DNA from: Kribbella sp. NBC_00382
GTDB lineage: Bacteria; Actinomycetota; Actinomycetes; Propionibacteriales; Kribbellaceae
DNA length: 64,000 nucleotides
Direction of reading: 5' to 3'
Assembly: GCF_036067295.1 (NCBI RefSeq)
Contig: NZ_CP107954.1
Span: 2,480,001 to 2,544,000 of the forward strand
Shown in pieces: positions 1 to 64,000 of this stretch (positions within the stretch are counted from its first letter, which is position 1; every line of letters starts with the position of its first letter). The notes under the pieces were generated by a model that was given only the letters and a program-made list of their open reading frames with translations, ran no database searches and was not told the DNA's origin. A program made the position numbers and the translations under genes.

Positions 1-404
1 CCGTGCGAGTTGGACCCGGCGTCGGGCTCGGTGATCGCGAAGGCCATCGTGGTCGTCCCGTCGGCCAGCGACGGCAGCCACTGCTCCTTCTGCCCGTCGG
101 TGCCGAACCGGGTGATCACCGTGCCGCAGATCGCCGGCGACACGACCATCATCAGCAACGGACAGCCCGCGGCGCCGAGCTCCTCCAGCACGATCGACAG
201 GTCGGCCATACCGCCGCCACCGCCGCCGTACTGCTCGGGCAGGTTCACGCCGAGGTAGCCGAGTTTGCCGGCTTCCTGCCAGAGCTCGGTCGTCTGCCCG
301 CCGGAGCGCGCTCGCTCGTTGAAGTACGCGTAGCCGTACTTCTTCCCCAGCTCGCTCACCGCCGCCCTGAGCGCGCGGCGTTCCTCGGACTCGACGAAGC
401 TCAT
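1..404 (-). CDS. Acyl-CoA dehydrogenase, N-terminal part (runs off the left edge)
   Basis: About 134 residues are visible from an ATG at 404. They show the N-terminal helical domain (residues about 1-115, with a QYGGGGGGMADLS loop) and the start of the middle beta domain at AFAITEPDAGSN (about 119-130), the FAD/substrate-contacting segment of acyl-CoA dehydrogenases. These flavoenzymes introduce an alpha-beta double bond into acyl-CoA. The catalytic Glu region lies beyond the window. The ATG overlaps the stop of the carboxylase alpha gene as ATGA, so this is the last visible gene of the acyl-CoA operon. Substrate is unknown; by context a branched or terpenoid acyl-CoA is likely (inference). 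Confidence 0.9.
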   Translation of the reverse strand, partial: MSFVESEERRALRAAVSELGKKYGYAYFNERARSGGQTTELWQEAGKLGYLGVNLPEQYGGGGGGMADLSIVLEELGAAGCPLLMMVVSPAICGTVITRFGTDGQKEQWLPSLADGTTTMAFAITEPDAGSNSH

Positions 405-2349
405 GCGTTCTCCTCAACTTGTACGACGGCCAGTACCGCCCCCACCTCAACCTGCTGCCCAGCTGTGACGCTCAACTCCACCAAGACCCCATCAGCCGGC
501 GCCGAGATGGTGTGCTCCATCTTCATGGCCTCCAACCACACCAGCCCTTGCCCCGCCGTCACCTTGTCCCCAACCTCAACGCCCACCCGCACCACAGTCC
601 CCGGCATCGGCGCCACCAACGACCCAGCCACCAACTGCTCGGACGGATCCGCAAACCGCTCCACCGGCGTAAGCGCCACCGACCCCACACACACCAGCCC
701 CGGATAAGCAGCAACCTCGTACTTCCGCCGCACCCCGTCGACCTCCAGCACCACCCGCTCAGCCTGGGCCTCGACAACCTCCACCCCATCGATGGCAACG
801 CCATCCCGAGTCGCCCGATAGTCGATGTCGTACTGCCGATCACCCACCGTGTAGCTCTTCCGCTGAGCCTGCGAAGCCAGATTCCGCCACCCACCAGGCA
901 ACCCACGCTGCACCTTCGCACTCGCCCGCCGCCCAGCCGCATCCGCCAACGCCGCCGCAACAGCCGCCAACCGCTCAACCGCTGGATCCGCCGCCGCACC
1001 AATCCCATGCGTCTCGAAGAACGCCGTATCGGTATCCCCAGCCAGAAAGGCCGGATGCCTGAGAATCCAAACCAGCAAATCCCGATTCGTCCGCACCCCA
1101 TGGATCGCAGCCCGCTGCAGTTCAGCCGCCAACCGCCCAGCCGCCTGCTCCCGAGTAGCCCCCCACACGATCACCTTCGCCAGCATCGCGTCGTAGTACG
1201 GCGAGATCACCGACCCGCTCTCAACCCCCGAGTCAACCCGAACCCAAGGTGCCCCCTCCCGAGGCCCACCCGGCCCAAACGCAGACCCAGGAAGCTCAAA
1301 GCGGTGGAGGGTGCCGGTTTGTGGTTGCCAATCAGCAGCGGGATCCTCCGCGTACAGGCGCACCTCGATCGAATGCCCAACAGCAGCAGGCGGCTCAGCC
1401 GGCAGCGCCTCACCGGAAGCAATCGCAAACTGCAAGGCAACGAGATCCAACCCAGTGGTCGACTCAGTGACCGGATGCTCAACCTGCAGCCGGGTGTTCA
1501 TCTCCAGGAAGTAGAAGCCACCATCCTCGTCGGCGAGGAACTCAACCGTCCCCGCCCCCACATACCCGATCGCCTCGGCCGCCTTCCGCGCCGCCTCGAA
1601 CAACCGCTCCCGCATCCCCGAAGTACGTTCCACCAAAGGCGAAGGAGCCTCCTCCACCACCTTCTGATGCCGCCGCTGGATCGAGCACTCCCGCTCCCCA
1701 ACAGCCCAAACCGTCCCCTGCTGATCCGCCAGCACCTGTACTTCGATATGCCGCCCACTAGCCAGATACCGCTCGCAGAACACGGTCCCATCACCAAACG
1801 CCGACAACGCCTCAGCCGAAGCCGCATCGATCTCAGCGGCCAGATCCTCCAACCGCCGAACCACCCGCATCCCGCGCCCACCACCACCGGCCGACGCCTT
1901 CACCAGTACCGGCAGATCCGAGGCGCTCACCGAAGCCGGCGTCAGCTCGGCCAGCACCGGCACCCCAGCCGCCGCCATCAGCTTCTTCGCCTCGATCTTC
2001 GACCCCATCGACGAGATCGCCTCGACCGGCGGCCCGATCCAGGTCAGCCCCGCGTCGATCACCGCAGCCGCGAACCCAGCGTTCTCGGACAGAAACCCAT
2101 ACCCCGGATGCACCGCATCGGCCCCAGCCTTCAACGCCGCCGCGATCACCAACTCCGCACGCAAATACGTGTCCCCAGGCGCGGTACCAGTCAAATGCAC
2201 CGCCGCATCCGCCTCAGCGACGTACGGCGCATCGGCATCCGCAGAAGAATGCACAGCCACGCACTCCATCCCCAACGACCGCGCCGTCCGAAACACCCGC
2301 CGCGCGATCTCCCCGCGATTCGCCACCAGTACCGACGTGATCATCGCCA

Positions 2350-2350
<1 letters not shown>
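401..2350 (-). CDS. Acyl-CoA carboxylase alpha subunit (biotin carboxylase plus biotin carrier domain)
   Basis: Encodes about 649 residues, the normal length for methylcrotonyl/geranyl/propionyl-CoA carboxylase alpha chains. The N-terminus carries VLVANRGEIARR (biotin carboxylase N-domain), an ATP-grasp domain with the glycine loop KASAGGGGRGMR, FLEMNTRLQVEHPVTE (active-site Glu/Arg), then a biotin carrier domain with EAMKMEH near the C-terminus, whose Lys is biotinylated. It carboxylates biotin with ATP and bicarbonate for the beta subunit encoded just upstream. The chosen ATG at 2350 overlaps the upstream stop as TGATG; an ATG at 2344 and a GTG at 2353 are alternatives. The exact acyl-CoA substrate cannot be read from the sequence. 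Confidence 0.93.
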
Positions 2351-3920
<1,570 letters not shown>

Positions 3921-3924
<4 letters not shown>

Positions 3925-5054
3925 GCAGTGAACCCCAGTCGTTTGGCTGCCAAACCCGTCATGATCTCGGTGGCGCCGCCGCCGATCGCGAGGATCTTCT
4001 GGTCGCGGTACTGGCGTTCCACCTCGGCCTCGCGCATGTAGCCGAGCCCGCCGTGCAGCTGCAGCGCCTGGTCGCAGACCCAAGCGCCGGCCTCGACCGC
4101 GGTGTTCTTCGCGAAACACACCGCGGCGATCACGTCCTCGCCCGCCTCCGCCCGCCGCACCGTGTCGTGCACATAGACCCGGGCCACATCGACGCGCCGC
4201 GCCATCTCGGTCAACGTGTGCTGCACGGTCTGCCGCGAGATCAACGGCCGCCCGAACGTCTCCCGCGCCCGACACCACTCAACGGTCAGATCCAACGCGC
4301 GCTGCGCTCCCGCATACGCCTGTACTGCGAGATTCAGCCGCTCAGAGACGAAGTTCTGTGCGAGCTGGACGAACCCAGTGCCCGCCTCGCCAACAAGATT
4401 CTCGGCAGGCACCCGTACGTCAGTGAAGGACAGCTCGGCCGTGTCGGAGCAGAGCCACCCCATCTTCTGCAGCTTGCGCGACACCTCGAAACCCGGAGTG
4501 CCCTTCTCGATCACCAGCAGGCTGATGCCATGCGCGCCCGGCCCGTCGGTCCGGACAGCGGTCGTCAGGAAGTCCGCGCGGGAGCCCGAGGTGATGTAGG
4601 TCTTGGCACCGTTGACGATGAAGTCGTCCCCGTCGCGGCGCGCGGTAGTACGGAGGGAGGCGACGTCCGAACCGCCGTCGGGCTCGGTGATCGCCAGCGA
4701 GCCGATCAGCTCGCCGTCGAGGGTCGGGCGCACCCACCGGTCGATCTGCTCTTGGTTGCCAGCAGCAACGATGTGCGGTAGCGCGATCCCGCAGGTCAGC
4801 AGGGATGCGATCAGCCCGCCGGAGCTGCCCGCGTAGTGCAGCTCCTCGGTCACCGCGATCGAGTCAGCCAGTGATCCGCCGCCGCCACCGACATTCTCGG
4901 GAAACGCGACGCCGAGGATGCCGAGCTCGCCGGCCTTCTTGTGCAGCTCCCGCGGCAGCTCGCCGTCGCGCTCCCACTGGTCCAGATTCGGCAGCACCTC
5001 GGCGACCGTGAACCGCCGGACGGTCTCGCGCAACGCCTCCCGCTCGGCGTTCAC
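3921..5054 (-). CDS. Acyl-CoA dehydrogenase
   Basis: About 377 residues from a GTG at 5054, chosen because it overlaps the upstream stop as GTGA and places the N-terminal helical domain at the normal position. Landmarks: FPENVGGGGGSLAD, SLAITEPDGGSDVASLRTTA (middle-domain FAD contact), GDDFIVNGAKTYITSG, and the C-terminal segment QLHGGLGYMREAEVERQYRDQKILAIGGGATEIM typical of isovaleryl/citronellyl-type dehydrogenases. It probably supplies the unsaturated acyl-CoA that the adjacent carboxylase acts on, as in leucine or acyclic terpene breakdown. This is the second dehydrogenase of the operon; the first gene visible at the left edge is a different paralogue. Confidence 0.92.
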
Positions 5055-6784
5055 AGCAACACCTCCGGTACGTCGAGATAGCGCGACCGGAGCCATTCGC
5101 CGACAGCCTTCGCTTGCGGATCGAAGCGCGCCTGCGAGGCGACTCCATCGCCCAGCAGCCCGCTGACCACGAAGTTCAGCGCCCAGAGATTCGGGAAGAC
5201 ATGCCTGGTCACGGTCAGATCCCGAGTCTCGGGCAGCAGCTCCTGGAACCTCTCGACCGTCAACGTGTGCGCGAACCAACGCCAGGCGGTCTCGTTCCGC
5301 ACCCACACCCCGACGTTCGCGTCGCCACCCTTGTCGCCACTGCGCGCTCCCGCGATACGCCCCAACGGCACCTCCCGGGTGAGCGACCTAGCGGGCCGCC
5401 CAGCCGCGACGAGTTGCGGCAACGGCATCGGGAGCGCGCCGCCTTCCGCCTCGGCCAGCTCCTGGGTGTCTTCCGACGGCTCGATCACTTGGCGCCGGCC
5501 GTCCGGCAGTACTACGACATGCTCTAGCTGGTGCGGATCGACGTACCCGGCGGTGAACAGCCCGTACGCCTGTTCCTTGCCGGGAGGAGCCGTCACGTGG
5601 AAGCCCGGGTAGCTCGACAGCGCGAGCTCGACCGCGGCGCTGGTGAACACGCGACCGGCGACCAGGGGATCGGGATCCTTGATTGTGCACTTGAGCAGGA
5701 CGCTCGCCTGCTCCTCGGTCTCCGCGTTCGGCTGCTCGCTCCAGAGGACCGACCATTTCAGCTCGGCCGGCCGCTTGACCAGGTCCTGCTCGAGCTGCCG
5801 CTGGATCAGCTCGGCCTTCGCCTCCAGCTCGAGCCCGGTGAGTACGAAGGCCACCTCGTTGCGGAACCCGCCGTGGCTGTTCAACGACACCTTGTACGTC
5901 GGCGGCGGCGGCTCGCCCTCGACGCCGGTGATCCGGATTCGGTCCGGGCCGTCCTCGGACAGCTCGATCGAGTCCATTCGCGCGGTCACGTCCGGACCGG
6001 CGTACCGGGCCCCGGTGATCTCGTAGAGCAGTTGCGCCTTGACCGTGTCGATCGTGACCGCGCCGCCGGTGCCGTCGTGCTTGGTGATTACGCTGCTGCC
6101 GTCGGCGTGGATCTCCGCGATCGGGAAGCCGGGCCGGCGGAGGTCGCGGATCTCCTGGAAGAACGAGTAGTTGCCACCGGTCGCCTGGCAGCCGCACTCG
6201 ATCACATGTCCGGCGACGACGGCGCCGGCGAGTTCGTCGTACTGGTCGCGCCGCCAGCCGTGATGCGCCGCGGCCGGCCCCACGATGACCGAAGCATCGG
6301 TGACCCGGCCGGTCACGACGATGTCCGCGCCGGCCTTGAGCGCTTCGGCGATACCCCAGGCGCCGAGGTACGCGTTGGCCGTCAGGGGATCCCCGAAACC
6401 GAGTTCCTCCGCACGCGAGATGAGGTCGTCGCCCTCGACGTACGCGATCTTCGGGTGCAGCCCGAGCTTGTCCGCGATCTCTTGGAGCTTCTCCGCGAGC
6501 CCTGCGGGGTTGAGGCCGCCCGCGTTGCTGACCACCTTGACGCCGCGATCGAGTACCTCGCCGAGCGCGCCTTCGAGCTGCGCCGGGAACGTCTTCGCGT
6601 ATCCCATCGACGGGTCCTTCGATCGATCCCGGCCGAGGATCAGCATCGTCAACTCAGCAAGGTAGTCGCCGGTCAGCACATCCAGCGGCCCACCGGTCAG
6701 CATCTCCTGGAACGCCTTGAAGCGATCGCCGTAGAACCCCGACGAGTTCCCGATCCGAATCGGGTCCGTCGCTCCTGCAGTCAC
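5051..6784 (-). CDS. AtuA-like protein (acyclic terpene utilisation family, DUF1446)
   Basis: About 577 residues from a GTG at 6784. The N-terminal two thirds match the AtuA/DUF1446 family: [14 protein letters not shown] at the start, [13 protein letters not shown] (about 100-112), then [19 protein letters not shown] and [14 protein letters not shown], all hallmark segments. The last about 100 residues ([22 protein letters not shown] onward) form the smaller C-terminal domain often fused in actinobacteria. The family is found next to geranyl-CoA carboxylase genes, but its chemistry has not been established to my knowledge. Both ends overlap neighbours by 4 bp, so it is co-translated with the TIGR03084-like gene upstream and the acyl-CoA dehydrogenase downstream. 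Confidence 0.9.
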
Positions 6785-7569
6785 CCGAACTGCCCTCGCT
6801 CCCGGCCCTTGCCCGGCATCCCGGCGAACGCCTGGATGATCCCCAGCCACTCGTCCGCCTCGGCACCCACCGCGTGCACATCAAGGTCGTCCCGATGCCG
6901 GCGCTGCGTCGCCAGGAAACAGAAGTCCAGCGCCTTACCCGTCACCCGCTGCTCGGCATCCTCCGGACCCCAGCTCCACAGGTCGCCCTCAGGCCCCGAA
7001 AGTTCCACGTGGAACGGCGAAGCCGGCGGCTTCCGATCGTTCAGCAGATAGGCGAAATCCCTGGTCCGTACTGCGAGGTGCGCAACGTGCCGCAGCCGGT
7101 TGGACGGCCGCCGCGTCACCCCCAGCGCATCGGCGACGTCCTGCCCATGCGCCCACGTCTCCATCAACCGCGCGGTCGCCATCGAGGTAGGACTCATCGG
7201 CGGCCCGAACCACGCCACCTTCTGCCCAGCCGGCACCGCCTTGAGCGCTTCCTGCAACTCCCCACGAGCCTGTCGCCAGTACGTCAGCAACTCTCCCGCC
7301 GGCAGTGCGGCTCCCTCGGCAGCCCCGTCGTCCACAAATCCGGCCGGGTTTTCCACAGCCTTCTGTAGCTCGACCTGGAACTCCTCCGGCTCGGCCGCCG
7401 CCAACCGGGCCGCCTCATCCGTCCATGCCAGATGCGCAATCTGATGCGCGACCGTCCATCCCTCGGCCGGCGTCGGCGTACTCCATCCACCGACCGCAAG
7501 CCCACCGACGAGCAGATCCAGCTCGACACTCTCAGCACTCAGATCGGCCAGCACATCATCCAGCTGCAC
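6781..7569 (-). CDS. TIGR03084-like protein (DinB/mycothiol-dependent maleylpyruvate isomerase fold)
   Basis: About 262 residues from a GTG at 7569 giving [28 protein letters not shown] (about 40-55) and [15 protein letters not shown] (about 153-167) supply the conserved His positions of the DinB/MDMPI four-helix metal-binding fold; a C-terminal SCP2-like region carries [31 protein letters not shown]. Members of TIGR03084 sit beside AtuA and acyl-CoA carboxylase genes in many actinobacteria, but the function is unknown. This is the promoter-proximal gene of the operon, preceded by a 16-bp palindrome. It overlaps the AtuA-like gene as GTGA. Confidence 0.85.
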
Positions 7570-7626
7570 GCGCGACTCCCGCCCTAGACCCGGTCCCCCG
7601 AGCCTCCCACCCAGCCCGGAAAGAAT

Positions 7627-7642
7627 CAAGCACGCGTGCTTG
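7627..7642. promoter_or_regulatory. 16-bp perfect palindrome upstream of the acyl-CoA operon
   Basis: CAAGCACGCGTGCTTG is a perfect inverted repeat about 58 bp upstream of the first operon gene. AAGCA/TGCTT half-sites of this size are typical operators for TetR-type acyl-CoA regulators (family knowledge). No TetR gene is adjacent; the neighbouring divergent regulator is of the GntR type, whose sites usually have a different form. It is therefore probably an operator for a regulator encoded elsewhere. Confidence 0.55.
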
Positions 7643-7751
7643 TTTTTGTCCGGACCGTTCGGGAGATCCATTCGGGCACGATTGGTCTACTAGCAATTGC
7701 ACGCTCTTGGAAAAGGTTCCGGGCGACCCCGGTGGGGTGTTAGGCAGAGGG

Positions 7752-8468
7752 ATGCACAGTTCCCTGCCGGGTAAGGCCGCCGAGATCCGGGCGCTGCTGC
7801 TCAGTCTGATCGACGCCTTGCCGGAGGGGTCCGCATTGCCGCCCGAGCGGGAGCTGGCGGTGCGGTGGAATGTCGCGCGGATGACGTTGCGGCGGGCCGT
7901 CGACGAGCTGGTGATCGAGGAGTTGCTGGTCCGCCGGCACGGCAGTGGGACCTATACCTCCCGGCCGAAGGTGGCCAGGTGGCTGGGGATGATGGGTTTC
8001 GCCGAGGACATCCGGCGGCGCGGGATGCGGCCGGGGAGCCGGACGCTGGAGTTCAGCCGGGCCAAGGCTGAACGCGCGGCCGCCCGTCGGCTGCGGATCC
8101 CGGTCGGCGATCCGGTGCTCACCTTCACCCGGCTCCGGCTGGCTGACGGGACGCCGATGGTGGTCGAGCGCACCACGCTGCCCGGCAGCTACGTACCGGG
8201 TCTCGAAGCTGAGGATCTGAGCGGTTCGCTCTACGAGCTACTGACCAATCGGTACGGCATCGAGCTGGCCTCCGGTACGTCGAAACTCGAGCCCGTGATG
8301 CCCGACGCCGAGACCGCCGAATGGCTCGACATCCCGAGCACCCAGCCGTGCATGGCCTTGCACGGGGTCAGCTTCGACCGCCGCGACCGGGTCTTCGAGT
8401 ACACGTCGTCCGTCTACCGCGGCGACCGCTACGCCTTCACCGCCGAACTCCGGATGACCCCGCCGTAG
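7752..8468 (+). CDS. GntR family transcriptional regulator (HutC/UTRA subfamily)
   Basis: About 238 residues from ATG 7752. The N-terminal winged helix includes GSALPPERELAVRWNVARMTLRRAVDELVIEELLVRRHGSGTY (about 20-65); the C-terminal UTRA effector domain (about 90-235) shows GDPVLTFTRLRLADGTPMVVERTTLPG. It probably senses a small metabolite such as a sugar phosphate or organic acid. It is divergent from the acyl-CoA operon and convergent with the ROK gene; its TAG is directly followed by the ROK stop on the other strand. The target could be either the operon to its left or itself. An in-frame open region extends upstream but the palindromic control region lies there, so the ATG with nearby GAGGG is preferred. 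Confidence 0.88.
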   Translation: MHSSLPGKAAEIRALLLSLIDALPEGSALPPERELAVRWNVARMTLRRAVDELVIEELLVRRHGSGTYTSRPKVARWLGMMGFAEDIRRRGMRPGSRTLEFSRAKAERAAARRLRIPVGDPVLTFTRLRLADGTPMVVERTTLPGSYVPGLEAEDLSGSLYELLTNRYGIELASGTSKLEPVMPDAETAEWLDIPSTQPCMALHGVSFDRRDRVFEYTSSVYRGDRYAFTAELRMTPP

Positions 8469-9626
8469 TTATCCGGTGACCGAGTCCGGGGTTTCCACGC
8501 GGGTGAGGAGATGGGTCGCGGCGTGGGTGGTGGCGGTGGCTATGGCGCCCACCAGGCTGGCGCGGTCGCCCAGGGCTGAGCGGACGATGGTGGGTGGAAT
8601 CGGGAGGGCGGCCGCGAGCTCGGCTACTCGCTCGGCCAGGAAGTCGTTGTCACCGATGCCGCCGCTGAGGATGACGGTCTCCGGGTCGACGACGGCGCAG
8701 ATGGCGGCGACGATCTCGCTGATCCGGCGGCACTCGTCTTCCACCAGGGATACGGCTTGCGGCTCGCCTAGACGAGCACGCTCGAAGAGGTCGGCTACGT
8801 CCTTCAACGCCGGGTCGAGCGCTTGGGCCTCGCGCAGGAGCGCTTTGCCACCTGCTTCGTCGGCGCTGGACGGCGTACCGCTGCGGTGGGCGTGGCCGGT
8901 CGGCAAGAAGGCGACCTCGCCGGCCGCGCCGTGGGCACCGCGCAGGAGTGCGCCGTTGTGCATGATGCCCGCGCCGACGCCGGTACCGATCGCGATGACC
9001 GCGAACATCGACGCCTCTGTGCCGGCGCCGTGCCGCTGCTCGCCGATCGCGGCGAGGTTCACGTTGTTCTCCAGCAGTACCGGTCCGTCGATCGCGGCCG
9101 ACAGCTGGGAGTAGAAGTCGTACGGCTTGTCCTCGCCGACATTCCACGCGTACCGGACCATCGGATCGTGGGGATTCACCACGCCAGGAATCGACACCCC
9201 GGCAGCCAGCAACGGCACGTCCACCCGATCAGCCGCCGCCCGCGCCTCGGCAAGGAGCTCAACGGCCTGCCGTACGACGCTCGCCGCCCCCTTCGCTCGC
9301 GTCGACCGCTTCAGCTCGGCCAGCGGGGCGCCGCTGAGGTCGCAAACGGCTGCCCGAAGGTTCGTACCGCCGATGTCGATCCCGGCGACACACCCAGCAG
9401 CAGCCGGTACGCCGTACAGGGTGGCAGTGCGGCCGGGTAGACCACTTCGCTGCGCCACGGGCTCCGCCAGGCCGAGCGACTCGAGCCGCTCGACCGCGGC
9501 GAACACGGTCGGACGGGACAAGCCGCAGGCCACCGCGAGCTCGGACCGGGTCTGTGGTCCGGACCGGGTCAGCAGCTGGGTCAGCACGACGCTCGCGCTG
9601 GGAGTGCCGCTCACAACACGGTTCAT
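8469..9626 (-). CDS. ROK family transcriptional regulator
   Basis: 385 residues. An N-terminal MarR-like winged helix (about 15-65, SELAVACGLSRPTVFAAVERL) is followed by a ROK sugar-kinase fold beginning with the phosphate motif DIGGTN (84-89), with VIAIGTGVGAGIM and the C-terminal ILSGGIGDN. The usual ROK zinc signature (CxCGxxGCxE) after GEVAFLPTG is absent: the segment is HAHRSGTPSSADEAGGKA, without cysteines. It most likely represses the divergent sugar ABC operon, and the 19-bp inverted repeat in the shared intergenic region is a natural operator. It is convergent and abutting with the GntR gene. Confidence 0.9.
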   Translation of the reverse strand: MNRVVSGTPSASVVLTQLLTRSGPQTRSELAVACGLSRPTVFAAVERLESLGLAEPVAQRSGLPGRTATLYGVPAAAGCVAGIDIGGTNLRAAVCDLSGAPLAELKRSTRAKGAASVVRQAVELLAEARAAADRVDVPLLAAGVSIPGVVNPHDPMVRYAWNVGEDKPYDFYSQLSAAIDGPVLLENNVNLAAIGEQRHGAGTEASMFAVIAIGTGVGAGIMHNGALLRGAHGAAGEVAFLPTGHAHRSGTPSSADEAGGKALLREAQALDPALKDVADLFERARLGEPQAVSLVEDECRRISEIVAAICAVVDPETVILSGGIGDNDFLAERVAELAAALPIPPTIVRSALGDRASLVGAIATATTHAATHLLTRVETPDSVTG

Positions 9627-9646
9627 GCGTCACCTCCGGTTAAGCC

Positions 9647-9676
9647 TTGACTACCGCCTCGGAGCCTGATGATACT
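9647..9676 (+). promoter_or_regulatory. Candidate sigma-70-type promoter of the sugar operon
   Basis: TTGACT at 9647-9652 and GATACT at 9671-9676 with an 18-bp spacer. The operator-like inverted repeat begins 9 bp downstream, so it would cover the start site. Pattern-based only. Confidence 0.4.
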
Positions 9677-9684
9677 TCCCATAA

Positions 9685-9703
9685 GTTAGGCAGGCTGCCT
9701 AAC
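9685..9703. promoter_or_regulatory. ROK-type operator (inverted repeat)
   Basis: GTTAGGCAG-G-CTGCCTAAC: 9-bp perfect arms around one base, in the intergenic region between the ROK regulator gene and the sugar binding-protein gene, 22 bp before the latter's ATG. Position and symmetry suggest it is the ROK repressor's operator, controlling both directions. Confidence 0.65.
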
Positions 9704-9725
9704 AAACTCGGAATCGGAGTGAGTC

Positions 9726-11018
9726 ATGGCAGACAACCTCTCCCGTCGGACCGCCCTGCAAGCGGCAGGTGGACTCGGGCTGGCAGCGTTCCTGGCGGCG
9801 TGCGGCGGTGGCAAAGGCGCGACGACCGGCGACCAGGGCAGCGGCAAGGGCGAGGTCCGTGCGCTGTTCATGAAACAGGCGGGCTACTCCGAGGACGACA
9901 TCACCAAGATGACGGCCGCCTTCGCCAGCGCGAACCCGGACATCACGGTCAAGCCGGAGTTCGTCGCGTACGAGGCGCTGCACGACAAGATCGTCGCTGC
10001 CGGTCCGGCCGGTACGTACGACGTGGTGCTGATCGACGTGATCTGGCCGGCCGAGTTCGGCGGCAAGAAGATGGTCACCGACGTCACCAGCCAGTGGCCG
10101 GGTGAGTGGAAGTCCGGCATGCTCGCCGGCGCGGTCGCCACCGCGGAGTACGACCAGAAGCTCTACGGCGTGCCGTGGATCATGGACACCAAGTACTTCT
10201 TCTACAACGAGGCGCATCTGCAGGCCGCCAAGGTCGACGCGGCCAGCTTCGACACCTGGGACGGCGTGCTGGCCGGCGCCCGGAAGATCAAGGCGACCGG
10301 CGCCGCGAAGTACCCGTTGATCTGGTCGTGGCAGCAGGCCGAGGCGCTGGTCTGCGACTACGCGCAGTTGCTCGGTGCGATGGGCGGCAAGTTCCTCGAC
10401 GACTCGGGCAAGGCGGCGTTCAACACTGGCGGAGGGGTCCAGGCGTTGGAGTTCATGCGGCAGACGATCGTCGACGGGCTGACCAACCCGGCGTCGACGC
10501 AGTCGCTCGAGGCTGACGTACAGCGCGTCTTCCAGGCTGGCCAGGCGAGCGCGGTGCTCAACTGGACCTACATGTACGGCGCTGCCAACGACGCCAAGCA
10601 GAGCAAGATCGCCGGCAAGGTCAAGGTCCTCCAAACCCCCAAGGGCTCGGCCGGGCGGCCGGGTGTCAACGGCGGCATGGCCCTCTGCGTCACCACCGGC
10701 AGCAAGAACCAGGCAGCCGCCTTCAAGTACATCAGCTTCCTCACCAGCCAGCCCGAGCAGAACAAGTACGCCCTCGACTCGCTCCCAGTCTGGAAGACCT
10801 CCTACGACGACGCCGCGGTAGTCAAAACCAACCCAGCCGTCGTCCCCCAGGCCAAGAAGCAACTGGACGACCTGATCCTCCGCCCCCAAGCCCGCAACTA
10901 CAACGCCTTCTCCCAAGCCCTACAGGCCGAACTGCAAAATGCGTTGTTGGGCCGCAAACCAGCCCAAAAGGCCCTAGACGCCGCCGCCGACAAGGCGAAC
11001 AGCCTCCTGCAGTCGTGA
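9726..11018 (+). CDS. Sugar ABC transporter substrate-binding lipoprotein (family 1)
   Basis: 430 residues. Twin-arginine SRRTALQ (6-12), a short hydrophobic stretch and lipobox LAAC with Cys26 predict Tat export and lipid anchoring outside the membrane. The mature part has the family 1 fold features: KPEFVAYEALHDKIVAAGPAGTYDVVLID, YGVPWIMDTKYFFYN and NGGMALCVTTGSKNQAAAFKYISFL. It captures a sugar or oligosaccharide for the two permeases that follow. No ATPase gene lies in the operon; in many actinobacteria a shared MsiK-like ATPase encoded elsewhere serves such importers (family knowledge). Its TGA overlaps the permease GTG. Confidence 0.92.
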   Translation: MADNLSRRTALQAAGGLGLAAFLAACGGGKGATTGDQGSGKGEVRALFMKQAGYSEDDITKMTAAFASANPDITVKPEFVAYEALHDKIVAAGPAGTYDVVLIDVIWPAEFGGKKMVTDVTSQWPGEWKSGMLAGAVATAEYDQKLYGVPWIMDTKYFFYNEAHLQAAKVDAASFDTWDGVLAGARKIKATGAAKYPLIWSWQQAEALVCDYAQLLGAMGGKFLDDSGKAAFNTGGGVQALEFMRQTIVDGLTNPASTQSLEADVQRVFQAGQASAVLNWTYMYGAANDAKQSKIAGKVKVLQTPKGSAGRPGVNGGMALCVTTGSKNQAAAFKYISFLTSQPEQNKYALDSLPVWKTSYDDAAVVKTNPAVVPQAKKQLDDLILRPQARNYNAFSQALQAELQNALLGRKPAQKALDAAADKANSLLQS

Positions 11019-11965
11019 GCCAGACACAAACCAAGCCGGCCACAGCAGGCTCGCCGGCCCCCCGCCAGAAACCCGCACGACCACGGCCGAAGGCCGTGGT
11101 CGTGCGGGGCGAGGGGAAGTTTGCAGTCTTCCTGCTGCTGCCTGCCGCCTTGGTGGTCTTCGGAGTGGTGCTCTACCCGGTCATCCGCACGCTGCTGATC
11201 TCGCTTTACAAAGTCGACAGCGCCATGCCGGGCAGCTACCCATTCGCGGGATTGAGCAACTACACAAAGGTTTTCAGCGACCCGTCCTTCTACCCGGTGC
11301 TCGGGCACACGGCGTACTTCACGCTGGTGTCGACCGCGGTCGAGCTCGTTCTCGGCATGGGCGTCGCACTCCTGCTCAACGCACCGCTGCGCTTCCGCTG
11401 GCTCTGGCGCAGCCTCGTCGTGCTCCCGTGGGCCTTGCCGACGATCGTCAACGGCGCCCTCTGGCGCTGGATCTACAACGGCCAGTACGGCGTACTGAAC
11501 CAGCTCCTCGGCACCGACACCCAATGGCTCGGCTCCCCGTTCCTCGCGCTCAACATGGTGATCGTCGCCGACGTCTGGAAGAACACCTCGATCGTCGCGT
11601 TCTTCCTACTCGCCGGCCTGCAGACGATCCCCGCCGAGCTGCACGAAGCAGCCGTGGTCGACGGTGCCAGCAAGCTGCGCACCTTCTGGTCGGTCGTAGT
11701 ACCGCTGCTGAAGCCGAGCATCGCCGTAGTCCTCGTCCTCCGCACGATCGAGGCCTTCAAGGTGTTCGACATCATCTACGTGATGACCGGCGGCGGCCCC
11801 GCCTCCGGCACCCAGACCGTTGCCTTCTACACCTATCTGCAGGCGTTCTCGAACCAGCTCTTCGGGTACGGCGCCGCGCTCGCGTACCTGATCGTGATCG
11901 CCGTCGGCGCACTGGCGATGTTCTACCTGCGCATCCTCCGGCAGAACCAGTTGGCAGGTGTCTGA
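11015..11965 (+). CDS. Sugar ABC transporter permease (MalF/UgpA type)
   Basis: 316 residues from a GTG overlapping the previous stop (GTGA). After a basic Pro/Lys-rich N-terminus (about 1-35) come six predicted membrane segments, the first FAVFLLLPAALVVFGVVLYP. The cytoplasmic ATPase-coupling EAA loop is recognisable as ELHEAAVVDGASKLRTFWSVVVPLLKP (about 208-234), a conserved match to MalF-type permeases. It forms the channel with the next gene product. Confidence 0.93.
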   Translation: MSQTQTKPATAGSPAPRQKPARPRPKAVVVRGEGKFAVFLLLPAALVVFGVVLYPVIRTLLISLYKVDSAMPGSYPFAGLSNYTKVFSDPSFYPVLGHTAYFTLVSTAVELVLGMGVALLLNAPLRFRWLWRSLVVLPWALPTIVNGALWRWIYNGQYGVLNQLLGTDTQWLGSPFLALNMVIVADVWKNTSIVAFFLLAGLQTIPAELHEAAVVDGASKLRTFWSVVVPLLKPSIAVVLVLRTIEAFKVFDIIYVMTGGGPASGTQTVAFYTYLQAFSNQLFGYGAALAYLIVIAVGALAMFYLRILRQNQLAGV

Positions 11966-12807
11966 TGCGCAACCGTCCTTCTCCCGTGCTCTACATCTTC
12001 TGCGCCGTCCTCGCAGTAGTCGTGCTCGCCCCGTTCGCCTGGCTGGTCATCTCCAGCATCTCGCCGTCGAACGAGCTGACCGCCGGCACGCTCTGGCCGG
12101 ACCACCCAACACTCGCCCGCTATCGCGACATCTTCACCTCGTCGGCCGGCGGCGACAACGTGGCCGGCACCTTCCGGATCGCGATGCTGAACAGCCTCAT
12201 CGTCGCGTCCTGCACGACGCTCATCTCCCTGGTGGTCGGCTCACTAGGCGGCTACGCGTTCGCCCGCCTACGATTCCGCTTCCGCCGTACGACCCTGTTC
12301 GCCTTCCTGGCGATCTACATGCTCCCGCCGATCGCGCTGGTGATCCCCCTGTACCTGGCGATGGCGAACCTGCAACTGCTGGACACCAAACTCGGCCTCA
12401 TCGTCACGTACTGCTCGATCGTCACCCCGTTCTGCCTGTGGACGATGAGCAACTTCTACCTGAGCCTGCCGATCGAGTTGGAAGACGCCGCCCGCGTAGA
12501 CGGCTGCTCACGCCTGGGCGCCCTGCTCCGGATCGTCCTCCCGCTCGCCCGTCCCGGCATAGTCGCCACTGCCATGTTCGGCTTCCTCCTAGCCTGGGAC
12601 GAGTTCTTGTACTCGTTGATCTTCACCTCAACCACCAACGCAAAAACCATCCCGGTGGCCATCGCCGAATTCACCGGCAAATTCTCCTCAGACTTCGGCC
12701 TGGTAGCCGCCGGCGGCGTCCTAGCCGCCCTTCCCCCCGTCCTGCTAGCCCTCCTATTCCAGCGCTACATCGTCAGCGGCCTGACCGCCGGCTCGGTCAA
12801 GGGATGA
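11965..12807 (+). CDS. Sugar ABC transporter permease (MalG/UgpE type)
   Basis: 280 residues; the ATG overlaps the preceding stop as TGATG. Six predicted membrane helices start with VLYIFCAVLAVVVLAPFAWLVISS. The periplasmic segment SNELTAGTLWPDHPTLARYRDIF and the EAA loop ELEDAARVDGCSRLGALLRIVLPLARPG are typical of MalG-type permeases. Its stop overlaps the SIS gene start as ATGA, tying transport and metabolism into one translation unit. Confidence 0.93.
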   Translation: MRNRPSPVLYIFCAVLAVVVLAPFAWLVISSISPSNELTAGTLWPDHPTLARYRDIFTSSAGGDNVAGTFRIAMLNSLIVASCTTLISLVVGSLGGYAFARLRFRFRRTTLFAFLAIYMLPPIALVIPLYLAMANLQLLDTKLGLIVTYCSIVTPFCLWTMSNFYLSLPIELEDAARVDGCSRLGALLRIVLPLARPGIVATAMFGFLLAWDEFLYSLIFTSTTNAKTIPVAIAEFTGKFSSDFGLVAAGGVLAALPPVLLALLFQRYIVSGLTAGSVKG

Positions 12808-14111
12808 AATACCCCGAAGGCATCGCAGCCCAACCCGCCGCCCTAGCCACCAGCCTCGCCTCCCTCCAACTCCCTTCCTACAAAGGCGGCCTGATCGCCC
12901 TGGTAGGAATCGGAGCCAGCGAACACGCCGCTCAAGGAGCCGCCACAGCCTGGCGCGCGGCCGGCCTACAAGCAGTAGCCATCCCAGCCTCGTCCCCACC
13001 CGTAGCCGCAGCCCTAACCCTCCTAATCAGCGAATCCGGCCGCAGCACAGAAGTCCTCGCCCACAACCCCTCCTCAAGAACCATCGCCCTGACCAACTTC
13101 CCCGACAGCCCACTGGCAGCCGCAGCCGACGAGGTCATCCTCCTGAACTCCGGCCCAGACAGCCCCGCCTACACAACCGGCTACACCGCAACCCTCCAAG
13201 CCCTAGGCGTACTGGGCGACCACTGGTCCGCCACGACCTCCGCCACCGCCTTCGGCGGCGGCGGAAGAGGAGGTGAAGGCTCTCTTCCCGCTTCGGCCAA
13301 GATCAACTCGGCCGGAGCCGCCGACGCCGAATCGGCCAGTGCCGGAGGCACCAGCACTCGAGCTGCCGCGTCCGCCCACGGAACCGCAGCCGCCGCGCCC
13401 AGCGCGAGCACAGCCCCCGGCGCCAGCACCGCGCCCAGCGCGAGCACAGCCCCCGGCGCCAGCACCGTGCCGAGCGCGAGCACAGCGCCTGGCGCCAGCA
13501 CCGCGCCCAGCGCGAGCACAGGGCCTGGCGCCAGCAACGCTCTCGCCTCCGGCGTCACGCCTTCCGTGAGCGCCGCCTCCTTCGGCGACACCGACGTCTC
13601 CGTCTCACCCTTCGACTGGACTGCGCTGCCGGCTCTCGTCTCCTCCGCGCTCGCCGCGCCGCTAGGCGCGGCGAGCGCGTTCCTGGATGAGGCTCGCTTG
13701 GTCGACGTCGTCGCCAGTGGTGTGAGTGTGGCAACTGCCGGCGAGGGCGGGTTGTTGCTGCGGGAGTCGGGACGGCTGCACACGGCTGTGCACGAGACTC
13801 GGAACTATCTGCATGGGCCGATGGAGATTCTTGATCGGGAGACCACTTGTCTGTTGATCGGGGATGGGCGGGAAGTGCAGTTGGCGTGTGACGTGCGGGA
13901 GTACGGGACCAAGGTTGTGCTCGTCACCACGCGGGAAGTCGAGTCGAGTGAAGGGCTTGTGGTGATCAAGGTGCCTAAGGCAAGTAACGGGCTGGCGCAG
14001 GCGGTGCTGGAGATGGTGGTTGTGCAGCGGTTGGGGTGGGAGGTCGCGCGGAAGCGCGGGCTGCAGGTGGATGGGTTCCGGCATCGGCAGAGCGATACGA
14101 AGGTGAGTTGA
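12804..14111 (+). CDS. Double SIS-domain protein (sugar isomerase/deglycase-like) with a repeat insert
   Basis: 435 residues. The N-terminal SIS domain (about 25-145) contains LIALVGIGASEHAAQGAATAWRAAG and LLISESGRSTEV, the sugar-phosphate loop; a second, C-terminal SIS domain (about 270-420) contains VASGVSVATAGEGGLLLRE, HETRNYLHGPMEIL and QAVLEMVVVQRLGWEVARKRG. This layout resembles the isomerase half of GlmS and fructosamine deglycases such as FrlB. Between the domains (about 150-260) lies a low-complexity Ala/Ser/Pro/Thr/Gly segment with a 12-residue repeat. Base composition flips from C-rich to G-rich near 13690, after the insert. With the PfkB kinase next door it probably processes the imported sugar phosphate; the exact reaction is unknown. 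Confidence 0.85.
   Translation: MKYPEGIAAQPAALATSLASLQLPSYKGGLIALVGIGASEHAAQGAATAWRAAGLQAVAIPASSPPVAAALTLLISESGRSTEVLAHNPSSRTIALTNFPDSPLAAAADEVILLNSGPDSPAYTTGYTATLQALGVLGDHWSATTSATAFGGGGRGGEGSLPASAKINSAGAADAESASAGGTSTRAAASAHGTAAAAPSASTAPGASTAPSASTAPGASTVPSASTAPGASTAPSASTGPGASNALASGVTPSVSAASFGDTDVSVSPFDWTALPALVSSALAAPLGAASAFLDEARLVDVVASGVSVATAGEGGLLLRESGRLHTAVHETRNYLHGPMEILDRETTCLLIGDGREVQLACDVREYGTKVVLVTTREVESSEGLVVIKVPKASNGLAQAVLEMVVVQRLGWEVARKRGLQVDGFRHRQSDTKVS
13395..13538 (+). repeat. Four tandem copies of a 36-bp coding repeat
   Basis: Four in-frame 36-bp units at 13395-13430, 13431-13466, 13467-13502 and 13503-13538 encode the 12-residue unit APSASTAPGAST with minor changes (V for the first A in unit 3; G and N changes in unit 4), residues 198-245 of the SIS protein. 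The gain or loss of units would not change the frame. Confidence 0.95.
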
Positions 14112-14115
14112 GGTC

Positions 14116-15072
14116 TTGCCCACGATTCATGTCATCGGGAACGTTCAGCTCGACGTACTGGCGAACCCGGTCACTGCCATGCCAAAGCCCGGCGGCGACT
14201 CGATCATCGATCGGGTGGACGTCCGCCCGGCCGGTGCCGCGGGCAACGTGAGTCTCGCGCTCGCAGCCCTGGGGGCCCCACACCGCCTGTTCGCCGCAGT
14301 CGGCGATGACTACGCGGGCCGGTGGGTTCTGGCCGAGTTCGAGAAGCTCAAGCTCGACCAAGACATCCTGGTCAAACCCGGCGCGACCGGCATCTCCATT
14401 GCCGTCGAGGCTCCCGGCCGTGAGCGCGCATTCATCACCGCGCACGGAGTACTGGCCGACTGGACCCTTGCCGACCTCCCGGACGACGCAACCGAAGCCG
14501 ACTACGTCCTGCTCACCGGCCACTTCTCCCTCCCCGCGCTCCGCCCCGCGACCCACGAACTCCTCGCAAAGGCCCGCGCGAATGGCGCCACCACCATCCT
14601 CGACACCGGCTGGGACCCCGACGACTGGAAGACCACCGGCCGCCAGGAGATCCTCGACCTGCTCCCGCTCGTCGACCTCTTCCTCCCCAACGAGCCCGAG
14701 GCGCTGGCGCTCACCAACCTCCCCATCCCGCACGACGCCGCCATCGCCCTCACCCGGCACAGCAACCACCAGACGATTCTCAAACGAGGCCCCGCCGGCG
14801 CCCTGCTCACCAGCCCGACCCCACCCAACGGCCGCCCCGGAGCAGCCACCCCAGGCGCCGACACCATCGTCATCCCCGCCCCACCGGCCGTCCCCCTGGA
14901 CACCACCGGCGCCGGCGACAGCCTCGCCGCCGCCCTCCTGGCCGAACTAGCCGCCGGCAAGCCCCTCCCCGAAGCCCTCACCTTCGCCGTCGCCTACGCC
15001 TCCGCAGTAGTAACCCGCCCCTCCCACAACCGCCACCCCACCCGCGCCGACCTGCCCCGCTTGCCGCACTAG
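14116..15072 (+). CDS. PfkB/ribokinase family sugar kinase
   Basis: 318 residues from a TTG at 14116, preceded by AAGGTGAG about 8 bp upstream. N-terminal signature HVIGNVQLDVLANPV and RPAGAAGNVSLALAALG; C-terminal catalytic signature DTTGAGDS with the base Asp268 in GAGD (265-268). It phosphorylates a sugar, sugar phosphate or fructosamine with ATP. Located 4 bp after the SIS gene, it completes an import-isomerise-phosphorylate operon; FrlB/FrlD-type Amadori product breakdown or a tagatose/amino-sugar route are both compatible with this pairing. Substrate is inference only. Confidence 0.9.
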   Translation: MPTIHVIGNVQLDVLANPVTAMPKPGGDSIIDRVDVRPAGAAGNVSLALAALGAPHRLFAAVGDDYAGRWVLAEFEKLKLDQDILVKPGATGISIAVEAPGRERAFITAHGVLADWTLADLPDDATEADYVLLTGHFSLPALRPATHELLAKARANGATTILDTGWDPDDWKTTGRQEILDLLPLVDLFLPNEPEALALTNLPIPHDAAIALTRHSNHQTILKRGPAGALLTSPTPPNGRPGAATPGADTIVIPAPPAVPLDTTGAGDSLAAALLAELAAGKPLPEALTFAVAYASAVVTRPSHNRHPTRADLPRLPH

Positions 15073-15084
15073 CGCCCAGGAAGC

Positions 15085-15162
15085 GGCGACCTCGAACACC
15101 ACGTGGTGACCTCGGACAGCTAATAACTTGTTCACGCCCACCATTTGGTGTTCAAGGTCGCC
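15085..15162. terminator. Long inverted repeat between convergent genes
   Basis: Arms 15085-15101 and 15146-15162 are complementary at 16 of 17 positions (GGCGACCT..GAACACCA), with a 44-nt loop. A separate perfect 12-bp palindrome CACCACGTGGTG overlaps the left arm at 15097-15108. It fills the gap between the convergent PfkB and MarR genes and probably acts as a bidirectional terminator; there is no U-tract, as is common in actinobacteria. Confidence 0.5.
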
Positions 15163-15177
15163 ACAAGTGCACCGGGC

Positions 15178-15603
15178 TCAGCGGAGTTTGGCTGCTAGTT
15201 CGGTGAGTACTTCGCGGAAGACGTCGAACCGCTCAGCCCCGATCTCGGCCCGCCACGCCTCCTCCACCCCGTCCAGCAACCCACTCACCTGCGCCACCAC
15301 CGCGTCCCCAGCACCGGTACGCCGAATCAGCTTCGCCCGCCGATCATCCGGGTCGGCCGCCAGCTCGACGTACCCCTCGCGCTCCAGGTGCTTGACCAGT
15401 TGCCCGAGCCCTTGACTGCTCACCCGCAACTCACCGGACAAGTCGACGATCCGGCACCCGTCCGCCGGGATCACGTCGAGCACCCGCACCTGCGCGACGC
15501 TCAGCTCCGTGAACGACGCCGGCGGTACCGCGTCGAGCCGCAGCCTCCGGTTCACCCGGTTGAGCAACTGGGCCAGATGCGGCGGTCCGTTGACATCCGC
15601 CAT
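15178..15603 (-). CDS. MarR family transcriptional regulator
   Basis: 141 residues from ATG 15603, favoured over a GTG at 15609 because AGGGAG lies at a proper distance only for the ATG. The winged helix runs from about 40 to 95 (IVDLSGELRVSSQGLGQLVKHLEREGYVELAADPDDRRAKLIRRT), with the acidic-basic DPDDRRAK wing typical of MarR. It is divergent from the phosphotransferase gene at 15661 with 57 bp between them, so autoregulation and control of that gene are likely. Confidence 0.9.
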   Translation of the reverse strand: MADVNGPPHLAQLLNRVNRRLRLDAVPPASFTELSVAQVRVLDVIPADGCRIVDLSGELRVSSQGLGQLVKHLEREGYVELAADPDDRRAKLIRRTGAGDAVVAQVSGLLDGVEEAWRAEIGAERFDVFREVLTELAAKLR

Positions 15604-15660
15604 CAGCACTCCCTACCGTCAATACACAACCAACGTTCCTTTACTATATCCGAGGCCGCG

Positions 15661-16827
15661 ATGACCGACCTAGAGCGTGTACTGCGTCCCCTGCTCACCG
15701 ATGCGACCGTCGACGAGCTCGCCGCCTCCTTCGTGGACGACCCCACGGTGACCCGCTGGTGGACCGAACCGGTCGACTACACCTTCGGCACCCCGACCAC
15801 GGTCGGCGCCCTCCGCCTCAAAGCCGAGACCAAGACCGAGCCAGGAGCGAAGACCGAGAACGAGACCGGCGCCGTCGAATGGTCGGTCTTCGTGAAGGCG
15901 ATCCGCTCCGTCCGGCACTGGCCGCTGCTCCACACCCTCCCGCCGGCTGTCCGCGAAGCCGCGATGGCCAGCGACTTCTGGCGCTTCGAGGCCGACGTCT
16001 ACGCGACCGACCTGACCGAAGCCCTCCCCGCTGGCCTCCGCCTCCCGGTCGTCCACCGAGTCGCAGACCTGGGTGACGAACACCTCGCGATGATCCTCGA
16101 AGACGTCCCCACCCTCGCCGACCCGCAACTCTGGGACACCGCCAGATTCGCCAAGGCGGCAGAGCTCCTGGGCCGCGCCTCCGCCCGCCTGACCGAGCGC
16201 GACGCATTGCCGGTCCAATCCCGTACCCCCGCTGGCCCGCTCGCCGTCTTCTACGACAACTACCTCGTACCGCTGATCCTCCCGACGCTGCAGAGCGACG
16301 ACCTCTGGGCCCACCCGCTCCTCAAGTCAGCCGACGCCACCCTCCGCACCGACCTCAAGGAACTGGCGAGCCGGCTCCCCGCAGTACTGGACCGCCTAGC
16401 CCACCTCCCACAGGTGATGGTCCACGGCGACGCCAGCCCACAGAACCTGCTCATCCCCGCAGACCAACCAGACACCTTCGTGGCCATCGATTGGAGTCTC
16501 GGCGGCCTCGCCCCGGCCGGTGAAGATCTGGCCCAACTCCTCCTCGGCCTCGCCCATGCCGGTCAGCTCGAACTCTCCGAGCTGACCACCCTCCGCCCGA
16601 TCCTGGTCACCGCATTCGCCGCCGGCCTCCGCGCCGAAGGCCGAGACCACCCCGAGGCCGACCTCGCCTACGCCCTCGACGGCGGACTGCTCTTCCGGAG
16701 CGCGTTCACCGCATTGCCCCTCGCCCGGCTCCAGGAACCACTCACCGACGAACTCGCCGAGACCTTCCGCAGCAGGTTCGCTATGACACGCCATCTCGTC
16801 GACCAGGCGCTCGCGATGCCCCGCTGA
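15661..16827 (+). CDS. APH-like phosphotransferase
   Basis: 388 residues. Kinase-like fold of the aminoglycoside phosphotransferase (APH/choline kinase) superfamily: a Lys in SVFVKAI (Lys79) as nucleotide contact, catalytic loop VHGDASPQNLL (HGD 255-257) and the metal-binding Asp in FVAIDWSLGG (Asp277). Such proteins phosphorylate antibiotics or small metabolites, and many are uncharacterised. The divergent MarR regulator suggests inducible expression by a small molecule. Start ATG 15661 is supported by the short AT-rich promoter region immediately before it. Confidence 0.85.
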   Translation: MTDLERVLRPLLTDATVDELAASFVDDPTVTRWWTEPVDYTFGTPTTVGALRLKAETKTEPGAKTENETGAVEWSVFVKAIRSVRHWPLLHTLPPAVREAAMASDFWRFEADVYATDLTEALPAGLRLPVVHRVADLGDEHLAMILEDVPTLADPQLWDTARFAKAAELLGRASARLTERDALPVQSRTPAGPLAVFYDNYLVPLILPTLQSDDLWAHPLLKSADATLRTDLKELASRLPAVLDRLAHLPQVMVHGDASPQNLLIPADQPDTFVAIDWSLGGLAPAGEDLAQLLLGLAHAGQLELSELTTLRPILVTAFAAGLRAEGRDHPEADLAYALDGGLLFRSAFTALPLARLQEPLTDELAETFRSRFAMTRHLVDQALAMPR

Positions 16828-16846
16828 CGCAGAGTAAGCGCGCAGT

Positions 16847-16870
16847 CACTATGATCACGATAGTGATCAT
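16847..16870. promoter_or_regulatory. Two overlapping palindromes before the winged-helix gene
   Basis: ATGATCAC (16851-16858) and GTGATCAT (16863-16870) form an 8-bp inverted repeat around GATA. CACTAT (16847-16852) and ATAGTG (16860-16865) form a second one sharing some of the same bases. The structure sits 29 bp before the GTG of the winged-helix/nucleotidyltransferase-like gene and is a likely binding site for that protein. Confidence 0.55.
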
Positions 16871-16898
16871 GTGCGCAGAATTGTGGGCACGGTAGCCA

Positions 16899-17615
16899 GT
16901 GGACTTCAGTACGCCGATCAGCACCGTCATCCCCTCACTCGACGGACCCGTGCTCCAGGTACTCGCTCGCTCCGACCGCATGCTGTCCGGCCGCCAAGTG
17001 CATGCCGAAGCAGGTACCGGCAGTGTGGCCGGCGTACGCCTGGTCCTCCAGCGCCTGGCATCCACAGGTCTGGTCCATGTCGACGAGGCCGGCACCTCGC
17101 TCCTCTACCGCCTCAACCGCTCCCACCTGGCGGCCCAAGCGGTAGAACTCCTGGCGAACCTCCGCGCCACCTTCGCCGACACGCTCGCGGCGAACCTCAA
17201 CTCCTGGCGCATCCCACCCCTGCACGCCAGCCTGTACGGTGCAGCCGCCCGCGGCGAAGGTAACCTCACCAGCGACGTCGCCCTGCTCCTGATCCGCTCC
17301 GATGAAGTTGCCACCGACAACCTTCTCTGGGAGCAGCAGGTCGGCGGCCTGATGAGCGACATCGTCGAACTCACCGGCAACCCGGTCGACGTCGACGAAC
17401 TGAGCCGCCGAGACCTCGCCAACCACCACCACGCCGCCGTCCCCGTCATCAACGACTGGCTGCACGCCCCGACGATCCTCTACGGCCCGCCACTGCAGGT
17501 CCTGCTCGCCGGACGCGCGAGCGTCGAGCGCCCGATCCTCGCGGACCTACCGTCCCTCCCGGACCTGGCCAACTTCCCATCCTTCCCGGCCCTGACCGCC
17601 GGAGCCGTCAGCTAG
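16899..17615 (+). CDS. Winged-helix protein with degenerate nucleotidyltransferase domain
   Basis: 238 residues from a GTG. Residues about 15-80 form a winged helix (VLQVLARSDRMLSGRQVHAEAG...GVRLVLQRLASTGLVHVDEAGTSLLYRLN). Residues about 95-200 resemble a Pol-beta-like nucleotidyltransferase of the MNT group: LYGAAARGEGNLTSDVALLLI corresponds to the GSxxxGxxxxDxDxxV motif, but the Ser and the second catalytic Asp are missing (SDVA). Catalysis is therefore doubtful and a DNA-binding regulatory role seems more likely. Overlapping palindromes precede the gene. No antitoxin-like partner gene is visible beside it. Confidence 0.65.
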   Translation: MDFSTPISTVIPSLDGPVLQVLARSDRMLSGRQVHAEAGTGSVAGVRLVLQRLASTGLVHVDEAGTSLLYRLNRSHLAAQAVELLANLRATFADTLAANLNSWRIPPLHASLYGAAARGEGNLTSDVALLLIRSDEVATDNLLWEQQVGGLMSDIVELTGNPVDVDELSRRDLANHHHAAVPVINDWLHAPTILYGPPLQVLLAGRASVERPILADLPSLPDLANFPSFPALTAGAVS

Positions 17616-17704
17616 AGCCAGCGCGTTCCCGGATCTCCGACGTACCCGGCGACCTCGGCCACCGGTCGGTCGATCAGGATCTCGGTCAGTACGTCGACGG
17701 CCAT
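17612..17704 (-). pseudogene. Truncated SRPBCC-family remnant (30 codons)
   Basis: An ATG at 17704, one base after the FAD oxidoreductase stop codon, opens 30 codons ending at TAG 17612. The peptide MAVDVLTEILIDRPVAEVA matches the start of SRPBCC/polyketide cyclase-like proteins, which are normally about 140-160 residues. The remainder is gone, and the stop overlaps the stop of the convergent winged-helix gene in a CTAG. It looks like a gene truncated by a deletion or by insertion of the neighbouring segment. Confidence 0.55.
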
Positions 17705-17705
17705 C

Positions 17706-19073
17706 TCAACCTCCGAGCAACGGCGACATCAAGCGCGCGATGCGGCTGTCTCGCCTGGTCAGCCGCTCTTCGGTGTCGGCGACCGTCATGGCACGGAGGC
17801 CGGCGTTGATTCCCAGCCAGCGTAGGGGTTCGGGCTCCCAGCGAGGCGAGCGATGGTCGACCCAGGGAAGGTGGATCAATGGGGTGTCACGGCGGAGGAT
17901 GAGGTCGGTCAGCGTCCGGCCGGCGAGGTTCGTAGTACTGACGCCGTCGCCGACGTAGCCGCCGGCCCAGGCGAGGCCGGTCCCGTGGTCGATCCCGACC
18001 GACGCGCACCAATCTCGCGGTACGCCGAGCGCGCCGCCCCACGTGTGCGTGAAGGCGACATCCTCAAGCCCATCGAAGAGATCCCGCAGCGTCGCCTGCA
18101 ACGCGGCGAAGACCCGCGGCTCCTCATCGAACGACGGCTTCACCCGAGACCCGAAGTGGTACGGCGCCCCGCGACCACCAAAGGCCAGCCGCCCATCGGC
18201 CGTCCGCTGCCCATAGATCACCAGATGGCGGTGATCGCTGAACGTCGGCCGATCCGCCAGCCCGATCCGCTCCCACGTCGCCGCACTCAACGGCTCCGTC
18301 GCCACCATCAACGAGTAAACCGGCGCCACCGTCCGCGCCTCACCCGCCAGCGAAGGCGTAAATCCCTCGGTAGCCCGGACGACAACCTCAGCCCGCACCA
18401 CCCCGTACTCCGTAACCGCACGCCCACCCGAAATCGAAAGCACCGGCGTGTGCTCATGAATAGTCACCCCGAGCCCCTCCACCACGGCCGCCAGCCCCCG
18501 CACCAACTTGCCCGGATGAATGGCAGCGCAATGCGGCGTAAACGTTGCCCCGAGCACCTTTGTCGCCCGCACCTGCGACGCGACCTCATCAGGCTCCAGG
18601 AACCGCAGATCCCCCGGCCCCCACTCCCCAGCCGCCGCCACCTCAGCCCGGGCCCGAGCCAGTTGAGCCTTCGACCGAGCCAGCACGATCGTGCCGCCCT
18701 TGTGGTAATCGCAGTCGATGCCCTCAAGAGCGCCGACCCGCCCGACCTCGTTCACCGACCCCTGCATCGCCAGGTGCATCGCGATCGCCGACTCGCGACT
18801 CGACCCCGGCAGCGAGGCCAGCCGATGCGACGAGACCGGGAACAACGCAGAACACCAACCACCATTGCGCCCTGAAGCCCCGAACCCAACGGTCTCCGCC
18901 TCCAGCACGACGATCCGCAGCGAAGGATCAGCCTTGGCCAGGTAGTACGCCGTCCACAGCCCGGTGTACCCGGCGCCGACGATCGCCACGTCGGCATCCC
19001 GGTCGCCCGCCAGCGCCGGTCGCTCGACCACAGGTGCTGAGGCCGAGCTCCACAGAATCAGCGCACACCCCAC
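17706..19073 (-). CDS. FAD-dependent oxidoreductase (DAO family, PuuB-like)
   Basis: 455 residues. The N-terminal dinucleotide-binding motif VAIVGAGYTGLWTAYYLAK (about 29-47) and FGASGRNGGWCSALFP, plus a C-terminal GYVGDGVSTTNLAGRTL, identify a glycine oxidase/gamma-glutamylputrescine oxidase-type flavoenzyme. In this locus it probably oxidises putrescine, another polyamine, or a gamma-glutamyl derivative to the aldehyde. A GTG at 19073 overlaps the end of the upstream Lrp gene by 16 bp; a CTG at 19061 is possible. It is a paralogue of the oxidoreductase at 23748-25115, with the same length. Confidence 0.87.
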   Translation of the reverse strand: MGCALILWSSASAPVVERPALAGDRDADVAIVGAGYTGLWTAYYLAKADPSLRIVVLEAETVGFGASGRNGGWCSALFPVSSHRLASLPGSSRESAIAMHLAMQGSVNEVGRVGALEGIDCDYHKGGTIVLARSKAQLARARAEVAAAGEWGPGDLRFLEPDEVASQVRATKVLGATFTPHCAAIHPGKLVRGLAAVVEGLGVTIHEHTPVLSISGGRAVTEYGVVRAEVVVRATEGFTPSLAGEARTVAPVYSLMVATEPLSAATWERIGLADRPTFSDHRHLVIYGQRTADGRLAFGGRGAPYHFGSRVKPSFDEEPRVFAALQATLRDLFDGLEDVAFTHTWGGALGVPRDWCASVGIDHGTGLAWAGGYVGDGVSTTNLAGRTLTDLILRRDTPLIHLPWVDHRSPRWEPEPLRWLGINAGLRAMTVADTEERLTRRDSRIARLMSPLLGG

Positions 19074-19540
19074 GAGTACGTCTGCTTGACCAGCTTCAGG
19101 TACACGAAGGTCTCGGTCCCCTTGACGCCCTTGATCGACCGCACCCGCTCGGACAGCACGCGGAGCAACTGCTCATCGCTCTCGCAGAGCACCTCGGCCA
19201 GCAGGTCGAACGACCCGGCGGTGATCACCACGTACTCGATCTCGTCCATCGCCGCGAGCTCGTCGGCGATCGGCTCGAGCGCGCCCTCGGCCTTGATCCC
19301 GATCATCGCCTGCCGCGCGAACCCCATCTCCAGCGGATCGGTGACGGCGACGACCTGCATGATGCCGGCCTCGGTCAGCCGCTGGACGCGCTGCCTGACG
19401 GCGGCCTCCGACAGCCCGACCGCCTTGCCGATCGCGGCGTACGATCTGCGCCCGTCGACCTGGAGCTCGCGGATGATCGCCTTGGCGGTGTCATCGAGCA
19501 GTACAGCGTTCTTTTCGGGGTTCCCCGTGCGTCCGGTCAC
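19058..19540 (-). CDS. Lrp/AsnC family transcriptional regulator
   Basis: 160 residues from a GTG. The N-terminal helix-turn-helix (about 15-65: KAIIRELQVDGRRSYAAIGKAVGLSEAAVRQRVQRLTEAGIM) is followed by the RAM ligand-binding domain (about 75-155). It is divergent from potD and co-transcribed with the FAD oxidoreductase, and is the obvious candidate for local control of the polyamine genes. Repeated GAATCC-type sites lie in the intergenic region. Confidence 0.9.
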   Translation of the reverse strand: MTGRTGNPEKNAVLLDDTAKAIIRELQVDGRRSYAAIGKAVGLSEAAVRQRVQRLTEAGIMQVVAVTDPLEMGFARQAMIGIKAEGALEPIADELAAMDEIEYVVITAGSFDLLAEVLCESDEQLLRVLSERVRSIKGVKGTETFVYLKLVKQTYSWGVR

Positions 19541-19587
19541 CAGCAGATCCTGTCAGCGTCACCGGGGGTAAGCAAGCAGGAGTATCG

Positions 19588-19630
19588 GAATCCGTTGCGA
19601 AATGACTATCCAACTGCGGAATCCCTTGTC
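19588..19630 (+). promoter_or_regulatory. Paired GAATCCGTTG-type direct repeats upstream of potD
   Basis: GAATCCGTTGCG at 19588-19599 and GAATCCCTTGTC at 19619-19630 lie 31 bp apart, three helical turns, on the same face of the DNA; a third partial copy CGGAAACC is at 19635. They are between the divergent lrp and potD genes. The same pair recurs before the aldehyde dehydrogenase gene at 28267-28310. Likely binding sites for the Lrp protein. Confidence 0.6.
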
Positions 19631-19687
19631 TTGGCGGAAACCGTTTGACAGTATCGCCCGCTAACAGACCCTGACAGGGAGGTCCGG

Positions 19688-20875
19688 ATGAGCCGTCGTC
19701 CCCAGCCTGTGATCGGGCGCCGGGCCGTTCTCCGCGGGGCCGCGCTGGGGCTGGGCGCCGCTGGGCTGCTCAACGGCTGCGGCATCCCGGCCGCGAAGCA
19801 GAGCGCCGGCAGCTGCGTCAGTACGGACAAGTCGGCGACCGAGAAGACGCTGATCTTCTCCAACTGGCCGAGCTACATGGACGAGTCGGACGAGAAGGTC
19901 AACGGCAAGACCGTACTGCCGACGCTGGAGGACTTCGAGAAGAAGTCCGGCGTCCAGGTCACCTACACCGCCGACGTCAACGACAACTCCGAGTTCTACG
20001 CGAAGGTCCGGGACCAGCTCGGCGCGTGTCAGCCGTGTGGCCGCGACATCTTCGTACTGACCGACTGGATGGCCGCTCGCACGGTCGGCCTCGGCTGGAT
20101 CCAGCAGCTCGACCACGCCAAGATCCCGAATGTCGACGCTCACCTGCTCAAGCAGCTCAAGGCGCCGCGCTGGGACCCGAACCGCGACTACAGCGTGCCG
20201 TGGCAGTCCGGGCTCACGGGCATCGCCTACAACGCGAAGTACACGAAGGAGGTCGGCAGTTTCGCCGACCTGCTCACCCGCGGGGATCTCAAAGGCAAGG
20301 TCACCATGCTTTCCGAGATGCCCGACACCATGTCGTTCATGCTCCGGCTGGTCGGCGCCGACCCGAACAAGTTCGACGACGCCGCCTGGAGCAAGGCGCT
20401 CGACAAGCTCAGCGGGTACGTCGCTTCCGGGCAGGTCCGGCGCTTCACCGGCAACGACTACGTGCAGGACCTGAACGCCGGCAACATCGTCGCCTGCCAG
20501 GCCTGGTCGGGCGACGTCCTGGCGCTCCAGGCGGACAACCCGGACGTGAAGTTCGTCGTACCGGAAGAGGGTCTGGCGCTCTGGTCGGACAACATGCTCG
20601 TGCCGAACAAAGCGACCCACAAGGCGAACGCCGAGGCGCTGATGAACTACTACTACGACCCGGAGGTCGCGGCCACCCTGGCGGCCTGGGTGAACTACAT
20701 CTGCCCGGTCGAGGGCGCCCGCAAGGCGATGGAGAAGATCGATCCCGAGCTGGTCGACAGCCCGCTGATCTTCCCCGACACCGAGGTGCTCGAGAAAACC
20801 TTCGCGTTCATGCCGCTGGACACGGCCAAGGCGAAGCTCTACGAAACCGACTTCAACCTCGCGATCGGGGGCTGA
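19688..20875 (+). CDS. potD: Polyamine ABC transporter substrate-binding lipoprotein
   Basis: 395 residues. Tat motif RRAVLRG (11-17) and lipobox LNGC with Cys31 predict a Tat-exported lipoprotein. The mature region shows PotD/PotF-type features: LIFSNWPSYMD near the start, YSVPWQSGLTGIAYN, LSEMPDTMSFMLRLVG and ACQAWSGDVLALQ. It binds putrescine or spermidine and delivers it to PotBC. It is the first gene of a five-gene operon and lies divergent from the Lrp gene, with the repeat sites between them. Confidence 0.92.
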   Translation: MSRRPQPVIGRRAVLRGAALGLGAAGLLNGCGIPAAKQSAGSCVSTDKSATEKTLIFSNWPSYMDESDEKVNGKTVLPTLEDFEKKSGVQVTYTADVNDNSEFYAKVRDQLGACQPCGRDIFVLTDWMAARTVGLGWIQQLDHAKIPNVDAHLLKQLKAPRWDPNRDYSVPWQSGLTGIAYNAKYTKEVGSFADLLTRGDLKGKVTMLSEMPDTMSFMLRLVGADPNKFDDAAWSKALDKLSGYVASGQVRRFTGNDYVQDLNAGNIVACQAWSGDVLALQADNPDVKFVVPEEGLALWSDNMLVPNKATHKANAEALMNYYYDPEVAATLAAWVNYICPVEGARKAMEKIDPELVDSPLIFPDTEVLEKTFAFMPLDTAKAKLYETDFNLAIGG

Positions 20876-20880
20876 CCGCC

Positions 20881-22047
20881 ATGACCGTCACCCAGGACGA
20901 CACCGCCACCGGTACCAACGCCAAGACCAGCGATCTGGTGCTCACCGGGATCAGCAAACAGTTCGCCGGCCATCGGGCCGTGCACGACCTGGACCTGACC
21001 GTGCCGCAGGGCGAGTTCTTCGCGCTGCTCGGTCCGTCCGGTTGCGGCAAGACGACGACGCTGCGGATGGTCGCCGGGCTGGAGGAGCCGACCAGCGGGA
21101 CGATCAGTCTCGGCGACCAGAACATCACCGGCCTGCGACCGTACAAGCGGCCGGTCAACACCGTCTTCCAGAACTACGCGCTCTTCCCGCACCTCGACAT
21201 CTTCGAGAACGTCGCCTTCGGCCTGCGCCGCCGCAAGGTCAAGGAGGTCAAGCAGAAGGTCGACGACATGCTCGAGCTGGTCGAGCTCGGCGGCTACGGC
21301 AAACGCAAGCCCGGCCAGCTGTCCGGTGGCCAGCAGCAACGGGTCGCGCTGGCCCGCGCGCTGATCAACCGGCCACAGGTCCTGCTGCTCGACGAGCCGC
21401 TCGGCGCGCTCGACCTCAAGCTCCGGCGGCAGATGCAGATCGAACTGAAACGGATCCAGACCGAGGTCGGCATCACCTTCGTGCACGTCACGCACGACCA
21501 GGAAGAGGCCATGACGATGGCCGACACGATCGCCGTGATGAACGCCGGCGTGATCGAGCAGCTCGGGTCGCCCGCGGACCTGTACGACCTGCCCGCGACC
21601 ACCTTCGTCGCCAACTTCCTCGGCCAGTCGAACCTGGTCCGGGCCACGATCATCAGCCAGGCCGACGGCAACCTGGTCGTCGACGTGCATGGCGGCAAGG
21701 TCGTCGTACCGGTTCCGCGCTGCCGGGTGACCGAGGGCGACGTCTGGATGGGGATCAGACCGGAGAAGGTCTTCCTCGCCCCGGCCGGCACCGAGGACAG
21801 TACGGGCGTGAACGTCCTGCGGTCCGCGGTCGTCACCGATGTCAGCTATATCGGCGTGAGTACGCAGTACCTGGCGAAGCTGCCGTGGGGGCAGGAGCTG
21901 ACGGTGTTCGAGCAGAACACCGGCGCGCGGGAAGCGTTGAAGGTCGGCGATGCCGTCGATCTGCACTGGCAGCCGTCGCACACGTTCGTGCTCGACGCGG
22001 CGCAGGACGCGTTGGCCGGCGTCGAGGACATCGCGGACGCGGGATGA
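20881..22047 (+). CDS. potA: Polyamine ABC transporter ATP-binding protein
   Basis: 388 residues. Walker A GPSGCGKT (51-58), Q-loop in FQNYALFPH, signature LSGGQ (147-151), Walker B VLLLDEP with Asp171/Glu172, H-loop His205, then a C-terminal TOBE domain (about 295-375). This is the standard PotA layout. It powers uptake through PotB and PotC. ATG 20881 lies 5 bp after potD; its stop overlaps potB as ATGA. Confidence 0.94.
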
Positions 22048-22952
22048 GCGCCCTCGGCCAGCTTCCAGGGCCGGTGACCGGTGCACCGCCCGCCGGCGAA
22101 CCTGCGCGCAAAGGCCGCAGCCTGACCGGGTACCTACTCCTCGCGCCAGGCGCGCTCTGGTTGCTGCTGTTCTTCGTCGTGCCGATCGTGTCGCTGCTCG
22201 CGGCCAGCCTGTACGACCCGAACGGCTCGATCGAATCCGGCTTCTCGATGACGTGGAGCTTCCACAACTATGTGGACGCGCTCGCCGACTACGCCCGCCC
22301 GTTCGCGCGATCGCTCTGGTACTCCTTGCTGACAACGGCTTTCTGCCTCCTGCTCGGCTATCCACTCGCCTACGCGATCGCCTTCAAGGCAGGCCGCTGG
22401 AAGAACTTCATGCTGGCGCTGGTGATCGCGCCGTTCTTCACCAGCTTCCTGATCCGTACGCTGTCGTGGAAGTTGCTGCTCAGCGACAACGGTTTTGTCG
22501 TCGACTTCCTCAAGACGGTCCACATCCTCGGCTCAGACGGCCGCCTGCTGGCCACGACCGCCGCCGTGGTCACCGGGCTCACGTACAACTTCCTGCCGTT
22601 CATGATCCTGCCGCTCTACGCCAGCCTCGAGAAGATCGATGCCCGCCTGATCGAAGCGGGTGGTGATCTCTTCGCCGGGCCGTTCACGACCTTCCGTACG
22701 GTGACCTTGCCGCTCTCCATGCCGGGCGTCGTCGCGGGCACGCTGCTGACCTTCATCCCGGCCGCGGGCGACTACATCAACGCACAGCTGCTCGGTACGC
22801 CGAAGCAGCGGATGATCGGCAACGACATCCAACGCCTCTTCGCGGCCGGCGCCTACCCAACGGCCGCGGCGCTCTCGGTCACGTTGATGGCGGCGATCGT
22901 CGTCCTTGTCCTCTTCTACGTACGCCGTGCCGGGACGGAGGAGCTGGTATGA
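22044..22952 (+). CDS. potB: Polyamine ABC transporter permease
   Basis: 302 residues with six predicted membrane helices, the first LLLAPGALWLLLFFVVPIVSLLAASLY. The EAA-type coupling loop appears as LIEAGGDLFAGPFTTFRTVTLPLSMPG (about 206-232), typical of PotB/PotH. It overlaps potA (ATGA) and potC (ATGA), so channel subunits are made in step. Confidence 0.94.
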   Translation: MSALGQLPGPVTGAPPAGEPARKGRSLTGYLLLAPGALWLLLFFVVPIVSLLAASLYDPNGSIESGFSMTWSFHNYVDALADYARPFARSLWYSLLTTAFCLLLGYPLAYAIAFKAGRWKNFMLALVIAPFFTSFLIRTLSWKLLLSDNGFVVDFLKTVHILGSDGRLLATTAAVVTGLTYNFLPFMILPLYASLEKIDARLIEAGGDLFAGPFTTFRTVTLPLSMPGVVAGTLLTFIPAAGDYINAQLLGTPKQRMIGNDIQRLFAAGAYPTAAALSVTLMAAIVVLVLFYVRRAGTEELV

Positions 22953-23758
22953 CCAAGGTCGGCCGCTGGATCGGCCAGCACCTGATCCTCTTCCTCGGAC
23001 TGCTCGTCCTGCTGTACCTGTTCGCGCCGATCTTCGTCGTGATCCTGATGTCGTTCAACGCGCCCAAGAGCAAGCTGTCCTACACCTTCGACGGCTTCAC
23101 CTGGCAGAACTGGCAGCACCCGTGCCGCCCGTTCGGTCTCTGCGACGCGGTCGGCACCAGCCTGCAGATCGGGCTGGCGTCCACCGTGATCGCGACCGCG
23201 CTGGGCACGTTGATGGCGTTCGCGATGGTCCGCCAGCGCTTCCGCGGGCGGTCCGCGACGAACCTGTTCATCTTCCTGCCGATGGCGTCCCCTGAGATCG
23301 TGCTCGGCTCCTCCCTGCTCGCGCTGTTCGTGTCGTCCGGCTTCGGTGGCCGGCTCGGGTTCTGGACGATCCTGATCGCGCACGTGATGTTCTGCCTCTC
23401 GTTCGTCGTCGTCACGGTGAAGGCACGGCTGTCCGGGATGGACTCGCGGCTCGAACAGGCGGCGATGGATCTCTACGCCAACGAGTGGCAGACGTTCTGG
23501 CGGATCACCTTCCCGCTCGTCTTCCCCGGCATCATGGCCGCCGCCCTGCTCAGCTTCTCGTTGTCCTTCGACGACTTCATCATCACCAACCTCAACGCCG
23601 GTACGACGGTGACCTTCCCGATGTTCGTCTGGGGCTCCGCCCAGCGCGACCTCCCTCCACAGATCAATGTCGTCGGTACTGCGATGTTCCTCCTCGCCCT
23701 GTTTCTGGTCCTCGGGGGAGAGCTGGCCCGCCGCCGACGGAGCGCTCGTGCTCGCTGA
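22949..23758 (+). CDS. potC: Polyamine ABC transporter permease
   Basis: 269 residues, PotC/PotI type, with six predicted membrane helices (first HLILFLGLLVLLYLFAPIFVVILMSF). The EAA loop is RLEQAAMDLYANEWQTFWRITFPLVFPG (about 168-195), and the segment SLSFDDFIITNLNAG is characteristic of PotC proteins. Its 3' end overlaps the next gene by 11 bp. Confidence 0.94.
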   Translation: MTKVGRWIGQHLILFLGLLVLLYLFAPIFVVILMSFNAPKSKLSYTFDGFTWQNWQHPCRPFGLCDAVGTSLQIGLASTVIATALGTLMAFAMVRQRFRGRSATNLFIFLPMASPEIVLGSSLLALFVSSGFGGRLGFWTILIAHVMFCLSFVVVTVKARLSGMDSRLEQAAMDLYANEWQTFWRITFPLVFPGIMAAALLSFSLSFDDFIITNLNAGTTVTFPMFVWGSAQRDLPPQINVVGTAMFLLALFLVLGGELARRRRSARAR

Positions 23759-25115
23759 CGCCGAACCGAAGGTCTACTGGCTGGACGACCCGGCAGCACC
23801 TGAACCGACTGAACAGCTCATCGGGGAACATACAGCGGACTTGGCGATCGTCGGCGGCGGATACACCGGCCTGTGGACAGCGCTCCGGGCCAAGGAGCGC
23901 TACCCATCGCTGGACGTGGTCGTCCTGGAGGCGTCGACCTGTGGGAACGCGGCCAGCGGGCGCAACGGCGGCTTCTGCGACGCCAGCCTGACGCACGGCT
24001 TCGGCAACGGGCAGGCGCGTTGGCCGGACGAGTTGCCAACGCTGGAGCGACTCGGTGAAGAGAACCTGGAAGCGATCGGCGCGACCATCGCGAAGTACGG
24101 GATCGACTGCGGCTGGGAGCGTACCGGCGAGCTGACCGTCGCCACGGCACCCCACCAACTGGAAGACCTCGCGGAGGAGGCCGACGCCCGGCAGGCGCTC
24201 GGCCACAAGGTGGCGCTGCTCGACGCCACCCAGACCCGCGCTGAGGTGAATTCCCCGACCTACCTCGGCGCGCTGGCCGACTACTCCGGTACTGCGCTGA
24301 TCGAACCGGCGCACCTCGCCTGGGGACTCCGGCGAGCATGCCTCGACCTCGGCGTCCGCATCCATGAGCACTCGCCCGTCACGGGCCTGCGCGGTGATTT
24401 GTTGCGAACGGCAACTGGTTCGATACGGGCCGGCCGGATCGCGTTGGCCACCAACGCTTTCCCGTCGTTGCTCCGGCGCCTACGGCTGTACACGGTGCCT
24501 GTCTACGACCTGGTGCTGATGACCGAGCCCTTGTCGCCTGAGCAGTTGAGCGAGATCGGCTGGCGTGGCCGGCAAGGCATCGGTGACGCGTCGAACCTCT
24601 TCCATTACTACCGGCTGACCCGTGACAACCGCATCCTCTGGGGCGGCTACACACCCCTGTACTACTTCGGCAGCCGCATCGACCCAGCACTCGAGCAGCG
24701 CGATGCGATCCACGAGATGCTCGCCAGGCACTTCTTCGCGACGTTCCCCCAGCTCGAGGGCCTGCGCTTCACCCACCGCTGGGGCGGCGTCATCGACACC
24801 AGCACCCGCTTCTGCGCCTTCTTCGGTACTGCGTCCGAAGGCCGCATCGCCTATGCCCTCGGCTACACCGGCCTGGGGGTAGCCGCCACCCGCTTCGGCG
24901 CCGACGTCATGCTCGACCTCCTGTACGGCGAACAGACCGAGCGTACGGACCTCAAGATGGTCCGCGAGCGCCCGCTGCCGTTCCCGCCCGAGCCGATCCG
25001 TTCGGCAGGAATCCACCTCACCAGATGGTCGATGGCCCACGCGGATTCCCACGCGGGCCATCGCAACCTCTGGCTCAGAACCCTTGACCGGATGGGCCTC
25101 GGGTTCGACTTCTAG
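23748..25115 (+). CDS. FAD-dependent oxidoreductase (DAO family, PuuB-like)
   Basis: 455 residues from a GTG at 23748, chosen because GGAG lies about 8 bp upstream and the domain starts soon after. It carries LAIVGGGYTGLWTALRAKE (about 29-47), GNAASGRNGGFCDASLTHGFGNG, a central RFTHRWGGVIDTSTRFC and a C-terminal GYTGLGVAATRFGADVM. It is a paralogue of the oxidoreductase at 17706-19073. Being translationally coupled to the polyamine importer suggests it oxidises the imported amine or its gamma-glutamyl or aminated product. Its TAG overlaps the convergent aminotransferase TAG in a shared CTAG. Confidence 0.88.
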   Translation: MLADAEPKVYWLDDPAAPEPTEQLIGEHTADLAIVGGGYTGLWTALRAKERYPSLDVVVLEASTCGNAASGRNGGFCDASLTHGFGNGQARWPDELPTLERLGEENLEAIGATIAKYGIDCGWERTGELTVATAPHQLEDLAEEADARQALGHKVALLDATQTRAEVNSPTYLGALADYSGTALIEPAHLAWGLRRACLDLGVRIHEHSPVTGLRGDLLRTATGSIRAGRIALATNAFPSLLRRLRLYTVPVYDLVLMTEPLSPEQLSEIGWRGRQGIGDASNLFHYYRLTRDNRILWGGYTPLYYFGSRIDPALEQRDAIHEMLARHFFATFPQLEGLRFTHRWGGVIDTSTRFCAFFGTASEGRIAYALGYTGLGVAATRFGADVMLDLLYGEQTERTDLKMVRERPLPFPPEPIRSAGIHLTRWSMAHADSHAGHRNLWLRTLDRMGLGFDF

Positions 25116-26503
25116 AGCTTGGTCTCCGCCTCGGTCAGTACCGAGCGGAGGATCTGCTCCATCTCGTCGAAGTGCGACTGGTCGCAGATCAGCGGCGGGG
25201 ACAGCTGGATGACCGGGTCGCCGCGGTCGTCGGCGCGGCAGTACAGGCCGGCGTCGAACAGCGCCTTGGAGAGGAAGCCGCGGAGCAGCCGCTCGGACTC
25301 CTCGTCGTTGAAGGTCTCCTTGGTCGTCTTGTCCTTGACCAGTTCGATCCCGTAGAAGTACCCGTCACCGCGGACGTCGCCGACCAGAGGCAGGTCGAGC
25401 AGTTTCTCGAGCGTCGCACGGAACTCCCCCTCGGTGTCCCGGACGTGTTCGTTGATGCCCTCACGCTCGAAGATGTCGAGGTTCGTGAGCGCGACGGCCG
25501 CGGAGACGGGATGGCCCCCGAAGGTGTAGCCGTGGGCGAACGATGTGTTGCCCTGCAGGAACGGCTCCATCAGCCGGTCCGTGGCGATCATCGCGCCCAA
25601 CGGGGCATAGCCGGAGGTGAGTCCCTTCGCGCAGGTGATCATGTCCGGTTGGTAGCCGTACCGCTCGGCGCCGAACATGTGGCCGAGGCGGCCGTACGCG
25701 CAGATCACCTCGTCGCTGACCAGCAGTACGTCGTACTGGTCGCAGATCTCTCGTACCCGCTCGAAGTACCCGGGCGGTGGCGGGAAGCAGCCGCCCGCGT
25801 TCTGTACCGGCTCCAGGAAGACGGCCGCGACGGTCTCGGGGCCTTCTTGCTCGATCGCGACGGCGATCTGGTCGGCGGCCCAGCGGCCGAACGCGACCGG
25901 GTCATCGCCGTGGATCGGGGCGCGGTAGATGTTCGTGTTCGGCACCCGGAAGGTGCTCGGGACGAGCGGCTCGAACTGCTGCTTCAGCTCCGGCAGGCCG
26001 GTGATCGACAGCGCGCCGTGAGTGGTGCCGTGGTACGCGATGGCGCGGCTGATCACTTTGTGCTTCATCGGCTTGCCGGTCAGCTTGAAGTAGTTCTTCG
26101 CCAGCTTCCAGGCGGTCTCGACGGCCTCGCCACCACCGCTGGTGAAGAAGACCCGGTTGAGATCGCCCGGCGCGTAGCCGGCCACCCGCTCGGCGAGCTC
26201 GATCGACTTCGGGTGCGCGTAGGACCAGAGCGGGAAGAACGCCAGCTCCGAGGCCTGCTTGGCCGCGGCCTCGGCGAGCTCGGTGCGGCCGTGGCCGAGT
26301 TGGCTGACGAAAAGGCCGGCCAGACCGTCCAGGTAGCGCTTGCCGCGGGCGTCGTAGATGTACGCGCCGTCGCCGCGGACGATGACCGGGACCTCGGCTG
26401 TTTCGTAGCTGCCCATCCTGCTGAAGTGCAGCCACAGGTGGTCGCGCGCGGACTGCTGCAAACGGTCGAAGGCGGCGTCGTCAAGGGCGTCGGACGGCAT
26501 CAT
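25112..26503 (-). CDS. Class III aminotransferase (putrescine/omega-amino acid type)
   Basis: 463 residues from ATG 26503, favoured by GAGGA 6 bp upstream; an in-frame ATG at 26515 would give 467. PLP-fold landmarks (numbered from 26515): FFTSGGGEAVETAWKLAKNY (123-142), FLEPVQNAGG, LLVSDEV with Asp268 contacting the PLP pyridine, and MITCAKGLTSGYAPLGA with Lys297 forming the Schiff base. Likely reaction: transfer of an amino group from putrescine, beta-alanine or a related omega-amine to pyruvate or 2-oxoglutarate. It offers a transaminase route beside the two FAD oxidases. It is divergent from the amidohydrolase gene, with a GAATCC-type site between. Confidence 0.9.
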   Translation of the reverse strand: MMPSDALDDAAFDRLQQSARDHLWLHFSRMGSYETAEVPVIVRGDGAYIYDARGKRYLDGLAGLFVSQLGHGRTELAEAAAKQASELAFFPLWSYAHPKSIELAERVAGYAPGDLNRVFFTSGGGEAVETAWKLAKNYFKLTGKPMKHKVISRAIAYHGTTHGALSITGLPELKQQFEPLVPSTFRVPNTNIYRAPIHGDDPVAFGRWAADQIAVAIEQEGPETVAAVFLEPVQNAGGCFPPPPGYFERVREICDQYDVLLVSDEVICAYGRLGHMFGAERYGYQPDMITCAKGLTSGYAPLGAMIATDRLMEPFLQGNTSFAHGYTFGGHPVSAAVALTNLDIFEREGINEHVRDTEGEFRATLEKLLDLPLVGDVRGDGYFYGIELVKDKTTKETFNDEESERLLRGFLSKALFDAGLYCRADDRGDPVIQLSPPLICDQSHFDEMEQILRSVLTEAETKL

Positions 26504-26567
26504 CGGGTTCCTCATCTCAGGCTGGCCGTTCCCGCCATCCTGCCCGCCAGCCTGACGACTGGCAAGT

Positions 26568-26639
26568 GATTTCGTTCCGCTGTGCCCAATATCCCGCCGA
26601 TCTCATCGGTCGATAGCGGCATCTGATTCGGATTCCGCA
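26568..26639. promoter_or_regulatory. GAATCC-type sites between aminotransferase and amidohydrolase genes
   Basis: On the minus strand TGCGGAATCC (26630-26639) is identical over ten bases to the second site upstream of potD (19615-19624). On the plus strand GATTTCGTTCCG (26568-26579) matches the GAATTCGTTGTG form at 9 of 12 positions. The placement in the divergent promoter region suggests the same regulator. Confidence 0.45.
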
Positions 26640-26657
26640 CTAGTGGAGGATGACTGC

Positions 26658-28268
26658 GTGGACACCCTCTTCACCAACGGCTCCCTCTTCGACGGCCAGA
26701 CCTACCGTGCGGGCTGGTCCGTCTTGATCCGCTCCGGCCGCATCCTCGCTGCCGGCCCTGAACTGTCTGTCGATCCACAAACAGAAGTAGTAGATCTGGG
26801 TGGGGGTTTGCTGCTGCCCGGCTTCGTCGACGCCCACGTCCATCCAGTGCAAGGCGGACTCGAACGCGCCCGTTGCGATCTGTCGCCTCTGCACGGCCGC
26901 GACGCGACCCTCGCAGCGATCTCGGCGTACGCCGCAGCGAATCCCGACGTGGACTGGATCCTCGGTGGCGGCTGGCATCAACCCGACTACGAAGGCGGCG
27001 CTCCGCTGGCGAGCGACCTCGATGCCGTCGTCAACGACCGCCCGGTCTTCCTCGCCAACGCCGACCACCACGGCGCCTGGGTCAACTCGCGTGCCCTCGA
27101 ACTGGCCGGCATCGACGCCCGTACGCCGGACCCCGCCGACGGCCGGATCGAGCGCGACCCCGACGGCAACCCCACCGGCACCCTGCACGAGGGCGCGATG
27201 GATCTAGTCGGCCACCTGGTTCCACCAACAACCCACGACGAGCAGGTCGCCGCCCTCCTCGGCGCCCAGGCGTACCTCCACTCCTTCGGCATCACCGGCT
27301 GGCAGGACGCGATCTTCGGCGACTACGCCAACCTCGACGACTCAACCCCGGCGTACGTCGAACTAGCCCGCGACGGCCGCCTGACCGCCCGAGTCAACGG
27401 GGCCCTCTGGTGGCGCCGCGACCTCGGCGCCGAACAACTCCCGTCCCTGATCGAGCGCCGCGAAGCCCTGCAGTTCCCCCGACTCCGAGCAGGCAGCGTC
27501 AAGATCATGCAGGACGGCGTAGCCGAGAACTACACCGCCGGTATGCTCGACCCGTACTACGACGGCTGCGGCTGCCGTACCGCCAACGCCGGCCTCTCCT
27601 TCGTCGACCCCATCGCCCTGCGCGACCACATCGCCGCCCTCGACGCCGCCGGCTTCCAAGTCCACGTCCATGCGATCGGCGACCGCGCAGTCCGCGAAGC
27701 CCTGGACGCCTTCGAAGCAGCCCTCGCAGCAAACGGCAACGCAGACCTGCGCCACCACATCGCCCACCTGCAAGTCATCCACCCCGACGACATCGCCCGG
27801 TTCGCCAAGCTGGGTGTGGCCGCGAATATGCAGGCGCTCTGGGCAGTCCATGAGCCGCAGATGGACGAGCTGACCATCCCGTTCCTCGGTCCCGAGCGGA
27901 CGCGTTGGCAATACCCCTTCGGTGACCTCGCGCGCTCGGGCGCTCGGCTAGCGGCCGGCTCCGATTGGCCCGTTTCGAGTCCGGACCCGCTGGCCGCAGT
28001 ACAGGTTGCTGTGAATCGGCGGAGCGGCGATGGGGAGTACGAGGCGTTCCTGCCGGAGCAGGCGCTCGACCTGGCGACGGCGCTCGCGGCGTACACGTCG
28101 GGCAGTGCGTGGGTGAACCATGCCGACGAGACCGGCCGGCTCGCTCCCGGCATGCTCGCCGACCTCGCGATTCTCGACCGGGACCCGTTCGTCGAGCCCG
28201 TCGAGGAGATCAGTGAGGCGCGGGTTGTGGCGACCTATGTCGAAGGAGATCGGGTGTATAGCGAGTGA
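26658..28268 (+). CDS. Amidohydrolase (YtcJ-like)
   Basis: 536 residues from a GTG at 26658; GGAGGA sits 7 bp upstream, which decides against an earlier GTG at 26643. Metal-binding His pair in LPGFVDAHVHP (His60, His62), then VKIMQDGVAENYTAGML, HVHAIGDRAV and HHIAHLQVIHPDD, and the metal-ligand Asp in AAGSDWPVSSPDPL. This is the amidohydrolase-3/YtcJ pattern. Substrate is unknown; in a polyamine locus it might hydrolyse an N-acyl or carbamoyl amine (inference). It lies between the aminotransferase and the aldehyde dehydrogenase. Confidence 0.87.
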   Translation: MDTLFTNGSLFDGQTYRAGWSVLIRSGRILAAGPELSVDPQTEVVDLGGGLLLPGFVDAHVHPVQGGLERARCDLSPLHGRDATLAAISAYAAANPDVDWILGGGWHQPDYEGGAPLASDLDAVVNDRPVFLANADHHGAWVNSRALELAGIDARTPDPADGRIERDPDGNPTGTLHEGAMDLVGHLVPPTTHDEQVAALLGAQAYLHSFGITGWQDAIFGDYANLDDSTPAYVELARDGRLTARVNGALWWRRDLGAEQLPSLIERREALQFPRLRAGSVKIMQDGVAENYTAGMLDPYYDGCGCRTANAGLSFVDPIALRDHIAALDAAGFQVHVHAIGDRAVREALDAFEAALAANGNADLRHHIAHLQVIHPDDIARFAKLGVAANMQALWAVHEPQMDELTIPFLGPERTRWQYPFGDLARSGARLAAGSDWPVSSPDPLAAVQVAVNRRSGDGEYEAFLPEQALDLATALAAYTSGSAWVNHADETGRLAPGMLADLAILDRDPFVEPVEEISEARVVATYVEGDRVYSE

Positions 28269-28310
28269 ATCCGTTGTGGGATGGCAGTCAGGCCTACCGA
28301 ATTCGTTGTG
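28267..28310 (+). promoter_or_regulatory. Paired GAATCCGTTG-type direct repeats upstream of the aldehyde dehydrogenase gene
   Basis: GAATCCGTTGTG (28267-28278) and GAATTCGTTGTG (28299-28310) are 32 bp apart, the same arrangement as upstream of potD. They start at the very end of the amidohydrolase gene and finish 21 bp before the chosen ATG of the dehydrogenase. Confidence 0.6.
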
Positions 28311-28331
28311 AGTCCAGTTAGGCTCCCGGGC

Positions 28332-29756
28332 ATGCAGACGCTCTCGAATCTTGTGGATGGCAAGCCGGTCGGGTCGCTCGGCGGCGCGACGTACGACGTG
28401 ATCGACCCGACGACGGGTGAGGTCTACGCGCAGGCGCCGAAATCCGGGACGGAGGATGTCGATGCTGCGATGCGGGCCGCGGACCGGGCCTTCGAGACCT
28501 GGCGGGACACGACGCCGGCCGAGCGGCAGCGGATGCTGCTGAAGATCGCGGATGCGCTGGAGACGCGTGCGGACGAGTTCACCCGGGTCGAGAGTGAGAA
28601 CACCGGCAAGCCGCTCGCATTGACGGCTTCGGAGGAGTTGCCGCCGTGTGTGGATCAGTTGCGGTTCTTCGCCGGGGCGGCGCGGGTGCTGGAGGGGCGG
28701 TCGGCCGGGGAGTACATGGCCGGGCATACCTCGTGGGTCCGGCGGGAGCCGATCGGTGTCGTCGGTCAGGTGACGCCGTGGAACTACCCGCTGATGATGG
28801 CGATCTGGAAGATCGCGCCGGCGCTGGCGGCGGGCAACACGATCGTGCTGAAGCCGAGCGACACGACGCCGGCGTCGACCGTACTGCTGGCCGAACTGTG
28901 CAACGAGTTCCTGCCGCCGGGTGTGTTCAATGTCGTCTGCGGCGATCGCGATACCGGCCGTGCACTGGTGGACCACGAGATCCCGCAGTTGGTCGCGATC
29001 ACCGGCTCGGTGCGAGCAGGCATGGAGGTTGCATCGGCCGCGGCCCGGCAACTTAAGCGCACACACCTGGAGCTTGGCGGCAAGGCGCCGGTTGTCGTCT
29101 TCGATGACGCCGACCTGGAAGCAGCCGCTGAAGCGATCGCAGTCGCTGGCTACTTCAACGCCGGGCAGGACTGCACGGCCGCAACCCGGGTCCTCGCCGG
29201 ACCACGCATTCATGACGACTTCGTTGCCGCGTTGACCGAGCAGGCTCGCTCGACCAAGACCGGGCGTCCGGAAGACGATGTCGCATACGGTGCTCTGAAC
29301 AACGCTGACCAACTCAGCCGAGTCAGCGGTTTCATCGACCGCCTCCCCGACCACGCTTTGCTCCAGACCGGCGGCCACGCGGTCGGCGACCGCGGCTACT
29401 TCTATGAGCCGACGGTCGTGTCAGCGCTGAAGCAAGACGACGAGGCCATCCAGCAAGAGATCTTCGGCCCGGTCATCACCGTCCAGCGCTTCACCGACGA
29501 GGACGAGGCGCTGCGCTGGGCCAACGGCGTCGACTACGGCCTGGCCTCGTCGGTCTTCACCCGCGACCACGGCCGCGCCATGCGGATGGCCCGCCGCCTC
29601 GACTTCGGCTGCGTCTGGATCAACACCCACATCCCGATCGTCGCCGAAATGCCCCACGGCGGCTTCAAAAACTCCGGCCACGGCAAAGACCTCTCCATGT
29701 ACGGCCTAGAGGACTACACCCGCATCAAACACGTCATGTCCAACATCGAGATCTGA
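28332..29756 (+). CDS. Aldehyde dehydrogenase (gamma-aminobutyraldehyde type)
   Basis: 474 residues from ATG 28332. An earlier ATG at 28281 falls inside the repeat operator and gives a non-conserved extension, so it was rejected. Landmarks: VGQVTPWNYPLMMAIWK, VLKPSDTTP, catalytic Glu247 in LELGGK and nucleophile Cys281 in AGQDCTAATR, and EEIFGPV-like QEIFGPVITVQRF. The GQDCTA motif and length fit aminobutyraldehyde or betaine aldehyde dehydrogenases. It would oxidise 4-aminobutanal from the oxidases/transaminase to GABA with NAD(P)+, closing the polyamine route in this locus. Confidence 0.92.
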   Translation: MQTLSNLVDGKPVGSLGGATYDVIDPTTGEVYAQAPKSGTEDVDAAMRAADRAFETWRDTTPAERQRMLLKIADALETRADEFTRVESENTGKPLALTASEELPPCVDQLRFFAGAARVLEGRSAGEYMAGHTSWVRREPIGVVGQVTPWNYPLMMAIWKIAPALAAGNTIVLKPSDTTPASTVLLAELCNEFLPPGVFNVVCGDRDTGRALVDHEIPQLVAITGSVRAGMEVASAAARQLKRTHLELGGKAPVVVFDDADLEAAAEAIAVAGYFNAGQDCTAATRVLAGPRIHDDFVAALTEQARSTKTGRPEDDVAYGALNNADQLSRVSGFIDRLPDHALLQTGGHAVGDRGYFYEPTVVSALKQDDEAIQQEIFGPVITVQRFTDEDEALRWANGVDYGLASSVFTRDHGRAMRMARRLDFGCVWINTHIPIVAEMPHGGFKNSGHGKDLSMYGLEDYTRIKHVMSNIEI

Positions 29757-29788
29757 ACCGGTACTAGCGGTCACTGACAGGTTCTCGG

Positions 29789-29818
29789 GCTGCTGGCGTC
29801 AAGCATGACGCCAGCAGC
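29789..29818. terminator. Strong bidirectional hairpin
   Basis: GCTGCTGGCGTC (29789-29800), loop AAGCAT, then GACGCCAGCAGC (29807-29818): a perfect 12-bp stem between the convergent dehydrogenase and LLM oxidoreductase genes. Downstream is CACCAAAACCCG on the plus strand, not a clear U-tract. Confidence 0.75.
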
Positions 29819-29884
29819 ACCAAAACCCGCCAGCCGGCTGAGCTCGTTGGGTGTGGGTGGCGGGCCGGTCGGCTTCGGCTCGCG

Positions 29885-30715
29885 TTAGCGGTAGGAGTCG
29901 AGTTTGGCGGTGATCTTGTCGAAGACGGCTTGTTCGTGGGGTTTCGGGGCGTAGACGACCAGTTCGTTGAAGCCGATGGCCTCGTACCGTTCGACCAGGC
30001 GGGCGAAGCCGTCCTCGGAGGCCCAGGGGTCGATCTGGCCGTACGCCAGGAGGACTCGGCGGATCTCGCGGCCGGCGAGGCCTTCGTCGAGGGTCTTCGA
30101 GCGTTCGATCGACTTGGCGTAGAACTCCTCCTCGGTCGCCGCGCCGGGGAACGTCACCCAGCCGTCGGCGTGGGCCGCGACCACCGCGAGTGCACGCGGA
30201 GCATTCGCCGCCACGATCAACGGGAGACGGTCTTGTACGGTCCCTGGCGTCATCGCGGCCAGCGTGTACGGGTAGTACGGGCCGTCGTGGTCGCTCACAT
30301 CGCCTGACAGCAGCCGGTCGACGACGGCAACGAACTCGGCCAGTCGGTCGGTTCGCTCGCGCGCGGTCCATACCGGCGTACCGGCCATGCCGTGGTCGGT
30401 CGGCCAGACGCCTGAGCCGATGCCGAGATCGAACCGTCCGCCGGAGACGTGGTCGAGCGTGGTGGCGGCCTTGGCGAGCACGGTCGGCTGGCGGAACACC
30501 ATGTTCGCGATCAGCAGCCCCACCCGGATCCGGCTTGTCGTCGCGGCCCAGCCGGCGATGATGGTCGGTCCGTCGTGGACCGGGATCGCGGCGTCGCGCG
30601 GGTTGCGCAGGTTGTCGCCGGTCCACAGCCCGTCGAACCCGGCCGACTCGGCGATCCCCGCCCAGCGCGCCGCGTCGTCCCACCCAGCCGGATTCACCTT
30701 GAGCCCGAAACGCAT
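29885..30715 (-). CDS. LLM class oxidoreductase, probably F420-dependent
   Basis: 276 residues from ATG 30715, with GGGAGGA 5 bp upstream. TIM-barrel luciferase-like features: MRFGLKVNP, GFDGLWTGDNL, RIRVGLLIANMVFRQPTVLAKAATTLDHVSGGRFDLGIGSG and LPLIVAANAPRALAVVAAHADGWVTF. This is the pattern of actinobacterial F420-dependent LLM enzymes, which transfer hydride between F420 and an unknown substrate. It stands as a single gene, convergent with the aldehyde dehydrogenase and divergent from the BadF-type gene. Confidence 0.88.
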   Translation of the reverse strand: MRFGLKVNPAGWDDAARWAGIAESAGFDGLWTGDNLRNPRDAAIPVHDGPTIIAGWAATTSRIRVGLLIANMVFRQPTVLAKAATTLDHVSGGRFDLGIGSGVWPTDHGMAGTPVWTARERTDRLAEFVAVVDRLLSGDVSDHDGPYYPYTLAAMTPGTVQDRLPLIVAANAPRALAVVAAHADGWVTFPGAATEEEFYAKSIERSKTLDEGLAGREIRRVLLAYGQIDPWASEDGFARLVERYEAIGFNELVVYAPKPHEQAVFDKITAKLDSYR

Positions 30716-30838
30716 CGTGTTCCTCCCGAAGTCCTGGTCCCCCAACCCTCGCACGCCACCAGTCCGTACCTCCGAAACGCTGCCCACGAGCACAGAACCC
30801 CGCCCGAGAGGCCCGCCCCAGTGGTCTACTGACGACTC

Positions 30839-31759
30839 ATGACCCACCTGGCTTTCGACGGCGGCCAATCAGCCCTCCGCCTCCGCGTCCTCCCCACCGG
30901 CACCACCGCCGAAGGCCCCGGCCACACCCACGGCCCCAACACCCTGCAATCCACCCTCAACGCCATCCACCAAACAGCCACCAAGGCTGGTCTGATCAAG
31001 CAGCCACCCGTAGCCTCCGCCGGTACCCACGAGGCGATCGAGGTTGCCGCGCTCGGGCTGACTGGGTTTCCGCGGGATCCGGGGGTTGCTCGGCAGTTGG
31101 CGGCCGGCATCGCGGAGGTGTTGCAGGCACGGGAGGTGCGGTTGACGCAGGACATGGTGACGGCTCATGCGGGGGCGCTGCCGGATGGGTACGGAGTGGT
31201 GGTTGCCGCTGGCACGGGACTCGTCTGCTTGGCGGTGGATCGGGACGGGGCTTGGCACAAGGTCGACGGGGACGGGTACCTGTTCGGCGACGCGGGGAGT
31301 GCCTTTGCGATCGGGCGCGCCGGGCTGGTCGCAGTACAGAGAGCAAGAGATGGGCGTGGTTCTGCGACCGCGTTGGCCGACACGACGCTTGACCCGATCG
31401 CGCTCTACTCGTCTCCGACGCTGGTGGACGAGGTCGCGCGGTTCGCTCCGGAGGTACTACGACGTGCTGCGGAAGACGACCCTGTTGCCCAGAGCATCGT
31501 CACCGGAGCAGCCGCCGACATCGCCGAGACCATCGCGACCGCGATCGGCCAACTGACAAGCAACGAACCCGTCCCCGTCGCCTGCGTCGGCGGCCTGTTC
31601 GCTGGAGCCGGCGAGCAACTCACCGAACCCCTCCGCGCACTCCTGCCCGACCGCGCCCACCTCACCGAACCAGCCGGCAACTCCCTGGACGGCGCCGAAC
31701 GCCTCGCCACCGAGCCACCCGGACCGTACGCCGACCTGCTCGTCATCCACCGCAACTGA
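30839..31759 (+). CDS. BadF/BadG/BcrA/BcrD-type ATPase (N-acetylglucosamine kinase-like)
   Basis: 306 residues. ASKHA-fold motifs: LAFDGGQSALRLRV (phosphate 1, residues 4-17), LTQDMVTAHAGAL (catalytic region), VVAAGTGLVCLAV (phosphate 2) and GDGYLFGDAGSAFAIGRAGL, then VACVGGLFAGAG near the C-terminus. This group includes N-acetylglucosamine kinases, so an amino sugar or sugar may be phosphorylated. The gene shows abrupt composition changes: C-rich at both ends and G-rich in the middle (about 31030-31470). A short TCCAC/GTGGA hairpin (31762-31775) follows the stop. Confidence 0.8.
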   Translation: MTHLAFDGGQSALRLRVLPTGTTAEGPGHTHGPNTLQSTLNAIHQTATKAGLIKQPPVASAGTHEAIEVAALGLTGFPRDPGVARQLAAGIAEVLQAREVRLTQDMVTAHAGALPDGYGVVVAAGTGLVCLAVDRDGAWHKVDGDGYLFGDAGSAFAIGRAGLVAVQRARDGRGSATALADTTLDPIALYSSPTLVDEVARFAPEVLRRAAEDDPVAQSIVTGAAADIAETIATAIGQLTSNEPVPVACVGGLFAGAGEQLTEPLRALLPDRAHLTEPAGNSLDGAERLATEPPGPYADLLVIHRN

Positions 31760-31849
31760 GGTCCACCTTGGTGGAGGTTTGGCCGTCCTGCCTGTCTACT
31801 TGGTCTGCACATGCAGATCAGCACGGGGTTGACGGCTGGAGCGTTGAAA

Positions 31850-33112
31850 ATGAGTGAGCTGCTGCTGGCAGCGGTATCCCTGGACGTGACCCCACCACCG
31901 GGTCATCGCCTCGACGGATACTCCGCCCGCGAGGGCCTGGCCACCGGCACCGCGGATCCGCTCCGCGCGACGATGATCTGGCTCAGTACGGCCGACTCGC
32001 CCGGCGTGCTCTGGTTGAGCCTCGACGCGATCGCCGTCGGTACCGAACTGACCGCCGAACTCTCCGCCGCCGCCGGAGCCGCCGCCGGAATCCCACCCGA
32101 GTGCGTACTCGTCTGCGCATCCCACACCCACTCCGCACCGGCGGGCTGGACCGGCGAGATCCACCCCGTCATCCCCGTACGCCGCGAGCCGGACTTGTAC
32201 GAAGCCCTGGCCGCCGCCATCGCGTCCGCGCCGATGGAACGCCTCCCGGTCCGCGCGTCCTGGCGCTCGACCGAGGTCATCGGCCTCGGCACCAACCGGC
32301 ACCGGCGCAATGGCCCGCACGACAACACGGCCGGCATTCTAACGTTGCATTCCGTCGCCGACGGCTCACTCACCGCCGTCCTGCTCGACTTCGCCTGCCA
32401 CCCCACCACGTACGGCCCCGAAAACCTCCTCTACTCCGCAGACTGGCCCGGCGCCACCCGCACAGCCCTGTCCCACCTCGCCTCGACTCCTGTTGTGGGC
32501 TTCCTCCAAGGAGCCGCAGGCGACGTCAGCCCGCGTTTCACCCGCCAGGGCCGAGGTGCCCCCGAGGTAGCCCGTCTAGGCGGTCTACTAGCAACCCGCG
32601 TAGCCGAAGCCATCGCCGCCCCCGGCCTCGACCTCCCCTCCGAGGCCCCCACCATCCGCCGCACCACAGTCAGCCTCAAGATCCGGGACCTCCCCACCCC
32701 GACCGACCTGGAAGCAGTAGTCGCCACCGCCGAAGCCGGCCTCCACGCCGGCCTGGACGACCCCACCCAACGCATAGCCCAAACCCGCCTGGACGGCGCC
32801 CGCGGCCAGTCCCTGATGGCCGCCGCCAACCTCCCACCGACCCTCGACCTCCCCATCAGCGTCATCATGCTCGGCGACGTCGCCTGGGTCCACCTCCCCG
32901 TAGAACTCTTCGCCAGCCACGGCTGCTTCCTGCAAGCAGACAGCCCCCACCCCATCACCCGAGTCATCGGCTACACCGACGGCTACTACGGCTACGTAGT
33001 AGACCCAGACGCCGCCCACCAAGGCACCTACGAAGCCCTCATCACCTACTTCGACCAACCCACAACCCACCACCTCCTAACCTCCGCCACCAACCTCCTG
33101 TCCCACGAGTGA
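31850..33112 (+). CDS. Neutral ceramidase-like (alkaline/neutral ceramidase N-domain) protein
   Basis: 420 residues from ATG 31850 (GGAG about 9 bp upstream); an ATG at 31811 adds 13 weak residues. It begins LLAAVSLDVTPPPGHRLDGYSAR and contains VCASHTHSAPAG, LLDFACHPTTYGPENLLYSADWPG and FLQGAAGDVSPRFTR, which match the zinc-site and catalytic segments of the neutral ceramidase N-terminal family. No signal peptide is visible, unlike secreted ceramidases, and the C-terminal immunoglobulin-like domain is missing, so the substrate may not be ceramide. Such short proteins are common and uncharacterised in actinobacteria. Confidence 0.8.
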   Translation: MSELLLAAVSLDVTPPPGHRLDGYSAREGLATGTADPLRATMIWLSTADSPGVLWLSLDAIAVGTELTAELSAAAGAAAGIPPECVLVCASHTHSAPAGWTGEIHPVIPVRREPDLYEALAAAIASAPMERLPVRASWRSTEVIGLGTNRHRRNGPHDNTAGILTLHSVADGSLTAVLLDFACHPTTYGPENLLYSADWPGATRTALSHLASTPVVGFLQGAAGDVSPRFTRQGRGAPEVARLGGLLATRVAEAIAAPGLDLPSEAPTIRRTTVSLKIRDLPTPTDLEAVVATAEAGLHAGLDDPTQRIAQTRLDGARGQSLMAAANLPPTLDLPISVIMLGDVAWVHLPVELFASHGCFLQADSPHPITRVIGYTDGYYGYVVDPDAAHQGTYEALITYFDQPTTHHLLTSATNLLSHE

Positions 33113-33469
33113 CCGCCCACTACGCTCGCCGCGTACTACGACCTGCTCAGCACCCTCGCAACGCGCCAACTCATGCTCAGGCAGTCCGCCGTACTGGACT
33201 GCCCCATCGACGATGCGATCGCAGCCCGATGGCGGCAATTGGCCGAGCAGCACCAAGCCCGGCTGGTCGTCGTGGACTGCGTGTGCTCGGACCAGAGGAC
33301 GCACCGGGAGCGGCTGGAGGGGCGGCGGCGGGGGATTCCCGGGTGGCATGAGGTGGGCTGGGCTCACGTCGAGCGGATGCGAGCGGAGTACCCGCCGCTG
33401 TGTCGCCTGATCTCGTCCTCGACGCGATGAACCCCGTCGAGGGGAATCTCGACGGGGTTCGGGGGGTGT
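33113..33469 (+). pseudogene. Decayed P-loop kinase/AAA-like gene (N-terminus lost, frameshift)
   Basis: Directly after the ceramidase-like stop codon an open frame reads PPTTLAAYYDLLSTLATRQLM without a proper start or P-loop, continues through ARLVVVDCVCSDQRTHRERLEGRRRGIPGWHEVGWAHVERMRAEYPPL, and then loses frame near 33400. The continuation PDLVLDAMNPVEGNLDGV is in another frame until about 33469. The pieces look like the second half of an actinobacterial AAA-type small-molecule kinase lacking its first third. The end runs into the 192-bp palindromic element. An ATG at 33173 could still allow an 85-residue product, but this is unlikely to be functional. Confidence 0.6.
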
Positions 33470-33661
33470 TAGTACGACAGCCGGAGTTCGTGATGTTGGG
33501 TGGCAGGCCCGGACCGCCACCACTCACAAACCTGCCGTTCCACCCCGGAGCACGCCTGCGCATGCTTGGCCCGATGCGATCAGTTGAGGTTTGTGAGTGG
33601 TGGCGGTCCGGCTAACGCGACGACCACACGCTGAACATCACGAACTCCGGCTGTAGTACTA
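33470..33661. repeat. 192-bp MITE-like imperfect palindrome
   Basis: Outer arms 33470-33497 and 33634-33661 (28 bp, one mismatch; TAGTAC..ACAGCCGGAGTT..) and inner arms 33509-33533 and 33587-33611 (25 bp, perfect; ..GGACCGCCACCACTC..) face each other around a 53-nt centre. The element lies exactly between the decayed kinase-like gene and the yhgE-like gene, whose TAG stop is inside the right arm. It encodes nothing credible. It may be a miniature transposable element or a very strong bidirectional terminator. Confidence 0.7.
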
Positions 33662-35722
33662 GAGGGCTAGTTCTGGTTGGAGTTTTTTGGCGGGCCAGAC
33701 TCGTTGTTTGCGGGCTGCTAGGGCGGAGGCGCCGAGGCCGGCTAGGAGCCAGGCGGTGAGGACGAGGAGGTCCTTGCCGAGGCTGTTGCCGGGGCCGTTG
33801 TACATGAGGTGGCGGACGCCGTCGATGGCGTAGCTCATCGGGAGGACGTGGTGGAAGAAGTACAGCGGGGCGGGAATCGTCTGCCAGGGGAAGGTACCGC
33901 CGGCGGAGACGAGTTGGATGACCATCAGGACCAGGCCGAGGAACTTGCCCACGGCACCGAACCAGGATGAGAGCGCGTGCAGGATCGCCACGAAGGTGAT
34001 CGAGGTCAGCATCAGGTAGCCGACCGTCAGCAACGGATGCGCTGTATCGATGCCCAGCCCGAAGATGACCGCCGTGAAGACCAGCGCCGCTTGGATCGCC
34101 CCGAAGATTGCCGGGGGCAACCAACCGCCCAAAGCCACCCGGATCGGTGCCTGCAGACCGGCCAACGCTCGCGGCGACAGCGGACGCACGAGCAGGAAGA
34201 GCACGTACGCGCCGATCCAGCAGGAGAGGCTGAGGAAGAACGGAGCGAGACCGGCGCCGTAGCTGTCCGCAGTCGCCTGTGAGTCGTTCTTCAGTCCGAC
34301 CGGAGCGCCAAGGGTCTCCGCGACGGCCTTGCGCGCCTCGGGTGACGGGTCCGGGATCTGCTTCGCGCCGTTGGTCAGAGCGGTGTTCAGCTCACCAGCA
34401 CCGGTCTGGAGCTTGCCGACACCCGTCGCCAGGCTGTTGACGCCAGTGAGCAGTTGCCCCTGACCAGTGACCGCCTTCTGCTCTCCCGCCGCCAGCTGCG
34501 CAGCGCCGGATTGCAGCGAGCCGATCCCCGTCTTGAGCTGCCCAGCGCCGGTGTTGAGCTGTCCCGCACCGGCGGCAGCGCTCTTGATGCCGGCGGTCAG
34601 CGCCGGAGTCGCGTCGGCGAGCGTCTGCGCGCCGGTCGCCACCTGCCGCGCACCCGTCGCGAGCTGGTTGAGCTGCTTCGAGGTCGACTGGATCTTGGTG
34701 TTCGCCGCGACCACCGGGCCGCGCAGCTTGGCGGTCTCGGTCAGTACCTGGTTGATCTGCGCCTGGGTGAAGCCGCGTTCTTTCAGTCGGGCGGCAAGCC
34801 CCTGGTCGAGCGACGACAGATCCGACACCAGCGTGCTCGACGCCGTCGCCACCTGCTGCCCGACGCCCGCGATCTTCTCGTTGCCATCAGCAACTTGATC
34901 GGCGCCGTTCGCAAGCTTCTTCGTATCGGCCGGCAAGGTGGCCGTCTTGTTCTTCAGCGTCGTCAGCCCAGAGCTCAATTGACCGGCGCCGTTGGCGAGA
35001 TCGCCCGCGCCCTTCGACGCCGTGGTGAGTCCGGTGCTCAGTTTGCCGGCGCCCAGAGACAGCTGCTGTTGCGCGGTGTTCAGCTGACCCGCGCCCGACT
35101 GCAGTTGTGCTACGCCACCGGCGGCCGAGGTGAGACCGCTCTTCAGCTGCCCAGCGCCGTCCGCGGCCTTGATGATCTGCCCGTGGATGGTGCTGAACCC
35201 GGCCAGCAGCTTGCTCGCCGCCGTCTCACTCACCTGCGCGGCGACGGACTTGGTCACCTGCGCGACGACCTGGTTCGCGATCGTGTGGGCGAGGTAGTTG
35301 TTGGCGTCGTTGGTCAGCAGCTCGAGATTCGCCTGCCGGGGCTCGAACTCCGCGCTCGACGCGAGATCCGCCGAGAAGGACTTCGGCAGTACCAGCGCGA
35401 ACTCGTACTTCCCGTTCTCCACGCCCGCGAGCGCCTCGGCCCGATCGACCCGGTGCCAGTCGAAGCTCTTGGACTTCACGAGTTCATCGGCGACCTGCGG
35501 TCCGACGGACAACTTCTCGCCGGTGGACAACGTCGTACCGGCGTCCTCGACGACGACTGCCGTCGGGACCTTGTCGAGCCGGCCGTACGGGTCGTGGTTC
35601 GCGTACAGGTAGAGCCCGCCGTACAGCGTCGGGACGAGGATCATCGCGATCACGGCCAGCTTGGGCAACCGCCCCGCGGTCAACCGCCGCAGCTCGCTCA
35701 TCGCCATCCGGATCGAGGTCAT
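33659..35722 (-). CDS. YhgE/Pip domain membrane protein (ABC-2-type exporter-like)
   Basis: 687 residues. One N-terminal membrane helix (LAVIAMILVPTLYGGLYLYA) precedes a large extracytoplasmic region with the Pip N-domain (VPTAVVVEDAGTTLSTGEKL). Residues about 185-450 consist of many repeats of the type GAGQLxxGxxxL (for example GAGQLNTGAGQLKTG), a long helical rod. Five more helices follow (FFLSLSCWIGAYVLFLLV onward), as in ABC-2 permeases. YhgE proteins occur near type VII/ESX-linked and lipid-export genes and as phage receptors in Firmicutes. The gene overlaps the pseudo-ATPase gene as ATGA, implying a complex of the two. Confidence 0.9.
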   Translation of the reverse strand: MTSIRMAMSELRRLTAGRLPKLAVIAMILVPTLYGGLYLYANHDPYGRLDKVPTAVVVEDAGTTLSTGEKLSVGPQVADELVKSKSFDWHRVDRAEALAGVENGKYEFALVLPKSFSADLASSAEFEPRQANLELLTNDANNYLAHTIANQVVAQVTKSVAAQVSETAASKLLAGFSTIHGQIIKAADGAGQLKSGLTSAAGGVAQLQSGAGQLNTAQQQLSLGAGKLSTGLTTASKGAGDLANGAGQLSSGLTTLKNKTATLPADTKKLANGADQVADGNEKIAGVGQQVATASSTLVSDLSSLDQGLAARLKERGFTQAQINQVLTETAKLRGPVVAANTKIQSTSKQLNQLATGARQVATGAQTLADATPALTAGIKSAAAGAGQLNTGAGQLKTGIGSLQSGAAQLAAGEQKAVTGQGQLLTGVNSLATGVGKLQTGAGELNTALTNGAKQIPDPSPEARKAVAETLGAPVGLKNDSQATADSYGAGLAPFFLSLSCWIGAYVLFLLVRPLSPRALAGLQAPIRVALGGWLPPAIFGAIQAALVFTAVIFGLGIDTAHPLLTVGYLMLTSITFVAILHALSSWFGAVGKFLGLVLMVIQLVSAGGTFPWQTIPAPLYFFHHVLPMSYAIDGVRHLMYNGPGNSLGKDLLVLTAWLLAGLGASALAARKQRVWPAKKLQPELAL

Positions 35723-36567
35723 GCTTCGTCCTTCTTCTCGTCAACCACAGGCTCTTCGTCGTCCGCAGCCTCGACCTCAGGCTCGTCGATCTCTTCTTCT
35801 GCTGCTTCTTCGACTTCTGGTACTTCGTCCTCGACCGGTACTACGGGTTGCGTCGCCACCTCGGCCGCAACGGGCTCCACCGGAGCGACCGCCTCCACCG
35901 GAGCGGCCACCTCCACTGCAGCGACCGCCTCCACCTGCACCGGATCGGGCTGATTCACCGACCCCAGCTGCGCCGCCTCCACGCCCAGCAACCGCGCCGA
36001 CGCATCAGCACACGTGATCACCACGCCGTACCCGCGCGACGCCAGCTCTCGACCCACCGCGTACCAATCATGCGGATCCCCGCCGAGCCGATCCGGCATC
36101 GTCAGGATCACGAACTTCACCTCAGGCCGCGCCACCGTCAGCTCCGCGAGCATCTCGGTCCGCACCCCAACCGGCAGATGCTCGAACCGCCGCTCCGCGA
36201 ACGCCGCCCAGTCATGCTCGGTCAACCAAGCATCAACCGCCTTGCGCCCAGCCTTGCGCCCGGCGATCGCCAGCTCCTCGCCCACGATCGTCCGCACCGG
36301 CAGTGCGTCGTCAGGCTCAGTGATCCCCGGCGTATCGACCACAGCAACCCGCTGGCGCAGCAACCGACCAGAGGTATCGCCATCCAGCTGTACGTCACCA
36401 CCGTTCGGCTTCAGCCGCCCGGAGAGCCCCAGGGCGAGCGCCACATGCCCAGGCCCGGGATAGCCCGCCAGCAGGACCAACTGATGGTCACTGACGCGGA
36501 TCGACGTCGCATGCAGCATCGGTGCGTGCGGACCCTGCACGCTGATCGCGTGAGCTTTGAGCTCCAT
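35719..36567 (-). CDS. ABC-type pseudo-ATPase with acidic C-terminal tail
   Basis: 282 residues. The fold outline of an ABC ATPase can be followed, but the key residues are missing: the P-loop position reads LLAGYPGPGHVALALGLSG with no Lys-Ser/Thr, the signature position reads HLPVGVRTEMLAEL, and the Walker B position reads VKFVILTMPDRLGG without DE. The last about 75 residues are Val/Ala/Pro/Glu-rich and end strongly acidic (EEAAEEEIDEPEVEAADDEE). It probably does not hydrolyse ATP and may act as a scaffold or regulator for the YhgE partner it overlaps. A divergent TetR gene with clear operators lies upstream. Confidence 0.7.
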   Translation of the reverse strand: MELKAHAISVQGPHAPMLHATSIRVSDHQLVLLAGYPGPGHVALALGLSGRLKPNGGDVQLDGDTSGRLLRQRVAVVDTPGITEPDDALPVRTIVGEELAIAGRKAGRKAVDAWLTEHDWAAFAERRFEHLPVGVRTEMLAELTVARPEVKFVILTMPDRLGGDPHDWYAVGRELASRGYGVVITCADASARLLGVEAAQLGSVNQPDPVQVEAVAAVEVAAPVEAVAPVEPVAAEVATQPVVPVEDEVPEVEEAAEEEIDEPEVEAADDEEPVVDEKKDEA

Positions 36568-36584
36568 CGTGGACTACCCCGTTC

Positions 36585-36616
36585 AATACGGTTGTGTATT
36601 CAATACAGAACTGTAT
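36585..36616. promoter_or_regulatory. Tandem TetR operators between yhgE operon and tetR
   Basis: AATAC-N6-GTATT (36585-36600) and ATACAG-AA-CTGTAT (36603-36616) are two adjacent palindromes, each preceded by TTCAATAC. A promoter TTGTGT (36592-36597), 16 bp, TATCCT (36614-36619) for tetR lies across them, and its expected start site is close to the ATG at 36626, so the tetR mRNA may be leaderless. Binding would repress both directions. Confidence 0.65.
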
Positions 36617-36625
36617 CCTACTGCT

Positions 36626-37228
36626 ATGGAAACGCCCAAGCGACGTCGCTCCGCCACCCGGGCCCGGCTGCTCGAAGGTGCCCTCGAGGTGTTCGCCGAG
36701 CGCGGCTTCCATGGCGCCTCGGTCGAAGACATCTGCGAGCGGGCCGGGTTCACCCGCGGTGCGTTCTACTCGAACTTCGCTTCCAAGGACGAGCTGGTCC
36801 TCGCCCTGTTCCAGGCCACCACGGATCGCCTGCTCGAGCAGATCGCCGCGCTGCTGCCCGACCTTGCGAATCAGCCAGGAACCCTGCTGGACGCAGTACT
36901 GGGTCTGCTGGACGAGGCCGCGCCCGACCAGCGGCAGTGGCATCTCATCTCCACGGAGTTCACCCTGCACGCGCTCCGCCACCCCGAGGCCGCGGCGGCG
37001 CTCAACCTGCAGCGTGCGATGTTCCGCGATCAGCTGACCCGGCTCGTCGAGGAGATCACCAAGGCGAGCGGGCTGAAGATGAGCGTGCCGCCGCAGCAGT
37101 TCGTACGGCTGGTGATCGCGGTCCACGAAGGCGCCCGCGCCCAGAGCCTGCTGGAACCCGACCTGGTCCCGGCCGGTTCGCTCGAGCACACTTTCCTCCC
37201 GATGATCCTGGCCGCGGTCCATCGCTAA
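36626..37228 (+). CDS. TetR/AcrR family transcriptional regulator
   Basis: 200 residues from ATG 36626; an upstream in-frame start at 36557 would extend through the operators and is rejected. The HTH runs from about 8 to 55 (RARLLEGALEVFAERGFHGASVEDICERAGFTRGAFYSNFASKDELVLALF), with the helix 3 GFTRGAFYSNF typical of TetR. The C-terminal ligand domain is all-helical. It very probably represses the divergent pseudo-ATPase/yhgE operon through the two palindromes. Confidence 0.92.
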   Translation: METPKRRRSATRARLLEGALEVFAERGFHGASVEDICERAGFTRGAFYSNFASKDELVLALFQATTDRLLEQIAALLPDLANQPGTLLDAVLGLLDEAAPDQRQWHLISTEFTLHALRHPEAAAALNLQRAMFRDQLTRLVEEITKASGLKMSVPPQQFVRLVIAVHEGARAQSLLEPDLVPAGSLEHTFLPMILAAVHR

Positions 37229-37247
37229 CCGGGTTGGCCGGGTGTAA

Positions 37248-37267
37248 CGTTCGAAAAAGGTCGAACG
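37248..37267. promoter_or_regulatory. Inverted repeat before the STAS-fusion gene
   Basis: CGTTCGA (37248-37254), AAAAGG, TCGAACG (37261-37267): 7-bp perfect arms, 20 bp after the tetR stop and 17 bp before the TTG start of the next gene. It could be an operator or a weak tetR terminator. Confidence 0.4.
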
Positions 37268-37284
37268 TGGGGGGGTGACCTTCC

Positions 37285-38049
37285 TTGAGTCAAGGTGGGC
37301 CACGGAGATCAGGCCATGACGCGTTACTGGATATCTCGGTCGAGAGCCAGGAGGCGGGCACCATCGTCGTGACGATGCTCGGAGTGCTCTCCTTTGCGAC
37401 AGTGCCGAGAGTGCGAGCCGCGTTGCAGAAGTGCCTTGCGGAGCAACCTGTCTGCGTCGTGGTGGACCTGCAACTGGTCGCGGTCCAGCATCTGGCTGCG
37501 CTGAACGTGTTCGCGACGGCAGCCAGGCAGGCAACCGTCTGGTCAGGAACGCAAGTGATCCTGATCGCCAGTCCCGCGCAGGACAGCCGGCTGAAGCCAC
37601 GGCTGCGAACGCTGGGCCGATTCGTCCGGATCTGTCCGACGATGAACCATGCCATGGCCGCTGCGCAGCGACGCCCGATTCGCTTGCTGTCGGTGCGCGC
37701 CCTAGCGGGTCATCCGGCCGCCGCGGCCACGGCTCGCCGGCACGTCCGCGAGATCTGCGAACGATGGGAGTGCCCGGAACTGGTCGAGGATGCCGTGCTC
37801 GTCGCCGACGAACTCGCCAGCCATGTGGTGATGAGCACCGGAATGGATTCCATCCTGAAAATGGAGCTGCGCCGCGGTCTGCTGACGGTGTCGGTGACCG
37901 CCGGTCGGACCGGCCGCGGACCCCAACCCGCTTTCGGTGCGTCAGCGTTCCAGATGGTGTCCACACTGGCCGCGGCCTGGGGATCGACGCCGGCGCAGAA
38001 CGGCACGACGGTCACCTGGGTCGTTCTCCGGAACCCGACCGGAATCTAG
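37285..38049 (+). CDS. STAS domain fused to a degenerate HATPase (anti-sigma-like) domain
   Basis: 254 residues from a TTG with a GGGGGTG ribosome site about 8 bp upstream. Residues about 18-115 are a STAS (anti-sigma antagonist) fold: TIVVTMLGVLSFATVPRVRAAL and CVVVDLQLVAVQHLAALNVFATAAR, where the usual phosphorylatable Ser position reads HLAAL. Residues about 135-250 resemble the RsbW-type kinase fold, but the N-box Asn is replaced (VADELASHVV) and the DxGxG box is missing (VTAGRTGRGPQPAFG), so ATP binding is doubtful. It may work as a non-catalytic partner-switching module. Its TAG overlaps the convergent gene's TAG in a CTAG. Confidence 0.7.
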   Translation: MSQGGPRRSGHDALLDISVESQEAGTIVVTMLGVLSFATVPRVRAALQKCLAEQPVCVVVDLQLVAVQHLAALNVFATAARQATVWSGTQVILIASPAQDSRLKPRLRTLGRFVRICPTMNHAMAAAQRRPIRLLSVRALAGHPAAAATARRHVREICERWECPELVEDAVLVADELASHVVMSTGMDSILKMELRRGLLTVSVTAGRTGRGPQPAFGASAFQMVSTLAAAWGSTPAQNGTTVTWVVLRNPTGI

Positions 38050-39617
38050 CCGACCTTGATGTCGACGCTGTGCAGGCCGGTCGAGCCGTCCGGCGCGGGC
38101 GCGGCTTGCGCCTCGATCTGAGGATTGCCCTTGGCATCGAACGCGCGGACCTGCAGGACATGGTTGCCGCGCGGCGCGTCCCAGGTCCAGTGCCACTGCC
38201 GCCAGGTGTCGATCGACGCATCGGCGGCCAGCTCAGCCTGTTGCCATTGGCCACCATCGACGCGGACCTCGACCTTCGAGACGCCAACATGCTGATCCCA
38301 CGCGACCCCGGCGACCGTCACCTGACCGGTCGACGCCTTCGATCGCGGTACGTCGATCCGCGACGACAACTTGATCGGCCCCTTCTCCGACCACCCGCGC
38401 GGCGTCCAGTACGCCTCGAACTGATCGAACCGGGTCACCTCGATCTCCGCCAGCCACTTCGTCGCCGACACATACCCATACAGACCCGGTACGACGATCC
38501 GCACCGGGAACCCATGCTCGACCGGCAACGGCTGCCCGTTCATCGCGAACGCGAGCATCGACTCCCGATCATCGGTCAGCGCGCCCAGCGGCGTACCGGC
38601 GGTGAATCCGTCCTTCGACGTCGACTTGATCGCATCGGCATCGGCTGACACGCCCGCCTCGGCCAGCAGGTCCTTGAGCAGGACGCCGGACCAGAGCGCG
38701 TTGCCGATCAGATCACCGCCGACCTCGTTGCTCACACACGTCAACGTGACCCACTTGTGTACGACCTTGCGCTTCAGCAGATCGGCGAAGTTCAGGTTGA
38801 TCTCCCGATCGACCATGCCGTGGATGCGCAGTGTCCAGTCGGCCGGCATGATCAACGGCACGGACAGCGCCGTGTCGATCCGGTAGAAGTCCTCGTTCGG
38901 CGTCGCCCAAGGACCAGCACCAGCAGCCTGTACTCCGGCCGGCGGGTCGAGGCTCGGCGGCAACGGCAACTGGAGCGCGTCGCGGGCGTCCGTGACGGCT
39001 GCCCGGTGGCCGCCGACGACCCGGCCGAGGGCGCCGACCGCGATGGTACCGAGGGTCACACCGGCCGAGAGCTGGAGAAAGCCCCGGCGGCTGACGCCGT
39101 CTTCAGGGTCTCTGACGAGTCCGGACAGCCTGGTGGCGAAGAGCCGGAGGATGAGCAGTGCGGTGATACCGGCGACGAACGACGGGGCGAATCCGGTCTG
39201 GCCGGTGTCGGGCCTCGTTGCCGCGGCGATCACGGCGAAGCCGGCGAGCACGATGACGACGGCCGCGCCCGCCCAGTACCGGAGTACGGACAGAACGCCG
39301 CCCACTGCGGCGAGGGCGAGCAGGACGATGAGGATGCCGGTCTTGAGGGCGAGCTTGTCGTGCGTCCCGAAGAGCGAGATCGCGAGGTCCTTCAGCCACG
39401 GCGGGACACGGTCGATGAACGCCGAGCCGATCGCCACGACGGGCGTCTGGCGGGTGCCGAGCAGCGCGGCCGCGACCGAGCCCGCGGCGAGACCTGCGAC
39501 GGCGGCGAGGATGCCGCCCGCGGCCGCTCTGAGGAAGAGTCCTCGCCGGCCTGGTCGCGCTGGACCGTCGCTACTACCAGGGTCGCTCAGGGAAGACCGG
39601 ACCAAAGGATGGTTCAC
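38046..39617 (-). CDS. Membrane-anchored molybdopterin-dependent oxidoreductase (sulfite oxidase family)
   Basis: 523 residues. About four predicted membrane helices occur in the first 165 residues (around 32-54, 94-112, 116-134, 146-161), then an internal SRRGFLQL (176-183) resembling a Tat motif before the catalytic domain. The Mo-cofactor domain (about 245-415) has WVTLTCVSNEVGGDLIGNALWSG with Cys294 as the likely Mo ligand, and GFPVRIVVPGLYGYVSATKWL. A C-terminal Mo-dimerisation-like beta domain follows (GVAWDQHVGVSKVEVRVDGGQWQQAEL). It is likely an extracytoplasmic oxidase or reductase of sulfite or a sulfoxide-like substrate; the electron partner is not in the window. Confidence 0.88.
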   Translation of the reverse strand: MNHPLVRSSLSDPGSSDGPARPGRRGLFLRAAAGGILAAVAGLAAGSVAAALLGTRQTPVVAIGSAFIDRVPPWLKDLAISLFGTHDKLALKTGILIVLLALAAVGGVLSVLRYWAGAAVVIVLAGFAVIAAATRPDTGQTGFAPSFVAGITALLILRLFATRLSGLVRDPEDGVSRRGFLQLSAGVTLGTIAVGALGRVVGGHRAAVTDARDALQLPLPPSLDPPAGVQAAGAGPWATPNEDFYRIDTALSVPLIMPADWTLRIHGMVDREINLNFADLLKRKVVHKWVTLTCVSNEVGGDLIGNALWSGVLLKDLLAEAGVSADADAIKSTSKDGFTAGTPLGALTDDRESMLAFAMNGQPLPVEHGFPVRIVVPGLYGYVSATKWLAEIEVTRFDQFEAYWTPRGWSEKGPIKLSSRIDVPRSKASTGQVTVAGVAWDQHVGVSKVEVRVDGGQWQQAELAADASIDTWRQWHWTWDAPRGNHVLQVRAFDAKGNPQIEAQAAPAPDGSTGLHSVDIKVG

Positions 39618-39696
39618 AGCTCAACCATCGCTCGGAGCGGCGTCCGACACCAGCCAGACGCCGCATCCGTTAGTAGCGGGTAATGCGAGGGGTGGT

Positions 39697-40251
39697 TCAG
39701 ATCCGGTCGGCCGCGGAGAGCGAACCGAGGTTGGGCCGGCCGTTGGGCCAGCGACGGGCGTTGTCGCGAACGCGACGGAGCTTGCCGAGGACGAGCTCCC
39801 GCTCGTCCGCCAGCTGGGACATCCACAGGCTGTCGATCTCCAGGAGGTGGTCCGGCAGCGCTTCGCGAAGCCGCCGCTTTCCCTCCTCCGTGAGGACCGC
39901 GTACGAGCCGCGGGCGTCATCGGGACAAGGTTCCCGGCGCACCAGACCGAGGTTCTCGGCGCGGTCGACCAGCCGGGTGATGCCGCCGGTGGTGACGGTC
40001 AGCTCCCGGGCGAGTGAGGTGAGACGCTGCTTCTCCCCGTGGCTGCGGGCAAGCCGCAGCAACAGTTCGAACATTGCCATTTGCAGACCACTGCGCTTGA
40101 GGGAATGGCGCATCAGGTGATCGAGTTCGGCTGCTGCTTCACGCAGCAGGCCGTACGCGGTGATCACGTCGCTTTCCCAAGGTTCGGCGGCGTGAGTGGG
40201 TTCTGCATCGGCGAGCGCTAGGGGCGAGCAAAGCGAAGGCGCGATGGTCAT
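39697..40251 (-). CDS. MarR family transcriptional regulator
   Basis: 184 residues. After an about 35-residue N-terminal extension comes a MarR-type winged helix (about 60-125): MFELLLRLARSHGEKQRLTSLARELTVTTGGITRLVDRAENLGLVRREPCPDDARGSYAVLTEEGKRRL, with the recognition helix TTGGITRLVDRAE. It lies upstream of, and on the same strand as, the molybdopterin oxidoreductase gene, with 79 bp between, so it might regulate that gene; it is divergent from the membrane-protein pair at 40450. Confidence 0.88.
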   Translation of the reverse strand: MTIAPSLCSPLALADAEPTHAAEPWESDVITAYGLLREAAAELDHLMRHSLKRSGLQMAMFELLLRLARSHGEKQRLTSLARELTVTTGGITRLVDRAENLGLVRREPCPDDARGSYAVLTEEGKRRLREALPDHLLEIDSLWMSQLADERELVLGKLRRVRDNARRWPNGRPNLGSLSAADRI

Positions 40252-40449
40252 GCGCGGACTCTATTAGCTGACGCGGTGACTTCGCTACACGGGGTGACCT
40301 ATCGGCTACAGGTCGAGATCCGATTGATGACTGATTGAGCGTGACTGAGGCCCGTTCAGGTGCTGCCTGTGGATAACTTCCGCGGCGGCCGGCCGATTTT
40401 TGCCAGGCTTCCTCTTGTCAGTCCGACGAGGGGAAAGCAGGAGTTTCCG

Positions 40450-41238
40450 ATGACCGAGCCAGCAGAGAAGTCCCCGTACGGCCCAGGCTTCATCGCCGCC
40501 TGCATCACCCTCACCGCCATCCTCGCCTGCGGCGCTCTGCTCCTCCTCACCAACCCCTCCGACACCGATCCGGCCAGCTCGGTCGTCGGCGCCCAGCCCT
40601 CCCAACCGACTTCCAGTCAGCGAGGGGGCGCCTCGAGTACCGCCCAGCCCGTAGCCCAGCCGAGCAGCTCGACATCGACGGGGTCCTCCGGTACTTCGAG
40701 CAGCTGCGGCCTGGCTGATGGCGACCAAGCCGTCCCGTCCAACCGGCCGCCGAAGGCTGACTTGTGGGAGATCAGCCGGCGAGTGGTGGTGCCGCGCTCA
40801 TCGGCGTACGGGCCGGGGAAGACCGACCCGGACGGCTTCCGGAGGTGCTTCGCGCATTCGCCGACCGGCGCGGTCTACGCGGCGTACAACGTGATCGCCG
40901 CGCTGGCCGATCAGAGCAGGATCCTCCCGACCGCGACCAAACTGATGGTCCCCGGCCGCGACACCGACCTCCTGCTGCAGGAGGTGCGGAAGGAAACGGC
41001 CGACACGGCGTCGGCACCGGCGCAGGTTGCCGGCTACCGAATCGTCGACGCCGGCCGCGACCGCGTCACGATCATGCTCGCGATGCCGGTGAAGACGGAG
41101 TTCATGAGCGGCACCTTCACGCTGACCTGGCGCAACGGCGACTGGAAGCTGGTACCGCCACCGGACGCCGCCGCGGTCGGTACGCCGTATTCGCAGCACC
41201 ACAACCTCAACGACTTCGTGGCCTGGAGCGGTGTCTGA
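40450..41238 (+). CDS. Membrane-anchored protein of an orphan conjugation-like pair
   Basis: 262 residues. A short cytoplasmic N-terminus is followed by one membrane helix (GFIAACITLTAILACGALLLLT, about 13-34), a Ser/Thr/Gln/Pro-rich linker (about 35-85) and an extracytoplasmic domain (about 86-262) with DLWEISRRVVVPRSSAYGP, FAHSPTGAVYAAYNVIAAL and FTLTWRNGDWKLVPPPD. The layout is like accessory proteins encoded beside TrbL/VirB6-like proteins in actinobacterial conjugative regions. It overlaps the next gene by one base (TGATG), so the two are a functional pair. No precise function can be assigned. Confidence 0.7.
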   Translation: MTEPAEKSPYGPGFIAACITLTAILACGALLLLTNPSDTDPASSVVGAQPSQPTSSQRGGASSTAQPVAQPSSSTSTGSSGTSSSCGLADGDQAVPSNRPPKADLWEISRRVVVPRSSAYGPGKTDPDGFRRCFAHSPTGAVYAAYNVIAALADQSRILPTATKLMVPGRDTDLLLQEVRKETADTASAPAQVAGYRIVDAGRDRVTIMLAMPVKTEFMSGTFTLTWRNGDWKLVPPPDAAAVGTPYSQHHNLNDFVAWSGV

Positions 41239-42689
41239 TGTGCGGAAAAGTCGACATCGGCTGCAAGGTCAGCGAGGGCCTCGGCAACGTGATCAGCAAC
41301 GCCGCCGAAGGACTGGTCCGCCAGCTGTCCGACTCCGTGCTCTCGGTCCTGCACTCGCAGGCGACCTTCTGGATCCAGATCAAAGGCCCGACGCTGGCCA
41401 CCGAGGACGCCAAGGGGCACTGGAAGAACCAGGACACGATCTCTTTCCTGCAGACGCACACCTTCTGGCTGACCACCACCTTGTTCGGGCTGGCGATCAT
41501 GATCGCCGGGATCAGGATCGCCTGGGAACAACGGGGCGACCCGCTCAGACAGTTGCTCAAGGCAATGATGACGTTCGTGCTGGTGTCCGCGGCCGGTACC
41601 GCGACCCTGCAACTGCTGTCCGCGTGGTCGGACGCCTTCGCCAACAGCATCGTCACGGCGGCACTACCGCCGGATACGTCGTTCGAGGGCGCGATGAAAG
41701 GGGTGATGATGCAGGACGGCAGTCAGATTGCCCAGCGGATGCCGCTCTTCCTGATCATCTTCTCCGCCTTGGGGGTGCTGTTCGGTTCGCTCATCCAGAT
41801 CGTGCTGCTGCTGATCCGTTCGGCGATGCTCGTGCTGCTGGCCGGCCTCTTCCCGCTGGCAGCGGTCGCGACGCACACCGAACTCGGCAAGGCCTGGTTC
41901 AAGAAGTTCTGCGGCTGGGCGCTGGCGTTCATCGCGTACAAACCCGCGGCCGCGCTGATCTACGCGGCGGCGATCCGGATGACTCACGACGGCATGATCA
42001 ACTCCAGCGGTGACGGCCTGGTGCAGACGCTGACCGGGATGATGATGCTCGGCCTGGCCGTCGTCGCACTCCCCGCTCTGCTCCGCTTCACTGTCCCACT
42101 GACCGCCGCCGCAGCAGGCGGCAGCTCAGGCAGCGGCGCTGCAGCCCTCGACCCAGGCGGCCTCGCCTCCGGCGCCATCAACGTCGGCCGCTCATCGGGC
42201 TCCGGCTCCGGCGGTGGCATGGGCGGCGGAGGAGGCGGCAAGTCCGGCGGGGGAGGCGGCAGTGCCAGTGCAGGCACCGGCGGAGGCGCATCGGGCGCCG
42301 TCGGTGCGGGCGCAGCAGCCGCGGGCGTGGGCGTCGCCATGTCCGCCACCAAGAAGGCAGCCGGTTCGATCGCCGGCGCAGTCTCCCACTCAGCAGGCGA
42401 GGCAGGCGGCGGCTCAGGTTCCTCCTCCAGCAGCGCCCCCGCCGGTGGCTCTCGCTCAGGCTCCGGCGGTTCGCGGCCCAGCGCTCCCCGCCCAAGGGCC
42501 TCCGGAGGCGGCTCGAGAGGCGGTTCCAGTGGAGGCTCCGGCGGCTCAGGCGGAGGTGGTGGCGGTGGTGGCAGTGGAGGTGGGGCCAGACCTACCGGCT
42601 CCCGAGGCGCCCCACTCCGCACCAACTCGCCACCCCCACCACCGGGCTCCTCAACCCCGGACCCCTCAGGCCCCTCCGGCAACTGGTAA
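41238..42689 (+). CDS. TrbL/VirB6-like polytopic membrane protein with Gly/Ser-rich tail
   Basis: 483 residues. A soluble N-terminus (MCGKVDIGCKVSEGLGNVISNAAEGLVRQ) is followed by six or so predicted membrane helices between residues about 75 and 295 (for example FWLTTTLFGLAIMIAGIRIA and IQIVLLLIRSAMLVLLAGLFPLAA). The remaining about 190 residues are extremely Gly/Ser-rich, with runs such as GGGGGGGGSGGG. TrbL/VirB6 proteins form the inner-membrane part of type IV secretion channels. No VirB4, coupling protein or relaxase gene lies within the window, so it is either an orphan or a chromosomal relative with another role. Confidence 0.72.
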   Translation: MCGKVDIGCKVSEGLGNVISNAAEGLVRQLSDSVLSVLHSQATFWIQIKGPTLATEDAKGHWKNQDTISFLQTHTFWLTTTLFGLAIMIAGIRIAWEQRGDPLRQLLKAMMTFVLVSAAGTATLQLLSAWSDAFANSIVTAALPPDTSFEGAMKGVMMQDGSQIAQRMPLFLIIFSALGVLFGSLIQIVLLLIRSAMLVLLAGLFPLAAVATHTELGKAWFKKFCGWALAFIAYKPAAALIYAAAIRMTHDGMINSSGDGLVQTLTGMMMLGLAVVALPALLRFTVPLTAAAAGGSSGSGAAALDPGGLASGAINVGRSSGSGSGGGMGGGGGGKSGGGGGSASAGTGGGASGAVGAGAAAAGVGVAMSATKKAAGSIAGAVSHSAGEAGGGSGSSSSSAPAGGSRSGSGGSRPSAPRPRASGGGSRGGSSGGSGGSGGGGGGGGSGGGARPTGSRGAPLRTNSPPPPPGSSTPDPSGPSGNW

Positions 42690-42743
42690 CCCCAGCTCCA
42701 ACCCCCCAGCCCCAGCCGAGCCCCCAGCTCCAAGGCATCGGGC

Positions 42744-42768
42744 GGCAATTGCCAACCGTCGGCGGTTG
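42744..42768. terminator. Small hairpins in the gap before the mannosidase gene
   Basis: The palindrome GGCAATTGCC (42744-42753) is followed immediately by CAACCG-TCGG-CGGTTG (42753-42768). The 202-bp gap between the TrbL-like and GH92 genes otherwise shows no gene. A weak terminator for the upstream pair is plausible. Confidence 0.35.
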
Positions 42769-42891
42769 ATCGGGTGGGACGTGGGGAGGCGGGGTGGTCG
42801 TAACCTGCGCGTCTTCTGAGGTCCACGTGGTTGAAACATGTGCTTCTTACCTTGAGAGCCCAGGTCGGCCGTGCGAGGCGGGTGAGGTTCC

Positions 42892-45108
42892 ATGTACGAG
42901 CACGTTGACCCGTTCATCGGGACCGGCGCCACCGAGCTGCCCACGCCGAATGGCCTGGCAGGGACCTGGTGGTGGCCCAAGCCGCAGGTCGGCAACACCC
43001 ACCCGGGCGCCATGCACCCGTTCGGGATGGTGTCGGCGACCCCGTACTCCGGCGCCTACCCGACCGGCTACGGACTGTACGACTTCAACACCGAGGGCGT
43101 GCCCGGCCAGTTGTACGACCGCCCGGTCGCCTCCGGCTTCACCCACTTCCAGCAGTCCGGCACCGGCGCGATCCGCAAGTACTACAACTACTTCCGCGTC
43201 ACCCCGATGCTCGGCCCGCTCGATGACCTGGGCACCACCTGGGACCTCCTGGACGAGGTGGCCGAGCCCGGCTACTACGCAGCGACGCTGAGCTCAGGAG
43301 TCCGTTGCGAGGTGACGGTCGGCCCCAAGTCAGCCGTGCACCGCTACACCTTCCCGGCGAATGACGCCGCCCGCATCGTCATCGACGCCTCGACCGGCGG
43401 CCTCGCCATCCCGCACAGCCAGACCGTGCCGCTGAAGGCCCACCTGGCGATGCTGCAGCCGGGGGTAGCGCAGGGCGAGATCCACGTCGAGGGCGTTCCG
43501 CTAGCCGTCCACCTCGAGGTCGACGCCCCCGGCTGGCGGCAGGCTCTCTGGTACGACCGGCGCCTGATGCCCGGCGGCACCCGACTCGACTTCGACTACA
43601 TCCGGCCGACCACCCTGCGGCCGTTCGGGCTGATCTTCATGGGCCCCTCGCGCGCCGAGCAGACCGTCGAAGTACGGCTGGGGTTCTCCCTGCGCGGGTG
43701 TGAGACGGCCCGCGACAACCTGCACACGGACGTCGGCCGCAACCAGGCCACCTTCGCCGCACGGCGCGACGAGACGGCAGCCACCTGGCGCGACCACCTC
43801 GGCAAGATCGAGATCAAGGCCGAATCCGACGACCAGGCAACGGTTTTCGGCACCGCGCTCTACCACTCGCTGGTCAAGCCGTGCTTCGCCCCGGACGAGA
43901 GCCCGTGGACGACCGAAGGCCCGTACGCGTTCGACATCTGCACCATGTGGGACATCTACCGCACCCAGTTGCCGCTGATGACCACGCTGTTCCCGGAGCG
44001 TTCGGTCGCGCTGGCCAACTCGATGCTGTCGATCTGCGAGCAGGAGGGCAACCTGCCGATCGGCTACCGGATGGCGAAGGGCGCTGACCGGTTCTCCCGG
44101 CAGGGCAGCGCTCTCGCACATACGTTCCTCGCCGACCTGTGCCAACTGGATCTGCCCGGAATCGACTGGGACTGGGCCATGGTGCACCTGGAGATGGACC
44201 TGCGCCGGACGTACGGCGAGGACTACCTCGTGCACGGTGTGGCGCACCCGATCAGCCACACCCTCGACCTGGCGTACGCCTACCACTGCACCGCGGCGAT
44301 CGCCCGCAAGGTACGCGACCGGACACTGGCCCAGCAGATGAGCGACCTCGCCCATGGCTGGCGGGCCGCGTACGACCCCGGCACCGGCCTGCTCCGCGAC
44401 TCCACGTTCTACGAGGGCGGCCGGTGGAACTACTCCTTCCGGCTGCTGCACGACATGCGCGCCCGGATCGCGATGGCCGGTGGCGACGAGGCGTTCGTCG
44501 GCCTGCTCGACCGGTTCTTCGGGTACGGCGCCGCACCGGTCACCCAGCCGGGAGTACGTCCGAACGTGGCAGAGATGGACGCCGGGTACAGCCTGTACCG
44601 GTTCGAGGGATTGAACAACGAACCGGACTACGAAGCGCCCTGGTCCTACCACTACGCGGGCCGGCCGGACCGTACCGCCGAGGTGGTACATGCCGCCATC
44701 GCCAACCAGTTCGGTACCGGCCGGGGTGGACTGCCAGGCAACGACGACTCCGGCGGGCTGTCCGCCTGGTACGTGTGGGCGACGCTCGGGCTGTTCCCGG
44801 TGGCCGGGCAGAACCTGTTCCTGGTGAGCGCGCCGGCCGTGGCGGAGTCCACGATCCGACTGCCGGAGAGCGACCTGTCGATCACCACCACAGGACTCGA
44901 GCCGGTCGAGGCAGGCGGACCGGTCTCGTACGTCCAATCCATCGCGGTGGACGGCAAGACCCTCGAACGCCCCTGGATCTCCGGCCGGGAACTGCGGCAC
45001 ATCCGCAACCTGCACATCGAGCTGGGCCCCCGGCCCTCCGGCTGGGGCACCCAGATCCGACCACCATCCACATCCGACCCACTGCACACCGCTGGAGGTG
45101 AGGCATGA
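42892..45108 (+). CDS. GH92 family glycoside hydrolase (alpha-mannosidase)
   Basis: 738 residues with no signal peptide, so probably cytoplasmic. N-terminal beta domain starts VDPFIGTGATELPTPNGLAGTWWWPKPQVGNTHPGAMHPFGMV, the classical GH92 beginning; GFTHFQQSGTGA, then the (alpha/alpha)6 domain with LYHSLVKPCFAPDE, FDICTMWDIYRTQLPLMTTLFPE and GNLPIGYRMAKG, and GLPGNDDSGGLSAWYVWATLGLFPVAG near the end. GH92 enzymes are calcium-dependent exo-alpha-mannosidases. The gene overlaps a glycosyltransferase gene as ATGA, an unusual degrade-and-build pairing. Confidence 0.93.
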   Translation: MYEHVDPFIGTGATELPTPNGLAGTWWWPKPQVGNTHPGAMHPFGMVSATPYSGAYPTGYGLYDFNTEGVPGQLYDRPVASGFTHFQQSGTGAIRKYYNYFRVTPMLGPLDDLGTTWDLLDEVAEPGYYAATLSSGVRCEVTVGPKSAVHRYTFPANDAARIVIDASTGGLAIPHSQTVPLKAHLAMLQPGVAQGEIHVEGVPLAVHLEVDAPGWRQALWYDRRLMPGGTRLDFDYIRPTTLRPFGLIFMGPSRAEQTVEVRLGFSLRGCETARDNLHTDVGRNQATFAARRDETAATWRDHLGKIEIKAESDDQATVFGTALYHSLVKPCFAPDESPWTTEGPYAFDICTMWDIYRTQLPLMTTLFPERSVALANSMLSICEQEGNLPIGYRMAKGADRFSRQGSALAHTFLADLCQLDLPGIDWDWAMVHLEMDLRRTYGEDYLVHGVAHPISHTLDLAYAYHCTAAIARKVRDRTLAQQMSDLAHGWRAAYDPGTGLLRDSTFYEGGRWNYSFRLLHDMRARIAMAGGDEAFVGLLDRFFGYGAAPVTQPGVRPNVAEMDAGYSLYRFEGLNNEPDYEAPWSYHYAGRPDRTAEVVHAAIANQFGTGRGGLPGNDDSGGLSAWYVWATLGLFPVAGQNLFLVSAPAVAESTIRLPESDLSITTTGLEPVEAGGPVSYVQSIAVDGKTLERPWISGRELRHIRNLHIELGPRPSGWGTQIRPPSTSDPLHTAGGEA

Positions 45109-46418
45109 ACATCATCGCCGACGACACACACGTCCCGTCCAAACCCAACCGCCGCCTGGTCATCGTTGTTCGCGCCGACCCGGTGATCTGTGGGCACTCT
45201 GGTGAGGCCCGATGCCTCGCGGAGGTGGCGCTCACCCGCGGCTTCGACGACGTACGGATCGTCACCTGGCCGCTCGACGCGCTGGAGGCGGCCGGGCTGC
45301 CACTGAAACCACTCGACGGCGTACTGCCGTACAGCCCCGGTATCACCGTGGAGCGGCCCGACCCCGTCGGCGACTACCGGGTTCCGGACGGCCGGTACCT
45401 GGCCGGCCTGATCGGGCGGTTGGTCGAACTGTTCAGCGACGGCGTGCCGACGGTCGCGATGTCCCTGTACCTGAGCCCCCACGCGATCGCCGTACAAGAG
45501 GCCGTCCAGGTGGCCCGCAGCATGGGGCCTGCGCAGGTCATCACGGTGGCTGAGGCGGTGGGCTCCGACATCACCAACGTCGTGCGCGAATGCGTGAACA
45601 CCGGCCGATTCGGGGCGGCCGCGCACATCCTGTCGGTCTACCTGGCGGCTGATCACTGCGTAGCGGTGTCGGAGTACACCAAGGAACTGATCGTTGCCTC
45701 GGCGGCGACCCTCGACGGCATGCATGGCACGACGTTCGCGCAGCGATGCCGTGAGCGGATCGGCATCTCCTACCCCGCAGTCGACTCCTGGTCCTACCTG
45801 TCGCTCACCGACGACAAGATCGCCGAAACTCTGACCCGACGCGGCCTTTCGCGGGACGGGTATGTGCTGTTCCTGTCCCGGATCGCCTCGGCGAAGGGGA
45901 TCGATGACCTGATCGACGCGTACGCCGGATCGCGCTCAGCCGAGCGGGTGCGCCTGGTACTGGCCGGGCGCGGCCCGCAGGAAGCCGAGGTACTGGCGCG
46001 GGTGGCAGCAGCGGGTCTGGGTGACCGGGTCCGGGTGCTGACCGACGTGGACGACGCGGAGAAGCCGGCGCTGATGGCCGGGAGCGCGGCGTTCGTACTG
46101 CCGACCCGCGAGCAGCCGGAGTTCGTCGAGACGTTCGGGATCGCCCTGGTCGAGAAGGCTCTCGCCGGCGGCGGGCCGATCATCACCTGCGCGACCGGCG
46201 GCGTACCCGAGGCCGTCGGTGATACGGCGCTGCTAGTGCCCCAGCGTGACTCCGCCACGCTGCGGACCGTGCTTGACGGGGTTGTGTGCGACTGGACCCC
46301 CGAGCAGCGGACGGCAGCCGAGCTGCGCGCCCGGGCGTACGCGTTGCAGTTCGACCGCGCCCAGGTCTTCGATCGTCTCTTCGCCCGCGCCAACCCTCCC
46401 GCCGTCCACGTCGCCTGA
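45105..46418 (+). CDS. Glycosyltransferase (GT4-like, GT-B fold)
   Basis: 437 residues. The N-terminal acceptor domain includes VIVVRADPVICGHSGEARCLAEVALTRGF; the C-terminal donor domain has YVLFLSRIASAKGIDDLIDAY, VRLVLAGRGPQEAEV and FVETFGIALVEKALAGGGPIITCATGGVPEAVGD, where the E-x7-E motif region of GT4 enzymes lies. It transfers a sugar from an NDP-sugar. Overlap with the GH92 gene suggests a shared mannose- or mannoside-linked role; such enzymes also make sucrose- or trehalose-like solutes, so the product is open. Confidence 0.87.
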   Translation: MNIIADDTHVPSKPNRRLVIVVRADPVICGHSGEARCLAEVALTRGFDDVRIVTWPLDALEAAGLPLKPLDGVLPYSPGITVERPDPVGDYRVPDGRYLAGLIGRLVELFSDGVPTVAMSLYLSPHAIAVQEAVQVARSMGPAQVITVAEAVGSDITNVVRECVNTGRFGAAAHILSVYLAADHCVAVSEYTKELIVASAATLDGMHGTTFAQRCRERIGISYPAVDSWSYLSLTDDKIAETLTRRGLSRDGYVLFLSRIASAKGIDDLIDAYAGSRSAERVRLVLAGRGPQEAEVLARVAAAGLGDRVRVLTDVDDAEKPALMAGSAAFVLPTREQPEFVETFGIALVEKALAGGGPIITCATGGVPEAVGDTALLVPQRDSATLRTVLDGVVCDWTPEQRTAAELRARAYALQFDRAQVFDRLFARANPPAVHVA

Positions 46419-46449
46419 CCTCGACCTGTGGGGGATAGAAGATAGGGGC

Positions 46450-47253
46450 ATGCCCTTACAGCGGATCGCTCTCATCTCGGATGTGCACGGAAATCTGTCG
46501 GCGCTGGAGGCGGTGCTCGCCGATATCGAGGGACGCGGGATCGAGCGGGTGTTCAATCTCGGCGACTACGTCGGCAAGGGCCCGCGGGGGAGTGCGGTGG
46601 TCGACCTGTGCCGGGAGCGGTGCGAGGTCAACATCCTCGGCAACTGGGACGACTTCTTGCCGGACCCGGACCGGGAGTACGACAGCGAAGGCCTGCGCTG
46701 GTGGAAGAACGAACTCCGCGAAGACCAGCACAGCTGGCTGCGAGCCCTCCCCTTCAGCCACGACTTCGTCCTCAGCGGCCGCCAGATCCGCCTCTTCCAC
46801 GCATCGGCGACGAGCGTCCACCGCCGCGTCCGCTTCGACCACGACGAGCAAGAGTTCGTCGGCATGTTCCAGAACACCGAGGCGACCGGCGACGGCCCGA
46901 TCCCGACGGTGGTCGGCTACGGCGACACCCACGACGCCTTCTACGAGGTCGACCTGCAACGCCGAACCCTCTTCAACACCGGCAGCGTCGGCAACAGCAT
47001 GTCCGACCCCACCCCCGTCTACGTCATCCTCGAAGGCATCCCGGACTCCCCCGACGACGCCCCTTTCTCCATCCAGTTCGTCCGAGTCCCGTACGACGTC
47101 CAAGCCGAACTGGAAGTAGCCCGCTCCCTGGCCATGCCTGAACTCAACGGCTACGAAGCCGAAATCCTCCACGGCGTCTACCGCGGCGACCTCTACTCCA
47201 ACACCACTCCCACCTACCACCGCCGTCCTTCCCCAGCGGTCCAACCCGCGTAG
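46450..47253 (+). CDS. Metallophosphoesterase (YfcE/MJ0936-like)
   Basis: 267 residues from ATG 46450. Motifs: LISDVHGNLSALEAV (Asp11, His13), NLGDYVGKGP (Asp39), ILGNWDD (Asn65), and FHASATSVH. The last family motif, normally GHTH, reads GYGDTHDAFY here, so one conserved His is Asp159. This is the calcineurin-like fold with two metals that hydrolyses phosphodiesters or phosphomonoesters. Only 31 bp after the glycosyltransferase gene, it may be in the same transcript. Its stop TAG directly abuts the stop of the convergent ATPase gene. Confidence 0.87.
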   Translation: MPLQRIALISDVHGNLSALEAVLADIEGRGIERVFNLGDYVGKGPRGSAVVDLCRERCEVNILGNWDDFLPDPDREYDSEGLRWWKNELREDQHSWLRALPFSHDFVLSGRQIRLFHASATSVHRRVRFDHDEQEFVGMFQNTEATGDGPIPTVVGYGDTHDAFYEVDLQRRTLFNTGSVGNSMSDPTPVYVILEGIPDSPDDAPFSIQFVRVPYDVQAELEVARSLAMPELNGYEAEILHGVYRGDLYSNTTPTYHRRPSPAVQPA

Positions 47254-50200
47254 CTACTCGGGTGGTTTGCGGCTGGCTTGGGCTCGGGATACCACCTCGT
47301 CTGCGGTGAGGGCGCTCTGTGGGTGGTAGCTCAAGCACATCGGGATCTGCAGTTTCTCGAAGCCCAGGCCTTCGCTGGTGGCATAGAAGTGTCCGGACCG
47401 GAGCCGGGCGATGTCGTCGACACGGCCGCCCTTCGCCTTCGCGAGTTCGGTGGCGGCGCTGATCTGCGCGCCGGCGTTGAGCAGCCCGAAGAACTGCGTC
47501 GTGGCATTACCGGGGATCCGGTTGTGCAGTCCTTTCGGCGCTTGGGTGGCGAAGACCAGACCGAGCCCGTACTTCCGGGCCTGCGCGGCCAGTACCAGCG
47601 TGCTTTGCGTGCAGGCCGTCGCCGCACCGGAAGGCGCATAGGTCTGGGCCTCGTCCATCACCAGCAGCCCGCCGAGCGGACGGTCACCGGCGGGATTGCG
47701 TTTGATCCACGCGAACAGCGCCATCTGCAACTGGTTGACGAAGCTCTGCCGCTGCTCCTCGGCCGGTAATCCGACGAAACTGATCACCGAGATGCGCGCT
47801 CGATAGCCCTGCGTCGGAGTGAGTAGGACGCCCGGGTCCAGCGCCTCGCCGGTACCGCCGAACAGCGGGTCGTTCACCGTCTCGACGTTGAGGGCCTCGG
47901 CGATGTCGGCGGCGACCTTGGGTGCGCTGCGTACCCGGCTGATGCCGCGTGGCAGGTCGGACAGCAGGTCGATGAACTCCGTCAGCTCGGTGCCGCCGTC
48001 CCGGGCGAAGTGCTCGAGCGCCTCACGGAGTACCGCCTGGCCGGTCTTGACCTTCCGCCCGGTGAGCTGCGCCCGCGGCAGCAAGCCGGCCACGGCCGCC
48101 TCGACGGCGTCGCCGAACTCGTCGGGGTCATCGAGTACGTCCGCGAAGTCGGGCAATGGCCGGAAAGCCAGCGGCCGTCCCTTCGCGCGTCGCGGAGTCC
48201 AGACCACGACCTCGGTACTCCGCAAGTACGCGTCGGCCTTCTCGGCATCGCCCGCCACCCACCCGGCCGGCGTGCTGGGCCAGCCGTCGCCCAACCTGGC
48301 CAGGTCGTTGTTCGGATCGAGCACGATCGAGGAAACCCCTTGCAGCGCACACTCCTCGATCAACCGCCGCAGCAAGACCGTCTTCCCCGACCCAGACCCC
48401 GCAAACGCCACCGTATGCTTCCGCAACTGCACCAACGGAACCCCGAACACCCGCCCCGACTCAACCCCAGTCCCAATCGGCACCACCGGCTCTGCCCCAC
48501 CGCCCTGGGCAGCTGCCGATGCCGGCTCCGATCCAGCTGGCCGCGCTGTCGACGCCGCGCCGGCAGCGCCCACGCCGCCGGCCCCTGCGGTGCTGCCCAC
48601 ACCGCCCGCGTCGCGCGGCTCGGCCGCGGCGCCCGCGCCGGCTGAGTTGGTTGAGTGGAAGACACGGCGGAAGAGTTCGGTGCTGGCCGCAGGGCGGCGG
48701 GTCTCCAGCCATTGGAGGAAGCCGGGGTCGGGATGGCGGCGGAGAGCGTCGAGGGCTGCGAAGGTTCGTAGGTCTTCGACTGTGATGGGCACCGACAGCC
48801 CGCCTGCGGCGGTGAATTCGGTGACCTCGCGGCTCGTCATCGGACCTGACGACCAGCGCGTGTTGCGGAGGATGATGAGCTTGCGTTTCGTGACACCCTG
48901 CTCGAGCCCGGCCTCGGTCCGTGCCGCGCGCAACCGCGTCAACGCAGCCCGGCCGTGCTCGCTCGCGATCGCCCGGAACCCCCAGTGCATCTCGTCGTCC
49001 GTCTGCTCGTCCAAGGTCCGCCGCAACCGCGCATGCAACGCCGGCTTGTTACCCGGCGGCGGATCCAGCTCAAACTCCTGCCCGGCACCACCAAGCTCCG
49101 CGATGTACGCGCTGAGCGCCGCCGCCAGCAGGACCGGCATCTGAAGATCCTCGGTCTTCGGATCGAGCGCGGCATCGATATCCGCGGTCTCGCGCAGTTC
49201 CGCGAACCGAGCGTCCAGCCGCCCAAGCCCAGTGGGCGCGGCGTGCTTCGCGGGACGAACCGGCTCGGGTTCAGCAGCGAAGTCGTCCAGCTCGACCAGC
49301 CGATCGGTCTCCAGACATCTCCGGATATGGCTGTCCACCCGCTGCAACAGCCGGCGCGGCGTGTAATCCCGCGCACCACCGTCCTCGAAGGCAGACCGAA
49401 GTACGGGCCAAGTCGGGTACGCCGGTACGAAGTCAGCCGCCGAATAGAGCCCCGCGAGCCGTCGAGCAACCAGATCCACCGCGATATCCGGATCGGGCAG
49501 CTGACTCTGCATGGTCACCACCCGGAAGCGATCGGCCGCCGGGCTGATCGCCGTCGTCCTGATCAACTCCCAGGTCGCCGGGATGCACGCCACCACCGAC
49601 AGCGTGCGATGTGTCTGCTCCCGTAGCTCCATCAACCCATCGGCAAGCTCATTGATCAGCTTGACCCGGGCATCGTGGTTGGAAGCGTCGTCGCCGCGAC
49701 CGGACGAAGCCTGGGCCATCACGCTGTCGATCTGATCGACGGCGATCACCGTGGGCCCGGTCAGCGCGAGCAGCCGCGACAACTCGCCCAGGATCTGCTG
49801 CGGCAACCGGCTGCCCCGACGGAACCCCCAGGCCTCGCGATCCGCGTCGGGAACGTCGCCGTCCAGTTCGAAGTAGCTGTATCCGACCTCCTGAGCGACC
49901 TCGTCCGCGCTCCGATAGAGCACGAGTGCGCGAGCAGTGTTCTGGCAGTCGGTACCGACCTGTGGATCGATCTGCTTGAGCCCCGCGATGAACGAGTCGA
50001 GATCGGCCCGCGTCGCCGGCTCCTCCCCGCGCAGCCGCCTCTGCAGACTCTCCGGAAGCGTGGCCTGCTCACCGAGCCGATGCAGCAGCAGGGTCAGCTG
50101 ATCTCCCTGGCCGGCGTGAAATCCGTCGATGACCCCACGGACCGCGCTCGGCCAGAACGAGGCTCCGTTCACGACCTTGATCAGGAAGAAGTACCCACCG

Positions 50201-50451
50201 CTGTCCTGCACCCGCTGCCTGACCCACCCCAGCAGGTGGGTCTTGCCGACCCCCTTCTCCCCTTCGAGCGCGATCCCGATCGGGCTCGCGCCGGTACTAC
50301 CTCGCGCGGCGGCGACCGAGGCCATCACGGTCCGGATCACGTTCGCGTGCAGGCCCTCGACGTGGTGCTCGGCCGGGCTCCAGATGTCATCCGGAGTGAC
50401 CGCCCAGTTGAACTGGACCGCGGCGAGTGCGGCCCGCTCGTCATTCCTCAT
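47254..50451 (-). CDS. Two-ATPase protein: N-terminal AAA domain plus C-terminal HerA/DUF87 ATPase
   Basis: 1065 residues. Domain 1 (about 25-390) has Walker A GEKGVGKTH (64-72) and Walker B TVIAVDQID (234-242), like ORC/STAND-type AAA proteins. A central region (about 400-600; KLIILRNTRWSSGPMTSREV, FAALDALRRHPDPGFLQWLE) is unassigned. An Ala/Gly linker (about 600-655) leads to domain 2 with Walker A GSGSGKT (684-690), SSIVLDPNNDLARLG, Walker B GLLVMDEAQ (927-935) and FATQAPKGL, typical of HerA-like DNA-translocating ATPases. It is the last and largest gene of the four-gene operon; its ATG overlaps the preceding gene by 11 bp. Probably the motor of a DNA-processing or anti-phage system (inference). 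Confidence 0.88.
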   Translation of the reverse strand: MRNDERAALAAVQFNWAVTPDDIWSPAEHHVEGLHANVIRTVMASVAAARGSTGASPIGIALEGEKGVGKTHLLGWVRQRVQDSGGYFFLIKVVNGASFWPSAVRGVIDGFHAGQGDQLTLLLHRLGEQATLPESLQRRLRGEEPATRADLDSFIAGLKQIDPQVGTDCQNTARALVLYRSADEVAQEVGYSYFELDGDVPDADREAWGFRRGSRLPQQILGELSRLLALTGPTVIAVDQIDSVMAQASSGRGDDASNHDARVKLINELADGLMELREQTHRTLSVVACIPATWELIRTTAISPAADRFRVVTMQSQLPDPDIAVDLVARRLAGLYSAADFVPAYPTWPVLRSAFEDGGARDYTPRRLLQRVDSHIRRCLETDRLVELDDFAAEPEPVRPAKHAAPTGLGRLDARFAELRETADIDAALDPKTEDLQMPVLLAAALSAYIAELGGAGQEFELDPPPGNKPALHARLRRTLDEQTDDEMHWGFRAIASEHGRAALTRLRAARTEAGLEQGVTKRKLIILRNTRWSSGPMTSREVTEFTAAGGLSVPITVEDLRTFAALDALRRHPDPGFLQWLETRRPAASTELFRRVFHSTNSAGAGAAAEPRDAGGVGSTAGAGGVGAAGAASTARPAGSEPASAAAQGGGAEPVVPIGTGVESGRVFGVPLVQLRKHTVAFAGSGSGKTVLLRRLIEECALQGVSSIVLDPNNDLARLGDGWPSTPAGWVAGDAEKADAYLRSTEVVVWTPRRAKGRPLAFRPLPDFADVLDDPDEFGDAVEAAVAGLLPRAQLTGRKVKTGQAVLREALEHFARDGGTELTEFIDLLSDLPRGISRVRSAPKVAADIAEALNVETVNDPLFGGTGEALDPGVLLTPTQGYRARISVISFVGLPAEEQRQSFVNQLQMALFAWIKRNPAGDRPLGGLLVMDEAQTYAPSGAATACTQSTLVLAAQARKYGLGLVFATQAPKGLHNRIPGNATTQFFGLLNAGAQISAATELAKAKGGRVDDIARLRSGHFYATSEGLGFEKLQIPMCLSYHPQSALTADEVVSRAQASRKPPE

Positions 50452-51073
50452 GGGTGTCGATCTTCAGCAGATGCCGGCTGCTGCCACCGAATCGAACCGC
50501 TGCCTCGTGGTCCGCCGGGGTCAGCACCTGTTGATTCGCCTCGGCTTGGACGTGGACACCCGGCTCCCGCGAGAGCTGCTGAAGCGCGGCGTCCAACTCC
50601 TCCCGGTCAACGTCGTCCAGCTCCGCCCGCAGTGCGGCCAACCCGACCCAGGTCGACCCCGTCCGAGCACTCAAGGTGGCGTAGGCGGCCCGGATCCGCG
50701 ATTCGAGGTCCGGCTCGGCAGGTTTGAAGACGTCGGCCAGTACCTGACCAGTTCGCTGCAGGTACCGGTGCAAGCCACCGAGGATCGCGTACAACGCTCC
50801 ACCTCCCGCCCCCGAACGCAGTGGCCGCTCGGCGTTCAGTTCAGCTGTGCACCAGGCAGCACCGTCGTCGGTGATCTCGTGGACGAAGGACCGACCGACC
50901 TTCTCGCTCGTGACGAGCTTGAGGTCGTTCAGCCTGAGCCTGCTGGCACCGTCCAGCTTGAGGCCGGCCGAGTCGGACAGCTCCGCGTTCGTCATCGGAC
51001 GGGCCTCGGCCAGCAGTGCGAGCAGAACGGCTCGCTCCTTCAGGTTCAGCGGTTGAGCAGGCACGGTTTCCAT
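50441..51073 (-). CDS. Small helical protein with N-terminal winged helix
   Basis: 210 residues. The first about 75 residues read as a winged helix (LKERAVLLALLAEARPMTNAELSDSAGLKLDGASRLRLNDLKLVTSEKVGRSFVHEITDDG). The second half is helical with LGGLHRYLQRTGQVLADVF and a segment WVGLAALRAELDDVDREELDAALQQLSREPGVHVQAEANQQVLTPADHEAAVRFG, itself like a second winged domain. I do not recognise a named family. It sits between the unknown 364-residue gene (7 bp gap) and the ATPase gene (11 bp overlap), so it is probably a subunit or loader in the same complex rather than a repressor. Confidence 0.7.
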   Translation of the reverse strand: METVPAQPLNLKERAVLLALLAEARPMTNAELSDSAGLKLDGASRLRLNDLKLVTSEKVGRSFVHEITDDGAAWCTAELNAERPLRSGAGGGALYAILGGLHRYLQRTGQVLADVFKPAEPDLESRIRAAYATLSARTGSTWVGLAALRAELDDVDREELDAALQQLSREPGVHVQAEANQQVLTPADHEAAVRFGGSSRHLLKIDTHEE

Positions 51074-51080
51074 CCTTCGA

Positions 51081-52175
51081 TCAGGGGTTGTCGCCGACGA
51101 CGCGGAGGCCGTCGGGGTCGGCGATGATGCGCACGCTGTTCGGTGCCGTGTCGGTCCACAGGCCGGTGATCTCGACCCGCTGGTGATTGCGATGAGCGGC
51201 CAGCGCCACGTCGTACGAGTCCTGTCCGGGCAGCCGGACCCAGAGCACCCGGCGCGTGCCAGGTCGGCCGGCGGACCGCAGGGTGCCGCGGACCTTCACC
51301 CGCCACCGGTCAGACCCGGTCTCGTTGTCGTTCAGGGTTTCGAGCCGGCCCGTGATCGTCACCGGGCCGGACAGATCTGGCAGGCCAGGGGCGGCAACCC
51401 GGGCTAGGCCGGAACCTCGAAGCTGGTCGGAGAGTTCCCCGATCAATGAGCCACTGCCAGGAGGAAATCCCAGCACCTGATCGGGTTGCGGCGAAGCGAT
51501 CCCCCGAGCCCAGCGGAAGCCCAGCTCGAACGACTCGTCGCTCGTCCCCAATGTGGATAACGCTGTGCAAAAGTCTGGGGACAATGAGTCGGGTAAGGAA
51601 TCGATGCCAGTCGGCCCGGCCGCGACAGCCCGGCGTACGGCGAAGGCTGCCTCGTACAGCTCCACCAGGACCCGGCGACCGGGCGGAGGCTCAGCCGGCG
51701 ACGATTCCTCGCCGAGCGGGACCAGCAGCGTGACGCTGAACTGCTGCGAGGTCGTCGTCCCGAGATGGAGGCCACTCAGCAGATCGGCCACCGGAGTACC
51801 GAAGGGCGATCGGAGTACCGTCTCGGCCGCGATGCGGAAGAGGTCGTGCAGGCCTTGCAGGGCGCCGAGTCCGGATTCGAGAGGTATGAAGCCTTCTGGC
51901 TGCCCGATAACCGGTGTCCGGTACGACGCGGTGTCGAGCAGCGGATAGGCGATGTCCCGCGCGATCTCGCCGGCCGGACGGTTCTCGAAGCTCTCCAACG
52001 CCCGCAGCAAGTCCTTCAGCCGGGCAGCGCTGTCGCCAAGGCCGTCCCGAGGCGGTACCAACACCTCTTCCTGCCCGTTCGACCAGATCGCGGCGCCGTT
52101 CCAGGTCTGGTCGCTGCGGGACCAGCCGGCCTCCGACAGGTACGAGCTGACCGCGCCGACCCCGATGTCAGCCAT
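51081..52175 (-). CDS. Unknown protein of the AAA/HerA-DUF4365 operon
   Basis: 364 residues, no recognised family. It has no signal peptide or membrane segment. The N-terminal half is mixed helical (WNGAAIWSNGQEEVLVPPRDGLGDSAARLKDLLRALESFENRPAGEIARDI, then a helix around LGALQGLHDLFRIAAETVLRS). The C-terminal half (about 255-364) looks like a small beta domain (ITGRLETLNDN, WRVKVRGTLRSA, RRVLWVRLPGQDSYDVALAAHRNHQRVEITGLW), possibly an OB-like fold. It overlaps the DUF4365 gene by 8 bp and precedes the winged-helix gene by 7 bp, which ties it firmly to this operon. Confidence 0.75.
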   Translation of the reverse strand: MADIGVGAVSSYLSEAGWSRSDQTWNGAAIWSNGQEEVLVPPRDGLGDSAARLKDLLRALESFENRPAGEIARDIAYPLLDTASYRTPVIGQPEGFIPLESGLGALQGLHDLFRIAAETVLRSPFGTPVADLLSGLHLGTTTSQQFSVTLLVPLGEESSPAEPPPGRRVLVELYEAAFAVRRAVAAGPTGIDSLPDSLSPDFCTALSTLGTSDESFELGFRWARGIASPQPDQVLGFPPGSGSLIGELSDQLRGSGLARVAAPGLPDLSGPVTITGRLETLNDNETGSDRWRVKVRGTLRSAGRPGTRRVLWVRLPGQDSYDVALAAHRNHQRVEITGLWTDTAPNSVRIIADPDGLRVVGDNP

Positions 52176-52653
52176 CGATGAGCTGCCGCAACGTGGTCAC
52201 CGTGAGCACGTTGGCCGTCGGAACACTGACCCGGACGTGCTTCTTCTTGTCCGGTTGGTCGAACGGTGTCCGGTCCCGCAGCGATACGTAGTACCCGACG
52301 TCTCTGAGCAGGAGGCCGGTCGTGTTCAGGGCCGCGTACTGGTCGGTCTTCGCCGGGACGATCACCAGGAACAGGTACCGGTGGACCAGGAAGTCCGGCC
52401 CGGCGAGCTTGTTGAACTGCGACTGGTTGAGGCCGTCGAAGTCGAACGCGGCGGCGCGGCGCTGCGGGCGCGAGGTGGTCTTGACCTGGACCTCGATCCG
52501 GGGCGACCAGCCGGTGGCGGAGTGCATCTTGATGCAGAAGTCCACACCGTCGTAGTCGATGTCGTCGGAGGAGATCAGCAGCCCGGCGGCAGACGCCAGG
52601 ACCCGCACGTAGTCCTCACCGAATTTCCCCTGATGTACAAGCGCATCCAGCAT
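52168..52653 (-). CDS. DUF4365-like protein (PD-(D/E)XK nuclease fold)
   Basis: 161 residues. GKFGEDYVRVLASAAGLLIS, followed by DYDGVDFCIKM (Asp38) and IEVQVKTTSRP (Glu54, Gln56, Lys58), gives the layout of the PD-(D/E)XK core as found in DUF4365. FLVIVPAKTDQY and LLLRDVGYYVSLRD follow. Such domains occur in defence proteins and are thought to cut DNA or RNA. It is the first gene of the operon. No clear promoter was identified in the about 100 bp before it, where the GNAT gene ends. Confidence 0.78.
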   Translation of the reverse strand: MLDALVHQGKFGEDYVRVLASAAGLLISSDDIDYDGVDFCIKMHSATGWSPRIEVQVKTTSRPQRRAAAFDFDGLNQSQFNKLAGPDFLVHRYLFLVIVPAKTDQYAALNTTGLLLRDVGYYVSLRDRTPFDQPDKKKHVRVSVPTANVLTVTTLRQLIDG

Positions 52654-52750
52654 TCGACCCCCGGAGTACGAAGCATCCCCCCGTGCTCTGTGTGATCGAC
52701 CCTAGGGGCACCACCGTGAGTTGTCAGCCCCAAGGTGTTTCGCGCACCAC

Positions 52751-53395
52751 CTACCGGACGAGGAGGGCCTCGGAGCCGACTGGTTGGTAGCCGGCCGATA
52801 GGAAGGTTCGGGTGGAGGCGGCGTTGCCGGGGCTTACCTGGGACCAGATGTGGGTGCCGGGTGGGATGAGGGCTCGGGCGGCGCGGGCGAGGTGGCGGCC
52901 GTGGCCTTGGCGGCGGGTGGATTGAGGGACTTCTAGGGCTACCTCTAGGCGGCCGGCCAGGCCGCGGCCGGTGAGGACCAGGCCGCCGTACGGGGTGGTG
53001 TAGGCGTGGACGTCGTCGCGGTAGCGCCAGGCTCTTTCGATGCGGGGGTGGCCGCGTTCGGTGAGCTCGGTGAGGTCTTCGACGGCGGCGGCGCGCTCGG
53101 CCGGATCGGTCAGGGCGGGGGCAAGCAGCATCTGGTCGATGGAGTTGACCCTGCGGCCGGTGAGCTGCTCGAGGGCGTACAGGAACGGCGGGTTGAGCGG
53201 GGCGGACAGGTCGCCGTCGGGGATGAGGTCGGTGACCCAGGACGGGGAGACGTCCGCGGCGATGACGATGTGGGCGGTGAAGGCGACGACGCAGGCCTCG
53301 CGGGCGGACGGCGCCGGTACCACCGTGATGCTCAGGTCCGGGGTGGGGAAGACGCCGCCTTCGATCCCGCGCAGAATGTCAGCCAGAGTTGTCAT
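52751..53395 (-). CDS. GNAT family N-acetyltransferase
   Basis: 214 residues from ATG 53395. The acetyl-CoA site of the GNAT fold is seen in LEVALEVPQSTRRQGHGRHLARAARALI (the RxxGxG/A loop as RRQGHGR), followed by QVSPGNAASTRTFLSAGYQPVGSEALLV, the usual last strand-helix-strand. The first about 110 residues are a variable domain. Substrate is unknown. It is divergent from the HMG-CoA lyase gene and lies upstream of the DUF4365 operon on the same strand, with about 97 bp between. Confidence 0.83.
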   Translation of the reverse strand: MTTLADILRGIEGGVFPTPDLSITVVPAPSAREACVVAFTAHIVIAADVSPSWVTDLIPDGDLSAPLNPPFLYALEQLTGRRVNSIDQMLLAPALTDPAERAAAVEDLTELTERGHPRIERAWRYRDDVHAYTTPYGGLVLTGRGLAGRLEVALEVPQSTRRQGHGRHLARAARALIPPGTHIWSQVSPGNAASTRTFLSAGYQPVGSEALLVR

Positions 53396-53446
53396 CACGA
53401 GCCATTGTGGAGGAGACCCCTCCCGGCTCCTGAATTGGAGGCACAC

Positions 53447-54373
53447 GTGCGTAAGCCTGAGCTGGTCGCGGCCGAAGGGCTGCCCGAGAGCGTGACGATC
53501 TACGAGGTCGGACCGCGGGACGGGTTGCAGAACGAGGACGCGATCGTCGACGTCGCGGTCAAGGCCGAGTTCATCCAGCGGCTCGCCGCGGCCGGGCTGA
53601 CCACGATCGAGACGACCAGCTTCGTCCACCCCAAGTGGGTGCCCCAGCTCGCCGACGCGGCCGAGCTCCTGCAGCGGCTGGACCTTCCGGACGGGCTCCG
53701 TACGCCGGTACTGGTGCCGAACGAGCGTGGTCTCGACCGCGCCCTCGAAGCCGGCGTCAGCGAGATCGCGATCTTCGCCAGCGCGACCGAGACCTTCGCC
53801 GCGAAGAACCTGAACTCGACCGTCGACGAGCAGTTCACGATGTTCGCACCGACCGTGCGGCGCGCGCTCGACGAGGGCTTGACCGTCCGTGGCTACGTCT
53901 CGATGTGTTACGGCGATCCGTGGGAGGGCGACGTGCCGATCGACCAGGTGGTCAAGGTCGGCGCGCGGCTGGTCGAGCTCGGCTGCCACGAGCTCTCCCT
54001 CGGCGACACGATCGGGGTCGCTACGCCGGGGCAGGTCGTCGCGCTGATCAGCGCCTTCGGGAAGGCCGGGGTCGGCGTCGACAAGCTGGCCGTGCACTTC
54101 CACGACACCTACGGCCAGGCGCTCGCCAACACGCTCACCGCGCTGCGCGAGGGCGTCACCACGGTCGACAGCTCGGCCGGTGGACTCGGCGGTTGCCCGT
54201 ACGCCGAGAGCGCCACCGGCAACTTGGCGACGGAGGACCTGCTCTGGCAACTCGACGGCCTCGGCATCAAAACCGGAGTCGACCTCGAAAGCCTCGTCAC
54301 CACCAGCGCCTGGATGGCCAAACAACTAGGCAAGCCCTCAGCCAGCCGCGTAGTACAGGCTCTTGCTGGTTAA
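53447..54373 (+). CDS. mvaB: Hydroxymethylglutaryl-CoA lyase
   Basis: 308 residues from a GTG at 53447 with GGAGG 5 bp upstream. Landmarks: TIYEVGPRDGLQNE (17-30), metal and substrate site; ETTSFVHPKWVPQLADA; HFHDTYGQALAN (metal His pair); and the family signature SSAGGLGGCPYAESATGN with catalytic Cys250. It cleaves HMG-CoA to acetoacetate and acetyl-CoA, the last step of leucine and acyclic terpene degradation. It stands alone, about 46 kb from the carboxylase operon at the left edge to which it is biochemically related. Its TAA overlaps the convergent XRE gene stop (TTAA). Confidence 0.93.
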   Translation: MRKPELVAAEGLPESVTIYEVGPRDGLQNEDAIVDVAVKAEFIQRLAAAGLTTIETTSFVHPKWVPQLADAAELLQRLDLPDGLRTPVLVPNERGLDRALEAGVSEIAIFASATETFAAKNLNSTVDEQFTMFAPTVRRALDEGLTVRGYVSMCYGDPWEGDVPIDQVVKVGARLVELGCHELSLGDTIGVATPGQVVALISAFGKAGVGVDKLAVHFHDTYGQALANTLTALREGVTTVDSSAGGLGGCPYAESATGNLATEDLLWQLDGLGIKTGVDLESLVTTSAWMAKQLGKPSASRVVQALAG

Positions 54374-55200
54374 ACCTCTACAGATTCCCGACGGGTCAAC
54401 GGCAGCCGCTCGCGGGTGCTGTCGTCGGCGGGGGTGTCGACGAACAGGACCAGGTCGGGGTGCGCCGGCACGGCCAGCTCGGTCACGGTGAAGGACAGCT
54501 CCCCGGCGACCGGATGGACCAGCCGCCGCAGCCGCGCCTCGCCGTCCGCGACCTCGTGCCTCGCCCAGAGTTGCTCGAACTCCGGGCTCAGCTTGCGCAG
54601 CCGGGCCAGATCGGTCTCCCAGTCGGGATCACCGATGTGCTCGACGTACGCCGACCGCATCCGGGCGACCAGATACGGCACCTCGGTGTCGTAGTTCAGC
54701 AGCTGGTCGCGCGCGAGCGGCTCGGTCACGATGCACCACAGCAGGTTGAGGTGGATGCAGGGCAGCGTGTGCCAGTCGTGGTAGAGATCCGTGGACGCCT
54801 TGTTGGACTGGAGAATGTCGTAGCGCTTGTTGGTGATCAGCGCGGGCAGTGGATCGAGTGCGGCCAGGATCTCGCTCAGCACCGACTCGTTCGCGCAGAC
54901 ACCGGTCTTCGTGCGCACCGGCGTCGCCTCGGCCAGTGAGTACAGGTGCGCGCGTTCCAGCTGGTTCAGTCCGAGCGTCGTCGCCACCGCGTCGAGCACC
55001 TGACCGCTCGCGTTGATCGGCCGGCCTTGCTCGAGCCAGGTGTACCAAGTCACGCCGACTCCGGCGAGTTGGGCGAGCTCTTCGCGCCGCAGGCCCGGAG
55101 TACGGCGTCGTCCGCCCGGAGGCAGGCCGACGGCTTCGGGGGTGACCTTGGCGCGGCGCGCCTTCAGGAACTCCCCGAGCTCGGCTCGACGTGTACTCAC
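54370..55200 (-). CDS. XRE-family regulator with MmyB-like ligand-binding domain
   Basis: 276 residues from a GTG at 55200. N-terminal HTH (about 8-75): LGEFLKARRAKVTPE..GRRRTPGLRREELAQLAGVGVTWYTWLEQGR, the classical start of this actinobacterial group. The C-terminal PAS-like MmyB domain (about 105-270) has NKRYDILQSNKASTDLYHDW and VHPVAGELSFTVTELAVPAHPDLVLFVDTPADD. Such proteins commonly control a neighbouring dehydrogenase or transporter and bind fatty-acid-like ligands in the MmyB structure. No obvious divergent target here; EcsC is upstream on the same strand. Confidence 0.9.
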   Translation of the reverse strand: MSTRRAELGEFLKARRAKVTPEAVGLPPGGRRRTPGLRREELAQLAGVGVTWYTWLEQGRPINASGQVLDAVATTLGLNQLERAHLYSLAEATPVRTKTGVCANESVLSEILAALDPLPALITNKRYDILQSNKASTDLYHDWHTLPCIHLNLLWCIVTEPLARDQLLNYDTEVPYLVARMRSAYVEHIGDPDWETDLARLRKLSPEFEQLWARHEVADGEARLRRLVHPVAGELSFTVTELAVPAHPDLVLFVDTPADDSTRERLPLTRRESVEV

Positions 55201-55258
55201 CCGATCATGCTGACACGCGGCACCGACAGTTTCCTCAGGATTTCGCCGCGCAGGAGGA

Positions 55259-55954
55259 TTACTGCTCGATCGGCCGACGGATCCGCCGGACCAGGCTCTC
55301 GTCGGCGTACCGGCCGATCCGGTACGTCGACCAGCCATCGACCCCCGCACCGACAGCGCCGCCGAGCAGCGGGACCCGTCGAGTGACCATCAGCCCCATC
55401 CGCTTGCCGCTGATCCGCGCGATGAGCTCACCCACCACCTCGCCGGCCACCAGCCGGTCCAGCTCCGGGTCGAACACCGGCGCGGTCGCGATCGCGAGCG
55501 GTGAAGTCGGCAAACTGGCCTTCTTCAACCGATCCGTGACCCCGTCCTCGCCGAGTAGACACGTGATGACGGCCGTCCGGACCCGCGGATCGTCCAGGTC
55601 ATACCCGCGCAGATGCGCGATCGACGCGACCATCCGCGCCTGTACCACCGCAATGCCGGTCAAGTTGGCCGGAAGCGCGACCGGCAGCGTCACCAGCCCG
55701 CCGATGCTAGTGACGAACCCCTGTACGCCGGCCAGCCGGATGTGCTGCTCGATCACCGTATCGACGGCGCGCTCAGCGTCACCGTCATGCTTGTCCAAAT
55801 GCCGCTCGGCCACCTTCTCGGCGCCCGGAAACCGTTGGTACCCGTCGATGGCGATCTCCAGCACCTGGCGGAGCACGCCGGCCGCCGCCTGCGGAGCGAA
55901 CCGCTGGGCAGCAGGCGCAAGACTGCTGGCAACAAACCTGGCTACTCCGGCCAC
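55259..55954 (-). CDS. EcsC family protein
   Basis: 231 residues from a GTG at 55954 with GGGAG upstream. Matches the EcsC family: QGFVTSIGGLVTLPVALPANLTGIAVVQARMVASIAHLRGYDLDDPRVRTAVITCLLG (about 78-135) and GKRMGLMVTRRVPLLGGAVGAGVDGWSTYRIGRYAD near the C-terminus. The hydrophobic LPVALPANLTG stretch suggests membrane association. EcsC accompanies an ABC exporter in Bacillus, but standalone actinobacterial copies are of unknown function. Confidence 0.85.
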   Translation of the reverse strand: MAGVARFVASSLAPAAQRFAPQAAAGVLRQVLEIAIDGYQRFPGAEKVAERHLDKHDGDAERAVDTVIEQHIRLAGVQGFVTSIGGLVTLPVALPANLTGIAVVQARMVASIAHLRGYDLDDPRVRTAVITCLLGEDGVTDRLKKASLPTSPLAIATAPVFDPELDRLVAGEVVGELIARISGKRMGLMVTRRVPLLGGAVGAGVDGWSTYRIGRYADESLVRRIRRPIEQ

Positions 55955-56078
55955 AGCACTCCCTCACAACTCGGACACCCGTTCCCCGGAGACCCGCGGA
56001 CAGGCGCAGCACTCTCAACTCTACGTGTCACCCCAGCTCGCGCCACTCGGGAGAAACCCCGGCCGGTCCCTTGCTCAC

Positions 56079-56990
56079 TCAGAGCTGGGCGCGGGTGCAC
56101 CGAGTGACGTACGGCATCGTGAGGTTCTTGCGGCCGCGCAGGTCGAGGTGCGAGTCGAGCAGCTCGGTGACCTGGTGCATGAGTTCGTCGCGGTCCTTGG
56201 CGGGCATCGTGATGACGTACGACCGTGACGCGACCATGTCGAGCAGCTCGGCCCGGGTGAGCGCGTGCTCCCAGCGGATCTCGAGTCGCTCGACCGCGCG
56301 GAACGGAGTACCGATCGGTGGTGCGGAGTCGATCTCCTGGCGAGCGTGCCGGTGCAGCACGCGATCGAGCTCGGCGACCCAGGGCACGGTGTGGTCGCGG
56401 ATGTTCCACACGAGCCCAAGCGTCCCGCCCGGCGTCAGCACCCGCGCAATCTCCGGCAACGCCACAGCGGGGTCGAACCAGTGCCACGCCTGCGCCACCA
56501 CCACAGCGTCAACAGCCTTGTTTTCCAGGGGAATCGCCTCGGCCGAACCATCCCGTACGTCGGCCGACGGCACCGCCGCGACCAGTTCCTCACGCATCGC
56601 CGCCAACGGCTCGACGGCCGTCACCGCAAGCTCGCGAGCGGCCAGCAGTTCCGTGAGCTTGCCAGTACCGGCGCCAAGATCGAGCACCGACTTCGCAGTA
56701 CCAGGGACCAGCCAGTCGACCGCTGATACCGGATAGGACGGTCGTCCACGCCGGTACGCCGCGGCCGCATCGCCGAAGGAAGTCGCCTGGGCGTGCTTGG
56801 ACCAGCGGCGACTCGCCCCTTGCCGGGTCATCCCGCACGCCTGCCCGATCTCCTCCCAGCTCGCCAGCCGCTGCGATCGCAACTGCTCGATCAGCTCGCT
56901 CCGCCGATGCTCCAGCGCGGCGATCACCTCGGTCATCCGCGCGAGCCCGTCGAGCCCACCGGAACCCTCGACCTGCTCGATGATCTCCAT
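56079..56990 (-). CDS. HTH-SAM-dependent methyltransferase fusion
   Basis: 303 residues from ATG 56990 (an ATG at 57002 gives 307). Residues about 1-70 carry a helix-turn-helix (WEEIGQACGMTRQGASRRWSKHAQ), as found in many stand-alone actinobacterial regulators; residues about 75-300 are a class I methyltransferase with motif I VLDLGAGTGKLTELLA, AVEPLAAMREEL, DAVVVAQAWHWFDPAVALPEIARVLTPGGTLGLVWNIRD. The catalytic target is unknown. The fusion suggests autoregulated or DNA-associated methylation. Direct repeats TGTTGCGG lie just upstream. Confidence 0.8.
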   Translation of the reverse strand: MEIIEQVEGSGGLDGLARMTEVIAALEHRRSELIEQLRSQRLASWEEIGQACGMTRQGASRRWSKHAQATSFGDAAAAYRRGRPSYPVSAVDWLVPGTAKSVLDLGAGTGKLTELLAARELAVTAVEPLAAMREELVAAVPSADVRDGSAEAIPLENKAVDAVVVAQAWHWFDPAVALPEIARVLTPGGTLGLVWNIRDHTVPWVAELDRVLHRHARQEIDSAPPIGTPFRAVERLEIRWEHALTRAELLDMVASRSYVITMPAKDRDELMHQVTELLDSHLDLRGRKNLTMPYVTRCTRAQL

Positions 56991-57003
56991 GCTCGGCAGC
57001 ATA

Positions 57004-57040
57004 TGTTGCGGACTGCTAGGCCTGTCAACAGATGTTGCGG
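57004..57040. promoter_or_regulatory. Direct repeats TGTTGCGG upstream of the HTH-methyltransferase
   Basis: TGTTGCGG occurs at 57004-57011 and 57033-57040, 29 bp apart, between the methyltransferase gene and the aat gene. It may be a site for the HTH half of the fusion protein. Weak evidence. Confidence 0.3.
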
Positions 57041-57087
57041 CCTGGGTAGGCGTTCAACCTGTCGGCGGGGTAGGCCAGGATGGTGGG

Positions 57088-57774
57088 GTGCCAATCGATC
57101 CACCTGCCTCCGTGTGGGAGTTCCCGCCGGTCGCGGTCGCCGGGGCCAGCGACGTCGTGGCGGCCGGGGCGGATCTCGAGCCGGGCACCGTGCTGGCGGC
57201 GTACAAGCGGGGACTGTTCCCGATGCCGGACAGTCATGGGCCGCTGCTCTGGTGGTCGCCGGTGGATCGCGGGGTGATCGAGGTCGACGGGTTCACGCCG
57301 TCGCGGTCGCTGCGGCGGGCGCGGCAGCGGTTCGAGATCCGGGTCAACACGGCGTTCGACCAGGTCATCCGGGCCTGCGCGGACCCGAGTCGGCCGGGGT
57401 CGTGGATCGACGACGACATCATCGCCTCGTACACGAAGCTGCACGAGATGGGCTGGGTTCACTCGGTCGAGGCGTGGGACGGCGACGAGTTGGCCGGCGG
57501 GCTGTACGGCGTGGCGATCGGCGGGCTGTTCGCGGGCGAGTCGATGTTCCACCACAAGACGGACGGCTCGAAGGCCGCGGTGGCCGGGCTGGTCGAGTTG
57601 CTCAGCGACAAGTTCGCCTCCGAGCGAGTGCTCGACATCCAGTGGGTGACCAGCCATCTTGCGACGCTCGGCGCCGTCTCGATTCCGCGCGAGACGTACG
57701 TCCGCCGGGTGGATCGGGCGCTGGCCTTCCCGCTGCCGCTCGCCTTCGGCGGAAGCCTCAGCCGATACCAATAA
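57088..57774 (+). CDS. aat: Leucyl/phenylalanyl-tRNA-protein transferase
   Basis: 228 residues from a GTG at 57088 (AGGA about 7 bp upstream). Family landmarks: VAAGADLEPGTVLAAYKRGLFPM, LLWWSPVDRGVIEVDGFTPSRSLRR, GSWIDDDIIASYTKLHEMGWVHSVEAWDGDELAGGLYGVAIGGLFAGESMFHHKTDGSKAA and LDIQWVTSHLATLGA. It adds Leu or Phe from tRNA to N-terminal Arg/Lys of proteins, marking them for ClpS/ClpAP (N-end rule). Its 3' end overlaps the convergent TetR gene by 17 bp. Confidence 0.95.
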   Translation: MPIDPPASVWEFPPVAVAGASDVVAAGADLEPGTVLAAYKRGLFPMPDSHGPLLWWSPVDRGVIEVDGFTPSRSLRRARQRFEIRVNTAFDQVIRACADPSRPGSWIDDDIIASYTKLHEMGWVHSVEAWDGDELAGGLYGVAIGGLFAGESMFHHKTDGSKAAVAGLVELLSDKFASERVLDIQWVTSHLATLGAVSIPRETYVRRVDRALAFPLPLAFGGSLSRYQ

Positions 57775-58447
57775 AGGTCGCCAGCTGACCGGTCGCGTCC
57801 GCGAAGAACTCGTCGGCCGGATCCATCGTGCCGACCAGTTGGCCGAACAACTCGAAGCTGACCATCCCGTAGAGCTGGGTCAACGCGATCATCCCGCGGC
57901 CGAGCACCTTCAGCGGTACTTCGGGCGCGTACTCGGCCAGCACGCCAAGCTGCTCCGCCACCAACGTGCTGGGCTCCGGGGTGCCGTCGGGCGGAACCAG
58001 TACGCCGGAAGCCTGGGCCTCACTCAAGATCCGGAGCAACGCGATCGCCACCCGACCGGCTGGCTCGATCGTGCTCTCAGGAGCTTGGTATCCGGCGACC
58101 GGTGAGCCGTAGATCAGCGCGTACTCCTGCGGGTGCTTGATCGCCCAGGTCCGGACCGCCTGGCAGACGGCGAGCCAGGCCTCGCGTGGAGTCGCCGCAT
58201 TCTTGGCGGCTGTCTCGGCCTTGGCGCCCAGCGCGTTGTACGCGTCGATGATGAGCGCGGTGAGCAATTCGTCGCGGCTGGGGAAGTACCGGTAGAGCGC
58301 CGACGAGACCATGCCGAGCTCGCGCGAGACGGCCCGGAGCGACAGCCGCTCGGCGCCCTCGGTGGCGAGCTGGCGGCGCGCGGCGTCCTTGATCTCCTGC
58401 GTCAGCTCGGCCCGGGCTCGGTCACGGGCGGTCCGTCCGGCGTTCAT
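57758..58447 (-). CDS. TetR/AcrR family transcriptional regulator
   Basis: 229 residues. HTH about 12-60 (LTQEIKDAARRQLATEGAERLSLRAVSRELGMVSSALYRYFPSRDELLTALI), followed by a TetR_C-like helical domain with WLAVCQAVRTWAIKHPQEYALIYGSPVAGYQAP, a pattern common in actinobacteria. It is divergent from the Ddn-type gene, with two matching operators in the intergenic region, so it probably represses that gene and itself. Confidence 0.92.
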   Translation of the reverse strand: MNAGRTARDRARAELTQEIKDAARRQLATEGAERLSLRAVSRELGMVSSALYRYFPSRDELLTALIIDAYNALGAKAETAAKNAATPREAWLAVCQAVRTWAIKHPQEYALIYGSPVAGYQAPESTIEPAGRVAIALLRILSEAQASGVLVPPDGTPEPSTLVAEQLGVLAEYAPEVPLKVLGRGMIALTQLYGMVSFELFGQLVGTMDPADEFFADATGQLATFIGIG

Positions 58448-58481
58448 GCTCCGCAGTCTGCCACGATCACTGACCTAAATC

Positions 58482-58548
58482 GAGAGCACTGCTCTTGACT
58501 CGCGTGTCGAGCTGGTGTTCACTGGTCACAACAGAGAGCACCGCTCTC
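58482..58548. promoter_or_regulatory. Two GAGAGC-N3-GCTCT operators for the TetR regulator
   Basis: GAGAGC-ACT-GCTCTT (58482-58496) and GAGAGC-ACC-GCTCTC (58534-58548) lie 52 bp apart in the tetR/Ddn divergent region. Same half-site and spacing in both strongly suggest a TetR dimer site. Confidence 0.7.
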
Positions 58549-58569
58549 GCAAACTGGGAGGCGATCCTG

Positions 58570-59031
58570 ATGCAGGAGTACAACGACAAGCGAGTGGTGA
58601 CCACCGGCCGCGGCAGCATGCTGGCGATGAACAAGGTGGTGGCCGGCCTGACCAACCTCGGCATCAGCCTGATGGGCAGCCGGGTGCTCTCGGTCCAGGG
58701 CCGCAAATCCGGCGAATGGCGCAGCAACCCGGTCAACCTGCTCGTCGTCGACGGCGAGCGCTACCTGGTCGCCCCGCGCGGCCACGTGCAGTGGGTCCGC
58801 AACCTGCGTGCCAGCGGCAACGGCACCCTCCGTGTCGGCCGCCGAGTCGAGTCCTTCCGCGCTGAGGAGCTGGCCGACGCCGACAAGCCCGACATCATCC
58901 GCACCTACCTGGTGAAGTGGGCCTGGGAGGTCGGCGCCTTCTTCGGCAAGGACGTGCGGAAGGACTCCCCGCTCGAGACGCTGCTGCACGTGGCCCCCGG
59001 CGTACCGGTCTTCAGGATCCACAGCGCCTGA
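58570..59031 (+). CDS. Deazaflavin-dependent nitroreductase family protein (Ddn-like)
   Basis: 153 residues from ATG 58570 with GGGAGG 8 bp upstream. Split beta-barrel F420-binding fold of the Ddn/FDOR type: LSVQGRKSGEWRSNPVNLLVVDGERYLVAPRGHVQWVRNLRASGNGTLRVGRRVESFRAEE, the conserved core of the family. Such enzymes reduce quinones or activated substrates with F420H2. The TetR regulator next door suggests induction by a small, possibly toxic, compound. Confidence 0.9.
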   Translation: MQEYNDKRVVTTGRGSMLAMNKVVAGLTNLGISLMGSRVLSVQGRKSGEWRSNPVNLLVVDGERYLVAPRGHVQWVRNLRASGNGTLRVGRRVESFRAEELADADKPDIIRTYLVKWAWEVGAFFGKDVRKDSPLETLLHVAPGVPVFRIHSA

Positions 59032-59035
59032 GTCG

Positions 59036-59824
59036 TCACAGGTCGTACTGGTCGGGCAGGCGCAGGTTGGGCCCGCCGACCTGAAGGCCCAGGGGTGTCG
59101 CCCGGCCCTTCGGTTCCTCCCACTCCTCCTGGCGGCCGAGCGCGGTGAGGTCGAGGTAGTGGTACATGTTGTGGAACTCCTCGATCCCGCGGCCGAACGT
59201 GGAGTAGGTGTGGAAAACGTCGTCACCGACCTGCAGGAAGGTGCTGATCCCCGGCATCTCCTCGCCGTTCATGTCGGGCGTCCACGGGCCGTTCGTCCAC
59301 GGCGTACCGGCGTCGGCGATCTCGTCCTGGGTCCGGTAGTGCAGCACCACCGGCGCCACCCGGTCGTCGAGCGTGGCATGGAAGTCGTAGTTGAAGTCGC
59401 TTCCGAAGGACGAGTACCAGGGGAAGGCCCAGCCCATCCGCTCGCGGTACGCGGCCAGCTTCTCGTACGGTGCCCGCGACACCGCGACGAGCGAGGTGTT
59501 GCGCACGTACAGCTGCCGGAGCCGCCCGATCCCGTCGGCCGCTGAACTGCAACTGGGACAGGCGGCATCCCAATCCGGCCCGTACATGAAGTGATGCATC
59601 ACCAGCTGCGGCCGGCCGTCGAACAGGTCGAGCAGCCCGACCTCGCCCTCTGCGCCTTCGAACCGGTAGTCCTTGTCCACCAGGACCATCGGCAACCGCC
59701 GGCGCTCGGCATTGAGTTCATCGCGGGCCCTGGTGACCGCCTTCTCTTTCTCCAGCAATCCCCGTCGAGCCGCGAACCACTCGTCCCGCCCGACCACCGG
59801 CGGCAAGTTCCCCATCTCGGTCAT
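59036..59824 (-). CDS. DUF899 thioredoxin-like protein
   Basis: 262 residues. LVMHHFMYGPDWDAACPSCSSAADGIG contains CPSC (89-92) in a thioredoxin-like position; FPWYSSFGSDFNYDFHATLDD and GISTFLQVGDDVFHTYSTFGRGIEEFHNMYHYLDLTALGRQEEW are hallmarks of DUF899. A redox role is likely, but the substrate is unknown. It lies 4 bp from the end of the convergent Ddn-type gene. Confidence 0.88.
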   Translation of the reverse strand: MTEMGNLPPVVGRDEWFAARRGLLEKEKAVTRARDELNAERRRLPMVLVDKDYRFEGAEGEVGLLDLFDGRPQLVMHHFMYGPDWDAACPSCSSAADGIGRLRQLYVRNTSLVAVSRAPYEKLAAYRERMGWAFPWYSSFGSDFNYDFHATLDDRVAPVVLHYRTQDEIADAGTPWTNGPWTPDMNGEEMPGISTFLQVGDDVFHTYSTFGRGIEEFHNMYHYLDLTALGRQEEWEEPKGRATPLGLQVGGPNLRLPDQYDL

Positions 59825-59936
59825 TCCGTTCCTCCTCGCTCTCCCCGACTCCGTTCCCCGCGATGCGCTTTCCAGTACCGGGGCAGCGCGGGGCAGCTGG
59901 GTTCGAGCGTGTCGGATCTGGGGGTCAAGGGCGATT

Positions 59937-60422
59937 TCAGTCGGTCGAGGGGCGTTTGGGCGGGCGGCGGAGGTGGGCTTGGCGGTACAGGTTGTTGGTG
60001 ATGTTGGTCGTGAGGGCGGCGCGGGTCCAGTTGTTGTCGATGGACTGGCGGGCGTACCAGAGGCGGAGGGTGGGGTTGTCGAGGAGCTGGAGCAGGGTCA
60101 GGTGGTGGTACCAGGGGAGCCCGGCGAGTGGGCCCCGGGCGTACGCCTCGTGCGGCCAGGCTTCGGCGAAGGCTCGCATGTAGGTGAGGTTGCGGACCGA
60201 CAGGCCTTTGTGCGCGGGGAAGCGGGCGGTGAGGTCGGTGGAGAGGTGGATCAGGCAGCGGTTCGTCCAGTCGGGCTTCTCTTGCCAGCGCAGGAGTTCA
60301 CGGCCGATCCACCAATGGGTGAGCAGTGGCTCGCGGTCCAGGACGAGGTGGGCGGCGACCGCCTCGAGGAAGGCCGGGTACCAGGCCGGCATCGAGGGCC
60401 GTTCGGTGGGAGTCGAGGTCAT
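59937..60422 (-). CDS. DUF1016 N-terminal domain protein (truncated YhcG-like)
   Basis: 161 residues that match only the N-terminal DUF1016 domain: [52 protein letters not shown] and [40 protein letters not shown]. Complete YhcG-type proteins are about 330-370 residues with a C-terminal PD-(D/E)XK nuclease domain, which is missing here: the frame ends in [10 protein letters not shown]. It is probably a remnant of a nuclease gene from a mobile or defence element, or a shortened DNA-binding version. Confidence 0.75.
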
Positions 60423-60487
60423 GGGAGCCAGGATGTGACCGAGGCCGACGGCGACACGAAGGCCTTCGGCGGGCAGCTTGGGGCAAG

Positions 60488-61579
60488 ATGGCGGGCATGA
60501 TCTCGCAGCAGGAATTGAAGGTCGCGCCGAAGGTCTTGTTGCACGACCACCTCGACGGTGGGTTGCGGCCGGAGACCGTGGTGGAGCTCGCGGCAGAGGT
60601 CGGGCACAAGCTGCCGCGGACGGATGCCGGTGAGCTCGGGCAGTGGTTCGTCGAGTCTGCGGATTCCGGGTCGCTGGAGCGGTACCTGGAGACCTTCGAC
60701 CAGACCGTCGCCGTGATGCAGACGGCCGAGGCGATCAAGCGGGTCGCCAGCGAGTGCGTGCAGGACCTGGCCGCCGACGGGGTCGTGTACGCCGAGGTCC
60801 GGTACGCCCCCGAGCAGCACCTCACCGCCGGGCTCAGCCTTGAGCAGGTGGTCGATGCCGTGCGTGAGGGGTTCGAGGACGGCATGGCCAGGGCCGAGCG
60901 GCCGATCGTGGCGCGGCAGTTGCTGACCGCGATGCGCCATCAGGCACGGTCGATGGAGATCGCCGAGTTGTCCGTCGCCTATCGCGACGCCGGTGTGGTC
61001 GGCTTCGACATCGCCGGCGCCGAGGCCGGTTACCCGCCCACCCGGCACCTGGACGCTTTCGAGTACCTGCAGCGCGAGAACGCGCACTTCACCATCCACG
61101 CCGGCGAGGCGTTTGGCCTGCCCTCGATCTGGCAGGCGATCCAGTGGTGCGGCGCGGACCGGCTCGGCCACGGCGTACGGATCATCGACGACATCAGGTA
61201 CGACGAGAGCGCCGGGCTGGACGGCAAGGTGGAGCTCGGCCGGCTGGCGGCGTACGTGCGCGACCGGCGCATCCCGTTGGAGATGTGCCCGAGCTCCAAC
61301 CTGCAAACCGGCGCGGCCGACTCGATCGCCCAGCACCCGATCGGCCTGCTCGCCAAGCTCAAGTTCCGGGTCACGGTGAACACCGACAACCGGCTGATGA
61401 GCGGTACTTCGATGAGCCGCGAACTCGCCCTGCTCGCCGAGGCCTTCGACTACGGCCTGGCCGACTTCCGCTGGTTCGCGATCAACGCGATGAAGTCGGC
61501 CTTCATCCCGTTCGACGAACGCCTCGCGATCATCGACGGCATCATCAAGCCTTGGTACGCCGAAGCGCTAAAGGGATAG
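60488..61579 (+). CDS. add: Adenosine deaminase
   Basis: 363 residues from ATG 60488 (ATG 60497 is possible). Zinc-site motif [15 protein letters not shown] (His19, His21), [37 protein letters not shown] (zinc His and catalytic Glu), DRLGHGVRI and [19 protein letters not shown], typical for actinobacterial Add. It converts adenosine to inosine in purine salvage. It is followed after 34 bp by a GNAT gene. Confidence 0.94.
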
Positions 61580-61613
61580 ACGCCGAGCCGCCGGGCGACG
61601 CAGCATCGACGGC

Positions 61614-62126
61614 ATGACGCCGAAGCAGATCAGGTTCGTGGAGTTGTCCGGTACGACGATGGCCGCGTTGCTCGCCGGCGACCTGGCCGCGGCCAGCCAG
61701 GAAGCGGGCGTCGAGCTGACCGAGTTGTTCGCCAACGATGAGTCGAAATGGCTGTGGAACTACCGGATCGCCCAGATCGAGGACGACCCGGAAGCCGCCC
61801 GCTGGATCGTCCGGGCGGCTGTCTCCGAGCCCGAAGGCGTCGTGATCGGCCACGGCGGCTATCACGGTCCGCCCGACGAGAACGGCATGGTCGAGGTCGG
61901 CTACACGGTCGATGCGCGGTACCGGCGGCAGGGCTACGCGAAGGCGATCCTCACCGCGCTCATCGACCGTGCGGCCGCGGAGCCCGGCGTGAAGACCGTG
62001 CGCGCCTCGATCAGCCCCACCAACGCCGCCTCCCTCGCGACCATCGCCGGCTTCGGTTTCCTCGAGGCGGGCGAGCAGTGGGATGAGGAAGACGGCCTGG
62101 AGTTGCTCTTCGAGCGGTCGGTCTGA
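61614..62126 (+). CDS. GNAT family N-acetyltransferase
   Basis: 170 residues. The acetyl-CoA loop is RYRRQGYAKAILTALIDRA (about 102-120), preceded by VEVGYTVDA and followed by VRASISPTNAASLATIAGFGFLEAGEQWDEEDG, the standard GNAT core. The substrate is not known. Likely co-transcribed with add. Confidence 0.88.
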   Translation: MTPKQIRFVELSGTTMAALLAGDLAAASQEAGVELTELFANDESKWLWNYRIAQIEDDPEAARWIVRAAVSEPEGVVIGHGGYHGPPDENGMVEVGYTVDARYRRQGYAKAILTALIDRAAAEPGVKTVRASISPTNAASLATIAGFGFLEAGEQWDEEDGLELLFERSV

Positions 62127-62130
62127 CTAC

Positions 62131-62158
62131 TTGACACCGGATACCCGGAAGCTAATAT
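62131..62158 (+). promoter_or_regulatory. Sigma-70-type promoter of the PadR gene
   Basis: TTGACA (62131-62136), 16-bp spacer, TAATAT (62153-62158); the ribosome site AGGAGGTG follows at about 62182. TCGA-N4-TCGA just downstream may be part of the PadR operator. Confidence 0.65.
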
Positions 62159-62194
62159 TCGGTTTCGAGTAATCGAGATCGAGGAGGTGTCCGT

Positions 62195-62890
62195 ATGGCC
62201 AAGCGCAAAGTGGCGAACCCGTTGGCGTTCGCCGTGCTCGGCAGCCTCGGTGAGCGGTCGATGCACCCGTACGAGATCTCGACCATGCTCAAGACCCGCG
62301 GCAAGGACCTGAGCATCAAGCTCAATTACGGCTCGCTCTACTCGGTCGTCGCCGCGCTCGAGAAGAACGGTTTCATCGAGGCGGTCGAGACCGTGCGCGA
62401 CGGCAATCGCCCGGAGAAGACCGTCTACGCGATCACCGCCGCCGGCCGGGACGAGTTCGCCGACTGGCTGGCCGAGCTGCTCGGCAGTCCGGAGCGGGAG
62501 TACAGCCAGCTGGAAGCGGGCCTGGCCTACCTTCCGGCGTTCTCGCCGGACCGGGTCGTCGAGTTGCTCGACCAGCGGATCGAGGCGCTGGCCGCCGAGA
62601 TCGAGAAGCTGGAGACCACGCACGCGGAGATGGCGTCGAACCAGTTCCCGCGGATCTTCTGGGTCGAGTCCGAGTTCCGGCTCGCCCTTGTCCAGGCGGA
62701 GATCACCTACACCCGCAAGCTGGTCCGGGCGATCCGGACCGACGAGCTGGAGGGTTCGGCCTTCTGGCGCAAGGGATTCGAGGCCGTCGAGAAGTACGGC
62801 ATCCAGCCGGCCGACCTGTTCAAGGACCCGGTCAAGTACTTCGGAGAGGAGCTCCCCTGGCTGCAGGAGATCCCACCGGAAAGTAGATAA
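62195..62890 (+). CDS. PadR family transcriptional regulator
   Basis: 231 residues. Winged helix about 8-90 (LAFAVLGSLGERSMHPYEISTMLKTRGKDLSIKLNYGSLYSVVAALEKNGFIEAVETVRDGNRPEKTVYAITAAGRDEF), followed by the C-terminal helical domain (about 110-190). It precedes an ABC exporter ATPase, the usual arrangement for PadR-controlled drug exporters. Confidence 0.92.
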   Translation: MAKRKVANPLAFAVLGSLGERSMHPYEISTMLKTRGKDLSIKLNYGSLYSVVAALEKNGFIEAVETVRDGNRPEKTVYAITAAGRDEFADWLAELLGSPEREYSQLEAGLAYLPAFSPDRVVELLDQRIEALAAEIEKLETTHAEMASNQFPRIFWVESEFRLALVQAEITYTRKLVRAIRTDELEGSAFWRKGFEAVEKYGIQPADLFKDPVKYFGEELPWLQEIPPESR

Positions 62891-62894
62891 GCAC

Positions 62895-62992
62895 GGCCCT
62901 CGACCAGGGAGCGGCAACTCCCGGGCCAAGGGCCGCAGTTCCTCGAGTCGATCCCGCAAGCGAGACCTGACACCCAAGGCGCACTGGTCAGG
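62895..62992. terminator. Nested hairpins in the padR-ABC leader
   Basis: GGCCCT (62895-62900) pairs with AGGGCC (62929-62934), enclosing GGGAG (62907-62911) and CTCCC (62918-62922). A second stem is CCTGAC (62966-62971) with GTCAGG (62987-62992). The 149-bp gap thus holds two stem-loops before the ABC gene; a padR terminator or a leader controlling the exporter are both possible. Confidence 0.4.
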
Positions 62993-63039
62993 ATAGCCGG
63001 GTCGACTCCTCATCACTCAGCAAGAGGAGTCACGTCACC

Positions 63040-64000
63040 ATGGCATCACCCCCTGCCCTCGAGGCAGCAGAACTGGTCAAGACCTATCCCGCCGGCCGCA
63101 AGAAGCCGCCGCTGCGGGCGCTCGACGGACTGAGCTTCACGGTCCCGGAGGGCGTAGTACTGGGATTGCTCGGGCCGAACGGCGCGGGCAAGTCCACCAC
63201 CGTGAAGATCCTCACCACCTTGTCGCGGGCCGACTCCGGTACCGCGCGGGTGGCCGGCTTCGACGTCGTCAAGCAGCAGGCCGAGGTCCGGCATGCGATC
63301 GGCTACGTGCCGCAGAAGTCCAGCTCGGACCCGATGGCGACCGGCGTCGAGAACCTCGTCCTGTCCGGCCGCATCTACGGCCTGTCCAGGCAGGAGTCGG
63401 TACGCCGTGCCGCCGAACTCCTCGCCCGTTTCGACCTCACAGAGGCCGCCTCGAGGCAGGTCCGCACGTACTCAGGCGGCATGCAGCGCAAGCTCGACGT
63501 CGCGCTCGGACTCGTCCACCGCCCGCGCGTGCTCTTCCTCGACGAGCCGACCACCGGCCTCGACCCAGAAGCCCGCGCGGACCTGTGGAACGAGGTCGAG
63601 AGACTCTCCGGCACCGAAGGCCTCACCGTCCTCCTGACGACCCACTACCTGGAGGAAGCCGACCGACTGGCCGACCAGCTAGCGATCGTCGACCACGGCA
63701 AGATCGTTGCCGAAGGCACCCCTGAAGCGCTGAAGGCCGAGCTGCGCGGCGACTCGGTACAGGTCGAGCTGGTGGACGCCGACCTCGACGGCACGGTCAC
63801 CAGGCTGCTGGCCACCCTGCCTGGGGTCGGCGAGATCGTTGTCGACGGCAACACTTTGCGGGCACGCGTCGACCGTGGCGCGACCGCGGTTCCCGCAGTA
63901 CTGGGAGCCCTTGAGGAGAAGGCGATTCCGGTCACCGCGGTCACGGTGTCGCGGCCGTCTCTCGATGATGTCTATCTGCAGTACACGGGTCGCTCGTTCA
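63040..64000 (+). CDS. ABC exporter ATP-binding protein (DrrA-like), cut by the right edge
   Basis: 320 residues visible from ATG 63040 with AGAGGAG upstream. Walker A LGPNGAGKST (about 44-53), YVPQKSSSDPMAT, signature YSGGMQRKLDVALGLV, Walker B RVLFLDEPTTGLDP and H-loop LLTTHYLEEAD, then a C-terminal domain after VDHGKIVAEGTPEALKAEL typical of the DrrA/drug exporter group. It powers export by an ABC-2 permease that should lie beyond the window. Probably controlled by the PadR regulator upstream. Confidence 0.93.
   Translation, partial: MASPPALEAAELVKTYPAGRKKPPLRALDGLSFTVPEGVVLGLLGPNGAGKSTTVKILTTLSRADSGTARVAGFDVVKQQAEVRHAIGYVPQKSSSDPMATGVENLVLSGRIYGLSRQESVRRAAELLARFDLTEAASRQVRTYSGGMQRKLDVALGLVHRPRVLFLDEPTTGLDPEARADLWNEVERLSGTEGLTVLLTTHYLEEADRLADQLAIVDHGKIVAEGTPEALKAELRGDSVQVELVDADLDGTVTRLLATLPGVGEIVVDGNTLRARVDRGATAVPAVLGALEEKAIPVTAVTVSRPSLDDVYLQYTGRSF

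Follow-up and report, generated by a model that had tools for sequence, protein, structure and literature searches.

A four-gene cassette of Kribbella joins a PADLOC candidate nuclease pair to a conserved two-gene core with a fused AAA-HerA ATPase

Introduction

The HerA/FtsK capture systems described by Rakesh, Aravind, and Krishnan (2024; PMC10853773) bring together an Orc/Cdc6-type AAA+ protein, a HerA/FtsK protein, a wHTH protein, and a nuclease, and the main text of that article proposes that they intercept DNA in segregation, transfer, or packaging. With their Orc/CDC6 class, the cassette described here shares an AAA_16-type AAA+ domain, a HerA/FtsK domain, a probable multi-wHTH protein, and a PD-(D/E)XK nuclease in one operon. 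It differs in that its AAA and HerA parts are joined in one chain with a middle domain of no matched family and in that its nuclease is a DUF4365 protein with an OB-fold partner or, in relatives, a DUF559 protein. The main text of PMC10853773, supplements aside, contains no mention of DUF4365, Vsr, "OB fold," or "actinobacteria," and we do not equate the two REase families named there with the DUF4365 and DUF559 nucleases of the cassette.

A second point of reference is PDC-M02, a phage defense candidate in PADLOC, which appears to be a two-gene candidate, the next accession after PDC-M02B being PDC-M03A. Two genes of the cassette match its two models; unlike PDC-M02, the cassette joins this pair to two further genes, which no PDC-M02 model matches. 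More distant likenesses are to HerA-NurA, which also has a HerA motor and a nuclease, to DndFGH and DptFGH, with which the AAA, wHTH, and HerA themes are held in common (main text of PMC10853773), and to SPARDA and other DUF4365-APAZ short Argonaute systems, which likewise have DUF4365 with a QxK active site (PMC10810196).

Results

Layout of the cassette. The window, the whole 64,000-nucleotide stretch of DNA that was analyzed from the soil bacterium Kribbella sp. NBC_00382, contains the cassette and its flanking genes in the following arrangement.

46450-47253, plus strand: left flank, calcineurin-like phosphoesterase gene (Pfam Metallophos_2, E 4e-15), outside the system
47254-50451, minus strand: gene D, 1065 aa, AAA and HerA ATPase domains fused with a middle domain between them
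50441-51073, minus strand: gene C, 210 aa, probably with two winged-helix domains
51081-52175, minus strand: gene B, 364 aa, PADLOC PDC-M02B, N-terminal part and predicted C-terminal OB fold
52168-52653, minus strand: gene A, 161 aa, DUF4365 (PD-(D/E)XK) nuclease, PADLOC PDC-M02A, with Q56-x-K58 as the presumed active-site pair
52751-53398, minus strand: right flank, gene for a probable GNAT acetyltransferase (weakly matching FR47, E 0.018), outside the system

All four frames are open at these positions on the minus strand, and, as the preliminary description had stated, the adjacent genes A and B overlap by 8 bp, B and C are separated by 7 bp, and C and D overlap by 11 bp. The stop of the phosphoesterase gene abuts that of D. 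No promoter-like or terminator-like sites were found in 46900-53500, and no Rfam families in the window.

Genes A and B. The assignment of A to DUF4365 was upheld by Pfam (E 1e-13); the protein also matches PDC-M02A (E 3.8e-62). Its Q56 and K58, nearly invariant in an alignment of 13 sequences, are the counterpart of the QxK pair that was mutated in the DUF4365 nuclease of PMC10810196. Gene B had been presented as a protein without a recognizable family, which is correct for Pfam (no significant match) but not for PADLOC, where it matches PDC-M02B with an E value of 3.5e-95. The AlphaFold2 model of B has a mean pLDDT of 77. In fold searches, good coverage was obtained only for residues about 266 to 364, the N-terminal part having no match, and the C-terminal domain matched OB folds (Foldseek, best E 4.7e-3; VIA-align, Z up to 11.4).

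51093-51380, minus strand: OB fold predicted in B at about residues 266-361 (Foldseek and VIA-align)

SSB and PriB are among the OB folds matched. The high-ranking matches include a metal-binding protein and toxin B subunits as well, and the fold alone is therefore not proof of DNA binding. No match to B was found in plasmids.

Gene D. The earlier reading of D as an AAA ATPase fused to a HerA/DUF87 domain holds, on profile matches together with motifs.

49276-50451, minus strand: AAA+ domain (AAA_16), residues 1-392, Walker A GxxGxGKTH, Walker B D-Q-x-D
48643-49254, minus strand: arginine-rich middle domain, residues about 400-603, conserved in 24 homologues
47257-48489, minus strand: HerA/FtsK-type motor, residues about 655-1065, Walker A GSGSGKT, Walker B DEAQ

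In the window protein, the AAA_16 match (E 5e-6, residues 58 to 247) lies below the Pfam curated cutoff, and the DUF87 match (E 1e-4, residues 676 to 741) scores 23.0 bits against a cutoff of 23.2. Among 24 homologous N-terminal segments, Pfam matched AAA_16 in 24 and AAA_22 in 20, and the domain may be of the Orc/Cdc6 type. The best PADLOC match of D is mad8 of MADS (E 1.3e-16), in the HerA part, where a HerA model also matched, and comparison with solved HerA chains gave E values of 4e-5 and 3e-4. The HerA residues K690 and T691 are present in 49/49 sequences and D933 and E934 in 48/49, so that D has the HerA/FtsK domain of the capture class by the mad8 and HerA models and by motifs in 49 sequences. 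In the AAA domain, Q240 is kept in 48 of the 49, and a TPR motif may correspond to sensor 2. The motif table and the tree described below use these 49 D sequences, from which proteins shorter than 900 aa were left out and which include the unlabeled second D of locus L066.

The middle domain gave no significant PDB match, and its 24 homologues have no Pfam family in common. Members of the Orc/CDC6 capture class have an inactive REase between the AAA core and a C-terminal wHTH. The strand order of the middle domain gave an impression of such a fold, for which the PDB and Pfam searches yielded no profile support. The AlphaFold2 model of D is poor (pLDDT 43), and the fold assignment rests on sequence. 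No match to D was found in GenBank phages or, by a pattern-based peptide scan, in IMG/VR.

Gene C. Winged-helix character had been claimed for C as well. HTH_24 signals do point that way, although nothing beyond weak ones was obtained (best E 0.051 for the window protein; three of eight members at E up to 0.5). Alignment of 51 sequences shows conserved columns. Residues about 116 to 206 recur in other proteins, and the C-terminal part occurs alone in plasmid proteins. By its sequence, C is probably a protein with two winged-helix domains; the Orc/CDC6 capture class has a wHTH or a protein with 2 to 4 of them. Calmodulin-like matches to solved structures (best E 0.0055, among the best 60 of 156) were weak and were taken as noise. 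Two loci with only a C-type domain (L107 and L108) were left out of the locus count.

The second domain of C is also found in a large helicase protein on a Rhodococcus plasmid, near a TraM-recognition gene; that protein has, in addition, weak methyltransferase matches. This occurrence, the predicted OB fold of B, and the proposal that HerA/FtsK capture intercepts DNA in segregation, transfer, and packaging (main text of PMC10853773) would fit a barrier aimed mostly at conjugative or plasmid DNA and less at phage, with the HerA motor and the OB-fold protein encountering DNA as it enters or replicates. These indications of the target are, however, indirect, and the Rhodococcus protein may have an unrelated function. 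We regard such a barrier as rather unlikely; it would be a variant of the explanation preferred below and not its opposite.

Comparison with named systems. Scans of A to D with Pfam, PADLOC, and NCBIfam were made for an exact named system and gave no gene-by-gene match, in agreement with the preliminary description. Among the matches listed (25 families each for A and B), A, B, and C had none to mad1 to mad7, the other MADS models, and none of the four proteins matched DptF, DptG, or DptH (NCBIfam, E up to 1). There was no match to the NurA family in A to D (Pfam and NCBIfam), and D scored 16.8 with the HerA equivalog model, against a cutoff of 970. Neither Argonaute nor APAZ was matched in A to D (Pfam, PADLOC, and NCBIfam), nor were PglZ, BrxC, or BrxA/B of BREX; of the 24 homologous AAA segments, a single one had a weak BrxC_BrxD match. 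The gene set is undescribed in the literature searched (PMC10853773, PMC12839542, PMC10810196, PMC6299218, and PMC12988326; supplements and preprints lay outside the search). The earlier view that the set is of an unnamed type thus stands insofar as no named system fits, but A and B are already PADLOC candidates and the general class has been published (PMC10853773). The A-B pair is not new; what is new is C-D as a conserved core with differing upstream modules.

A conserved core with differing upstream modules. Sampling of 394 genomes from the class yielded 43 with gene C. From 39 of these, 40 loci were fetched, the genome of the window and G615, G720, and G761 lying outside the fetched set. 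D directly follows C in 38/40 loci by gene calls and, in the remaining two, is the next gene in the same direction. Of the 48 fetched loci in which C and D are called as neighbors, 42 have overlapping reading frames. The order A-B-C-D recurs in 5 of the 40 loci, all from other genera, with A 39 to 53% and B 34 to 40% identical to the proteins of the window, and in 6/38 genomes of the host genus, the window's included, whose relatives are named Kribbella. That the four genes recur as a unit, as proposed earlier, is thus correct, and the arrangement is not due to chance; that they form one set is true only in part, since C-D also occurs with another module or none recognized and A-B also occurs with no C-D nearby.

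Across 51 C-D loci, the slot upstream of C holds A-B in 11, a gene that we call B' in 19, and a TIR-containing form of it (TIR-B') in 5, while no module was recognized in 16, 2 of them at contig ends. A-B and B' were never found together within six genes on either side (0/51). B' consists of an N-terminal domain and a DUF559 nuclease, in some loci with TIR; in one locus (L099), gene calling had split the TIR-B' gene in two, and it was labeled by hand, its TIR part being checked afterward. By hhalign, B and B' are unrelated, and no relation was found between B' and A. The D, E, D-G, and H residues of DUF559 are invariant in 16 aligned B' proteins. By sequence, an active nuclease is predicted for either kind of module, from QxK in DUF4365 and from D, E, D-G, and H in DUF559.

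Distances among D proteins parallel those of C, A, B, and B' (0/500 permutations reach each), a parallel that may also come from shared host descent. In a first tree of the 49 D sequences, the distribution of A-B needs 3 changes, 2 of which well-supported branches make necessary; when A-B, B', and TIR-B' are taken together, the number is likewise 3. In a thinned tree of 25 rows, from which the rows without a recognized module, seven near-copies, L104, and L105 were dropped, the A-B rows all fall together on one side (support 56), and only 2 changes, the minimum, are needed. Repeated swapping, considered on the strength of the 3 changes, was therefore given up, and we claim only that C-D is a conserved core with at least one exchange of the module in its upstream slot.

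The two pairs also occur apart: A-B has no C-D nearby in L014 and the 3.9-kb locus L033, and the Pseudonocardia loci L030 and L031 have C-D but no A-B. A chance adjacency of the PDC-M02 pair and an unrelated C-D pair could produce this, yet in 11 loci A-B is found immediately upstream of C-D, with A and B overlapping in 10/11 and a B-C spacing of -1 to 56 bp, the D distances parallel those of A and B, and A-B and B' use one slot. Chance adjacency is highly improbable.

Occurrence and the empty site. In the host genus, the right-flank GNAT gene is present in 38/38 genomes and the phosphoesterase gene in 34/38, and of the 33 genomes in which the cassette site could be read, 26 have nothing in it. 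A weak D match in G016 (E 6e-4) was not counted as the system.

47226-52754, no strand: cassette absent from relatives; flank homology ends near 47223-47225 and begins again near 52751-52760

These borders, from blastn, agree in five of six compared operon-free sites; at the sixth, L170, homology ends at 47233 and resumes at 52714. No clear terminal repeats were found at the borders, a repeat search giving imperfect matches only. Further afield, a copy lies on a 1.57-Mb Methylobacterium plasmid.

In G022, other genes occupy the cassette site, a PDC-M05 pair among them; a pair at this site is MNT-HEPN-like. Such a pair, and nuclease modules that could be toxic, would suit a locus of toxin-antitoxin-like or regulatory type, with A-B acting on host DNA and C-D holding it in check. 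Against this stands genome G024, where A-B is present and no D was found, so that A-B seemingly does not depend on C-D as an antitoxin. We consider such a locus very unlikely.

Neighborhood and lineage distribution. The preliminary description had looked to enrichment in defense islands, and none was seen. For 20 loci, the seven nearest nonsystem genes (80 to 1499 aa) were compared with seven from elsewhere in the same genome; 139/140 neighbors (one edge-cut gene excluded) and 136/140 controls (four long ones excluded) were scanned. The 139 neighbors gave no sign of defense enrichment in PADLOC, judged by the best 25 of 50 families for neighbors and the best 25 of 42 for controls. Among the former, each of the families listed matched 6 members, nearly all as kinase-type models; among the latter, the matches included the Wadjet JetA, JetB, and JetD models. 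The five neighbors named by Pfam were of metabolic or membrane type.

Defense systems are typically patchy in occurrence. In one genus, C is present in 15/15 genomes, with neighbor genes similar by size in several of five fetched members, which is unlike that pattern and counts against a defense function. Together with the absence of defense enrichment and the metabolic and membrane neighbors, it favors a chromosomal machine for DNA maintenance (repair, recombination, or segregation), like the end resection of HerA-NurA, that some lineages keep for purposes other than immunity. The host genus, with the system in only 6 of its 38 genomes, and another genus, with C in 38/148, argue the other way, as do the clean cassette at an otherwise empty site, the unrelated nuclease modules in one slot, one of them with TIR, and the plasmid copy. 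On balance, a maintenance machine is unlikely.

Discussion

We lean toward an accessory role for the cassette in DNA processing, probably directed against invaders, in which C-D would capture invading DNA and pump it to a nuclease. Its products would form a complex built on D, an ATP-driven ring whose HerA domain, with both Walker motifs intact, would pump double-stranded DNA. At the Walker B position where the AAA domain of D has glutamine (D-Q-x-D), a catalytic glutamate is usual. The AAA domain, in which the ATP-binding motif is kept, is thus more likely to load or switch the ring than to act as a second motor. Through its two probable winged-helix domains, C would bring DNA, the nuclease module, or both to D. 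A-B would be the cutting module, with B holding or activating nuclease A, its OB fold perhaps serving for single-stranded DNA. Incoming plasmid or phage DNA would be the trigger. In relatives, B' (DUF559, sometimes with TIR) would stand in for A-B, which suggests C-D as a shared platform on which nuclease modules can be exchanged. The matches of A and B to PADLOC defense candidates and of D to mad8 favor this explanation; the 16 of 51 loci in which C-D has no recognized module count against it.

More tentatively, C-D could be the core of a modular immune family, an AAA-HerA platform with a double winged-helix adaptor and exchangeable effectors: DUF4365 with an OB-fold sensor, a DUF559 nuclease, TIR-DUF559, and perhaps also a protein of STAND-like type. 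As sampled here, such a family would belong chiefly to Actinobacteria, with a single instance on an alphaproteobacterial plasmid.

If this modular reading is true, a catalogued defense candidate, PDC-M02, is joined to a motor system and would be an effector cartridge able to work without the motor, and one HerA platform would accept unrelated nuclease modules in one genomic slot. The genus with C in 15/15 genomes and the host genus with the system in 6/38 would allow defense to be compared with DNA maintenance. The published idea of HerA/FtsK capture would then become directly testable, with the same C-D core combined with DUF4365, DUF559, and TIR-DUF559.

The operon and its two modules

The four genes lie on the minus strand exactly at the coordinates and spacings of the preliminary description. 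A and B overlap by 8 bp, B and C are separated by 7 bp, and C and D overlap by 11 bp.

Genes of the cassette
52168-52653, minus strand, gene A, DUF4365 nuclease gene, matching PDC-M02A
51081-52175, minus strand, gene B, matching PDC-M02B
50441-51073, minus strand, gene C, weak winged-helix signals
47254-50451, minus strand, gene D, AAA_16, middle domain and HerA

The host genome is a single contig of 8.49 Mb with a single D match, and base composition around the operon is unremarkable (GC 0.675-0.688). Named relatives of D come from three Kribbella, two Pseudonocardia and one record listed under Streptomyces sp. SID13031.

Searching with a profile of C gave matches in 43 of the 394 genomes of the class sample (the window's included) and in 18 of 138 genera; match counts from our genome searches are lower bounds, since part of the first-look candidates was scored, 5 or 7 per genome (7 in this search). 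We retrieved 40 loci, covering 39 of these 43 genomes, and called the genes of fetched loci with a simple codon-based caller; start sites are approximate. In 38 of the 40 the caller placed D directly after C, and in the other two (L064 and L069) D was the next gene on the same strand; the two frames overlap in 42 of the 48 fetched loci where they were called adjacent. With six host-genus loci (window included), two from Pseudonocardia and three from a plasmid collection, 51 C loci were compared. Upstream of C-D, 11 carry A-B, 19 carry a DUF559 nuclease gene, B', and 5 a TIR fusion of it, TIR-B'; no module was recognised in 16, a class that includes two loci at contig ends and may conceal effectors of unknown type. 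A-B never accompanied B' within six genes on each side in the 51 loci.

A-B also occurs without C-D, in genome G024 (locus L014), which has no D match, and in a 3.9 kb locus of genome G165 (L033), while Pseudonocardia locus L030 has C-D with no recognisable A or B, as does L031 up to the contig end. The four-gene operon thus unites two separable modules. Judged from gene order in these loci, C-D plus an exchangeable module, not a fixed four-gene set, is the actual unit.

Occupied and empty sites in Kribbella

The cassette lies between genes for a calcineurin-like phosphoesterase and a probable GNAT acetyltransferase, found in 34 and 38 of 38 Kribbella genomes, respectively. Both are on one contig in 33 genomes: 26 show a gap of ≤300 bp, 4 hold the operon there, the window's among them (5.5-6.1 kb between the flanks), and 3 hold other content (0.8, 1.8 and 6.1 kb). 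The two genes are on different contigs in G015. In five of the six sites compared, flank homology ends at about 47223-47225 and restarts at about 52751-52760, and no clear repeats were found at the cassette borders. The 6.1 kb insert, in genome G022, holds the following pair beside two other large genes:

L169 (G022), 7512-8569, minus strand, MNT-HEPN-like pair, PADLOC PDC-M05A/B

Its presence between the same flank genes suggests a recurrent insertion site. G022 also carries A-B-C-D itself, on a different contig (L012). This copy and that of G015 (L013) have an upstream neighbour in common, so the genus has a second cassette location.

The nuclease modules

Gene A matches DUF4365 in Pfam (E 1e-13) and PDC-M02A in PADLOC (E 3.8e-62), and B matches PDC-M02B (E 3.5e-95). 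The preliminary description knew of no named system with this set; C and D match no PDC-M02 model, but A and B are already catalogued. Because the accession right after the PDC-M02B models, PDLC04337, is PDC-M03A, and given the lack of PDC-M02 matches for C and D, PDC-M02 appears to be a two-gene candidate in PADLOC. Such candidates derive from guilt-by-embedding, and most in the core defensome are said to await validation (PMC12988326).

Residues Q56 and K58 of A are nearly invariant in an alignment of 13 sequences; work on an Argonaute system picked a QxK pair as the active site of its DUF4365 nuclease and mutated it (PMC10810196). The structure model of B (mean pLDDT 77) has a C-terminal OB fold. 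Foldseek returned no match for the model at E ≤0.001; the top match was SSB (E 4.7e-3), with PriB close by. VIA-align over about 80 residues gave Z scores of 11.4 for SilF, 8.7 for PriB and 8.3 for a small Streptomyces SSB, with OB-fold toxin B subunits ranking between these, and the modelled OB fold by itself does not reveal B's ligand. At L072 (8440-9770, plus strand) the A-B copy looks decayed: A reads R-x-M in place of QxK and B, at 282 aa, is without the OB-fold part, with C and D still full length.

B' is about 360 aa long, and its C-terminal part is a DUF559 nuclease domain (E 1e-11 to 3e-14 across the three B' and one TIR-B' scanned), in which the D, E, D-G and H positions do not vary among the 16 aligned B'. 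Profile comparison found no relation of B' to B or A. The N-terminal TIR domain, present in one clade, matches Pfam TIR_2 (E 2e-34, L096); in the other four TIR-B' it is 92-94% identical to that of L096, and one gene is split. At L089 (7384-9651, plus strand), C shares 4 bp with the gene of a 755-aa protein that matches nSTAND3 weakly (E 0.011), and a 132-aa member of this protein's family overlaps C at the contig edge of L088 (53-451, plus strand); this is a possible further effector type.

Distances between D proteins track those of C (Spearman 0.40, 48 loci), A (0.68, 11 loci), B (0.57, 11 loci) and B' (0.74, 15 loci), values reached by 0 of 500 label permutations each. This fits joint inheritance, but host kinship could also yield it. 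In the trees, A-B loci form one weakly supported group or two groups, and TIR-B' forms one clade. The module has been exchanged at least once, a claim that does not extend to repeated exchange.

The C and D proteins

D combines AAA_16, a conserved middle domain and HerA, in line with the described fusion of HerA behind an AAA ATPase. The AAA Walker B motif reads D-Q-x-D, with Q240 in 48 of the 49 D proteins of our motif table, while the Walker motifs are preserved in the HerA part. From these motifs, D would comprise one working motor (HerA) and one ATP-binding switch (AAA). D proteins of 1447-1739 aa occur in L093, L066, L070 and L094. In the two inspected, several hundred Pro/Ala-rich residues lie between the middle and HerA domains:

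L093, 4468-9687, minus strand, long D
L066, 11843-16186, minus strand, long D, an additional D directly upstream of an ordinary B'-C-D

Winged-helix signals in C are weak. Its C-terminal 80-95 residues are also found in other plasmid-borne proteins, and this second domain may be a shared adaptor. On Rhodococcus fascians plasmid pA21d2 (L107, 7578-13970, plus strand), it lies near the N-terminus of a large protein (about 2,130 aa in our gene call versus 2,033 aa annotated) that matches helicases and, weakly, methyltransferases (DrmD, mad2 and BrxH models, E 1e-9 to 3e-11); a TraM-recognition gene is nearby. On Nonomuraea gerenzanensis plasmid p1 (L108, 5557-6339, plus strand), one gene separates an HTH-annotated protein carrying it from a class V lanthionine synthetase gene.

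Distribution and possible function

The system is patchy in Kribbella (6 of 38 genomes); C was found in 38 of 148 genomes of a second genus and 15 of 15 of a third. Outside Actinobacteria, a Methylobacterium plasmid of 1.57 Mb carries B'-C-D. This operon is also on Tsukamurella tyrosinosolvens record NZ_LR134464.1 (L105; annotated DUF559, hypothetical, DUF87), labelled a plasmid, which may nevertheless be a piece of chromosome; there the operon and a PIN/VapB pair are flanked by rplN and rpsQ, both genes for ribosomal proteins. The third plasmid-collection record with C, from Nonomuraea, is 11.9 Mb and thus chromosome-sized. D had no match in the phage collection, nor in IMG/VR by peptide patterns.

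HerA/FtsK capture systems have been described by Rakesh, Aravind and Krishnan (2024; PMC10853773) and proposed to intercept DNA in segregation, transfer or packaging, an idea restated in a 2026 BREX paper (PMC12839542). In one of the classes, an Orc/CDC6 AAA+, an inactive and an active REase, HerA/FtsK and wHTH proteins come together in one or several chains (PMC10853773). The cassette matches it in the HerA domain and nuclease, whereas its AAA clade and wHTH are a less certain fit. The main text of that paper does not mention DUF4365, Vsr, OB fold or actinobacteria. For the inactive REase, the conserved middle domain of D gave no significant PDB match. We therefore regard the cassette as akin to these systems, short of listing it as a proven member.

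The defence-island enrichment that had been proposed as a check was not seen: among the matches listed, PADLOC models were not enriched in the neighbours of 20 loci relative to control regions, and the five neighbour genes to which Pfam gave a name belong to metabolic or membrane types. These results speak against a simple defence-island picture. The strongest opposing reading, that the genes instead serve DNA maintenance, seems to us improbable. We lean, with some reserve, towards a C-D pump feeding an A-B or B' nuclease module. C and D would bind DNA and build an ATP-driven pump, and A-B or B' would cut the pumped DNA. Through its OB fold, B may detect DNA that is single-stranded or replicating. 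Complex formation, pumping direction and trigger are what we infer. Restriction directed at conjugative or plasmid DNA would be a variant of this pump-and-nuclease model and does not contradict it.
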